This document shows positions 1 through 37,613 of a DNA stretch of 37,613 bases, piece after piece. The DNA comes from a virus: the IMG/VR virus record IMGVR_UViG_3300047332_000042, positions 1-37,613 of that record; one strand, 5' to 3'. A program made the position numbers and the translations under genes. The notes beneath the pieces were generated by a model. It searched no databases, was not told the DNA's origin, and was given only the letters and a program-made list of their open reading frames with translations. Each line of letters begins with the position of its first letter. Positions within the stretch are counted from its first letter, which is position 1.

Positions 1-168
1 GCTGTGCGCGATGCTGTGGGCGGTGCTGTGGGCCGTGCCGTGGGCGGTGCCGTGCGCGGTGCCGTGGGCGGTGCCGTGCGCGATGCCGTGCGCGATGCCG
101 TGCGCGATGCCGTGAGCGGTGCCGTGGGCGGTGCCGTGGGCGGTGCCGTGGGCGGTGCCGTGAGCGGC
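1..168 (+). repeat. 12-bp coding tandem repeat, 14 units (left-edge part)
   Basis: Fourteen 12-bp units of the form GCY GTG NNC NNT encode A-V-x-x. Codon 1 alternates GCT/GCC silently. Codon 3 is GGC, CGC or AGC, and codon 4 is GGT, CGT or GAT (the last is GGC). The first 50 bases of the window recur exactly at 37434-37483. The array joins the one at the right edge in phase. Confidence 0.95.
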
Positions 169-963
169 AAAAAAATTCAAGAGCAAGTCTTCGAGGTCAT
201 TCGCCGAGGCTGGGGCAAATACCTCGGCGCCCAGCTCTGGGCCGGCGGCTGGTACTGGGGCGGCGCGGTCACCTCGTTCTTTCGCGAGGTCTGCCAGCTC
301 GAGCTCGATGGCAATCTCTGGGCGCGCGGCTGCGCCTACGAAGAGACGATTCGCTCGGCCTGCTGGTGGTATCCGCACCGCGACTTCGTCATGGTCGTCG
401 AGCGACCGACCGTCATCCGCCGCGAGTTCACGAATCCCGAAGTGACGCGCGGCTGGGGCTCGCACCGGCTGCACTGTGCTGACGGCCCTGCGGTGGCGTG
501 GCCCGACGGCTGGGGCGTCTATGCGATCCACGGCGTGCAGATTCCCTTCAAGAAGCGCCACGTCGTCGAAGCGCCCGAACGCATCAGCCTGGGCGAGATC
601 GAGAGCGAGACGAACGCCGAAATCCGCCGCATCATGGTCGAGCGCTACGGCTACGAGCGCTACCTTCGAGAATCGAAGGCTGAGCTTGTCGACTCATGCC
701 CGGCCGACCACAAACTCGTCGGCATGCGCACGGCAAAGCTGTGGCGCATCGGCGAGCTCACGATGCTGGACCTGCTCAACAGCACCCCAGAGCCCGACGG
801 CGGCGTCAAGCGGTACGTCATTCCGGTGGATGCGGACCGCTACGAAGGCCGTGCGGGCCGGCAATGCATTGCCGCATCAGCATCGACCTGGCGCAGGCGC
901 GGCAACCCGCAGCAGCTTGCGTTCGCGCGGCCGGAGGACTACGCGCCGGCTTTCGAGAGCTGA
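1..963 (+). CDS. DUF6745-type protein, C-terminal part (gene continues from the right end of the window)
   Basis: The frame is open to the left edge and ends with TGA at 961-963, giving 320 residues here. Residues 1-56 are 14 units of a four-residue repeat (A-V plus two of G/R/D/S). The rest is a globular domain with tryptophan-rich segments, an ERPTVIRREF motif, a DGPAVAWPDGWGVYAIHGV motif near residue 161 and an LLNSTPEPDG motif near 258. These resemble the uncharacterised DUF6745 family, recognised from memory rather than by a search. The N-terminal part is at 37137-37613 in the same codon phase. The function is unknown. Its position behind recET suggests an early accessory protein. Confidence 0.75.
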   Translation, partial: AVRDAVGGAVGRAVGGAVRGAVGGAVRDAVRDAVRDAVSGAVGGAVGGAVGGAVSGKKIQEQVFEVIRRGWGKYLGAQLWAGGWYWGGAVTSFFREVCQLELDGNLWARGCAYEETIRSACWWYPHRDFVMVVERPTVIRREFTNPEVTRGWGSHRLHCADGPAVAWPDGWGVYAIHGVQIPFKKRHVVEAPERISLGEIESETNAEIRRIMVERYGYERYLRESKAELVDSCPADHKLVGMRTAKLWRIGELTMLDLLNSTPEPDGGVKRYVIPVDADRYEGRAGRQCIAASASTWRRRGNPQQLAFARPEDYAPAFES

Positions 964-991
964 TTCCCTCCACCACCAACGAAAGGCACCT

Positions 992-1165
992 ATGAGCGAA
1001 ACCACTGGCGGCCCGTCCGCCGTGAGCACGACGGGCAGCTTCAGGTTCACCATCGACGCGCGCAACGTGGGCACTTGGTTGCCCAAGGCGAAACGCTTCA
1101 ACCATGCGACGCTGGATGCAGCCATCGACGCCGCCCTTGCTGCCTCACCCAGAGTCACGCCATGA
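992..1165 (+). CDS. small hypothetical phage protein, 57 aa
   Basis: The start ATG follows a GAAAGG-type ribosome site, and the stop overlaps the next ATG (ATGA), so translation is probably coupled. The protein has a serine/threonine-rich N-terminus, then a beta-like stretch (FRFTIDARNVGTWLP) and a C-terminal helix rich in alanine (LDAAIDAALAA). I do not recognise it. Its leader (CCAAC-GAAAGGCACCT) closely matches the one before the gene at 36697. Confidence 0.6.
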   Translation: MSETTGGPSAVSTTGSFRFTIDARNVGTWLPKAKRFNHATLDAAIDAALAASPRVTP

Positions 1166-1401
1166 ACGAACCATCCTTCAGCGAAAAGCAGTCGGCCGAC
1201 GCGATGAAGTTCGCGATGGACGTGTTGCAAAAGATGCCGAAAGGCGACGCGCTTGAGGCAAACCTCACCGGCACGCTTGTCGTTCTATGGGGCGCGCTAT
1301 GGGGGTCGTTTGGCACCGACTACGCCCGAGACTTCATTCAGGCGCAGCTTGCTGGCATGGAAGGCAACGCCGATGTGTTCACGCCGCCGAGGGTTCAATG
1401 A
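1162..1401 (+). CDS. small hypothetical phage protein, 79 aa
   Basis: It begins at an ATG inside the previous stop (ATGA) and ends in another ATGA overlap, which supports this start over the upstream in-frame one. An N-terminal helix (SADAMKFAMDVLQKM) is followed by a hydrophobic stretch around residues 38-50 (LTGTLVVLWGALWGSF) that could be a membrane-touching or buried helix, and then a polar tail. No family is recognised. Confidence 0.55.
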   Translation: MNEPSFSEKQSADAMKFAMDVLQKMPKGDALEANLTGTLVVLWGALWGSFGTDYARDFIQAQLAGMEGNADVFTPPRVQ

Positions 1402-1499
1402 TGACCGATCCCGTCCCATCCGTGCCTGAGCCGCTGAGAGCCTTCGACTACGCGACGAAGATGATGATGCCGACCACCGATGCCCTGGAGTTGGTGTGA
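1398..1499 (+). CDS. very small hypothetical ORF, 33 aa
   Basis: It is chained to its neighbours: the ATG overlaps the stop at 1399-1401 and the next start lies 3 nt after its stop. The peptide begins with two methionines (ATGATG) and has no recognisable motif. It may be a real small early protein or a translational bridge to the zinc-finger gene downstream. Support comes only from the tight chaining. Confidence 0.35.
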   Translation: MMTDPVPSVPEPLRAFDYATKMMMPTTDALELV

Positions 1500-1502
1500 G
1501 CC

Positions 1503-2051
1503 ATGTTCTGCTCTGGCCCCACAATCCAAGTCGCCCGCGTGAAGCATCGCTGTACGTGGTGCTCTCAGGACATTTTGCCCGGCGAGAAGTACCAGCGGTG
1601 GATCAGCGTTGATGACTGCATGTTTACGAACAAGATGCACCCGGAGTGCGTCGATGCGTGCGACGAGGAATTGCGTCACTACGGCGACAACGAGTATCAC
1701 CCATACGACAACGAGCGCCCGCAAGCGAGGACGATTCCAGAGCCTGCATCAACCGCACCAGCATCTAGCCCGGAGACCCCGGACAGTTATGAACAAACAA
1801 GGAGCTATGTCGTGACTCAAGAGATAGAGCGAGAAGCAACGGACTGGGTGCATGGACGCTTCCCCATCTACGACGGCAGACATCCGTTTGAGGTCTGGCT
1901 TGATGACGGGCAGAAACGCTCTGTGCGCGTGCCCGCCGGCCCGTATTCCGACGGTACGGTCCGGTTCACCGACTGCATCCATCCGGCGCAGAACGTGATC
2001 TGCGATCCGCGCCGCATCGTGGCTTGGCGAGCCTTGGGGGTGCGGCGATGA
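1503..2051 (+). CDS. zinc-finger-like early protein, 182 aa
   Basis: Residues 1-65 contain a cysteine/histidine set (HRCTWCSQDILPGEKY, then HPECVDAC) that looks like a treble-clef or LIM-like zinc site. This is inferred from spacing only. A Pro/Ala/Ser linker (about 80-95) leads to a second small domain (residues 104-182) with a WVHGRFPIYDGRHPFEVW segment. An internal GTG at 1813, preceded by AAGGAG, could start the second domain separately as a 79-residue protein. That GTG overlaps the stop of an 8-codon minigene at 1789-1815. Confidence 0.65.
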   Translation: MFCSGPTIQVARVKHRCTWCSQDILPGEKYQRWISVDDCMFTNKMHPECVDACDEELRHYGDNEYHPYDNERPQARTIPEPASTAPASSPETPDSYEQTRSYVVTQEIEREATDWVHGRFPIYDGRHPFEVWLDDGQKRSVRVPAGPYSDGTVRFTDCIHPAQNVICDPRRIVAWRALGVRR

Positions 2052-2188
2052 GTGAGATAGAGCGAGAAGCCTTACCGCCGCGCGAGGCGCGCGCTGCCGC
2101 TCACAGATGCGCGTGGGCGTACATCCACGTCTCGAGATTATCCCGCTCGGCTGTCGTCAGCAAGCGGCTAATGATGAGCGCAGCGTAG
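2048..2188 (+). pseudogene. possible truncated early gene running into the late operon, 46 codons
   Basis: An ATG overlaps the stop of the preceding gene (ATGA). The frame starts MSEIEREA, echoing the internal TQEIEREA start at 1813, because the 17-bp sequence at 1821-1837 is repeated at 2054-2070. After about 18 codons it runs antisense into the end of the late operon and stops at 2188. It looks like the front of a gene cut off by a recombination junction, though a genuine short ORF cannot be excluded. Confidence 0.3.
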
Positions 2189-2886
2189 ATGCGACCTGTG
2201 TAGAAGCGATATGCCGGCGTGCTGGTGCCCTCATAGCCAGCGCCGAAAACAATGGCGCCGGAAGAGAACTGAGCCGGATTCTTCGTCTCCGCGAGGGTCG
2301 CCACCTGGGTCTTGTTGAGACGCAGGTTCAGGTACGTTGGACTGCGCTCGACGCCAGCCACGTAATCGCCGCCTGCGACCATCGTGCCGCCGCTCAGGCC
2401 CGCCGGATCGAACGACCCATCGGCGTTGAAGGTGAGGCCGTAAACTGTCGTGCCAGCTACCAAAATGGCCTGGCTGACGCGCGAGCCAAGCGCGTCCATC
2501 TCGAAAATGTTGCCCTGCTGCGTGACATTGTCGGGATGAAAGGCCGCGAAGCCTTCCCAGCCAGCCGAGCCGCCAACTGTGCTGTTGGTTCCCGCCAAGA
2601 CTGACAATGACGGGCCGCCAGAAGTCGGCCATTGACCGTAGTTCAGGCCGCCGGTGTTGCCGAGCAGGATCGTCGTTGCGGCGCCGCTGAGGTGCCGTCC
2701 GTTGCCACTCTTGTCGGTGACGCCTTGAATTTGCCCCCCCACTGTCGCAAGCGTGGTCCGCGCGCTGTCGCTGAAGACTGCGTTCGGGTCCGTGAAGTCC
2801 CAGAATCCTCCTGCCGTGCCCGCGAATAGGCTCGCCGGGTCAAACACTAGAGTCGGGCAGTAGAAGGAAGGGCGACCGAGCAGCAT
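2101..2886 (-). CDS. lectin/LamG-like tail protein, 261 aa
   Basis: Residues about 20-60 (FWDFTDPNAVFSD, then GVTDKSGNGRHL) and the C-terminal segment RIYAALIISRLLTTAERDNL are the usual signature of phage proteins with a concanavalin A/LamG-like jelly-roll domain, found on tail tips or fibres and likely to bind a host surface sugar. It is the last gene of the late operon and directly follows a collagen-bearing fibre protein. The identification is by motif only; an alternative is a generic virion decoration protein. Confidence 0.6.
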   Translation of the reverse strand: MLLGRPSFYCPTLVFDPASLFAGTAGGFWDFTDPNAVFSDSARTTLATVGGQIQGVTDKSGNGRHLSGAATTILLGNTGGLNYGQWPTSGGPSLSVLAGTNSTVGGSAGWEGFAAFHPDNVTQQGNIFEMDALGSRVSQAILVAGTTVYGLTFNADGSFDPAGLSGGTMVAGGDYVAGVERSPTYLNLRLNKTQVATLAETKNPAQFSSGAIVFGAGYEGTSTPAYRFYTGRIYAALIISRLLTTAERDNLETWMYAHAHL

Positions 2887-4083
2887 TCAAGGGCCCAGAT
2901 TAGTTATCGTCAGAGTCGGGTTGACGCCGCCAGAATTGACTGCGAGCAGCGTGCCCGCGGCCTGCAGCTGCATGCGCGCTTGCGCCGTAACGAGGCCGCC
3001 AGAGATGTTCCCAGCCGCCGCCGTGAAGCAGGCACGGGCGTTCATGCCGGCGAAGTACCCGATGGTGCCTATCGAGTAGGAGCCCCACATGGTGGTGAGG
3101 TCGGTGGTGTTGATCTTGAACGACACTTTGGGCGATTGCCCGGCGCCGGAAGTCAAGTACCAAATGCCGACGTACTCGACGATGATGCGGTCGCCTACGG
3201 AGGCCGCAATCGACTGAACCATTCCGGTCACATCGACAAAAGACGTTGAAGTTGTCGAGATGTCGCCGCCATTGCTGCCGACGACGAAGGCCGTCTTGGC
3301 AGCGCCTGGCTGCCCCGCGATGTTGAGGTTCCAGCTCGTGAAGGCTCCCGAGCCGCCGACCGCGTCGCTCAGGATCGTCAGCGAAGTGCCGCTGTACGCG
3401 GTGCAGACGCCCTCGACGTAGTTGGCCGGCGTCGCAGAACTCGAGATGCGGATGCGAGCGCCGACGTTGTAGGCGAGGCCGCTCTGCGTCGTGAACGTCA
3501 GCGAGCCCGTGCCGACAGTGTTGCTCGTGGTCGACGTGCCGGCGAAGTTCGATGAACCTCCGGGGCCTGTAGCGCCGGTCGCTCCTGCGGCGCCCGTGGG
3601 CCCTGCTTGGCCGATCTGTGCGCCGATGACCTGCGTGCCGGACACGCGCGCCTCGAAGCCATAGGTGTCGCAGGCGCTGGCCGCAGTCGCGCCCGCAGGC
3701 TGGGCTGCGAGTCCGCCCAACCCCCACTGCTGATTCGCCGAGAACGTCACCGCGCAAGGCCCCCCGCTGGCCGGCTGGATGACGTTCAGATTCCACGTCG
3801 TTCCGTCAGTCGGGCTGTTCCAGTTGATAAGCCGCGTCGCGCCGATAGCTGACGTGCACAGCAGCGTGTAGATCGTGCTGTCGGCTGGCGTGACGTTGAT
3901 CGTCGCCGCGTCGGTGAGGGTGACGTTGCCGCTGCCCCCAATCGGCGTGACGACGTTGCCCGCCGCCAGGTAGTACGCCGTGTTCGTCGAGTCGATGACG
4001 ATCGACGTGCCGTAGATGCCCGCGAAGGCAGAGACCGGCGGCGGCGTCCCGGGATAGATGACGATCGGCGACTGGTTCAGCAC
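2887..4083 (-). CDS. tail fibre protein with collagen-like segment, 398 aa
   Basis: This is a beta-rich, Ser/Thr/Gly-rich protein. Residues 161-176 are short collagen-type Gly-X-Y triplets (GPTGAAGATGATGPGG), typical of trimeric phage fibre shafts. A repeated beta motif (SLTFTTQSGLAYNVGARIRI) and a C-terminal TNF/C1q-like beta stretch follow. The start is GTG at 4081-4083 with no clear ribosome site, 18 nt after the spanin stop, so the start is uncertain. It probably pairs with the lectin-like gene downstream in host recognition. Confidence 0.65.
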   Translation of the reverse strand: MLNQSPIVIYPGTPPPVSAFAGIYGTSIVIDSTNTAYYLAAGNVVTPIGGSGNVTLTDAATINVTPADSTIYTLLCTSAIGATRLINWNSPTDGTTWNLNVIQPASGGPCAVTFSANQQWGLGGLAAQPAGATAASACDTYGFEARVSGTQVIGAQIGQAGPTGAAGATGATGPGGSSNFAGTSTTSNTVGTGSLTFTTQSGLAYNVGARIRISSSATPANYVEGVCTAYSGTSLTILSDAVGGSGAFTSWNLNIAGQPGAAKTAFVVGSNGGDISTTSTSFVDVTGMVQSIAASVGDRIIVEYVGIWYLTSGAGQSPKVSFKINTTDLTTMWGSYSIGTIGYFAGMNARACFTAAAGNISGGLVTAQARMQLQAAGTLLAVNSGGVNPTLTITNLGP

Positions 4084-4101
4084 GCGGCTACGCGGCGCCC
4101 G

Positions 4102-4626
4102 TCAAGGCGACCCTTCTGGATGCACGAACGCGTAGCAGGCCCGGTAGTTGTCCGCTAGGGTGTTGGCATCGAAGCCGACGGCGAGAACGCGTCGAGCAGT
4201 CTCTGCTGGAAGTTCGACGGTGGTGGTGGCATCAGCGCCGGAGGCTGCGCCTTGGGAGGCGGAGGCGCCTGCACCACGAGGCCGACACCCTGGATCTGTG
4301 GGGACGGTGATGCGCAAGACGCGAGCAGAAGCGCGAGCGTTGGCAGAAGCAGTGGCCTGAGAGTCTTGTTCATGGCGTTCCTCGAGGTCGTGAAGGCGCG
4401 ACGCCTGGGAGGCTGCGTCGGCGGCGTTCTTTGCGTAGGCGGCCTGCAGTGTGTTCGCGGCCTCGGTCTTCTGCTGCTCGAGCGCCGCCTTCGTCTTGTC
4501 GAAGATCGCCTGGTCAGCCACCTTCTGGCCATCGACGCCGTGCACGTGGCCGGCGCGGTAGCCGAAGACGAAGGCGGCGATGAGCGCAAGTGCTGCGGCG
4601 CAGATTTCGGCGACGAGGCGGCTCAT
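4102..4626 (-). CDS. Rz-like inner-membrane spanin, 174 aa
   Basis: An N-terminal membrane anchor (residues about 6-24, EICAAALALIAAFVFGYRAG) is followed by a long charged helix rich in Ala, Lys and Glu (residues 30-100), the i-spanin layout that crosses the periplasm to link with a lipoprotein partner. A second frame inside the gene encodes that lipoprotein. The start ATG overlaps the previous stop. The C-terminus carries DNYRACYAFVHPEG, common in phage Rz-like proteins. It acts in the last step of lysis, disrupting the outer membrane. Confidence 0.8.
   Translation of the reverse strand: MSRLVAEICAAALALIAAFVFGYRAGHVHGVDGQKVADQAIFDKTKAALEQQKTEAANTLQAAYAKNAADAASQASRLHDLEERHEQDSQATASANARASARVLRITVPTDPGCRPRGAGASASQGAASGADATTTVELPAETARRVLAVGFDANTLADNYRACYAFVHPEGSP
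4155..4373 (-). CDS. Rz1-like outer-membrane spanin lipoprotein nested in Rz, 72 aa
   Basis: It lies wholly inside the Rz-like gene in another frame, as in lambda-type nested spanins. The signal peptide MNKTLRPLLLPTLALLLASC ends in a lipobox (L17-A18-S19-C20), so Cys20 should be lipidated. The mature part is proline-rich (APPPPKAQPPALMPPPPS), as usual for o-spanins. It should pair with the Rz-like protein across the periplasm. Confidence 0.85.
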   Translation of the reverse strand: MNKTLRPLLLPTLALLLASCASPSPQIQGVGLVVQAPPPPKAQPPALMPPPPSNFQQRLLDAFSPSASMPTP

Positions 4627-4799
4627 GGGGCGATCCTCTTGGCGAGTTCGCGGGCATAGTCTTGGGCTGCGGTGTCGATGTCGACCGTGCGCAACTGGCC
4701 GCGCTGATTGATCTCGATGCCGGGGCGGTGCGGGCGCCATGCCTCTTTCGGCGCCGGCGCCGGCTTTGCTGCCTCGACCTTCTTGCCGAGTGGGCTCAT
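4623..4799 (-). CDS. small lysis-cassette protein, 58 aa, unknown
   Basis: It sits between the lysozyme and spanin genes and overlaps both by 4 bases (ATGA). The protein has a basic, proline/alanine-rich N-terminus (KKVEAAKPAPAPKEAW), a central IEINQRGQLRTVDID segment and a helical C-terminus (DYARELAKRIAP). There is no membrane segment or signal. The function is unknown; position suggests a link to lysis. Confidence 0.6.
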   Translation of the reverse strand: MSPLGKKVEAAKPAPAPKEAWRPHRPGIEINQRGQLRTVDIDTAAQDYARELAKRIAP

Positions 4800-5230
4800 G
4801 GCTGGAACTCCCCGACCGCCATCTGCGTGCGCAAGCGCTCGGCGCGCTCGGGCACCTGGCGATACCAAAGCGTGCCCTTCAGGTCGTTGGCGGCATCGAA
4901 GAACCGATGCTGCGAGACGAGCGAGAGAAATGTCGTGAAGCCGAGGAGTCCCTTGACCCCGAGCTGAAACGCCATGCAGATCAGCACGGCCTGGCGCGCC
5001 TCGTTGAGCGTATCGAACCACGGGAAGCTGTCTTCGCATCCCTGCTCGGCGTGCGCCTCGTCGAGCTGCAGTGCGTCCTCGCACAGATCGTCATCCCAGA
5101 CGAGGCCCTGCACCACCTCCGGCCCGGTATGCCCGTAGCCGATGGTCGGCTTGGCCCAGCCAAGTAGCGGGTCCGGGTAGGCGGCATTGGACTTGCCTTC
5201 GTCTCTGCGGAGCATGTCGAACACGTTCAT
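4796..5230 (-). CDS. GH24 (T4-type) endolysin, 144 aa
   Basis: It is a muramidase that cuts peptidoglycan glycan strands at lysis. The T4 lysozyme catalytic triad aligns by eye: Glu11 in MLRRDEGKS, Asp20 in AAYPDPLLG and Thr29 in KPTIGYGHT. Its length is slightly below T4 lysozyme (164). A conserved ARQAVLICMAFQLG segment matches the family. There is no signal peptide or SAR-type N-terminus, so it should need a holin; two membrane-protein genes lie just upstream. Confidence 0.9.
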   Translation of the reverse strand: MNVFDMLRRDEGKSNAAYPDPLLGWAKPTIGYGHTGPEVVQGLVWDDDLCEDALQLDEAHAEQGCEDSFPWFDTLNEARQAVLICMAFQLGVKGLLGFTTFLSLVSQHRFFDAANDLKGTLWYRQVPERAERLRTQMAVGEFQP

Positions 5231-5448
5231 TTCGGCTCCGTCTGCTGCTTGACGAAGAGAGCTCCGGCATGCGCTCCTGCGATGGCTGCGTGAGCACCAG
5301 CGAACTCCATGATCGTCGGCGCATGGCCGATGAGAAACAGGCCTATCGTGGCGACATTGGCGCTGACGTGGCAGCTCGCCCAGCTCCAGCGGCCCAGGTC
5401 ATGGGTCTGCCCGTCGATTCCTGTGAACAGGTCGGTCAGCGCTTTCAT
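5227..5448 (-). CDS. small putative membrane protein, holin candidate, 73 aa
   Basis: It is directly upstream of the lysozyme with a 4-base overlap at each end. Residues about 28-65 (ANVATIGLFLIGHAP, then FAGAHAAIAGAHAGALFV) can form one or two membrane helices, and the C-terminus is charged (KQQTEPK). Size, hydrophobicity and place in the lysis set suit a holin or antiholin, but no holin family is recognised. Confidence 0.5.
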   Translation of the reverse strand: MKALTDLFTGIDGQTHDLGRWSWASCHVSANVATIGLFLIGHAPTIMEFAGAHAAIAGAHAGALFVKQQTEPK

Positions 5449-5789
5449 GGGCGCCTGCGCGGAATATCCTGCTGCGGGTCGCTTCTCTCCTTGAGCACCG
5501 CGAGCGTCTCGTTCTGCTTGCCAAGCGTTTGCTGGATCTCCTTCACGTCCGCGTGCAGCTCGGCGAGCGACTCCTTGGTGAAGACGCGACTCGTGTCGAG
5601 GTCGGTGCGAACCTGCTCCACCCGCATATCGCGCTTGGCCTGGTCGGCAGAGTAGGCGCCGTAGCCAATGGCGCATGAGACGGCGACCTGCGCCATCAGC
5701 AGCAGCGTCCCAGTGTTGACGGTCGGGTCGAAGCGGACGAGCCGCCTGCGCGGGGAAGCGTCGAGAGGCATGCGGTCGCTGTCGCTCAT
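5445..5789 (-). CDS. membrane-anchored coiled-coil protein, holin candidate, 114 aa
   Basis: A basic N-terminus (SPRRRLVRF) precedes one membrane helix at about residues 24-46 (GTLLLMAQVAVSCAIGYGAY). A charged coiled coil follows (residues 50-105, with DLDTSRVFTKESLAELHADV). The start at 5789 overlaps the upstream stop (ATGA); an in-frame ATG two codons earlier is less likely. Single-helix proteins of this type sit beside endolysins in many phages and may be holins or antiholins. This is inferred from context. Confidence 0.5.
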   Translation of the reverse strand: MSDSDRMPLDASPRRRLVRFDPTVNTGTLLLMAQVAVSCAIGYGAYSADQAKRDMRVEQVRTDLDTSRVFTKESLAELHADVKEIQQTLGKQNETLAVLKERSDPQQDIPRRRP

Positions 5790-6118
5790 AGGCACGCCCA
5801 GGTTGGCGCGTTGTGCGGGGAATCGAGCACCGAGTCGAAATCAGGCTGCTCCATGCTCGACGTATTGACGAAGGCGGCGCCCACTTGGAGCGGCTTGATA
5901 CCGTGCCAGCGCGTCGCGTCGAATTCGAGCGTGTCGCCGTTCGCCAGTTCGTGGACATCGCCGGGGTGAACGAAGACGAGGATGCGCCCGGCCGTGCAAC
6001 GAATGTCGTGCTCCATGCCGCTGCCCGGCTGGTGAGCGTGCAACGCAAGCCCGGCGTCCATGTCTTCACAGACGTAGCTAGTGCTGCGGCCGCGGGTCGA
6101 GACCTTGAGGCGGCTCAT
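5786..6118 (-). CDS. small cupin-like protein, 110 aa
   Basis: Two cupin-type motifs are visible: HAHQPGSGME (His27, His29, Glu36) and HPGDVHELAN, which fits the PG-x2-H-x3-N form of cupin motif 2 (His56, Asn60), with the usual spacer. Together they could bind a metal in a small beta barrel. The gene lies between the glycine-rich fibre gene and the lysis set, starting in a TAATG overlap. Its role in the phage is unknown; sugar or metal binding at the tail is one possibility. Confidence 0.5.
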   Translation of the reverse strand: MSRLKVSTRGRSTSYVCEDMDAGLALHAHQPGSGMEHDIRCTAGRILVFVHPGDVHELANGDTLEFDATRWHGIKPLQVGAAFVNTSSMEQPDFDSVLDSPHNAPTWACL

Positions 6119-6693
6119 TATGTGTAGGCGAAGATGACGAGCCCGGGATTCCCGAGCGAGTACCCAAGGTTGCCCGCGCCCAAACCGCCATGGCCCCCAT
6201 TGGTGCCTGTGCCGTTCGTGCCAGCGACACCTGCGCCGCCGACGCCAGCCACGCAATTCGCGCCGTTGCTGCCGCTGTTGCCGGTCGTGTTCGTGGTGTT
6301 GCCGCCGCTGGCCGAACCGCCGCCGCCGCCCGTGCCGTTGACGACGCCCGTGGCGTTCGTGCCGACACTGCCTGAGTTGGCGGTCATCGTCGTCACAGTG
6401 AAGGTGCCGCTGCTCACGCTTGAGGCGTTGTTTCTGGCGCCGACGGTGTATGCCATCGTCTGGCCTGCGTAGCCTGAGACGCTGATGACGGTCTTGCTGT
6501 AGCCGCCGGAGCCGCCGCCGCCGCCCCCATACAGGGTGCATGAGCCGGTGCCCGTGCCGCCGTCCCCCGTGCCGCCCCACGCCTCTATCGTGAGGCTCGA
6601 TGCGCCCGTCGGGATTGTCTCCGTCGCGCTGGTCGGGCTGCTGTAGGTGTGCTTCAGCGGAGCGAATCCGCTCGGCAGCACCAGCAGCCCCAT
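6118..6693 (-). CDS. glycine-rich tail fibre/adhesin protein, 191 aa
   Basis: After an N-terminal segment containing SLTIEAWGGTGDGG, the protein is dominated by glycine-rich stretches (GGGGGGSGGYSK at about 56-67, and GGGGG at about 122), with Thr/Ser/Asn between. It ends with LVIFAYT. The SLTIEAWGG start plus polyglycine is a known layout for phage fibre-tip and glycine-rich lectin-like domains. The neighbours are a fibre gene upstream and the cupin-like gene downstream. It probably forms part of the tail tip that contacts the host. Confidence 0.65.
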   Translation of the reverse strand: MGLLVLPSGFAPLKHTYSSPTSATETIPTGASSLTIEAWGGTGDGGTGTGSCTLYGGGGGGSGGYSKTVISVSGYAGQTMAYTVGARNNASSVSSGTFTVTTMTANSGSVGTNATGVVNGTGGGGGSASGGNTTNTTGNSGSNGANCVAGVGGAGVAGTNGTGTNGGHGGLGAGNLGYSLGNPGLVIFAYT

Positions 6694-6707
6694 TTGCGAT
6701 ATGCCGC

Positions 6708-7880
6708 TCACGTCAAGGCGATCCCGTTGATGCGCCAGCGCGTCGTGCCGACCTTTCGCGCGGTGGCGACGCCGCCCGCCGCGAGCGTGCGCGATCCCGT
6801 CGAGCCGGTTCCATCCAGAACCAGCGTGTCGCTGCTGATCGAGAGCGTCAGCGTTCCCGCCGAGAATTCGTTGTCGAAAGAGATCACCGTGCCGATCGGA
6901 TAGGCGACCGAGGCATTCGACGCGATGGTGAAGGTCCGCGCAGTCGTGTCCGATGAAGGGTGATAGATGCAATAGCCCTTGTCTGCGAGGACCGTCGTGT
7001 AGTTGGCGCTTTGCGAGTTCTGCGGCACGCCCTTGTAGCCAAGTTCGTTCGTGCCGTCCGTGCACCCGGCGATCACGGCATTGGCCGTCGTCGCCGTCGT
7101 CGCCGTCGTCGCGTTGCCCGACAGCGCCGCCGTGATCGTGCCCGCACTGAAGTTCCCAGAAGCGTCGCGCGCAACCATCGTGCTCGCGGTGTTCGCATTG
7201 GTCGCGTCGACGCCGATCGTGACCGCGCTGGAGCCGTTGTAGGAGGTCCCGGTCAGATGCGTCCCGAACGTCAGCGTTGAGCCTGTCGACGAGATCGTGA
7301 TGTTCGAGGACCCGTCGAAAGACACTCCGTTGATCGTTCTCGCCGTCTGCAGCGTCGTCGCCGTAGACGCATTCCCGGCCAAAACCGCGCTGATCGTGCC
7401 GGCGGAGAAGTTGCCTGAGGCATCCCGCGCGACGACGGTGCTGACGGTGTTGGCGTTCGTGGCATCGGTGCCGATCGTCACGGCCGCCGAACCATTGAAG
7501 GAGCCGCCGGTCAGATGCGTCCCGAACGTCAGAGTGCTGACCGATGCGCCGATGGTGATGTTGGCCGAGCCGTCGAAGGCGACGCCGTTGATCGTGCGCG
7601 CTGTCTGAAGCGCGGTCGCCGTCGTGGCGTTGTAGGTCTGGCCCCAGGCAACGGAATCCCCCGGATTTGCGCCAGCTCCGAGCCCTGTGAACTTGTAGCC
7701 TCCCATCGGCAGATTCGCCGTCGGCGTGCTCACTCCGGTCTTGGTCATGCACTGGCTGAGCGCGTTGGCGATGTCTTGCGCGTCGCCGTCCATGCGAGAC
7801 GGAGTGATCGGGATCGCGTTGGCCGCGTCGGTGACCCAGTTGTAGATTCGGGTGTAGAGGCCGGAGCCGTTGAATGCCAT
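6708..7880 (-). CDS. tail fibre protein, 390 aa, with internal repeats
   Basis: The N-terminal 80 residues (YNWVTDAANAIPITPSRMDG and MGGYKFTGLGAGANPGD) match the virion-attachment end common to podovirus fibres. Residues about 90-260 hold two copies of a roughly 70-residue unit containing ARTINGVxFDGSxNITI, STLTFGTHLTG and RDASGNFSAGTI, a beta-rich shaft repeat typical of long fibres. The C-terminus carries FTIASNASVAYPIGTVISFDNE, a common fibre-tip domain. A GGAG site precedes the ATG. Confidence 0.85.
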   Translation of the reverse strand: MAFNGSGLYTRIYNWVTDAANAIPITPSRMDGDAQDIANALSQCMTKTGVSTPTANLPMGGYKFTGLGAGANPGDSVAWGQTYNATTATALQTARTINGVAFDGSANITIGASVSTLTFGTHLTGGSFNGSAAVTIGTDATNANTVSTVVARDASGNFSAGTISAVLAGNASTATTLQTARTINGVSFDGSSNITISSTGSTLTFGTHLTGTSYNGSSAVTIGVDATNANTASTMVARDASGNFSAGTITAALSGNATTATTATTANAVIAGCTDGTNELGYKGVPQNSQSANYTTVLADKGYCIYHPSSDTTARTFTIASNASVAYPIGTVISFDNEFSAGTLTLSISSDTLVLDGTGSTGSRTLAAGGVATARKVGTTRWRINGIALT

Positions 7881-7914
7881 GCCGTTACTCCGATGAGACT
7901 GCTACAGTGCGCGC

Positions 7915-8040
7915 GTGGACGCAGGAACGACCGCGGCTTTCGGCACCTTGGCGGGCATCTGCGCCTATGCCGCAATGAAGGGTTTGGCGAGCGCCTACAG
8001 GCGCTGGCGAGCGCGGCGTCACGGCTGGCCTCCTGGCTGA
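7915..8040 (+). CDS. possible small membrane protein opposite the late operon, 41 aa
   Basis: A GTG-started plus-strand frame fills the 138-nt gap between two late genes and runs 22 nt over the end of the 674-residue gene. The peptide has a hydrophobic N-terminal half (AAFGTLAGICAYAAMKGL) followed by a strongly basic tail (YRRWRARRHGW), a layout seen in small membrane peptides. There is no clear ribosome site or promoter. It may be chance; the gap is otherwise unexplained. Confidence 0.25.
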   Translation: MDAGTTAAFGTLAGICAYAAMKGLASAYRRWRARRHGWPPG

Positions 8041-10043
8041 GGCACGGGCACCGGGCGCGCGCCGCCGAGCAGCAGCGACGTGCCGAGCTGGTTGGCCTGC
8101 GAAGGCGCGACGGCGCCTGTGTCCGACAAGTCGCCGCGCAGCGCGCGCGCGATCATTGCCTTGCGAGCCAGTGCACTCGTCGCGCCGCCGATGAGCGGCA
8201 CCTCGTGCAGCATGTCCAGGATCGCGCTGCCGGTGTTGGAGCGGTTCACCGGCGAGAAGGCCGGCTCTGAGTTGATGTAGGAGCCGACGCGGCCAATGGC
8301 GTTGAGGTCGTCGAGCTGGTCCGGGCCGTAGATCGACTTCAGCACATCCGGCCCGAACGTCTGGTTCAGCGCCTGCGCATAGCGCTCGGGCGTGAACACC
8401 TTGTCGCCGGCCATGTTCTGCCCGAAGGCCGACATCTGCAGCTTGTTGCCGACCTGGCCTTGCAACGCTTTCAGGCCGGCCGGGCTCGACTGCCTGAGCA
8501 CGCCGGCCATGCCGGCGACGTCGCTCGCGTTGCCGTTCGTGACGAAGCGGCGCACGAAGTCGTCGGGCGCGACGTTGCCGTAGACGGAGGCCTCCAGCGC
8601 CGGCACCTGGTCGTGGAGCGCAAAGCGCTGCGCCGCGAGCGCTCGAGCAGGAGCAAATGCGCCGCCCTGGTCGTCCGCGCCCAGCACCGCCTGCTTGACC
8701 GAGTCGCCGAGCTGCTTGAGCGCGAGGTTCGTAGCCGGCTCGACGCTCTGGTTCTGGTTGATCGTCTTCAGCAAATCTTCGGCGTCCGATACCGAGAAGA
8801 CGCGCCGCTGCGTGCCGCTGTTCAGGCCGAGTGCCTCGAAGCTGTTTCGCACGCCTGAGGGCACGCGGTCGCCGAAGCGCTGCAGCACGCCTGCATAGTC
8901 CTGTGCCAGCCCCTGCAGCGGAACGTCGAGCTGCGAGCCGGTGCTCGCCGCCGCGTCCTGATAGGCCTGCGTCACGCGGCCCTTGAGCGACATGTCGTGG
9001 GCCTTCAGCGCGTCCATGATGGTCTGCGCGTCGCCGAGGTCGGTAGATCCAGTGCCGGCAGTCTGGCGCAGCGCCTGCGCGAGCTGCTGGTTCTGGCCGT
9101 TGAAGCGCTGCAGCAGCGGCGCACCCGACGGCGTGCCGCGCCAGTTCTGCTCCTGCGCGAACTGGCCCGGATCGCGCGTCACCTGGCCGAGCGTCGGGGT
9201 CATGCCAAGCGAGCGGAAGTCCGCGGCGCGAGCGGCGGCCTGCGGATCGGCGCCGGGATTGTTCGCGATGAGCGATCCCGTTCGGCCGGCCAGGTCTTGC
9301 GCACGGCTCGCAGAGGGCGGCAGCGGGGACTCCGAGGTCGCGGCTTCGACGGCCGGCGCTGCGATTGCCGGATTCCCTACTGGCGGCGCGATGGCGCGGC
9401 TCGCCTTCGTCAGCGCCGACCCTGCCAAGCTCGAGCCGACGCCGCCGGCGACGCCGCCGAGCAGCCCGGCGCCGAACTGCCACGCTGGGCCGAGCCCCGC
9501 TTCACGCGCACCGCCGGCTGCCGCGCCCGCACTTCCTGCCGCGATGGCTTGGTTGGCAGGCACCGCGGTGAGCGTGCGCCCTGCCGCTTGGGCCATCGGC
9601 GCCGCAGAACCGAGCAGCGCCTGTCCGAGCTTGTACGTGCCGCCGACGCCGGCCATCGACGAGGCGGCGTCTTGAACGACGCGCTCGGTCGCGTTCTTCG
9701 GCTGCGGAAGCCCGGCCGCGTTCTCGGCCTGCTGCACCAGCTCGGTCGGCATCTGCAACATCGGGATGCTCGTGCCAGCCAGCGCATTGATGCCCTTGCT
9801 GCCGTAGTTGATCGCGGTGTTCAGGCCATTGCCGACGAGCGCCGGCAATCCGGTGACGCCGGTGACGCCGGCGCGCGCAGTCAGGCCTGCTTGTCGCGTG
9901 AGCTCGGCAAGAGCGCGGTCCCACCACGAGCCGGCCGGAGCGGCCGCGGCCGGAGCGGGCGCCTTCGATGCCGAGAGCTGGTCGGCCCATCCCGTCGGCG
10001 CAGAGGCCGGAGCAGCAGCGGCGAGGTCGTCGGCCCAGCCCAT
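8019..10043 (-). CDS. large internal/ejection-type virion protein, 674 aa
   Basis: The N-terminus repeats GWADDLAAAAP / GWADQLSASKAP and is Ala/Pro-rich. An amphipathic, glycine/alanine-rich helical region at about 175-225 (FGAGLLGGVAGGVGSSLAG) could interact with membranes, as expected of proteins ejected with the DNA. The C-terminal half is helical, with GMAGVLRQSSPAGLKAL-type segments. Size and place among late genes between fibre and head-tail genes fit a podovirus ejection protein. No enzymatic motif is seen. Confidence 0.55.
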   Translation of the reverse strand: MGWADDLAAAAPASAPTGWADQLSASKAPAPAAAAPAGSWWDRALAELTRQAGLTARAGVTGVTGLPALVGNGLNTAINYGSKGINALAGTSIPMLQMPTELVQQAENAAGLPQPKNATERVVQDAASSMAGVGGTYKLGQALLGSAAPMAQAAGRTLTAVPANQAIAAGSAGAAAGGAREAGLGPAWQFGAGLLGGVAGGVGSSLAGSALTKASRAIAPPVGNPAIAAPAVEAATSESPLPPSASRAQDLAGRTGSLIANNPGADPQAAARAADFRSLGMTPTLGQVTRDPGQFAQEQNWRGTPSGAPLLQRFNGQNQQLAQALRQTAGTGSTDLGDAQTIMDALKAHDMSLKGRVTQAYQDAAASTGSQLDVPLQGLAQDYAGVLQRFGDRVPSGVRNSFEALGLNSGTQRRVFSVSDAEDLLKTINQNQSVEPATNLALKQLGDSVKQAVLGADDQGGAFAPARALAAQRFALHDQVPALEASVYGNVAPDDFVRRFVTNGNASDVAGMAGVLRQSSPAGLKALQGQVGNKLQMSAFGQNMAGDKVFTPERYAQALNQTFGPDVLKSIYGPDQLDDLNAIGRVGSYINSEPAFSPVNRSNTGSAILDMLHEVPLIGGATSALARKAMIARALRGDLSDTGAVAPSQANQLGTSLLLGGARPVPVPQPGGQP

Positions 10044-11831
10044 TTACTGAACGCCCATCGCCTGCAACGCCTGGGCCTTGTCGGCGAGCGTCGGGTCTTG
10101 CTTCAAGATCATCGCCCCGTAGGCCGCGCGCTGCGTCGGGTCGGCGATGTTTTTCCACTGGAAGATGCGCGGGTCTGCGGCGCGATCGAACTCCTGTTCG
10201 GTCGCGTTGTAGGTGACTGGGTCATTCCTGCCATTGATCGGCCCGAGCACCTGCGCCTTGGCCTGCTTTTTGACGTTGATCGCCTTGATCGAATCGACCG
10301 CCTCGTTGATGGCAGGCGCGACCATGTGGCTGCTAGGGTAGGCCGCGCCGAGGATTGCGCGGGCCGCGTCCGTCGACAGGCCGCCCGAGCCGAGCTGCGC
10401 CACGATCTGGTTGCTGTACTTGTCGAGCAGGTTCTTCGCCGTCAGCGCGTCCGTCGCCTTGTCGGAGCCGGCCAGCGAGAGCAGCGAGTTCGTGAACTGC
10501 ATGCGGTCGGAGAACTGGCCGGTGTCGGCCTTCGGCGCCAGCAGCTTGATCTGGTCGAGGTAGTTGTTCACGTTCGGAACCTGGCCGGCCTCGGCCTGCA
10601 GTGCAGAGAAGCGCGCGTTCATGTCCTTCTGCTGCCCTTCGCGGCCCGCCTGCACAGCCGGATCGGGGCCGAGAATGACGCCCGGGCGTGCGGCAGGGAC
10701 CGCAGGGACCGCTGCGGAGGCGCCCGACGCTCCCGGGACCGGAGCGACCGGGGACGCCGCAGGGGGGAGCGCGCGGATTCCTCCTCCGCCGCCACCGCCG
10801 CCGAAGAGCGTGCCGCCAAAGCCTGAGCCCGGCTTGGCACCGTCGACGCCAGGAACGCCGGTGAAGATCGTGTTCGCCTGCTTGGCGCCCTGCTCCGCTC
10901 CGGCGATGCCTGCGTTGGCGTTCGCGTAGCCCGGAATTGCCGCCGCCGTTGGCGCCAGCGGGTTGTCGAAATTCAGATTGATCCCGTCGGCCGTCTTCGG
11001 CGCGAAGAACACCGGCTTCAGCGTGCGCGGGTCAAGCACCGGCGTGCCCGGCTTGGCGTCGATCGGCGCGATGTAGTTCTCTTTCGAGATCGCGGCGTCG
11101 ATCTGCGCGGCTTGCGGCGAACCGTCCGGAACCAGTCGGCGCGCGAGCTGGAGCTTCTGCAGCGGCGTCATGTTCTGCGTCTGCAGGTTGCCCTGTACGG
11201 TCGAGCCGATGATCGGATCGCGCACGTTCCTCTGCTCCGGCGTCTGCGTCTGGTTGGCGAGCAGCGTCTCGACCTGCTTCATCGCGGCCGGGTCGCCGTT
11301 GCGCGCAGCCAGGACGAGCATGGGAGGAAGACCGCCGGGATTCATCGACGTCGGCGAGACGCCGCCCGGGATGCCGTTGGAAGGCGCAGGCGTCGGCGCG
11401 CTCGAGCTGGCGCCCGGCATGGTCAGGGCCTGCGCGAGAGCTGCATTTGCGGGGGTCGGGCCGCCGCCGGCGCTCAGCGCAACAGAGGACGGAGACGGCC
11501 CGGGAGCCGGCGAAGGCTGCCCCGCGCCGAGTTGGCCGAGTTGCATCTGCGTGCCCTGCGCGATGTTGCTCGCCTGGCCGGAGATCGCGTCGTTGCCCAT
11601 CTTGCCGCCCAAGTAGGCCGACAGCAGCTTGTTCGCTCCTTGGGTCCACGAGATGCGCCCGTGCGGGTCGTAGCTGATGGGGTCCAGCCCCTGCTGCATC
11701 AGCGCCTGCGCCATCTGCTGCTGGCGCTGCACGCGCAGCATGTTGGCGACGTAGTTCGGGTCCATCGCCAGCGCAGGATTCGCCAGCGGCGCGGCGCCCA
11801 TCGGGTTGTAGGTGTTCGGAGCGGTCGCCAT
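10044..11831 (-). CDS. internal virion protein, Pro/Ala/Gly-rich, 595 aa
   Basis: The N-terminal 60 residues contain QQQMAQALMQQGLDPIS and GANKLLSAYLGGKMG, a pattern also present in the 117-residue gene two genes upstream. A long linker rich in Pro, Ala, Gly and Ser follows (about 100-180 and 370-430, including polyglycine). The C-terminal part is helical (DRMQFTNSLLSLAGSDKATD) and ends in GAMILKQDPTLADKAQALQAM. It is probably a structural protein inside the capsid or at the portal. The ATG overlaps the upstream stop. Confidence 0.55.
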   Translation of the reverse strand: MATAPNTYNPMGAAPLANPALAMDPNYVANMLRVQRQQQMAQALMQQGLDPISYDPHGRISWTQGANKLLSAYLGGKMGNDAISGQASNIAQGTQMQLGQLGAGQPSPAPGPSPSSVALSAGGGPTPANAALAQALTMPGASSSAPTPAPSNGIPGGVSPTSMNPGGLPPMLVLAARNGDPAAMKQVETLLANQTQTPEQRNVRDPIIGSTVQGNLQTQNMTPLQKLQLARRLVPDGSPQAAQIDAAISKENYIAPIDAKPGTPVLDPRTLKPVFFAPKTADGINLNFDNPLAPTAAAIPGYANANAGIAGAEQGAKQANTIFTGVPGVDGAKPGSGFGGTLFGGGGGGGGIRALPPAASPVAPVPGASGASAAVPAVPAARPGVILGPDPAVQAGREGQQKDMNARFSALQAEAGQVPNVNNYLDQIKLLAPKADTGQFSDRMQFTNSLLSLAGSDKATDALTAKNLLDKYSNQIVAQLGSGGLSTDAARAILGAAYPSSHMVAPAINEAVDSIKAINVKKQAKAQVLGPINGRNDPVTYNATEQEFDRAADPRIFQWKNIADPTQRAAYGAMILKQDPTLADKAQALQAMGVQ

Positions 11832-12562
11832 CACCAGGCCCCGCCCTTGCTCAGGAGTTGCGCGAGGATCGCGTTCTGCTGCGTTTGCTGCGACGTCTGC
11901 ATCGGGTACATGCGGCCGGCCGGCGAGGCCGGATCGGGCAGAACGGTGTCGCCTCCTCCGGGCGTCGAAGCACCATAGCTGACCGGCGAGGCCGGATCGG
12001 GCGCAACGGTGTCGCCTCCTCCGGGCGTCGAAGCACCATAGCCCGGCGAGGCCGACGTGCCGCCAGGGTTGACGAGCAGGCTCGGGCCATTCGGGCCGTA
12101 GCCGCCGACACCATAGCTGACCGGCGAGGCCGGATCGGGCAGAACGGTGTCGCCTCCTCCGGGCGTCGAAGCACCATAGCCCGGCGAGGCCGACGTGCCG
12201 CCAGGGTTGACGAGCAGGTTCGGGCCATTCGGGCCGTAGCCGCCGATCGTGCCGGGGGCAGTGGCTCCAGTGCCCTGCGCACCGGGCGCCTGCGCGCCAC
12301 CGACGGGGATGGACGGAGTTGCCCCGTCGCCGCCGTTGGGCACCGGCAGGATGGTCGACTTCGAGGGCATCAGCGGCATCTGGCCTTGGCCGAAGCCGCC
12401 GCCGCTCATCTGCGCGGCCTGCAGCATCTGCGGGCTCCACGCTTGGGGCGCGATGCCGACCGGCGTGGGCTGCGCGGCCGCCGGCATGAGCGGGTTCGGC
12501 GCGGTGCCACCCAGGCCGCCGGGCGTGGGCGAAGCTCCTGCGAGGGGCGTTCCGAGATTCAT
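11831..12562 (-). CDS. low-complexity virion-operon protein with duplicated segments, 243 aa
   Basis: The protein is dominated by Gly, Pro, Ala and Ser. Its C-terminal half consists of duplicated blocks: block X (GYGASTPGGGDTVLPDPASP) is present three times and block Y (GGYGPNGPSLLVNPGGTSAS) twice, in nucleotide order X-X-Y-X-Y along the plus strand. It ends with a helix (QQTQQNAILAQLLSKGGAW). Near-identity of the DNA copies suggests recent in-frame duplication. It is probably a disordered structural or linker protein; no family is recognised. Confidence 0.55.
   Translation of the reverse strand: MNLGTPLAGASPTPGGLGGTAPNPLMPAAAQPTPVGIAPQAWSPQMLQAAQMSGGGFGQGQMPLMPSKSTILPVPNGGDGATPSIPVGGAQAPGAQGTGATAPGTIGGYGPNGPNLLVNPGGTSASPGYGASTPGGGDTVLPDPASPVSYGVGGYGPNGPSLLVNPGGTSASPGYGASTPGGGDTVAPDPASPVSYGASTPGGGDTVLPDPASPAGRMYPMQTSQQTQQNAILAQLLSKGGAW
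11920..12246. repeat. nearly identical in-frame duplications (X-X-Y-X-Y)
   Basis: Block X (60 bp) lies at 11920-11979, 11983-12042 and 12121-12180. Block Y (66 bp) lies at 12043-12108 and 12181-12246. The X-Y pair is repeated with an offset of 138 bp. Copies differ at only one or two positions, and all offsets (63 and 138) are multiples of three, so the reading frame is kept. Confidence 0.9.
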
Positions 12563-12571
12563 GGTGTTCTT

Positions 12572-12925
12572 TCAGTCGCCCTGAGGCTGAGTCGGCCCCA
12601 TGAAATTCAGGGCGCCCGGGGCGACGTAGCCGGGGCTCGACGGGTCGTATGTGCCAACCGGCGCGACCGTGCCGCCCGCGTTGCCCTGATTGAGCAACTT
12701 GCTCAGCATCTGGCCTTTGAGGTAGCCGCTGAACAGGGTCGAGGCACCGTTGGCCGGCGAGTAGGCGCCGTGCTGATCGAACCCCTGGCCGCCCATGAGG
12801 CCCTGAGCCTGCTGCGACTGCATCAGGGCGTAGGCCATCTTCTGCTGCGGCGTCAGGTTCGCGCTGTTCAGCAGCGGCTGCTGCTGCGAATTGGTGATTG
12901 GCGGGATGGTCTGGATGGGGTCCAT
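12572..12925 (-). CDS. virion-operon protein related to the 595-aa protein N-terminus, 117 aa
   Basis: It shares with the start of the 595-residue protein the pattern QQ-x-MA-x-ALMQ, then HG, GA-xx-L-x-S-x-YL-x-G-x-M (here QQKMAYALMQS, HGAYSPANGASTLFSGYLKGQM). The rest is Gln/Asn/Pro-rich. The start ATG at 12925 was chosen because the upstream in-frame extension looks like antisense noise. It is probably a structural protein that uses the same binding module; the function is unknown. Confidence 0.6.
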   Translation of the reverse strand: MDPIQTIPPITNSQQQPLLNSANLTPQQKMAYALMQSQQAQGLMGGQGFDQHGAYSPANGASTLFSGYLKGQMLSKLLNQGNAGGTVAPVGTYDPSSPGYVAPGALNFMGPTQPQGD

Positions 12926-12935
12926 ATGGATTCCT

Positions 12936-13757
12936 TCAGAGCGACCCCAACAGCGCCAGCAATCCGTCAAGCCCAGAGCCGGCCGCCGCCGAGCCACCGG
13001 CGCTGCTCAGCCCATAGGCGGTCAAGGCGGCGCCGCCGAGTCCGTACAGGCCGCTCGCGGTGTTGTTCGCGCTGGCCAGGTTTCCCTGGTACGCCGCGTT
13101 CGCGGCGTTGGCGTAGCTCGTGTTCGGCAGCGACGAGTTGAACTGCGGCCCCGACGGCGACGCGAGGCCGCTCACCGCCTGCAGCTGCTGGATCGGCAGG
13201 TTGCTCTCCGTCGCGCCCTGCCCGAACGCCTGGCTCTCGCCCTGAAGGCCGGTGCCGTAGCTTTGGTTGATGGCCTGCTGCGTCGCCTGCCCCTGCGTGT
13301 TCGACAGCAGACTCTCGGCGTTCGCATAGGCCGCCGGGTTGCTCTCCTCGTTGATGCCCTGGTTTGCCAGCGTGTCGCCGAGTTGCTGCGTCTGCTGGTT
13401 GAACACCGGGTTCAGGTAGCCCATCGAGGACTGCAGCGCGTTCGATTGCTGGCCGTTGAATTCCGACTGAAGGTTGTCCGGATTAAGCGCCGGATTGACG
13501 CCGCCGATCTCGGAGGTGAGTGCACCTTCGGCGCCACCCAGGCCGGTGCCCATCTTCTCCTGCTGGGAGAGCAGCGACTGCTGCTGCGGCGCCAGCGTCG
13601 TGTTCTCCGAGTAGATCGGAGTTCCGTCCGGGTTCGTGCCGGTCTTCGACCAGTTGAGCGACCCGTAGGGGCCGTTCTGGTCGATCGCCTGAGACTCGGT
13701 CGTTGCGGTCGCAACAGCCGAGGGTGATGGGGGAGTCGCGCCGCCGCCGTTGCTCAT
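12936..13757 (-). CDS. Gln/Asn/Ser-rich internal virion protein, 273 aa
   Basis: The first half contains an IYSENTTLAPQQQSLLSQQE segment and long amphipathic helical stretches rich in Gln and Asn. Conserved-looking pieces (NPVFNQQTQQLGDTLANQGI, ANAESLLSNTQGQATQQA) recall phage proteins often annotated as DNA-transfer or tail-associated. The C-terminus is glycine/alanine-rich (GLYGLGGAALTAYGLSSAGG). It lies one base from the stop of the GNAT-like gene. The assignment rests on resemblance and position. Confidence 0.55.
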   Translation of the reverse strand: MSNGGGATPPSPSAVATATTESQAIDQNGPYGSLNWSKTGTNPDGTPIYSENTTLAPQQQSLLSQQEKMGTGLGGAEGALTSEIGGVNPALNPDNLQSEFNGQQSNALQSSMGYLNPVFNQQTQQLGDTLANQGINEESNPAAYANAESLLSNTQGQATQQAINQSYGTGLQGESQAFGQGATESNLPIQQLQAVSGLASPSGPQFNSSLPNTSYANAANAAYQGNLASANNTASGLYGLGGAALTAYGLSSAGGSAAAGSGLDGLLALLGSL

Positions 13758-13758
13758 G

Positions 13759-14166
13759 TCAATGCACCCAGCGGCATTGCTGCCGCGTCATCGTGAAGAG
13801 AAGAAGATCGCCCTCTCGGCCGGCGTCCTTGATGAGGCACTCGACCTCGAAGCCGAGGTGCTCGTTGAAGCGCCGCGCCTTCTCATTCGTCGAGTCGACG
13901 GGGCCGATGACCTTGCCGACCCCGAGCTGCTTGAAGGGATAGGCGAAGCACGCCGTGATGAACGAGCGGTTCAGCCAGTGCGCGCCTTCGGAGGCGATGT
14001 GCATCGACACGCTGCGGCCGAGGAAGTTGTCGAAGACGACTCCGGCGATGAGTGCGCCATCGCGCTCGAGCCCGATGACGTTGCCGCAGCTCGGGTCCCA
14101 CCTCGAGCCCAGCCGCTCGCAAACCCATGGCCCGACGCGGTGATCGTTGAGGACCACGCGCTTCAC
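13759..14166 (-). CDS. GNAT-like acetyltransferase-fold protein, 135 aa
   Basis: The GTG start overlaps the upstream stop (GTGA). The fold is suggested by a beta strand (ALIAGVVFDNF), a helix after a conserved HWLNRSFITACFAYPF segment, and the C-terminal DSTNEKARRFNEHLGFEVE motif, which corresponds to the GNAT region where Asn and a following helix support acetyl-CoA binding. Such proteins occur in the virion gene block of many podoviruses with unknown targets. Membership is likely; catalysis is not proven. Confidence 0.65.
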   Translation of the reverse strand: MKRVVLNDHRVGPWVCERLGSRWDPSCGNVIGLERDGALIAGVVFDNFLGRSVSMHIASEGAHWLNRSFITACFAYPFKQLGVGKVIGPVDSTNEKARRFNEHLGFEVECLIKDAGREGDLLLFTMTRQQCRWVH

Positions 14167-15941
14167 TGCGGGCCTCCAGGGATGTAGGCCACGTCAGTTG
14201 CCTGCCACGTCACCGTGGCCCCGGTCGTGGCGAACGCCATCGATGGGCTCCCACAAAAGCCGATGCCCGGTGCGTTGATCCAGTTCTTGTATGTCGCAAA
14301 TGCAGACGACCATGGGCTAAACCATGGCGAGCCCCAAGGCGTTCCTGTGGCGACGACGAAGCTGAAGACATTCGACGGCGCGAGCGTATTGAAGTCGGTG
14401 TTGATCTGAAACGACGGCGTGATCGGCGCGTTGCTTTGCAGCAGCGGGCGCGCCATCGTGAATTCCTTGTTGGTATGGCTGCCGAAGTAATTGGGGGCCT
14501 GAACGGCCGCGCAGTTGATCGGCGCTCCGGCGTCGCTGGCTCCGATATCGCACTGATAGACGGCCGCGATGCCCCCGTTGCTGCCGCCGTAGTAGAGGAG
14601 GTCGCCGACCGTCTCGAAGCACGTCGCAGTGCTCCATCCAGTGAAGCGGCACCACGACCGGTTCAGCGTGTTCATCACATACTGATAGGCGTTCGACGCC
14701 GCCGGCACGTTGAGGACGACCTTGTTGCCGAACGGGTAGAGGATTGGCTGCCAGCCCTGCAGGCCGCCGAAGCTCACCACATCGTTGTTGATGAGGTTCC
14801 TGATCTTGTCGGAGACGGCGATCGCCTTTTGCGAGCGGTCGGTGAGCATGGCCTCTGACAGCGGAATCAGCCCGTCGGCGCACATGATCGCCACGTCGGA
14901 GCCGATCTTCATGTCGCAGCGGTAGCCGACGGGGCGGCCGATGCGGAATGTTCCGACCTCGTACCATGTGGCGGCCAAGCTCGGGTCGTTCCCCTGAAAG
15001 ACGACGACCTCGCCCTCGCTCGTGACGAAAGCAATCATCTGCGTCATGCCCGAAGTCGTCTCGATCGTCCAAGGGACTGCTGCGACCAGGTAGCCGCCCA
15101 GCCGCGTCAACGTGCTCATGTCCAGGTAGGTGGCCGCACCGCCAATCGAGAGCGCGGGCAGGTACCACGCCAGCATCGAGTTCTTCTGGATGAAGAAGAG
15201 CCGGTTCGAGTAGACGCAGAGGTTGACCCATGCGCTGGTGGCGACGCCAGTCACCGAGGGCGAATAGGTGTAGGTGCCAAGAACCGTCATCACGCCGCCG
15301 GGAGCCGAGCCGGCGACGTAGGTGAATGTCGTGGCACCCGTGACCGTGATGACGGCATTGCTGACGTTGTAGGCGGCCGGCGTCGCCCCGACCACGGTGA
15401 CGGTGCACCCGGTGGCCACGCCGTGAGCGGTTGCGGTCGTGATCGTGCAAGTCGTGCTCGCCGCACTTGCGCTCGAGATCGCGGCACCCGTTCCGTTGCC
15501 GACCGTCTGCCAGCCACTTCCGTTGTAGAGCAGCATCGAGTCGGTGCCGTTGACGCAGACCAGGTACTGGCCGCCGCCGGCGCCGAAGTTGCGCGTCTGC
15601 CAGTAGTCGAGCGTGGCGCCGGTGAAGACCTGCGGCTGCGAGCCCGCGCTTGAGCAGTCGTACCAGGAGCCGTTGTTTGCCGCGGCGAAGAGCTTTCGCG
15701 ATCCGCTCGACGGCGAGAATTGGGCGAGTGTCAAGACGTTGCCGGATACACCCGCAATTGTGTTGGCCAGCAGCTCGCCATTTCGCGTGACGACAGCACT
15801 CGGCGTCGGGTACATGTTGTCGAGCACGACCGCATCCGTCTCAGGCATCGCCGCGATCGCGTCGCGCGCGTTGAGGCCGCCGATCGGAGCGGGAATGCTC
15901 TCGATCTGCGCGATCTGCCTCCTGCTCGGCTTGGCGATCAT
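14163..15941 (-). CDS. tail hub/nozzle-like protein, 592 aa
   Basis: The N-terminal signature PAPIGGLNARDAIAAMPETD, then VVLDNMYPTPSAVVTRNG, is typical of a large phage family that forms a beta-rich tail hub or nozzle (P22 gp10-like role inferred). An inserted module at about 160-215 (CTITTATAHGVATGCTVTVV, AAYNVSNAVITVTG) resembles a module in the 307-residue head protein. The downstream half shows repeated beta motifs (WVNLCVYSNRLFFIQ, GDLLYYGGSNGGIAAVYQ) suggesting a propeller. It directly follows the adaptor gene. Confidence 0.65.
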   Translation of the reverse strand: MIAKPSRRQIAQIESIPAPIGGLNARDAIAAMPETDAVVLDNMYPTPSAVVTRNGELLANTIAGVSGNVLTLAQFSPSSGSRKLFAAANNGSWYDCSSAGSQPQVFTGATLDYWQTRNFGAGGGQYLVCVNGTDSMLLYNGSGWQTVGNGTGAAISSASAASTTCTITTATAHGVATGCTVTVVGATPAAYNVSNAVITVTGATTFTYVAGSAPGGVMTVLGTYTYSPSVTGVATSAWVNLCVYSNRLFFIQKNSMLAWYLPALSIGGAATYLDMSTLTRLGGYLVAAVPWTIETTSGMTQMIAFVTSEGEVVVFQGNDPSLAATWYEVGTFRIGRPVGYRCDMKIGSDVAIMCADGLIPLSEAMLTDRSQKAIAVSDKIRNLINNDVVSFGGLQGWQPILYPFGNKVVLNVPAASNAYQYVMNTLNRSWCRFTGWSTATCFETVGDLLYYGGSNGGIAAVYQCDIGASDAGAPINCAAVQAPNYFGSHTNKEFTMARPLLQSNAPITPSFQINTDFNTLAPSNVFSFVVATGTPWGSPWFSPWSSAFATYKNWINAPGIGFCGSPSMAFATTGATVTWQATDVAYIPGGPQ

Positions 15942-16897
15942 CAGAACGTGCCCGACCCGTAGCCGGTGTCGGGGATCTGGTTGCTCGTCAGCAGCGCCAC
16001 GTCGGGCGTCTGGACGTCGGTGCGCAGAATGCGCGCTCCGGTGTCGTGGCCGATCTCGCGCTGGATGGCGCGGTCCCACGTCTCGTAGAGCTGCTGGTAG
16101 TCGAGCCCCTTGGCCGCCTTGTAGCGCCACATGATGCCGAGCGTCATGAGGTCGTCTTCGAGCACGTACGTGTCGCCGTCGGTGGTGAAGGAGCTTGCGG
16201 CGACCGTGCCGCCGGTCATCGCCCAGTTGAGCGAGTAGTACTCGAACACCAGCAGATTGCTGTCGTACGGGATCGGATCGACGTAAAAGAGGCTGCCCAT
16301 GAGGCGCCACCTGCGCCGCGGCCCGGTGGGCGAGAGCCCCGACTTGAGCACCTGCCACTCCTGCGGCGTGAGCGGCCCGAAGAGCTGCCAGCGATAGCCG
16401 CGGTCCCACTGCGTGCCGGGGATCGAGAAGTTGTAGTCGCTTGGCAGCGAGTAAGACTCCTGCCCGAAGGCAATCGACGTGTTCGTGCTCGTAAGCGAGG
16501 CCACGTTGCCGACGGTGACCTGGTTGCCGACGACTGCGGTGACGTACGTCGGGTATGGAAATCCCGTCGCGTTCGAGCCGCCGCTCGTGCACACCGCCCA
16601 GCCGATCTGGGGAGCTTGAGTCGGCGGGGTGCCGATCGTGATGACGTTGCTGCCTGTCGTGAACGAGCAGTTCGGGATGATCCCGGTGCTCTGCACGTTG
16701 AAGGTGTACTCCTTGCGAAGCTCCTGCCAGCCCCAGGCCGAGGTCGAGCGCTTCGAGGTCTCCTTGCCTTCGCGGTTGGCGAGGGCAAGGAGCTGCGTCG
16801 CGGTCAGGTCGGCCGCGTTGGTCGTGCTGACGACAGTGTCCAGCCCCAGTTCGCTGCAGGCGTCGTTGACCATCGTCAGGATGGTCTTCTTCGCCAC
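15941..16897 (-). CDS. head-tail adaptor/tail tubular-type protein, 318 aa
   Basis: It starts with GTG after a GAGG site. The N-terminal helical part (TMVNDACSELGLDTV, ATQLLALANREGKETSKR) and later LPSDYNFSIPGTQWDRGYRW and LTPQEWQVLKSGLSPTGPRR are the usual features of P22 gp4/T7 gp11-type connector proteins that join portal and tail. The 70-135 region is a beta insertion. Its place next to the hub gene supports this. Confidence 0.7.
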   Translation of the reverse strand: MAKKTILTMVNDACSELGLDTVVSTTNAADLTATQLLALANREGKETSKRSTSAWGWQELRKEYTFNVQSTGIIPNCSFTTGSNVITIGTPPTQAPQIGWAVCTSGGSNATGFPYPTYVTAVVGNQVTVGNVASLTSTNTSIAFGQESYSLPSDYNFSIPGTQWDRGYRWQLFGPLTPQEWQVLKSGLSPTGPRRRWRLMGSLFYVDPIPYDSNLLVFEYYSLNWAMTGGTVAASSFTTDGDTYVLEDDLMTLGIMWRYKAAKGLDYQQLYETWDRAIQREIGHDTGARILRTDVQTPDVALLTSNQIPDTGYGSGTF

Positions 16898-16900
16898 GGC

Positions 16901-17275
16901 TTACCTCGTGTAGAACTGCAGAACGCCGCCGACGAGGCCGGCGCAGACGATGACCACGCCGGTCACCGTCGCCAGGCTGAAGCCCACGTTCGCGCCGAGC
17001 GCATTGATCTGCGCGCCGGAGGGCGGATAGATGAGACAGGCGTTTGCACCGCTGTTGTAGACGAAGCAGGAGTCGCTGGCGGCGAACTGCGGGCCGCCCA
17101 GGATGACGCCGGAGCTCGCCGGGGTCGTGGCGATCTGCACGGTGTCGCCGTAGATGGGCGTGGCCGTACCTTGCGTGGTGCCGGCAGCGACGACGCCGGT
17201 CTGCGTGTCGCCGGAGATCTGGTTCGCAGCGGCTGCGGCCAGGCCCACCCCGATGAGTTTCGATGCTCGGTTCAT
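16901..17275 (-). CDS. small virion-type beta protein, 124 aa
   Basis: The middle of the protein (AAGTTQGTATPIYGDTVQIA, and later FVYNSGANACLIYPPSGAQI) matches a widespread phage protein type with a GTTQATA start and an N-G-ANA-x-x-x-YPP motif, found in head gene clusters. The C-terminus is hydrophobic (LATVTGVVIVCAGLVGGVLQF) and could be a beta strand or membrane-like segment. The start at 17275 overlaps the upstream stop. Confidence 0.55.
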   Translation of the reverse strand: MNRASKLIGVGLAAAAANQISGDTQTGVVAAGTTQGTATPIYGDTVQIATTPASSGVILGGPQFAASDSCFVYNSGANACLIYPPSGAQINALGANVGFSLATVTGVVIVCAGLVGGVLQFYTR

Positions 17276-17895
17276 GCGGTTTCCTCTTGCGCCTTCGGGC
17301 GCTTGGTACGTTGGGCGGCCAGCTCGGCGAACTGCTGCTTGAGCGCCTCGATGTCCGTCTTGAGCGCGTCGTTCTGCGCCTTCAGGCGAGTCACCTCTGC
17401 GCCGCCGGTGGCGTTCTTCAGCCACGTGATGGCCTTCTCGCGCAGATCGCGGGCGCCGAGCCAGGTGAGCGCGTTGTCCGGCAACGCCGCGAGCTGCTCG
17501 ACGGTGTGCACGTTCATCGCCTTCAGGTTCATGGCAACCGCCTTGGTGAGCGGCGGCCACTCCAAGATCGGTGTTCCCTCGTGGACTTCGGCGGCCTGGT
17601 TCTTGAACGCCTGCCACTGCTTGGGCCAGCGCTCGGAGTCGAGCGGCGCGTCGTACGGCATGTCGCCGGTGCGCTCGAACTTCGCGGGCCGCTTGACCTC
17701 CGTCGAGCGGTTGCCGGGGAAGACGATGCGCACGTAGGGCACGTCGCGAAAGATCGCGCGGCCGGCTTGCTGCGACTCGAATGGGTGCTCGACGCTCTCC
17801 ATGTAGAAGGTGACGTAGAGACCGGTGTCGTCGCCGTGCGACACGGTGAGATTGGAGCCTCGGCCGTGGATCGTCGGCAGGACAAGTTCGCTCAT
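17272..17895 (-). CDS. hypothetical structural-operon protein with HhH-like and coiled-coil parts, 207 aa
   Basis: Residues 1-100 are beta-rich, including VRIVFPGNRSTEVKRPAKFE. Residues about 120-160 (VHTVEQLAALPDNALTWLGARD) look like a helix-hairpin-helix-type repeat. The last 45 residues form a charged coiled coil (RLKAQNDALKTDIEALKQQF). Similar proteins lie between head and tail genes in other podoviruses. I cannot assign a role; an assembly or DNA-contacting protein is possible. Confidence 0.55.
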   Translation of the reverse strand: MSELVLPTIHGRGSNLTVSHGDDTGLYVTFYMESVEHPFESQQAGRAIFRDVPYVRIVFPGNRSTEVKRPAKFERTGDMPYDAPLDSERWPKQWQAFKNQAAEVHEGTPILEWPPLTKAVAMNLKAMNVHTVEQLAALPDNALTWLGARDLREKAITWLKNATGGAEVTRLKAQNDALKTDIEALKQQFAELAAQRTKRPKAQEETA

Positions 17896-17919
17896 TGCAG
17901 TCCTTGAAGTGGAAGGGGA

Positions 17920-18072
17920 TCAGGGAGCCGGCGCAGGAGCCGGCGGCGCGGGAGCCGGCGGCGCGGGCGGCACGTACGCCGCTTGCACTTCGGCGACGTA
18001 GTCGCTCGGGCTCGGGTGCCGGTTGGCGACGGCGATGGCCAGGGCGACCGCTGCTACTTCGTCTGATGTCAT
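17920..18072 (-). CDS. small Pro/Ala-tailed protein, 50 aa
   Basis: A short helical N-terminus (MTSDEVAAVALAIAVANRH) is followed by a linker and a C-terminal proline/alanine repeat (PPAPPAPAPPAPAPAP). A strong AAGGAG site lies in the tail of the terminator upstream of the start, so the gene may be translated mainly from read-through transcripts. The function is unknown. Confidence 0.5.
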   Translation of the reverse strand: MTSDEVAAVALAIAVANRHPSPSDYVAEVQAAYVPPAPPAPAPPAPAPAP

Positions 18073-18085
18073 GAAACGCTCCTTG

Positions 18086-18116
18086 GAAAAAATGCCCGGC
18101 TGCGTCAACAGCCGAG
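18086..18116 (-). terminator. rho-independent terminator inside the late operon
   Basis: Read on the minus strand, an 8-bp stem (CTCGGCTG / CAGCCGGG, one wobble pair) closes a 6-nt loop and is followed by CATTTTTT. It sits just after the 307-residue head protein gene and before the 50-residue gene, so it should lower expression of head-tail and tail genes relative to capsid and decoration genes. Confidence 0.8.
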
Positions 18117-18144
18117 CCAAGTCACTCGACGGGAGATCGGGTGA

Positions 18145-19068
18145 TCAGGTGATGGCGCCTTGGGCCAGCGGGAACGTGCCCCAGACGACAGCGACGTTGC
18201 TCGGCAGCGTGATCAGGCCCTTGCCGCTGCCGAACTGCGCCGATACCGCGCTGGCGTACTGCGTGCCCTGGCACTGCTTGGAGGCCACCGCCGCGGGCGT
18301 TACCAGGCCGTTGCTCGACCAGAACGTCTGGTTGCCGATGGCAGGCGCGCCCGCGGTGTAGGCGCACATGGCGCCTCCCACCTGGAACCAGCCGTATTGG
18401 CCGCCGAACGGGTTGGCCGGCGTGCTCGACGTGGTGTACGCCAGCGGGTTGCCGAGCGCCACGCCGAGCGACAGGCCGCTGTTGGCGGCGCCGGTCCACA
18501 GCGTCGCCTTCAGGATCAGGTTGCCGAACGTGTCGGTGCCGTGCGTGAACTGCACCACCTGGCCCGCGCCGATGCCCGGGACGTACGTTCCGACGGTTGT
18601 CGCCGACGCGATCGGGATATTGCCGTTGGCCGCGAGGTTGTTGACGATGTTCGGGTTGGAAAAGCTCCAGCGCTGGTCCCACACGAAGTTCATGTTGATG
18701 GTGAACGTCGTGCCCGACGGCACCGTGGCGATCTGCCAGATGCCGTTGTAGGCGCTCGGCACCACGCCGGCCAGTTGCACCGGCGAGCCGATCAGAAGAC
18801 CGTGAGCGCTGCCCGTGGTGACGGTGGCGATGCCGGCCGACACGGTGATGCTCGAGATCGTCTGCGCGGTGATCGGCGCGACTTGGGCGTAGGTGAAAAA
18901 GCCCCCGCCGAAGACCGCGTCGACCGCGTCGACGAAGACGGAAGGGTAGGCGTAGCGGCCCATCTTGCCGGCGTTGGAGCCGACGAGAGAGTAGGGGCCG
19001 CCGCCGATGTTGTCGGAGATGTACAGGTCTGGGGCGCCGACCACGCCGTCTTGGATTGCGAAGCTCAT
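18145..19068 (-). CDS. head decoration-like or second head protein, 307 aa
   Basis: It lies directly downstream of the major capsid gene and just before a terminator, the place of an abundant head protein. The N-terminus (FAIQDGVVGAPDLYISDNIG) is followed at about 90-130 by a beta module (IATVTTGSAHGLLIGSPVQL, then PSAYNGIWQIATVPSGTTFT) shared in outline with the hub protein. The remainder is glycine-rich beta sequence. The role is inferred from position. Confidence 0.55.
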   Translation of the reverse strand: MSFAIQDGVVGAPDLYISDNIGGGPYSLVGSNAGKMGRYAYPSVFVDAVDAVFGGGFFTYAQVAPITAQTISSITVSAGIATVTTGSAHGLLIGSPVQLAGVVPSAYNGIWQIATVPSGTTFTINMNFVWDQRWSFSNPNIVNNLAANGNIPIASATTVGTYVPGIGAGQVVQFTHGTDTFGNLILKATLWTGAANSGLSLGVALGNPLAYTTSSTPANPFGGQYGWFQVGGAMCAYTAGAPAIGNQTFWSSNGLVTPAAVASKQCQGTQYASAVSAQFGSGKGLITLPSNVAVVWGTFPLAQGAIT

Positions 19069-19098
19069 TCGAGTTTCTCCTTGGATGGGGTAGGTGGC

Positions 19099-20082
19099 TT
19101 ACGCGGTCAGCGTGCCTTGCAGGAACGCGTTCGACAGCGTGAGCTGGCCGGCGAAGCCGATCAGCTTGACCATCGCGTCCTGGTTGACGGCGAAGCGGTC
19201 CTCGCCGATGGGCACGAAGTTGCGCTTGCTCGACGGCCGGAAGAAGATGTAGTCCGTGTTCAGGAAGAACATCTGCGAGGCTGGAGCCCCGCCCCCGTAG
19301 CCGCCGTCGAGCACCACGTCGGCCGACATGTACTTCAGGCCGTCGAAGCCCGCCATCGCCTTGTCGTCGCTGGCGACGCGCTGGATGGCCTGCATGCTCT
19401 CCAGGTACATGCGGTAGTAGTTGTTGTCGGCCACGATCAGGTCCACCCGATCGGCACCGCGCACCTGCTGAACCCACAGGCGGTTCATATAGCTCTGGAT
19501 GTTCGCGGAGGTGACCGCAGCGCCGCCGTTGGTGACGCCGGAGAAGACCTGGTTGCGCCAGAAGGGCCACGCAGAGCGGTCGATGCCGCCCACCGTGCCG
19601 CTCGTGGGCGAAGACGACACCAGCAGTTGCAGGCCGCCGATCTGCCGGCCGCCGTCGGCCGTGCCGTCGCTGTAGCAGTCGAGGGCGATGTTGTTGACCA
19701 GCGTCTTTTCGGCGTTGCTGATCCGGCTCTGCAGCAGGTCGATGATCCGCTCTTCGCCGTCGTTCTGGATTTCTTCGAGGCCGGAGATGCTGATCGCAAC
19801 CGCGGCCTGCGCCCAGTTGTACTCGCCCGCGGTGAAGACATCGCTCGGCGTGATGTTCAGCATCTCGTAGCCGCTGTAGCGCTTGAACGTGCCGTTCTCG
19901 GCGTATTCGAGCTCTTGCACGATGGTGCGACCACCGCCCACCGGCTTGACCTTGCCCTTGGCCTTCAGGCGGCGCAGGAGGGCGTTGTTCTTGCTGACGT
20001 TGTCTGCCAGCTTGCCGGTGCGATTGCGAAGCGTCGTCGTGACGATTTCCGTCATCGCCGAGCTTGGGTTGATCAGGGACAT
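19099..20082 (-). CDS. major capsid protein, 327 aa
   Basis: The N-terminal arm (MSLINPSSAMTEIVTTTLRN) is followed by RTGKLADNVSKNNALLRRLK, GGRTIVQELEYAENGTFKRY and YNWAQAAVAISISGLEEIQN, all typical of an HK97-fold capsid family in podoviruses whose coat gene follows portal and scaffold. The ending is beta-rich (YIFFRPSSKRNFVPIGEDRF). An AAGGA site precedes the ATG. The scaffold-like gene is directly upstream and a decoration-like gene downstream. Confidence 0.85.
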   Translation of the reverse strand: MSLINPSSAMTEIVTTTLRNRTGKLADNVSKNNALLRRLKAKGKVKPVGGGRTIVQELEYAENGTFKRYSGYEMLNITPSDVFTAGEYNWAQAAVAISISGLEEIQNDGEERIIDLLQSRISNAEKTLVNNIALDCYSDGTADGGRQIGGLQLLVSSSPTSGTVGGIDRSAWPFWRNQVFSGVTNGGAAVTSANIQSYMNRLWVQQVRGADRVDLIVADNNYYRMYLESMQAIQRVASDDKAMAGFDGLKYMSADVVLDGGYGGGAPASQMFFLNTDYIFFRPSSKRNFVPIGEDRFAVNQDAMVKLIGFAGQLTLSNAFLQGTLTA

Positions 20083-20106
20083 GTCGAGTCCTTCGAGAAG
20101 GGGTTG

Positions 20107-21252
20107 CTACTCGCCCCTCGAATTGACCTCGCGTATGGCAGCGCGGATGTCGTCTTCGACGGACGCATTGGGGTCGGGAGGGACCAAGTTCGCTCCGGCT
20201 GAGCCAGAGGGCGAACCCGTCAAAGTCGAGCCAGCGGCTCTTGCCTGCCTGGCACGCTGCCGCTGACTCTCCTGGCGCTCCTGGTCCTGCTGTTGCAGGA
20301 GAAGTGGCCGGATGTCGGGGCGCGCCCAACAAGCCTTCTCGTAGGCGTCGGCGATGTCTGTCGCCAGCCCTTGACCGAGCAACGCGGCCATCTCGGACCG
20401 GACGTTCTCGAAGTACACGTTCTTCGGGTCTGCGGCGAACTGAGCCAGCGTCTGCTGCACCTCGTGGTTCGTCGCTTGCTCGACCTGCGCCGCCTGCCGC
20501 GAGTCTCTCTGCTTGAGCTCGTCGATCTCCCTGCGGAGGGCGGCGATCTCGGGAGAGACCTGCTGGCCGGGCTGCTGCTGGCCGGTCAACTTGGCGAATA
20601 TCCTATTCGGATCGATGCCGTACGTCTGCATCATTCCGATCAAAAGACCCTCTTTTTGCTCCGAAGTCCCCGCCCGGAGTGCGTATGCGGTGTTCAGGAG
20701 CGCATTCACCGCCTTGACCGGGTCGCTGCCTTCGGCCTTGATCATCGGCAGGTAGGGACGGACGACTTGGTCCATCGTCTTGCCGAACTGGCGGTGCTCG
20801 TCCTGCTGGCTCATGCCGCGCTGCACGTCGGCCTCGCGCTTGGCGATCTCGGCCTTCAGGGTCGGACTGAGCTTGGCGAACTCGGCCTTGGCGGCGGGCG
20901 ACCACGTCGCGGGCGGCTGGTGCGCGGGAGCCAATGTCTGCTGGCCGGGCTTGTGCTGCGGCAGCCTGAGGGTCTGGCGCTCCGTGGCCTGCCCCGCGGT
21001 CTGCTCAGTGGTGCGCTCTGCGGGCTCGGTACGCTCCGTGCGCTCGGCCGGCTCCTGCTCCGCGCGCTGCGTGACCTCGCGCGCCGGCCGCTCGGCAGGC
21101 TCGGTGCGCTCGGCGACAAAGCGGCCGCCCTCGTCTCTCTGGCGCTCGCGCGCGTCGGCAAACGCCTGCTGCAGTGCTCCGCGCAGATCGTCGCCGGAGT
21201 CCTCGACCAGGTCAGTGCTCTCGTGCTCGATGACTGCGGTGTCGGTTGCCAT
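20107..21252 (-). CDS. scaffold-type protein, 381 aa
   Basis: The protein is charged and mostly helical. Residues about 40-85 hold repeated acidic/basic blocks (TEPAERPAREVTQRAEQ, then PAERTERTEPAERTTEQ). A conserved core at about 113-215 contains AKAEFAKLSPTLKAEIAKRE and PYLPMIKAEGSDPVKAVNAL, usual in scaffold-like proteins between portal and capsid genes. The acidic C-terminus ends in SVEDDIRAAIREVNSRGE. It probably shapes the procapsid and then leaves. No protease motif is seen. Confidence 0.7.
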   Translation of the reverse strand: MATDTAVIEHESTDLVEDSGDDLRGALQQAFADARERQRDEGGRFVAERTEPAERPAREVTQRAEQEPAERTERTEPAERTTEQTAGQATERQTLRLPQHKPGQQTLAPAHQPPATWSPAAKAEFAKLSPTLKAEIAKREADVQRGMSQQDEHRQFGKTMDQVVRPYLPMIKAEGSDPVKAVNALLNTAYALRAGTSEQKEGLLIGMMQTYGIDPNRIFAKLTGQQQPGQQVSPEIAALRREIDELKQRDSRQAAQVEQATNHEVQQTLAQFAADPKNVYFENVRSEMAALLGQGLATDIADAYEKACWARPDIRPLLLQQQDQERQESQRQRARQARAAGSTLTGSPSGSAGANLVPPDPNASVEDDIRAAIREVNSRGE

Positions 21253-21255
21253 GGA

Positions 21256-21501
21256 TCAGGCTCCTGTCGGTGGGCGGAAGGTGTTTTCGGGGAAGCGGTC
21301 GAAGTCGAGTTCGCCGGTCCACTCGATCGGCTGCTTCGGGATGGCGAAGCGGAAGACGCGGCGGAACTCGGCGCAGTCGGGGCGTGGGCAGCAGCCGGTT
21401 GTCGTCTCGGGCAGCGGGCCGAGCGGCACCGGCGTGATGTGGACGCGACTGCCGCAGGACGCACACGCGTACTGCCCGCTGGCGTTGAAGAGGTGGCTCA
21501 C
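21256..21501 (-). CDS. zinc-ribbon-like small protein, 81 aa
   Basis: It has a GTG start overlapping the upstream stop (GTGA). A CASC pair near residue 13 and a CCPRPDC cluster near 37-43 can form a four-cysteine zinc site. The second half (RVFRFAIPKQPIEWTGELDF) is beta-like. It lies between a second zinc-ribbon gene and the scaffold. The function is unknown. Confidence 0.6.
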   Translation of the reverse strand: MSHLFNASGQYACASCGSRVHITPVPLGPLPETTTGCCPRPDCAEFRRVFRFAIPKQPIEWTGELDFDRFPENTFRPPTGA

Positions 21502-21866
21502 CGCGTGTACTTCGGCAGCACTTCGCGCACGGCCTCGGTGAGCTCGCGGCGCACGTCGAAGTCGCCAGTCGGCGGCCGGATCGAGGGCGGCGGCTTCAGC
21601 GGCTCGTTGCCGACCTCGATATAGCCGTTGCGCTTGAGGTAGGCGCGGTGCTGGGCGCGGCCCTGGATCACGGGAGCTTTGCCGGTGGCGACATCCACGC
21701 CCATCGCCTGGTACGGCGAGATGTCGGCGGCCACCATCGGCAGGCAGATGCGCCGCCGCATCGCGGTGTCGCAGCAGACAGGCAAGTCGTCGTCCATCTT
21801 GGCGACGGAGCGATAGATGTCCTGCTGGGCGCCACAGCAGTCGCAAAGCAGGGCGTACAGGGGCAT
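21498..21866 (-). CDS. FmdB-like zinc-ribbon protein, 122 aa
   Basis: The start MPLYALLCDCCGAQQDIYRS with a later PVCCDTAMRR is the FmdB-type zinc ribbon (CxxC ... CC), common in phages next to portal and capsid genes. The remaining 80 residues contain YQAMGVDVATGKAPVIQGRA and HRAYLKRNGYIEVGNEPLK, which also recur in this phage protein type. The ATG overlaps the portal stop. Confidence 0.7.
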   Translation of the reverse strand: MPLYALLCDCCGAQQDIYRSVAKMDDDLPVCCDTAMRRRICLPMVAADISPYQAMGVDVATGKAPVIQGRAQHRAYLKRNGYIEVGNEPLKPPPSIRPPTGDFDVRRELTEAVREVLPKYTR

Positions 21867-24370
21867 CAGCCGCCGCCCTCGCTCGCGGCCCTGGCGCCGC
21901 TGATCTTCGCGGCGTCGATGGTGGTGTCCGCCGCGATCTCGGCGACCTCGATCTTGTTGGCGAGGTCGAGTCGCTTCATGAGCAGGTTGAACTGACGATC
22001 GCGCTCGTCGCTCTGCGCCTGCATGTGCTGCTTGAACATCTCGGCCTGCTGGTCGAGCCGCGCCTGAGCCTCGGCACGAGCCGTCTCGGCCGCAGACTCG
22101 GCGTTCTGGCGCTGCACCTCCGCGTCGGCCTTGGCCTTCTCGACCTGCGCATCCATCGTGGCCTGGAACTGGGCGAGACGCTCCTGCATGTCGATCTTGG
22201 CGTTTTCGACCTGAATGTCGCCCTGCGTCTTGGCGGCCTGCATCGCCTGCGCGCTCTGCTGCTTGGCCTGCTCGGCCGCCACGCGCGGATCGGGCGGCTT
22301 TTGCGGCGGATGCGCCGCCATCGCAGCCAGCTCGTCCATCGCCGTCTGGTAGGCGGCTTCCGTCTGGCGGCCGACCTTGAACGAGCGCAGCACCAGCATC
22401 ACCGTTTCGGCAATCGCCGGCGCGAGCTGCGGCACGTTCTGGACTACGCCCATCGCGCCCTGGATCAGGGTGTCCACCACCTTGGCGAACTCGATGCGGG
22501 AAGCCTGCTCGGCGCGCTCGTCCTGCATGATGGTCGAGTCGGTCTCGATGTCGATGCGGAAGTTGCGCGCGGGCCGATCGCGCAGGAGCGAGACCACGTC
22601 CTCCCACGTCGGCTTTTTCATGAGAGCCAGCTTGTCGGGGTCGGGCGGCGAAGGGGCAGGCCCCAACACGGTGGCCGGGTCGAATGCCGGCTGGGGCGCC
22701 TGCGGAGGCTGGCCGGGCTGGGCCGGCGGCTGCATCTGCGCCATCGCCTGCTGATGCATCTGCAGCACTTGCTGCGTGCGCTGCTGGTAGGCCTGCTGCG
22801 CCTGCATCTGCACGACGATCTGTTGCTTCTCGGCCGCTCGCAACAGATTGATGCCCGAGAGTTCTGCGATGCTCTCGATCGAGAACTGCCCGCAGATGAT
22901 CTCGGCGGCGATCTTGATCGCGTCGCGCGCGAACTCCTGGACCTCGCGCTGCAGGTCCTTCAATCGAACGTTGACGTAGCCGGCCTTGGTCTCCTGAGCC
23001 GCTGCCGTCTCCTCCGGGTCGCTGACGCCGCGCAGCAGGTCGCTCATCCCGGAGATCTCGTAGATGTCCTGCTTGACGTGCTCGCGCGCCTCGTACAACC
23101 CCTTCAGGATGTCGGCGACGTAGCTCACGTCGAGCAGCTCGACGGCGCCCTTCAGGCCGCCCTTCTCGGCGAAGGCAGCCCAAGAATCGACGCTGACGAG
23201 GATGTTTTCGCCGCCGCCTGAGAGCAGCGTGGAGAGCGCCTGCACGCCGCTGTCGTGAACGCCCACTACCTTGAGCGAGCGGGTCAGCGACGTGATGCGC
23301 TGGCTGAGGCGGTCGAGCTCTCTGGCCTGGTCGCGCCAGAGGATGTAGTCGGCCGTAGGGATGATCGATGCCGACGATGTGGAGGCTTGCAGCGGCTGCG
23401 GAAAAGGCCAGAAGCCGTCGAGCTGCAGCGGATCGTCTTGCGGGGCCTCTAGCAGGTCGTCGACGCCTCGGTTGAGGCGAATGACGCGCTTGGTCCGGCG
23501 GTCCCAGATCTCGTAGACCTTGGCTTTCGACTGCTCTTGGCCGTCGCTGTCCTTCTCCAGTCCCTCGGGGCGCTGGTCGTACTGAACCTTGGCCGTCAGC
23601 TCTGTCTTACCGAAGCGCTTCTCGAGTTCGACGCGATCGAGGTAGCTGATTCGCCAGCAGGCGTCCACCTCTTCCCACGTACGCGCCACGGTGTGGCCGA
23701 AGTCCACCCACGGCACGAAGTCGAACTTGGTCTCTTCGGAGATGACCTCTTCCACGTCTTCGGGCGCGTCGTCGGTGAGGCCTGCACCGTCGGCCTTCGA
23801 GCCCGCGGGGGCGAGCGCGCCGACAGCAGGCGTGGGCGGGATCGCGCCTGGCTTGGGCGTCGCACCGTCCTGCGAGATGGCCAGCGGATCGGCCGCCGGC
23901 ACCTTGGCGAAGTGCGGCAGGTAGCGTATCCAGACCACGCCACGCCCGGGCAGCAGGCGGTCCAGCACAGCCTGTCGGATCGAGGCGCCGAACTTCTGCT
24001 GCGTCAGCACGTTGACGAGGGCACGCTCGAGGACTTCGCTCGCGGTGCGGCCGATCGGGTCCTTGTCCTTGAACTTGCGGTCGACCTCCGGCGTCGGGTC
24101 CTTGCTGTAGAGCGCGGGCTTGAGCGTCTGGATGTTCGACCAGAGAAGGTTGAAGGTGGACAGCCTGGAGGCGTTGTCGTCCTTCTTCTCGGCGATGTAG
24201 CGCTCGATGACGAGCTTGCCGCGTTTCTCGAACATCTGCGACTTGCGCTCGTAGCGGCTGATCTCGGCGGCCCAGCGGCGCTTGAGCGCCTTCGAGTCGA
24301 GCTCGAGCTGCGGAATCTTCGGATCGACCGATCCGGACTCCGCGGGAGCGTCGTCGAGGGCTCCGCTCAC
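21866..24370 (-). CDS. portal protein, 834 aa
   Basis: This is the dodecameric DNA gate at one capsid vertex. The N-terminal region (RRWAAEISRYERKSQMFEKR, LLWSNIQTLKPALYSKDPTP) and the central helical stretch (ARELDRLSQRITSLTRSLKV) are typical of P22-type portals. The last 250 residues are an extended Gln/Ala-rich coiled coil (QAQQAYQQRTQQVLQMHQQA), recalling the long helical barrel of P22 portals. The start is GTG overlapping the previous stop (GTGA). It follows the large terminase with one small gene between. Confidence 0.85.
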   Translation of the reverse strand: MSGALDDAPAESGSVDPKIPQLELDSKALKRRWAAEISRYERKSQMFEKRGKLVIERYIAEKKDDNASRLSTFNLLWSNIQTLKPALYSKDPTPEVDRKFKDKDPIGRTASEVLERALVNVLTQQKFGASIRQAVLDRLLPGRGVVWIRYLPHFAKVPAADPLAISQDGATPKPGAIPPTPAVGALAPAGSKADGAGLTDDAPEDVEEVISEETKFDFVPWVDFGHTVARTWEEVDACWRISYLDRVELEKRFGKTELTAKVQYDQRPEGLEKDSDGQEQSKAKVYEIWDRRTKRVIRLNRGVDDLLEAPQDDPLQLDGFWPFPQPLQASTSSASIIPTADYILWRDQARELDRLSQRITSLTRSLKVVGVHDSGVQALSTLLSGGGENILVSVDSWAAFAEKGGLKGAVELLDVSYVADILKGLYEAREHVKQDIYEISGMSDLLRGVSDPEETAAAQETKAGYVNVRLKDLQREVQEFARDAIKIAAEIICGQFSIESIAELSGINLLRAAEKQQIVVQMQAQQAYQQRTQQVLQMHQQAMAQMQPPAQPGQPPQAPQPAFDPATVLGPAPSPPDPDKLALMKKPTWEDVVSLLRDRPARNFRIDIETDSTIMQDERAEQASRIEFAKVVDTLIQGAMGVVQNVPQLAPAIAETVMLVLRSFKVGRQTEAAYQTAMDELAAMAAHPPQKPPDPRVAAEQAKQQSAQAMQAAKTQGDIQVENAKIDMQERLAQFQATMDAQVEKAKADAEVQRQNAESAAETARAEAQARLDQQAEMFKQHMQAQSDERDRQFNLLMKRLDLANKIEVAEIAADTTIDAAKISGARAASEGGG

Positions 24371-24633
24371 ACGAAGATCGCGGTGCCTGCCGCGGTCGTC
24401 AAGGCGATGTAGAGCCCGGAGGCGAAGGCGGCAGGGATCGGGTTCCAGCCGGTGTTGATGACGAGGGCGACGCCAAAGTGCGTGCCGCCCGTGCCGGTGC
24501 CGTCGTACAGGTCAGCCGTGCCGGCGACGCTGGCGTAGAAGCCGAGCAGTGCGCCTTGGCTCGATTTGACCTGCAGCGCCGCGCCGGCGCCGATGGCGAC
24601 CGGAGACCCGGCCTGAATGTTGCCGATGCTCAT
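24367..24633 (-). CDS. small virion-type beta protein, 88 aa
   Basis: This small protein is made mostly of beta-prone segments: AGSPVAIGAGAALQVKSSQG, LLGFYASVAGTADLYDGTGT and ASGLYIALTTAAGTAIFV. Comparable small proteins with an LLGFYV...LYD pattern accompany head genes in other phages and may be decoration proteins. It overlaps both terminase and portal genes by 4 bases. The function is not established. Confidence 0.55.
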   Translation of the reverse strand: MSIGNIQAGSPVAIGAGAALQVKSSQGALLGFYASVAGTADLYDGTGTGGTHFGVALVINTGWNPIPAAFASGLYIALTTAAGTAIFV

Positions 24634-26072
24634 TGGAAACCGTCGCTTTCGAGGAGTGCGTCGTCGCGCTTTTGCCAATCGGACAAGTCGGCGAACGTCG
24701 CGTTGTGGAGGAACTTGGGCTCGGGTCGAGCCGGCTTCGCGGGAGGCGTCAGCTCGAGCATCTGGCAGCCGTAGCTGAAGGCATCGCCCGGATGAGAGGC
24801 CCAGTCGTGGACGGGCTCCTTGCTCATCTCCTTGGCCTCGGTGTCGTAGTCGAAGTGCCAGCTCGTCAGGCCCGAGATGCCGTCCTCGCAGGGCTCCTCC
24901 TCGAACCAGCAGCGGTCGACGACGCGTCTTGCAGCGTTGATGCGGTCGCTGATCTTGGTCTGCGGCACGATGCGCACATGCTCGGTGCCGAACTGGCGGA
25001 TGAAGCGCTCGGCCGGCGAGTGCTTCGTCGCGAACGTCTTGGCCTTGGCGTCGTGCGGCAGCCAGATCTTGTCGAGCCTCATGCCACGCTCGGCCAACCG
25101 TTCTTCGAGCTTGTCGGCCCACTCGTCGGCGTCCATTCCGGTGCCGCCCATGTAGTCGACGATGCCGAAGCCGTCGGCGCGCGGCTGCCAGAACCACCAG
25201 CTCGCGGTATCGCGAAAGCCGATGTCGCTGCTGATGCAGACGGGCGCGCCTTCCGGGTCGAAGACGACGCCGTCGGTGACGATGCGGCCCTCGGCTCGCG
25301 CTCTCGACATCCAGCGGCCGAGCACCGCGCCGAGGATTGCCGCATCGAAGCTGACGAGGTACTCCTGGTCGTACATCGACTGGCCGAGGTCGACGCCGAA
25401 ATCAGCCTTGTAGCTGGCAAGCTCGGCGGCCAACTGCTCGGCGGAGAAGACGTTCGTCTGCAGCGCGGACAGGCATTGCGCGAAGGCGCCGGCCTCCTTC
25501 TGCGCTGCGCCGAATGTCTTGAAGGCGTGGTTCTTGCCGCGCGGCGTGCTGATGAAGATCTGCCAGCCGCCGTTCTCGGCGAGGATCGGCCGAAGATAGG
25601 CCCGCGTGCTGGGGTTGCTGAGCGCCCACTCGGAGTAGACGATGCCGGCCGGAGCGGAGCCCACGAGGCTGTTGAAGTTGTCGGAGCCGACGACCTGCCA
25701 AGTCGAGCCGTTGACGAACTCAATGGACATCTCGTTTTCGCGCGTGTTCTTGCGCAGCGCCAGCGGAAAGGCCTCGTCGATGCGCTTCCTGCCGGTGTGC
25801 GGGTTGACAGCCGCCCAGATCGCCTTGCGCGCCTGGCTGGCCTCGGGGAGCATGTGCCAGTAGCCGGCGACGCGCTCGAACGCTGCGACGCAGGTCCGAT
25901 GCAGGCAGATTTCGTCTTTTCCTTGTTTCCCCCGCCCCTTCCAGGACGGGGGACGTACACCCGAGCGGCGATGCCAGATTAGCTCGGCATGCCGCCCACC
26001 GTTCTCGAAGTAGTTCCACGCGGCCATTTGGTAAGGCCGCGGGCGCCAGTTGTTGGGGATCCGAACCTTCAT
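24630..26072 (-). CDS. terL: terminase large subunit with an insertion at the P-loop, 480 aa
   Basis: This is the packaging ATPase-nuclease. A P-loop is expected at HRR(A/S)GKDE, but here 13 extra residues (38-50, GVRPPSWKGRGKQ) separate HRRS from GKDE (51-54). Walker B is IVYSEWA with catalytic Glu148, and the coupling motif is FISTPRG at 173-179. Nuclease acidic residues are likely Asp283 (SSDIGFRD), Asp341 (LPHDAKA) and Asp430 (HPGDAFSY). All other motifs look intact. The small subunit lies directly upstream, with 26 nt between and a weak ribosome site. Confidence 0.9.
   Translation of the reverse strand: MKVRIPNNWRPRPYQMAAWNYFENGGRHAELIWHRRSGVRPPSWKGRGKQGKDEICLHRTCVAAFERVAGYWHMLPEASQARKAIWAAVNPHTGRKRIDEAFPLALRKNTRENEMSIEFVNGSTWQVVGSDNFNSLVGSAPAGIVYSEWALSNPSTRAYLRPILAENGGWQIFISTPRGKNHAFKTFGAAQKEAGAFAQCLSALQTNVFSAEQLAAELASYKADFGVDLGQSMYDQEYLVSFDAAILGAVLGRWMSRARAEGRIVTDGVVFDPEGAPVCISSDIGFRDTASWWFWQPRADGFGIVDYMGGTGMDADEWADKLEERLAERGMRLDKIWLPHDAKAKTFATKHSPAERFIRQFGTEHVRIVPQTKISDRINAARRVVDRCWFEEEPCEDGISGLTSWHFDYDTEAKEMSKEPVHDWASHPGDAFSYGCQMLELTPPAKPARPEPKFLHNATFADLSDWQKRDDALLESDGFQ
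25923..25961 (-). other. 39-nt in-frame insertion with mRNA hairpin in the terminase P-loop
   Basis: Between the Ser codon of HRRS and the Gly codon of GKDE lie 39 nt without a stop. In the mRNA sense, 25953-25928 folds as an 11-bp stem (U-A, five C-G, G-C, U-G, two C-G, U-G) closed by a GGAA tetraloop of the GNRA class. The two wobble pairs form only in the mRNA strand. Removing the block would restore the usual HRRSGKDE sequence. Confidence 0.75.
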
Positions 26073-26098
26073 AATCGATGGGCGGAGGGTTAGCAACG

Positions 26099-26527
26099 CT
26101 ATTTCCCCCCGTCGCTGTAGCGCACGATCTCGACCGTCACGCCCACCGATCCGCCATGGGCGACGTCGAGCTTGTCGCCGTAGCGCTTCGGGTCCCACTT
26201 CGCAAGCAGCTTCAGGCGCGTCTCGATCTGCAGCTTGCGATGGCCGAGCATGTCGCCGCGCTTGGTCTCGATGCCGCCATCCGCCTTTTTCGTCGTCTCG
26301 ACCCCTTCGAGGGGGGTGTCGGCGATCTCCAGCGCCTCGTGCGCGATGGCGTCCCAGCCGCTGACGCGCGCTCGTGCCATGGCCGCCGCGAAGTCGGCGT
26401 TGGCCTCCGACCAGTCGTAGACCGTGCGCCACGCCGGCATGCCCTTGCTGCGACAGATTTCCCGCAGATTGACGCCTTCTGCGAGCCGCTGGCAGATCAC
26501 GTCGGCCTTGGCCTGGTCGTACGCCAT
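26099..26527 (-). CDS. terS: terminase small subunit, 142 aa
   Basis: The N-terminus (QAKADVICQRLAEGVNLREI) followed by MPAWRTVYDWSEANADFAAA is a helix-turn-helix DNA-binding arrangement usual in this small-terminase type, which recognises the packaging site. The C-terminus has LKLLAKWDPKRYGDKLDVAH, also diagnostic of the family. It lies just upstream of the large subunit. Confidence 0.85.
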   Translation of the reverse strand: MAYDQAKADVICQRLAEGVNLREICRSKGMPAWRTVYDWSEANADFAAAMARARVSGWDAIAHEALEIADTPLEGVETTKKADGGIETKRGDMLGHRKLQIETRLKLLAKWDPKRYGDKLDVAHGGSVGVTVEIVRYSDGGK

Positions 26528-26779
26528 CTAGGCCTCGCGCGCCGCGTCGAACGCCGTCTGAAGCCGCTGCAGGGCGTCGACCGGCGGCTGCTGGGTGTCG
26601 GGCGCCGGACGGTGCGGCTGCGTGGCGCCGAACTTGGCAGTGCGCCAGCCGCGCAGGTAGGCCGCGTAGCGCGCATCGCCGAAGTCGAAGGGCACAGGCA
26701 GCATCGCCCTGCCGGCGATGAAGGCGGCCTCTCCTTGCGCCCGGGCGCCGAGGATGGGGTCGGCCGGCGCCTGGGTCAC
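26528..26779 (-). CDS. small protein with ribosome-modulation-factor-like pattern, 83 aa
   Basis: A GTG start overlaps the upstream stop (GTGA). The region ARAQGEAAFIAGRAMLPVPF then YAAYLRGWRTAK recalls the G...AG...P...Y...GW-x-x-A pattern of Rmf-type proteins, although the charged RNA-binding residues are only partly present. The C-terminal part is Pro/Gln-rich and helical. The similarity is weak and by eye; the gene could equally be an unrelated late leader gene. Confidence 0.5.
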   Translation of the reverse strand: MTQAPADPILGARAQGEAAFIAGRAMLPVPFDFGDARYAAYLRGWRTAKFGATQPHRPAPDTQQPPVDALQRLQTAFDAAREA

Positions 26780-27000
26780 TGCTGCGCGGCAGTAGCTTGC
26801 GGAGAGGCCGCGCCTTGAGCGGGCAAGGTGTGGAACAGGTGCGCCCTCACAGCGCGCACCCACCCTTCGACGACGCTGACCTCGCGGCTGATGAAGTCGC
26901 CGGCTTCGGCCTTGAGCTTCTCGAGCGCAGCCTTCTTGGCGCCGAGGTCGGCTTCGAGGCTCGCGATCTCTGCTTCGAGTGCCTGCTGAATCGTCGCCAT
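26776..27000 (-). CDS. short coiled-coil protein, first gene of the late operon, 74 aa
   Basis: Residues 4-35 form a regular coiled coil (QQALEAEIASLEADLGAKKA). The C-terminal part is uncharged and Ala/Gln-rich. A strong AAGGAGGG site lies 5-12 nt upstream of the ATG, and two 15-bp direct repeats lie just behind that. As first gene in the late block it could be a regulator or assembly factor; the function is unknown. Confidence 0.6.
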   Translation of the reverse strand: MATIQQALEAEIASLEADLGAKKAALEKLKAEAGDFISREVSVVEGWVRAVRAHLFHTLPAQGAASPQATAAQQ

Positions 27001-27012
27001 CGCGTCCCTCCT

Positions 27013-27043
27013 TGGAAATGAACCGGGCTGGAAATGAACCGGG
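27013..27043. promoter_or_regulatory. two 15-bp direct repeats upstream of the late operon
   Basis: The sequence TGGAAATGAACCGGG occurs exactly twice, at 27013-27027 and 27029-27043, with a 16-bp period, directly upstream of the ribosome site of the first late gene. It may bind a regulator of late transcription. A weak leftward promoter-like pair (TTGACC-17-AAAAGT on the minus strand, about 27046-27074) lies just upstream. Confidence 0.5.
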
Positions 27044-27099
27044 GAGACTTTTGGCGAGGGCGGCTACTCGGTCAAGGCCAAACAGTGCGGGAAAGGGCG

Positions 27100-27432
27100 A
27101 TGAATGCGGTTCAATGCAAGGCTTGCAGACGCCGATTCGCCCGAATAGGCGTTTTCGACAACGGAGAGCGCCAAGCTGATCCTTCGGAACCTTTCCGAAT
27201 GGATCACCGCATGGACGCAACCGGAACCGCAGCAACTCTCGATCGCGTCGCGCCTTCGGGCTTGATGAAACCGGAGCAGGCCGCCGAGTACCTCCAGATC
27301 ACCCCGTCGACGCTGGCGGTCTGGCGCAGCACCAACCGCAAGAAGCTGGCCTACGTGAAGATCGGCGGGCAGGTCCGCTACCGACGCTCCGACCTCGACC
27401 AATTCATCGCTGACGGCCTGCGCAACGCATGA
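27100..27432 (+). CDS. excisionase/MerR-type helix-turn-helix protein, 110 aa
   Basis: The C-terminal 55 residues (LMKPEQAAEYLQITPSTLAV, then AYVKIGGQVRYRRSDLDQFI) form a classic winged helix-turn-helix of the excisionase/DNA-binding type. The start is uncertain: 27100 has a GGGAAAGGG site and adds an N-terminus with CxxC (VQCKACRRRF), while ATGs at 27199 or 27211 would give only the HTH part. A perfect inverted repeat at 27183-27199 overlaps the 27199 start. It faces away from the late operon and may regulate it. Confidence 0.7.
   Translation: MNAVQCKACRRRFARIGVFDNGERQADPSEPFRMDHRMDATGTAATLDRVAPSGLMKPEQAAEYLQITPSTLAVWRSTNRKKLAYVKIGGQVRYRRSDLDQFIADGLRNA
27183..27199. promoter_or_regulatory. 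perfect 7-3-7 inverted repeat, operator candidate
   Basis: TTCGGAA-CCT-TTCCGAA is a perfect palindrome with a 3-nt spacer, ending at the A of the 27199 ATG. Its size suits a dimeric helix-turn-helix protein. It could mediate self-control of the neighbouring HTH gene, or form a small hairpin over its start. Confidence 0.45.
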
Positions 27433-27454
27433 GCGCGCGAGAGGTCTCGCGCGC
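27433..27454. terminator. 10-bp perfect hairpin between convergent genes
   Basis: GCGCGCGAGA-GG-TCTCGCGCGC follows directly after the HTH gene stop. The stem is perfect, but there is no T-tract on either side, so a bidirectional stop or RNA-processing element is a guess. It lies where the HTH gene meets the end of the leftward replication operon. Confidence 0.4.
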
Positions 27455-27504
27455 AGCTTCCACAGCCCTTTGGTGAACGGCGCGTACGTGCTCGGCGGCG
27501 ACGC

Positions 27505-27789
27505 TCACGAGATGGCCTTGAAACGCGAAATCAGCGCGTTGTTCGCCGCAATGTTCGCGGCCAGTCGCCCCGCGTGTTCGCTCATCGTCTTCGAGATGAT
27601 GTAGCTGAACAGGCCGGGCATGCTTCGGATCTGCGCGCCGTACCAGCGGGCCTGCGCGCGGTGCCAGCGCGGCTGCATCGTGGCGCGGCGCTCGTGCCAT
27701 GCCTCCTGCGAGGAGAGCCATTCGTAGCGTGCGACGTCGAATTCCGACTTGCTGGCCCTCGTCCTCGGCTTCGCTGCAACCCGCTTCAT
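27505..27789 (-). CDS. hypothetical basic protein, 94 aa
   Basis: The N-terminus is basic (MKRVAAKPRTRASKSEFDVA). A tryptophan-rich middle section (WLSSQEAWHERRATMQPRWH) and a helical end (GRLAANIAANNALISRFKAI) follow. The start at 27789 overlaps the preceding stop (ATGA). It is the last gene of the replication operon. No family is recognised. Confidence 0.55.
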   Translation of the reverse strand: MKRVAAKPRTRASKSEFDVARYEWLSSQEAWHERRATMQPRWHRAQARWYGAQIRSMPGLFSYIISKTMSEHAGRLAANIAANNALISRFKAIS

Positions 27790-28076
27790 TCCTGCACCTC
27801 GATAGTCTCGCTCGGCGACTTGCAGTAGCTGCACTCATCTGGCTCTGCCGCGGCTCCGCAGTTGCGGCAGAACTCGCGCGGCGCTTCCATGACGACCGGG
27901 ACGCCCATTATGCAGAGTATTTCTGTGCCATCCGCTCCGACTCTGCGCTGGATGCTCTGCAATTCGCCGATCAGGCGCTGGAACATCTTCGTCCCGACAA
28001 GAACGTATTTCGGATCTGACCCCGGGCCAGTGTGGCGCACGATCCTGCAGCAGACCTCGGCGATCGCGCTGGACAT
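27786..28076 (-). CDS. small protein with C-terminal zinc ribbon, 96 aa
   Basis: Residues 1-65 have a beta/alpha character (YVLVGTKMFQRLIGELQSIQ, ILCIMGVPVVMEAP). The C-terminal part CRNCGAAAEPDECSYC is a compact two-CxxC zinc ribbon. It overlaps its downstream neighbour by 4 bases and abuts another zinc-ribbon gene upstream. The function is unknown; DNA or RNA contact is plausible. Confidence 0.6.
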   Translation of the reverse strand: MSSAIAEVCCRIVRHTGPGSDPKYVLVGTKMFQRLIGELQSIQRRVGADGTEILCIMGVPVVMEAPREFCRNCGAAAEPDECSYCKSPSETIEVQE

Positions 28077-28232
28077 TTAGTGCTGCCTCGCCATCTCGCG
28101 CAGCACCAGCGCCGCATCGCGCATCTGCGCGACGAGCGTCACCTTGGGCCACGTCTTGCCGCAGAGCAGGCAGCGATAGGCCGGGCCGTCGTCGTCGAGC
28201 TCTTCGCGGCAGTCCGGGCAGTGAATCGTCAT
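28077..28232 (-). CDS. small zinc-ribbon protein, 51 aa
   Basis: CPDC near residue 5 and CLLC near residue 21 form a two-CxxC zinc ribbon, followed by a helix (LVAQMRDAALVLREMARQH). It starts in an ATGA overlap with the J-domain gene stop and ends one base from the next gene. It is the second zinc-ribbon gene in this operon. Confidence 0.65.
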   Translation of the reverse strand: MTIHCPDCREELDDDGPAYRCLLCGKTWPKVTLVAQMRDAALVLREMARQH

Positions 28233-28840
28233 CGCCACCCCGTCGGCAGTTGCGAAAACATCACCGGCCTATGCTCGACAGGTCGCCTGCTCAGCTCCTC
28301 GTCCTGATCGTAGGTCGCCAGCATCTCACTCACCTTGGCGTGCACCTCCTTGGCCCGAGCCAAGTTGTCGAGCTGGGCGGCAATCTGCGTGAGCTGCTGG
28401 TCGATGAGCATCTGCACCAGGTTCTGCGCGCCCTTGCTGCGCACCCGGCCGGAGAGCTTGATCAGGCGCCCCTTGGCAGCGATCTGCTTGCTCTCGTTGC
28501 TGGCGATCTGGCGGCTCGCATCCGCCACGATGGAGCGCACTTGGCCGAGGATGTCGGTGCTGCCCTCCTCGTCGAGCACCTTGCGAAAGACCTGCAGCAG
28601 CATGTCTTGCGCCTCGCGCTCGATGCTGGGCAACGGAACATCCTGGCCGGTGTTGTCGTACCTGGCACGAAGCAGCGGATTCGCCAGCACCTCGTAGGCC
28701 CGGTTCACCGCAGCCATGTCGGCCTGGCTGCCGCCGGCTCGATCCGGATGCGCCTTGGCTGCGCGCTTGCGAAAGGCGCGCTTGATCGCGGCATCGTCTG
28801 CGTCTTTGCCCACGCCGAGCGTGGCGTAGTGGTCGGTCAT
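28229..28840 (-). CDS. phage J-domain protein, 203 aa
   Basis: Residues 1-65 are a J-domain with the HPD motif (His31-Pro32-Asp33 in AAKAHPDRAGGS) between two helices, and a NRAYEVLANPLLRARYDNTG helix after it. The remaining 140 residues are a long helical region (SIVADASRQIASNESKQIAA, MLIDQQLTQIAAQLDNLARA). J-domains call in host DnaK. Sitting with a helicase and a RuvC-like enzyme, it may recruit DnaK for replication, as lambda P and DnaJ do in outline; this is inference. Confidence 0.8.
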   Translation of the reverse strand: MTDHYATLGVGKDADDAAIKRAFRKRAAKAHPDRAGGSQADMAAVNRAYEVLANPLLRARYDNTGQDVPLPSIEREAQDMLLQVFRKVLDEEGSTDILGQVRSIVADASRQIASNESKQIAAKGRLIKLSGRVRSKGAQNLVQMLIDQQLTQIAAQLDNLARAKEVHAKVSEMLATYDQDEELSRRPVEHRPVMFSQLPTGWR

Positions 28841-29106
28841 CGGCCGCCCTCGCGCGCGCGCGTTTTTTGCCGCGCGAAGGCGTCGCGAGGCGGCGTCAGC
28901 CTCAGCCCCTTGGGCATCGTGATCGCGTGCCCCGTTGCCCTGAGGTTGGCTACCGTGGCGCTGGGCTGTCCAGGCCGGTGCACGACGATATCGCCCTCCT
29001 TGCTCCTTCTCATCGCCGTGTAGATGCACGGCACGCCGTCGACGAGCAGCATCTCGCCTGGGTGCCACGGAATCGTGCGGCGAAAGCGGTCTTCTGATGT
29101 GGCCAT
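28837..29106 (-). CDS. hypothetical protein, 89 aa
   Basis: The protein is mostly beta-prone in the first 60 residues (TIPWHPGEMLLVDGVPCIYT, EGDIVVHRPGQPSATVANLR) with a basic tail (FARQKTRAREGGR). Overlaps with the genes on both sides suggest coupled translation. No family is recognised. Confidence 0.6.
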   Translation of the reverse strand: MATSEDRFRRTIPWHPGEMLLVDGVPCIYTAMRRSKEGDIVVHRPGQPSATVANLRATGHAITMPKGLRLTPPRDAFARQKTRAREGGR

Positions 29107-29645
29107 CACGCTGCGCACTCCGCGAACGGATCGACGGACCGCTCTTGCGGCACGGCGAAAAGGCCCGGCGCTGGCGCAGCGCTCGAAGCTCGGGCCGCAG
29201 CCGTCACCGCGACGCCGAGCGCAGCCCACGCATGGCTCTTGACGCCGTAGGTTGGCCCCGGCTTGGCCTTCGTGCCCTGCGGGCCGAGCATGTCGAGCAG
29301 GGCCTGGCGGATGTTCGGATCCTTGGCTCTGGCGCTGCCGCACAGGAAGAGCTTCACATCTCGGCGATAGACGAGCTGCACCTCGCCAGGGGCGCGCCAC
29401 GCCTGCTGAAAGCGCCCGATCCACACGCAGGTCTCGAAGACTTCCTTGCCGACGGCCATGCCGTAGCTGGCGATCATCTCGATGGCGAGGATGACGCGCT
29501 CGCGCTCTTCGCCGGCGAACATGACCCCGCTCAGCAGCCACAGAAGCAGCTCGCTGTTGGCGAAGATGCCGCTGGAGCGCACGCGCTTGCCGTCGAAGAG
29601 CGCCCAGCCGCTTTCGGTCGTGCCTGGATCGATGGCAAGGATCAC
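29106..29645 (-). CDS. RuvC-like Holliday junction resolvase, 179 aa
   Basis: An RNase H-fold nuclease is indicated by ILAIDPGTTESGWALFDG (Asp6 by the chosen start), VILAIEMIASYGM (Glu56) and GVKSHAWAALGVAV near 135-148, with His138 where RuvC enzymes carry a late acidic or polar residue. The GTG at 29645 overlaps the previous stop (GTGA); a GTG five codons upstream is an alternative. It should resolve branched DNA during replication or packaging. Confidence 0.8.
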   Translation of the reverse strand: MILAIDPGTTESGWALFDGKRVRSSGIFANSELLLWLLSGVMFAGEERERVILAIEMIASYGMAVGKEVFETCVWIGRFQQAWRAPGEVQLVYRRDVKLFLCGSARAKDPNIRQALLDMLGPQGTKAKPGPTYGVKSHAWAALGVAVTAAARASSAAPAPGLFAVPQERSVDPFAECAA

Positions 29646-29890
29646 GGCGCCGCCCGCCACCCGAACAACGCCGCCGCCATGCCGCGGTCGGCCTCACGCT
29701 CGCCCCAGCGCTTGAATTCGATGATTCCGCTTTCCTGCAGCGCCGTGATGTTGCGCCTGGCCTGCTCGTATCGCAGGCCGGCTCGCTTGGCGACCTCGGA
29801 AACGGTGGCGTCTCTCTCGCGCAAGACAGCAAGGACGGCCGCCAAGCGCTTCGCCGGCGTCTCGCGCTTCTTCGGGTGGCTCGGGCTCAT
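29642..29890 (-). CDS. winged-helix DNA-binding protein, 82 aa
   Basis: Residues 14-62 form a winged helix: RLAAVLAVLRERDATVSEVA, then KRAGLRYEQARRNITALQES as recognition helix and EFKRWGERE as wing. Small single-domain regulators of this sort occur near replication genes in phages. It overlaps both neighbours by 4 bases. The target is unknown. Confidence 0.65.
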   Translation of the reverse strand: MSPSHPKKRETPAKRLAAVLAVLRERDATVSEVAKRAGLRYEQARRNITALQESGIIEFKRWGEREADRGMAAALFGWRAAP

Positions 29891-30288
29891 CGCACCTCCT
29901 GCGCGCGCGAAGGCGTCGGGTTTTCGGGCGCGCGCGATGGCTGCGGATTGCTGCTCACGATGCGCTCAGCCCACTCGACGGTGTTGGCTTCGTAGACGCG
30001 ACCGAGCGCGACGTTCTCGAGCACGCGCTTGGCGATGGCGAGCACGTTCTGAGCGATAGCCGTCCGGTTGTCGTGACTGTGACGCGTAGCCTTAAGCGGA
30101 GTGTCACTGTCACGCAGCCCGACTGTCACGTCACGCTGTGTCACGCTTTTGATGCGTGACAACGGCTCTCCCCCGAAGGGGCGTGCGCGCGCAGGCGCGC
30201 TATTGAGGGAACTTGCCTGTTTTTGCGGCAAATTCGGCCCTCTGTCACGCTTTCCGTGACACTCTGTCACGCCCCTTTTGTCACGCAT
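29887..30288 (-). CDS. protein overlapping the GTCAC cluster, 133 aa, uncertain N-terminus
   Basis: The ATG at 30288 has an AGGAGG site 4-5 nt upstream. The first 70 residues are low-complexity and basic, because the DNA there is made of GTCAC/GTGAC repeats (for example SVTQRDVTVGLRDSD). The C-terminal part (NRTAIAQNVLAIAKRVLENV, then NTVEWAERIVSS) looks like a regular helical domain. The real protein may be only this C-terminal part. Its function could be linked to the repeats, for example an initiator, but there is no direct sign. Confidence 0.5.
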   Translation of the reverse strand: MRDKRGVTECHGKRDRGPNLPQKQASSLNSAPARARPFGGEPLSRIKSVTQRDVTVGLRDSDTPLKATRHSHDNRTAIAQNVLAIAKRVLENVALGRVYEANTVEWAERIVSSNPQPSRAPENPTPSRAQEVR

Positions 30289-30327
30289 TCGGCCTCCTGT
30301 GTCACGTTTTGCCGGCGCCGCCGTCAC
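30073..30327. repeat. 14 GTCAC/GTGAC motifs: candidate replication origin
   Basis: GTCAC or its complement occurs at 30073, 30079, 30103, 30109, 30125, 30130, 30140, 30156, 30244, 30256, 30266, 30280, 30301 and 30323 (first base). The extended consensus is near TGTCACGC. Two groups (eight and six copies) flank an 83-bp core with two GC palindromes (30171-30181 and 30185-30200) and an AT-richer stretch (30201-30235). An 11-bp inverted pair links 30152-30162 with 30278-30288. The cluster lies beside the helicase gene. Confidence 0.7.
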
Positions 30328-31372
30328 GCTCAAGGCGAAGCACATAGCCCTCGGCGAACTCGACTAGGCCACTGTCGGTGGCCCACTTCTTGGCGCGGTG
30401 ATAGATCTGCCGCTTCGCCTCGGGCGTGCCGTCGATGGCCGCCATGAATACCGTGCGCAGCTCGCGCTCCTTCATCCCGTTGAGCGCCAGGTCGAGGAAC
30501 AGGTGGTTGTTGCCGCCGCGGCCGCGCTCAGCCTCGTAGGCCATGTGGCTGACGACCTCGCCGGTGCTGCTCAAGGCCTTGGCCACGAGGCTGGTGATCT
30601 TGTCGCCGTCGTCGTCGACGGACAGGTCGACCACCTTCATCGCGAACGCCTGCTCCGCGAGTAGGTCGCCGTCCTTTTGCTTGGAGTTGCCGACCCTGGC
30701 CAGCATCTCCTTCTCGTCGCGAAAGACGCCGAACATGAAGTCGACGTTCGACCTGATCGCGCTCGAGCCGCGAGGCCGCTCCGTCGCCTGGTGGCCTGTG
30801 TGGTGCACCACCAGCACCGAGGCCTGCCACGTGTTGCGAAACCACAGGCCGAGCTCTCGCAGGTAGCCCGAAATCTCGGTCGCGCTGTTTTCCTCGCCGG
30901 CAAACGTCTGCGACAGCGTGTCGATCACGACGAGCTCGGGTCGGATGTTGAGCGCCGCCGCTGCCTCGGTCACGCGCGAGGCTTCGCTGCCAAGGTCCAC
31001 CGCAACGGGCAGCACGTAGACCTGCGCGCCGTTGTACGGGATGCGGTGCTCCTTGTGCCAGGCGTAGATGCGCCTCCACAACCCGGAGCCGCCCTCGGCA
31101 GCCACGATCAGCACCGGCCCCTTCTTTGTCTTCTTGCCAAGCCACTGCAGCCCGTGCGCCACATGCAGCGCCAAGTCGATCGCGATGAAGCTCTTGAAAG
31201 TGCCCGAGCCGCCGAACATGACGCCGATCGACTCCGACGGGACTGCGTACTTGACGAGCCACTTGATCGTTTTTGCCTCCTCGCGCAGCTGCTCGAGCGT
31301 CAGGATCGCAAGCGGCGCGGGGTCGGCCTGGCCGCCGGCGTAGTCGCCCAGGGACACGACCTTGTCGGCCAT
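30302..31372 (-). CDS. RepA/DnaB-like replicative helicase, 356 aa
   Basis: Walker A is GGSGTFKS (about 54-61) and Walker B is LVVIDTL with Asp151. A VVHHTGH motif (about 188-194) and an RGSSAIRSNVD loop with a likely arginine finger (Arg207) follow. This layout matches RSF1010 RepA-type hexameric helicases (the AAA_25 group). The C-terminal 60 residues carry a small winged-helix-like region (AAIDGTPEAKRQIYHRAKKW). It should unwind DNA at the fork. The adjoining GTCAC cluster suggests where it loads. Confidence 0.85.
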   Translation of the reverse strand: MADKVVSLGDYAGGQADPAPLAILTLEQLREEAKTIKWLVKYAVPSESIGVMFGGSGTFKSFIAIDLALHVAHGLQWLGKKTKKGPVLIVAAEGGSGLWRRIYAWHKEHRIPYNGAQVYVLPVAVDLGSEASRVTEAAAALNIRPELVVIDTLSQTFAGEENSATEISGYLRELGLWFRNTWQASVLVVHHTGHQATERPRGSSAIRSNVDFMFGVFRDEKEMLARVGNSKQKDGDLLAEQAFAMKVVDLSVDDDGDKITSLVAKALSSTGEVVSHMAYEAERGRGGNNHLFLDLALNGMKERELRTVFMAAIDGTPEAKRQIYHRAKKWATDSGLVEFAEGYVLRLERDGGAGKT

Positions 31373-31374
31373 GG

Positions 31375-31791
31375 CTAGTCGAACAACGCTCGCCATGCTT
31401 CGCTGCCGCGAGCCCGCGGCCAGAGTTTCAGGCCGCCGGATGTGCCGTCCTCCACGACGGAGGCGACAGTCCTGCGGTCGAAGTCGATGAGCGTCGGATA
31501 GGCCTCCGTAGCTTCGAACAGGTCGGCAACCGTCTGCTTGGCGTCGACGCCGATGGCGACGACGATACAGGCCTGCAGATCGGACGCGAAGCGCCAGTCG
31601 TAGCGCTTGCCGGCGTCGACGTAGACGTGCGGCGCGTCGATCGCGGTCTCGCCGACGAAGGAGACGACGAAGACGCCGAGTGCGCCCAGCCGGCCGCGCG
31701 CGCGCGCTGCGCTTATGGCCTTGACGTTGCGCGGCAGCGGGCGACGTTCCATCGCTTGCCAGGTGCGGCGCGTGGATTCGAGGACCGTCAC
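31375..31791 (-). CDS. hypothetical replication-operon protein, 138 aa
   Basis: The start is GTG with an AGGAGG-like site, overlapping the previous stop (GTGA). The basic N-terminus (TRRTWQAMERRPLPRNVKAI) is followed by alternating beta and helical segments (LGALGVFVVSFVGE, DLQACIVVAIGVDAK). No motif or family is recognised. Confidence 0.55.
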   Translation of the reverse strand: MTVLESTRRTWQAMERRPLPRNVKAISAARARGRLGALGVFVVSFVGETAIDAPHVYVDAGKRYDWRFASDLQACIVVAIGVDAKQTVADLFEATEAYPTLIDFDRRTVASVVEDGTSGGLKLWPRARGSEAWRALFD

Positions 31792-31976
31792 GCCCTCCTC
31801 TCCCGCGCATCGAACGGCGCCGCCGGCACCGTTTCAACCCAGCCGCCGGCCTCGTAGAACGCTGACATCGGCAGCCCTTCCTTGACGAGCGGCAGCGGCA
31901 GCGCGAGCAAGTCGGTGTCTCGCAGGGTGAGCGCCAGCTCGGGCGGCGTCGGCTGGCGCTGGCCGTCGACTCTCAC
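31788..31976 (-). CDS. hypothetical small protein, 62 aa
   Basis: The GTG start overlaps the upstream stop (GTGA), and the gene overlaps its downstream neighbour by 4 bases. It is leucine/proline-rich (LALTLRDTDLLALPLPLVKE) with an acidic-to-basic tail (FDARERRA). No motif is recognised. Confidence 0.5.
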   Translation of the reverse strand: MRVDGQRQPTPPELALTLRDTDLLALPLPLVKEGLPMSAFYEAGGWVETVPAAPFDARERRA

Positions 31977-32278
31977 GAGAGCGGCTCCGTGATCTGCGCC
32001 GCATCCAGCACCGGCATGCCGAGGGCCTTGGCGACATGAACCTCGAGGCAGGCGCCGCGCGATTGCTGCCAGCCAGGCAGGAGCGCCACGAGATCGCAGC
32101 TCAGCATCTGCACGAGAGCGACGCGGAGATAGCTGGCCCAGTCCTTCTGCTCGGGGTTGTCGGCGGGGTTCTCGACCTCGAAGCCGAGGGCGCGCAGGCG
32201 CTCCGCCTCGGCGCGGAATGCCGGATAGTTGAAATCCGGAATTCCTGACATCGGCCCGGCGATGTAGAGCGTGTTCAC
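31973..32278 (-). CDS. DUF4406 (nucleoside deoxyribosyltransferase-like) protein, 101 aa
   Basis: LYIAGPMSGIPDFNYPAF at the N-terminus and a later DLVALLPGWQQSRGACLEVH, AKALGMPVLDA are the standard signature of DUF4406, related to nucleoside 2-deoxyribosyltransferases. In that fold the GPMSG loop binds a nucleotide and a Glu in the EVH region is catalytic. The start is GTG with a GAGGG site. It may act on modified nucleotides; the role in phages is not settled. Confidence 0.8.
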   Translation of the reverse strand: MNTLYIAGPMSGIPDFNYPAFRAEAERLRALGFEVENPADNPEQKDWASYLRVALVQMLSCDLVALLPGWQQSRGACLEVHVAKALGMPVLDAAQITEPLS

Positions 32279-32343
32279 GCCGCCGCCCTCAACGAAGGCG
32301 CGCTCAGGCGTTCGATTCGCTTCGGCGACAGCTCGTCGGTCAC
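32275..32343 (-). CDS. possible 22-aa leader peptide
   Basis: A GTG with a strong AAGGGGGG site about 6 nt upstream begins a 22-codon frame (TDELSPKRIERLSAPSLRAA) whose stop overlaps the GTG of the DUF4406 gene (GTGA). It could be a small real protein or a coupling leader. Confidence 0.4.
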   Translation of the reverse strand: MTDELSPKRIERLSAPSLRAAA

Positions 32344-32404
32344 ACGACCCCCCTTTTGTCGTTGTCGAAACCGCGCGCAGCCTTCCCGGGCCGCGGGCGG
32401 CGTT

Positions 32405-32620
32405 TCAGGCAGCCCTTGCGGGCTCGGGCGCATAGACGTCGTCGTAGGTGATCTCGACGCCGCGGCCCTTGGCGAACTCGATGAGCTTGGCGGCGACTCC
32501 CGGAGGCACGGCAGTCTGGCCCGTCTCGTAGAAGGAGACGCTGCCCTGTGTCACACCCAGCGGGGCGGCGATTTCCGCCTGCGTCAGCTGGAGCCTCTTC
32601 CTGATCGTCTGCAAGCTCAT
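32405..32620 (-). CDS. Cro/C1-type helix-turn-helix regulator, 71 aa
   Basis: An HTH_3-type domain fills the protein: LQTIRKRLQLTQAEIAAPLG, VTQGSVSFYETGQTAVPP with a recognition helix at about 24-32. At 71 residues it has room only for DNA binding and simple dimerisation, so it is closer to Cro than to a CI with a cleavable domain. The ATG is seven bases downstream of a TAATAT box, with no ribosome site, so the mRNA is probably leaderless. It is the only regulator found at the switch. Confidence 0.8.
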   Translation of the reverse strand: MSLQTIRKRLQLTQAEIAAPLGVTQGSVSFYETGQTAVPPGVAAKLIEFAKGRGVEITYDDVYAPEPARAA

Positions 32621-32627
32621 GCGCAGA

Positions 32628-32656
32628 ATATTAGTCGCGCCGATGCTTAGTGTCAA
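32628..32656 (-). promoter_or_regulatory. leftward switch promoter (TTGACA-17-TAATAT), leaderless
   Basis: On the minus strand TTGACA is at 32656-32651 and TAATAT at 32633-32628, with exactly 17 bases between. The A of the regulator ATG is 8 nt after the -10 box, matching a start of transcription at the start codon. An operator palindrome overlaps the -35 box. Confidence 0.75.
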
Positions 32657-32669
32657 CAGTCGGACTGTT
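32655..32669. promoter_or_regulatory. switch operator 1, perfect palindrome
   Basis: AACAGTC-G-GACTGTT is a perfect 7-1-7 palindrome overlapping the leftward -35 by two bases. It is the likely binding site of the Cro/C1-type regulator dimer. Confidence 0.6.
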
Positions 32670-32689
32670 TGCCCCGCGGTTTAAAAATA

Positions 32690-32704
32690 ATCAGTCGGGC
32701 TGTT
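32690..32704. promoter_or_regulatory. switch operator 2
   Basis: ATCAGTC-G-GGCTGTT matches operator 1 at 13 of 15 positions and overlaps the start of the rightward -35. Its centre is 35 bp from operator 1, with an AT-rich stretch (32679-32690) between. Confidence 0.55.
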
Positions 32705-32731
32705 GACAGGCGGAATCAGCTCGACTAATAT
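32703..32731 (+). promoter_or_regulatory. rightward switch promoter (TTGACA-17-TAATAT)
   Basis: TTGACA at 32703-32708 and TAATAT at 32726-32731 are separated by 17 bases. It shares CGACTAATATT with the leftward promoter. It reads into the 200-residue gene and the recET operon, with AAGGGAG as ribosome site. Confidence 0.75.
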
Positions 32732-32761
32732 TGTTCCCATCGAACACCGAAGGGAGCGCAG

Positions 32762-33364
32762 ATGGCAACACCGAGCAACGCGGCCTACAAGGTCCAGCAG
32801 CGTGACTTGCGGTCGCGCCTGACCGTCGCCACGAAGCCGCCGAAGCAAGCGCCGGCCACGAGCGCGACGGATGTGTCGCGCTTCTGGCTCGGGCAGCACA
32901 CCAACCCGAAGCGCAAAGCGCGACGCGCCATCGTCATCAAGGAGCACGGTGTACGGCAGTGGCGGCGCCTGCAGCAAGGCGTTCGTCGGCTCAGCCTCAC
33001 GCTCGATCCGATTGCCGATGCCGCGCGTCACTACAGCGCGCGGGGCACCCGCGCCGACGCCCTGAGCCGGGCCGCCAAGACCCTCGAAACCGAGTTCGTC
33101 GAGGCCTTCTACGCCAGCCCGCGCATGACGCTCTCGACGCCCGGCTGGTCCAAGCCGCGCATGGAGCTGTGGGAGGTCGTCTACGACTGCATCGGCGGCG
33201 TCGGCAACGAGGACGTGCTCATGGGCCTGCTCGAAGTGCTGCGCGACGCGGCCTCGGGCAAGGCCGACAGCGCGGCGGCCGGCGCCCGGGCGTGGATCTC
33301 GAAGCAGGCCAAGCGGCACGGAGAGCAGCACGCGTCGGACATGGTGGATGGGGACGAGGAATGA
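32762..33364 (+). CDS. first early-operon protein, unknown, 200 aa
   Basis: The protein is basic in its first half (KAPKP-like Lys/Pro segments; NPKRKARRAIVIKEHGVRQW), followed by helices (LDPIADAARHYSARGTRADA, LETEFVEAFYASPRMTL) and an acidic end (DMVDGDEE). It is transcribed directly from the rightward promoter of the switch, so it is the best candidate for an early regulator, but no DNA-binding fold is recognised. Confidence 0.65.
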   Translation: MATPSNAAYKVQQRDLRSRLTVATKPPKQAPATSATDVSRFWLGQHTNPKRKARRAIVIKEHGVRQWRRLQQGVRRLSLTLDPIADAARHYSARGTRADALSRAAKTLETEFVEAFYASPRMTLSTPGWSKPRMELWEVVYDCIGGVGNEDVLMGLLEVLRDAASGKADSAAAGARAWISKQAKRHGEQHASDMVDGDEE

Positions 33365-33416
33365 GGCAGCCGCAAGTAGTGACTTAGCCCCGAACCCCTA
33401 GAAAAGGAATCGACCA

Positions 33417-33656
33417 ATGTCTTATGACGCATCCCGCCAGACGCAAGCAGAGAGCGAGCGCGACGCCATGCTTGCCGACATTCGAGCCGCGCGCACGCTG
33501 GACGAATTGAACATCGTCTATCAATCCATCGTCGGCTATCGGCCCGATGAGAGCGAAGGCGAAGGGCGCGACGCTGATGCGATGCGCGGCGATCTCTTCG
33601 ACTGCGTGCGCGAGTTCTGCTACGCGTGCGGCATCCCCTGTAATTTCTTCAATTGA
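33417..33656 (+). CDS. small hypothetical early protein, 79 aa
   Basis: A clear AAAAGGA site precedes the ATG. The protein is acidic and helical (AESERDAMLADIRAARTLDE, DAMRGDLFDCVREFCYACGI), with three cysteines near the C-terminus that may bind a metal. No family is recognised. Confidence 0.55.
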   Translation: MSYDASRQTQAESERDAMLADIRAARTLDELNIVYQSIVGYRPDESEGEGRDADAMRGDLFDCVREFCYACGIPCNFFN

Positions 33657-33669
33657 AAGGAAAACGATC

Positions 33670-33696
33670 ATGGCTGACCAAACCTATAACGGATGA
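33670..33696 (+). CDS. 8-codon minigene with ribosome site
   Basis: GAAAGGA is followed by an ATG and the short frame MADQTYNG, then TGA. It may be a leader or a remnant of a lost gene. The only support is the good ribosome site. Confidence 0.25.
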   Translation: MADQTYNG

Positions 33697-33717
33697 CATC
33701 ACCGAGGAGCACGCATC

Positions 33718-34008
33718 ATGAGCACATCACATACGCCGGGGCCGTGGTTCTTCGACGCCGTCACGGGTCGAGTCGTTGACGCCAAAGGCAATGTTCTCGC
33801 CTTCGCCGCTGCGGCTCACGAAAGCAGCCTGAGCAACGGGCCGCTCATCGCCGCGGCACCCGAGCTGCTCGACGCTCTCGCCGAAGCCACCGGAGCGCTG
33901 AAAGCCTGCTCCGAGCAGCTTGCCGCTGAGTTCCCGAAGACATCGCTGTCGCTGGCCAAAAAGGCCGACGAGTTCATGGCGCTGCTGGTGAAGGCGACCA
34001 AGCCATGA
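33718..34008 (+). CDS. small phage protein of the HTPGPW type, 96 aa
   Basis: The HTPGPWFFDAVTGRVVDAKG start and NGPLIAAAPELLDALAEATG core are a familiar pattern in early phage genes with no known function. The tail is helical (LSLAKKADEFMALLVKATK). It overlaps the next ATG by four bases. Confidence 0.7.
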   Translation: MSTSHTPGPWFFDAVTGRVVDAKGNVLAFAAAAHESSLSNGPLIAAAPELLDALAEATGALKACSEQLAAEFPKTSLSLAKKADEFMALLVKATKP

Positions 34009-34130
34009 GCGCGCCGAAGCTCACGAAGGACACGCCGCCGACGCTCACCGGCATCGACGGGCGCCTGAGCCCTGACACCGACTTCCGCTATGCCTGGGTG
34101 CAGCACTTCAGCGGGAGCAATCTGCCATGA
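34005..34130 (+). CDS. small hypothetical protein, 41 aa
   Basis: It is chained by ATGA overlaps on both sides. The segment LTGIDGRLSPDTDFRYAWVQ has no clear family. The start is fixed by the overlap with the previous stop. Confidence 0.5.
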   Translation: MSAPKLTKDTPPTLTGIDGRLSPDTDFRYAWVQHFSGSNLP

Positions 34131-34420
34131 CATCCATCCGCCGCAACCTCAGCGAAGCCGCCGCCAACGACGCTCAGGCCGCGCACTGGATGCAGCGCTC
34201 TGCCGAAGCCGAGGCGATGGAGGGTGCCTTCTATCCGGCCTGCAAGGGCGGCCCGTGCAAGCAGGGGCGGCGCATCTGCCCGACGCCCGAGGCGTGCCGC
34301 ATCCCAGAGGCCGAGATCGCCGACCGGTCCTGGCGCTGGGCGCACCGCATCGTCTTCGCCATCGCGGTCGCGTGCGCGCTGCTGGCCATCGCCGGCATGT
34401 TCGCGGGACCGAAGCCGTGA
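34127..34420 (+). CDS. cysteine-cluster membrane protein, 97 aa
   Basis: Four cysteines (CKGGPCKQGRRICPTPEAC, residues 39-57) could bind a metal. One membrane helix follows at about 74-93 (RIVFAIAVACALLAIAGMFA). It overlaps the previous and next genes. The function is unknown. Confidence 0.6.
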   Translation: MTSIRRNLSEAAANDAQAAHWMQRSAEAEAMEGAFYPACKGGPCKQGRRICPTPEACRIPEAEIADRSWRWAHRIVFAIAVACALLAIAGMFAGPKP

Positions 34421-34584
34421 GCGCGCGCCGAGTCGAGCCCACCCGTTCGCTGCTCGCCGGCGGCCCGTACAAACGCGCCGCCGAGACGGATCTGCGCGCC
34501 ACCTTTCGCCGCATTCGCGCCGAGCTCAAGCAGCCGGCCGCGCCGACGAACGTGGCGCCCCTGAAGAAGCGAGCGGCGAAATGA
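34417..34584 (+). CDS. small basic protein, 55 aa
   Basis: A GTG start overlaps the previous stop (GTGA). The sequence is basic (PYKRAAETDLRATFRRIRAE, PLKKRAAK) and helical, possibly nucleic-acid-binding. The stop overlaps the next ATG. Confidence 0.5.
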   Translation: MSARRVEPTRSLLAGGPYKRAAETDLRATFRRIRAELKQPAAPTNVAPLKKRAAK

Positions 34585-34766
34585 AGCACTACTTCGCACT
34601 CCTCTGGATCGCGCTGCGCGGCGAGCCGGGCTACTCGATCGTCAAGACGAGCGAGCTCAACACCCTGCGCATGCGCGTGGCGAGATACGAGAGCCGCGCG
34701 GCTGGCCAGCGTCGGGCGATCGAGGCACGCAAAGCCAAAACCGCAACGGAAGGAAGCCCGTCATGA
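34581..34766 (+). CDS. small protein with N-terminal hydrophobic helix, 61 aa
   Basis: MKHYFALLWIALRGEPGYSI gives a short hydrophobic helix. A basic helix follows (NTLRMRVARYESRAAGQRRA). The gene overlaps its neighbours on both sides, including the start of the exonuclease gene. Confidence 0.5.
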   Translation: MKHYFALLWIALRGEPGYSIVKTSELNTLRMRVARYESRAAGQRRAIEARKAKTATEGSPS

Positions 34767-35635
34767 ACGCACGCACCGAGATCCCGCCGCTCGGCATCTT
34801 CCGCGGCGTGCCGATCGCTGACTATCACGCCAGCGCCGGCATCAGCAATTCGGGCCTGGGCGACTTCGCCCGGAGCCCGCTGCATTTCCACGCGCTCCAC
34901 CTGAACCCAGCACGGCCGGCCGAGGAAGAAACGCCCGCGCAACTGGTGGGCAGCCTAGCGCACTGCATGATCCTCGAGCCCGAGGCCTTCATGCAGCGCT
35001 ACGCCGTCGGCCCGGTCGACGACAAGCGGCTGGCCGCGTGGAAGGCATGGGAGGCGCTGCCGCGGCCGAAGGGCATCGAGTGCATCAAGCCCTCGCAGCA
35101 CGAGGTCGCCAAGGCCCAAGCACTGAGCGTGCGCAGCATCCCGGACGTGGCGCAGCTGCTGGCCACCGGCGCGCCGGAAGTCTCGGCCTACTGGACCGAC
35201 CACGCCACCGGTGAACTCTGCCGCTGCCGGCCTGACTGGGTGCATCCCGTACAGGGCCGCGGCGTCATCCTGGTCGACGTCAAGACGTGCGGCAACGCCA
35301 GCCCGCAGGAGTTCGCGCGCCAGATCGGCCGCATGGCCTATCACCGGCAAGCGGCCTGGTACACGGACGGATATTCGATCGCCGCCGAAACGCCCGTCCT
35401 CGGCTTCATCTTCATCGCAGTCGAGACAGCGTGGCCCTTCGCCGCCAGCGCCGTAATGCTTGACGACGAGAGCCTCGAGCAAGGCCGCACCGAGAACGCC
35501 GAGCTGCTAGAGCGCTTTTCGCAATGCCGAAAGGCCGACTCCTGGCCGAGCTACAGCAACGCGATCGAGCTCGTCACGCTGCCCCGCTGGGCGGCCGCAC
35601 CTGTTTCAACCACCGAAGAAAGCCTCGCAGCATGA
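34763..35635 (+). CDS. RecE-like 5'-3' exonuclease, 290 aa
   Basis: It is a PD-(D/E)XK nuclease: Asp158 in RCRPDWVHP, then Asp172-x-Lys174 in GVILVDVKTCGN, with Gln196 in MAYHRQAAWYTDGY. The N-terminal GISNSGLGDFARSPLHFH segment is standard for RecE/exonuclease VIII C-terminal domains. It overlaps the recT-like gene by four bases. It should chew DNA ends so that the RecT-like protein can load. Confidence 0.85.
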   Translation: MNARTEIPPLGIFRGVPIADYHASAGISNSGLGDFARSPLHFHALHLNPARPAEEETPAQLVGSLAHCMILEPEAFMQRYAVGPVDDKRLAAWKAWEALPRPKGIECIKPSQHEVAKAQALSVRSIPDVAQLLATGAPEVSAYWTDHATGELCRCRPDWVHPVQGRGVILVDVKTCGNASPQEFARQIGRMAYHRQAAWYTDGYSIAAETPVLGFIFIAVETAWPFAASAVMLDDESLEQGRTENAELLERFSQCRKADSWPSYSNAIELVTLPRWAAAPVSTTEESLAA

Positions 35636-36570
35636 CCACGACCTCAATCGACAAGATCGCCCGCGGCGAGAAGGCGGAGACGCCCGTCGTCAAGTTCACG
35701 CGCTTCCTCGACAAGATGAAGCCGCAGATCGCGATGGCGCTGCCCAAGCACCTGAACGCAGACCGCATGGCGCGCCTGGCGCTCACGCAGTTCTCGAGCA
35801 ACCCGGCGCTGCAGGAGTGCGACTCGGTGTCGATCGCCGGCGCCATCATCACCGCGGCGCAGCTCGGCCTGGAGATCGGCGTCAACGGGCAGGCCTACAT
35901 GATCCCGTACAAGGGCCGCGCGACGTTCGTGCCTGGTTGGAAGGGGCTGGTCGACTTGGCCAACAGAAGCGGCCGCTGCACGGTCTGGACCGGCGCCGTC
36001 TTCGAGGGCGACTCCTTCGACTACGCGCTCGGCGACTCTCCTTTCGTCAAGCACAAGCCGGGCGACGAGGACCATCCCGACGCGCTGCTCTACGTCTATG
36101 CCATCGGCCGCGTGCGCGGCGCCGAGCAGCCGGTCGTCGAGGTCTGGCCGATGTCCAAGATCTGGAAGCACCGCGACCGATTCAACAAGGTCGGCAAGCG
36201 GCACTACAGCTTCGAGCACCCGGAGATGTACGCCCGCAAGATTCCGCTGCTGCAGGTGCTGAAGTACATGCCGGCGTCGATCGAGCTCTCGACCGGTATC
36301 CAGATCGCCGAACGAGCTGACACCGGCGAGGGCATGGTCTTCGAGGGCGAGCCGTACGTTACCGAGCAGCGGCCGGCCGTCGATCCGGACACGGGCGAGA
36401 CGAGCGCTCCTGCGAAGTCGAGGACCTACGCCGCCTTCACCGAAGCCATCAAGGCCGCAGGCGATGCCGAGATCGCGAGCCTGGTGCTCGACCAGGCGCG
36501 CGACGAGCTGGCCGACGATCTGTTCGAAGACCTCGTGGCCTTCTACAAGGTGACCTGGCCGGCGAACTGA
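35632..36570 (+). CDS. recT: RecT-family single-strand annealing protein, 312 aa
   Basis: The core IAMALPKHLNADRMARLALT, GAIITAAQLGLEIGVNGQAY and RATFVPGWKGLVDLANRSGR are the RecT signature. DALLYVYAIGRVRGAEQPVV and YARKIPLLQVLKYMPASIEL follow in the usual order. Its length suits the family. It anneals single-stranded DNA made by the upstream RecE-like nuclease. The acidic C-terminus may regulate it. Confidence 0.95.
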   Translation: MTTTSIDKIARGEKAETPVVKFTRFLDKMKPQIAMALPKHLNADRMARLALTQFSSNPALQECDSVSIAGAIITAAQLGLEIGVNGQAYMIPYKGRATFVPGWKGLVDLANRSGRCTVWTGAVFEGDSFDYALGDSPFVKHKPGDEDHPDALLYVYAIGRVRGAEQPVVEVWPMSKIWKHRDRFNKVGKRHYSFEHPEMYARKIPLLQVLKYMPASIELSTGIQIAERADTGEGMVFEGEPYVTEQRPAVDPDTGETSAPAKSRTYAAFTEAIKAAGDAEIASLVLDQARDELADDLFEDLVAFYKVTWPAN

Positions 36571-36696
36571 CCACTTTCCCGGGCGCGCCTAGCTGGGCCA
36601 ACCTCCCTCCCCGTCTCCCCTCGACTTGCCAGCCAGCGCCGATTCGTCGGCCGCCCACTTTCCTTGCCTCACCCGCCAACAGAAAGGCACCTTTCC
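36571..36696. other. 126-nt gap after recT
   Basis: A pyrimidine-rich, GC-rich stretch with no plausible ORF. It ends with CCAACAGAAAGGCACCTTTCC, a ribosome-site block similar to that before 992. No clear hairpin terminator or promoter was seen. Confidence 0.5.
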
Positions 36697-37131
36697 ATGA
36701 CCACCAAGCAACCGATCCAAATTCGCCAAGGCGATGTCTACCTGATCCCCGTCAAGGCGCTGCCCAAGGGATGCACTCCGATTCATCCCCTGGATGGCAG
36801 GTGTTTTGTGCTCGCATTTGGCGAGACCACCGGTCACGCGCACGCGATTTACGACTTCACGGCCGATGCCGAGGCCGAGAAGGCCGCGAGCGAGGCCATC
36901 GCGAACGCCCAGGCCGGCGCTGTGGCGGATGAGGCCGTCAAGCGCGCGATGAAGCTGCGCACCGCACAGATGTGGGCGTCACCCGATGGCGAGTGGTACC
37001 TCGAAGTGCGGCAGCCGTCGCAGATGCGCCATGAGGAACACGCCGCCCCGACGATCCCGCCCGGCATCTATCACGCGCCGATTCAGGTCGAGGCCAAGTC
37101 CGAAAACATGATCCGACGCGTGCAGGATTGA
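36697..37131 (+). CDS. small 'QGDVYLIPV...GHAH' phage protein, 144 aa
   Basis: RQGDVYLIPVKALPKGCTPI, then LAFGETTGHAHAIYDFTADA, is a well known but uncharacterised phage protein type, and the His residues of TGHAHAI may bind a metal. The C-terminus contains RHEEHAAPTIPPGIYHAPIQ, also typical. It lies just upstream of the DUF6745 gene. Confidence 0.75.
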   Translation: MTTKQPIQIRQGDVYLIPVKALPKGCTPIHPLDGRCFVLAFGETTGHAHAIYDFTADAEAEKAASEAIANAQAGAVADEAVKRAMKLRTAQMWASPDGEWYLEVRQPSQMRHEEHAAPTIPPGIYHAPIQVEAKSENMIRRVQD

Positions 37132-37136
37132 CGGCC

Positions 37137-37613
37137 ATGGTCAAGCGCATCGACAAGCTTACCGACGAGCAGCACGCCCGCATGGCCGCCCACGCCGACC
37201 GCTGGATCGAGGTTGGCCTGCGCACGGGTGCCGCCGATCGCGAGACCTTCGAGATCGCGGCGCGCCGGTGCTACGAATTCGCCGGCATTCCGTGGCCCGG
37301 GCGCGTCGTCTGGGTCCCCTCTCCTCTCGTGATGGCGCTCGCCGCGCCGACGGCTGCGTTGCTGCTTCAGTACAGAAAAAGAGGCGCAAAACGCGGTGCT
37401 GTGGGCCGTGCCGTGGGCGGTGCTGTGGACGATGCTGTGCGCGATGCTGTGGGCGGTGCTGTGGGCCGTGCCGTGGGCGGTGCTGTGGGCCGTGCCGTGG
37501 GCGGTGCTGTGGGCCGTGCCGTGGGCGGTGCTGTGGGCCGTGCCGTGGGCGGTGCTGTGGGCGATGCTGTGGACGGTGCCGTGGACGGTGCCGTGAGCGG
37601 TGCCGTGGGCGGT
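37137..37613 (+). CDS. DUF6745-type protein, N-terminal part (continues at window start)
   Basis: The ATG at 37137 is 5 nt after the previous stop. Residues 1-86 (LTDEQHARMAAHADRWIEVG, PWPGRVVWVPSPLVMALAAP) match the helical start of DUF6745 proteins. From residue 88 the sequence is the 12-bp tandem repeat, 18 units to the edge. The frame ends exactly on a codon boundary and continues in phase at base 1, giving about 479 residues with 32 repeat units if the join is exact. Confidence 0.8.
   Translation, partial: MVKRIDKLTDEQHARMAAHADRWIEVGLRTGAADRETFEIAARRCYEFAGIPWPGRVVWVPSPLVMALAAPTAALLLQYRKRGAKRGAVGRAVGGAVDDAVRDAVGGAVGRAVGGAVGRAVGGAVGRAVGGAVGRAVGGAVGDAVDGAVDGAVSGAVGG
37398..37613 (+). repeat. 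12-bp coding tandem repeat, 18 units (right-edge part)
   Basis: Eighteen units of A-V-x-x coding sequence. In the middle a 24-bp higher-order unit (AVGR-AVGG, GCT then GCC) repeats five times (one near the start of the array, then a run of four). Changes are confined to the silent base of codon 1 and the first two bases of codons 3 and 4. Confidence 0.95.

Follow-up and report, generated by a model that had tools for sequence, protein, structure and literature searches.

A hairpin-forming insert in the Walker A motif of a phage terminase gene as a putative translational bypassing element

A 39-nt hairpin-forming insert that splits the Walker A motif of a phage terminase large subunit gene (terL) is proposed to be a programmed translational bypassing element, in which the ribosome would pass from one glycine codon to another, working like the bypass in phage T4 gene 60; a probability of roughly 75% is assigned to this reading. 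Skipping by the ribosome, and not excision from the RNA, as well as the exact take-off and landing codons are what we infer from the comparison of the insert with its relatives. Related inserts with stop codons or frameshifts at the same site, a covarying hairpin and purifying selection on the codons behind the insert carry the argument.

The interrupted terminase gene

The stretch of DNA analysed, hereafter the window, is the whole 37.6-kb virus sequence IMGVR_UViG_3300047332_000042 of IMG/VR (37,613 nt). The identity of terL is supported by a match to the PHROG terminase large subunit family (phrog_2, E 2.4e-17) and by tblastn matches to annotated terminases. The gene, its neighbours and the parts of the proposed element are arranged as follows:

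24630..26072, minus strand: terL, gene for the terminase large subunit (480 codons when read without interruption)
26099..26527, minus strand: terminase small subunit gene, neighbour of terL (phrog_1482, E 7.6e-33)
24370-21866, minus strand: portal gene
25959..26072, minus strand: first coding part, MKVRIPNN...HRRSG, delimited by alignment with relatives, its last codon being the putative take-off codon
25959..25961, minus strand: putative take-off glycine codon GGT, the proposed P-site codon at the start of the bypass
25923..25958, minus strand: putative non-coding gap of the element, 36 nt, absent at empty sites and with a layout shared with the other elements
25928..25953, minus strand: hairpin with an 11-bp stem (25953-25943 with 25938-25928) and a GGAA tetraloop (25942-25939), supported by folding, shuffling and covariation
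25929..25933, minus strand: invariant G-tract on the 3' side of the stem (C:G pairs unchanged throughout the element family)
25920..25922, minus strand: putative landing glycine codon GGA, the glycine of the Walker A GK, a role suggested by the element family
24630..25919, minus strand: second coding part, from KDEICLHRT... up to the stop codon, a part under purifying selection in relatives with out-of-frame inserts

The Walker A motif of the window terL reads HRRSG-VRPPSWKGRGKQ-GKDE where relatives read HRRSGKDE, and the insert (25961-25923) is 39 nt long, in frame and free of stop codons. The initial annotation had placed a possible skip between GGT at 25961-25959 and GGA at 25922-25920 around such an insert; these coordinates are correct, and the 11-bp stem, the GGAA loop and the two G.U wobble pairs described with them were all reproduced. 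Alignment with terminase homologues confirmed the gap as exact: the aligned relatives show HRR-x-GKDE with no intervening residues and, in comparison with relatives 52-65% identical, the insert is the sole disruption of this region. An empty site was found in about 75 viral loci and in some 50 from genomes or prophages, 101 of them distinct, with the glycine codon being GGC in 63, GGT in 20, GGG in 11 and GGA in seven; coding residues at the insert position were seen in none of the empty-site relatives. The statement that the family has no residues at this position thus holds for 101 distinct sites, but not for the family as a whole, as other terminases with inserts exist, and these exceptions provide the central evidence. 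An ordinary length variant of the terminase P-loop, which would have refuted the initial reading, is not borne out, since the empty-site relatives lack the residues and the other filled copies are not open reading frames.

Related inserts, their structure and their skipping

Among the first 80 relatives three lacked a simple P-loop, namely L026, which lies on the same contig as L096, and L087 and L088, which correspond to contigs L093 and L090. Two further cases, L094 and L098, were retrieved by a pattern scan of IMG/VR for any insert of 25-55 nt at the terL site. In L096, HRRSG is followed by a hairpin with an in-frame TAG and then by GKDE (insert of 39 nt, as in the window), while the inserts in L093/L090 (43 nt, containing TGA), L094 (40 nt, TAA) and L098 (43 nt, TAG) shift the frame. 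Altogether, five distinct inserts in six terminases are located between the identical two terL codons. Two broad scans for any insert of 25-55 nt between W-x-R-R-x-G and GKD gave no additional terminases, and the pattern CCCCC..GGGGG..GKD without upstream context returned only the known elements and chance matches.

An element was equally found outside the terminases. The initial annotation had suggested a search for the hairpin in other conserved genes, which failed in its literal form, as the window hairpin had no identical or nearly identical counterpart in viral contigs or genome contigs, gave only short chance matches in phages and plasmids and occurred just once inside the window at up to three mismatches; a scan for the element layout in any gene without terminase context, however, gave 14 matches including L341. 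This match was judged a real element, the other non-terminase matches resembling terminators or chance. The interrupted gene encodes a phage glycosyltransferase (downstream part phrog_7162, E 3.8e-43), which breaks off after ...PSDKTGVG with GCTTAACCCCCACTCTTTTTTAGGGTGGGGGAAGTATAAAA, a frame-shifting insert of 44 nt with TAA two codons past the take-off codon, and resumes at GGT AAA TTT AGG. A homologue from an uncultured phage aligns over query positions 13-194 (35% identity), thereby spanning the junction, and reads VLTSDVDGIGYYRNFMPH there, which represents an empty site. Directly upstream of the interrupted gene, at about 1040-1243 on the plus strand of L341, lies a frame-broken fragment with a weak resemblance to an endonuclease C-terminus.

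The six inserts follow one plan, a GGY codon, 5-6 nt, a hairpin of 10-12 bp, 3-10 nt and a landing GGN codon followed by lysine, with a distance of 36-41 nt between the glycine codons in all elements. The position of the take-off codon is common to all six (GGT in five, GGC in one), the spacer behind it begins with G-T/C, and the main stem consists of a base of C5-6:G5-6 with five variable upper pairs, closed by the loops GGAA, UUAG, GAGA, UACG, UUAAAU and UUUUU, which include the C(UACG)G and GNRA types. Take-off and landing codons pair as GGT/GGA in the window, L096 and L094, as GGC/GGC in L093/L090 and as GGT/GGT in L098 and L341.

Selection for RNA structure, which the initial annotation had surmised from the wobble pairs, is borne out by full covariation of the upper stem. 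When the stems of the five terminase inserts are aligned, 98% of the cells are paired and five pairs are changed on both sides, giving a covariation score of 0.600 against a shuffle mean of 0.168, a value reached in none of 500 shuffles and roughly halved or worse when the partner is shifted by one column; automatic alignment of the elements mis-registers the two loop sizes. The window hairpin folds with -23.0 kcal/mol in the sense strand versus -16.6 in the antisense strand, with none of 500 dinucleotide shuffles folding equally well, and for each of the five terminase inserts at most two of 500 shuffles were as good. As two or more G.U pairs occur in every stem and the sense strand folds more stably than the antisense strand in each element, the selected structure is that of the mRNA.

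Stop codons occur in five of the six inserts, as the second codon past take-off in L094, L098 and L341 and later in L096 and L093, with none in the window, and the frame is shifted in four (L093/L090, L094, L098 and L341). Reassignment of a stop codon was rejected as TAA, TAG and TGA are all present among the inserts. Read from the take-off codon, L094 gives GGT GTT TAA, and in its landing frame a TAA immediately precedes GGA, so that neither readthrough nor a simple frameshift joins the two halves. Separate initiation cannot rebuild the P-loop in L096, L093/L090 and L094, as none of them has ATG, GTG or TTG before GK in the landing frame; L098 has one GTG. Still, the part downstream of the insert is functional and under strong purifying selection in insert-bearing relatives: the 400 codons behind the insert differ between L093 and L090 by 65 synonymous and eight nonsynonymous changes (dN/dS 0.029), and L096, in comparison with its empty-site relatives L034 and L036 (DNA identity 86-87%), has acquired 62 synonymous and one nonsynonymous private change. 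Stops and frameshifts in combination with this selection indicate that the insert is non-coding in the genes with such copies and must be skipped.

That the inserts are parasitic palindromes which have inactivated terL, leaving dead phages, is highly improbable: although the sporadic occurrence of the element among relatives would agree with decay, codons on both sides of the insert are still under strong purifying selection, the neighbouring portal genes are intact and phages that have diverged carry the insert at precisely the same position. Palindromic elements of the Rickettsia RPE type are hairpin-forming inserts inside genes that keep the frame and are translated. The present elements resemble them as hairpin-forming inserts inside a gene, but differ in that four of six copies shift the frame and five of six hold stops. 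A small palindromic element inserting in frame, considered in the initial annotation, is consequently rejected, since the frame is not kept in those four copies and L096 contains a stop.

With an open and in-frame copy, the window insert by itself might simply be translated into a longer P-loop, in which G-x4-GK would be rebuilt as GRGKQGK, as had been envisaged from the start. This is now quite improbable, given the element with stops or frameshifts at the same site in four other terminases, the selection of the hairpin as RNA and a predicted loss of confidence in the ATPase fold. With the insert translated, AlphaFold2 gave a pLDDT of 31-38 in the ATPase region against 52-81 and the usual strand-loop-helix for an empty-site relative modelled from the same number of aligned sequences, a comparison of one model pair on shallow alignments that consequently serves as supporting evidence only. 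On the other hand, the skip from GGT to GGA is strongly favoured by relatives of the same layout that combine stops or frameshifts with purifying selection. As the window copy is in frame and stop-free, its own bypass is deduced from those relatives, like which it presumably behaves.

Bypassing and the closest known systems

In the proposed bypass, the ribosome would translate terL as far as GGT, the glycine codon that ends HRRSG, where the very stable hairpin 5-6 nt beyond the take-off codon would block the A site or the entry channel. The peptidyl-tRNA-Gly would then release GGT and the ribosome would cross the 36-nt gap, with the folded hairpin leaving about 10 single-stranded nucleotides between the two glycine codons, whereupon the tRNA would re-pair at the glycine codon GGA, translation would continue with KDE and the product would contain a normal HRRSGKDE Walker A motif. 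The G-tract at 25929..25933 is a possible Shine-Dalgarno-like landing aid.

Removal of the insert from the mRNA by RNA processing, as a minimal intron excised by a nuclease with rejoining by a ligase, would lead to the identical protein product and equally explain stops, frameshifts, hairpin covariation and selection. It is nevertheless considered unlikely, as 39-44 nt is far below the size of group I and II introns, an Rfam intron match is lacking in the window, no boundary sequence conserved beyond GG was seen in the six elements and a phage RNA ligase was absent from the proteins scanned, which represent a subset of all; moreover, the in-frame glycine codon at both ends is predicted by bypass and unnecessary for splicing. 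These codons and the unconserved boundaries are what separates the two mechanisms in the present data. A group I or II intron as such was rejected on the grounds of insert size and the missing Rfam match. Bypassing is the simplest mechanism as every insert has an in-frame glycine codon at either end, a feature shared with T4 gene 60.

During translation of T4 gene 60, the ribosome departs from a glycine codon and resumes at a glycine codon beyond a 50-nt gap (PMC11194080), with landing modestly helped by a Shine-Dalgarno-like sequence. Shared with this system are one protein encoded in two coding parts around a non-coding gap, which for the window is concluded by homology, and a glycine codon at take-off and landing (PMC11194080, PMC5009743, PMC2988022). 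Equally shared are an RNA hairpin at take-off, which here covaries and lies 5-6 nt beyond the take-off codon, the presence of a stop close to take-off in several of the copies and a homing endonuclease nearby in some. The start of the main stem at nucleotide 9-10, counted as for T4 gene 60, appears to be close to the T4 range. Unlike T4 gene 60, the interrupted gene is a terminase with a different hairpin and a shorter gap (36-41 nt between the glycine codons). The matched GGA/GGA of T4 is replaced by GGT/GGA in the window, L096 and L094, while the codons of the other copies match; this is a real difference from T4 that counts against bypassing. No single standard bacterial tRNA-Gly reads both GGT and GGA, and tRNA genes were found neither in the window nor in the filled contigs, so that a phage tRNA-Gly does not explain the mismatch. 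Also counting against bypassing, the codon after take-off encodes valine or alanine and is in no copy a stop as in T4. Nor is a nascent-peptide signal known for the elements, the peptide upstream of take-off resembling an ordinary terminase N-terminus in which no such signal was identified. As the window has neither the exact codon match nor the adjacent stop, its element is described as working like T4 bypassing and not as a member of that class.

A second terminase case is the candidate bypass in Streptomyces phage Hau3, for which a link to the rare UUA codon has been proposed (PMC5009743). In this terminase (L340, JX182369, about 2602-2650) the sequence GGC TTACTCC GGT AAG GAC leads from KGWG to KDP. 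As in the present elements, a terminase large subunit would undergo a glycine-to-glycine hop at the same Walker A GK glycine, a connection not found stated in PMC5009743, although the Hau3 candidate has a gap of 7 nt and no hairpin element. The candidate hop at the identical GK glycine makes this codon a recurrent site. The byp elements of Magnusiomyces mitochondria, with 81 copies (PMC5009743), are comparable as short skipped blocks in several genes which do not keep the frame and whose codons are not always matched (PMC5009743), but they are read by mitochondrial ribosomes with relaxed decoding, whereas the present elements belong to bacteriophages.

Distribution, origin and significance

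The filled copies require at least four to five changes when placed on a tree of 124 terminases, a sporadic occurrence suggesting that the element is mobile or has been repeatedly gained and lost. The strict element pattern occurred in none of 398 Pseudomonadota genomes, and a scan of a 2.5-Mb sequence set for a hairpin interrupting two joined frames gave the known elements and two weak matches judged to be chance. Rather probably, phages harbour a hitherto undescribed family of bypassing elements that are small (about 40 nt; GGY-spacer-hairpin-spacer-GGN) and probably mobile, settle at Gly-Lys codons of various genes, do no harm because the ribosome hops over them and form a bacterial counterpart of the mitochondrial byps. 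T4 gene 60 and yeast mitochondria have been reviewed as well-supported cases of bypassing, with other occurrences few or unproven (PMC5009743). No earlier report of such elements was found in the open-access literature searched.

The question of origin is a separate one. Tentatively, and with doubts prevailing, the element might have arisen or might serve as protection of the P-loop target from a homing endonuclease, with the bypass making it harmless, a scenario compatible with bypassing. An HNH endonuclease-like open reading frame adjoins terL on the opposite strand in L098 (3283-3774, plus strand; phrog_2255, E 3.7e-10), HNH genes lie upstream of terL in L096 (phrog_131) and upstream of the Hau3 terminase, the fragment directly upstream in L341 is weakly endonuclease-like, and T4 gene 60 has been suggested to have arisen in a similar way (PMC5009743, PMC2988022). 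However, no gene of this kind was recognised beside the window terL, and HNH genes are in any case widespread among phages.

If the bypassing interpretation is true, what has been a single model case would become a comparative system of six natural variants from two gene families, with compensatory changes in their hairpins; such a system would show which of the features codon match, stop, nascent peptide and hairpin geometry are needed. Equally, gene callers miss or truncate such genes, so that in these contigs the essential ATPase motif of the terminase is invisible to open reading frame prediction.

Several minor observations were made along with this analysis. The terminase loci L099 and L101 agree in both length and identity of the match; the former belongs to a Caulobacterales MAG and the latter to a beta-proteobacterial MAG by assignment, and they are probably one phage binned twice. 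In the window, a 138-nt direct repeat (98% identical) is located within a late-region open reading frame at 11971-12246, and a 14-nt inverted repeat (93%) in a tail protein gene at 16760-16792, the strongest 36-nt fold of the plus strand, looks like ordinary coding sequence. Both contig ends (1-250 and 37338-37613) lie inside one 12-bp tandem repeat that encodes A-V-G-G repeats in the protein, suggesting that the genome is circular or permuted and that its assembly broke within a repeat gene.
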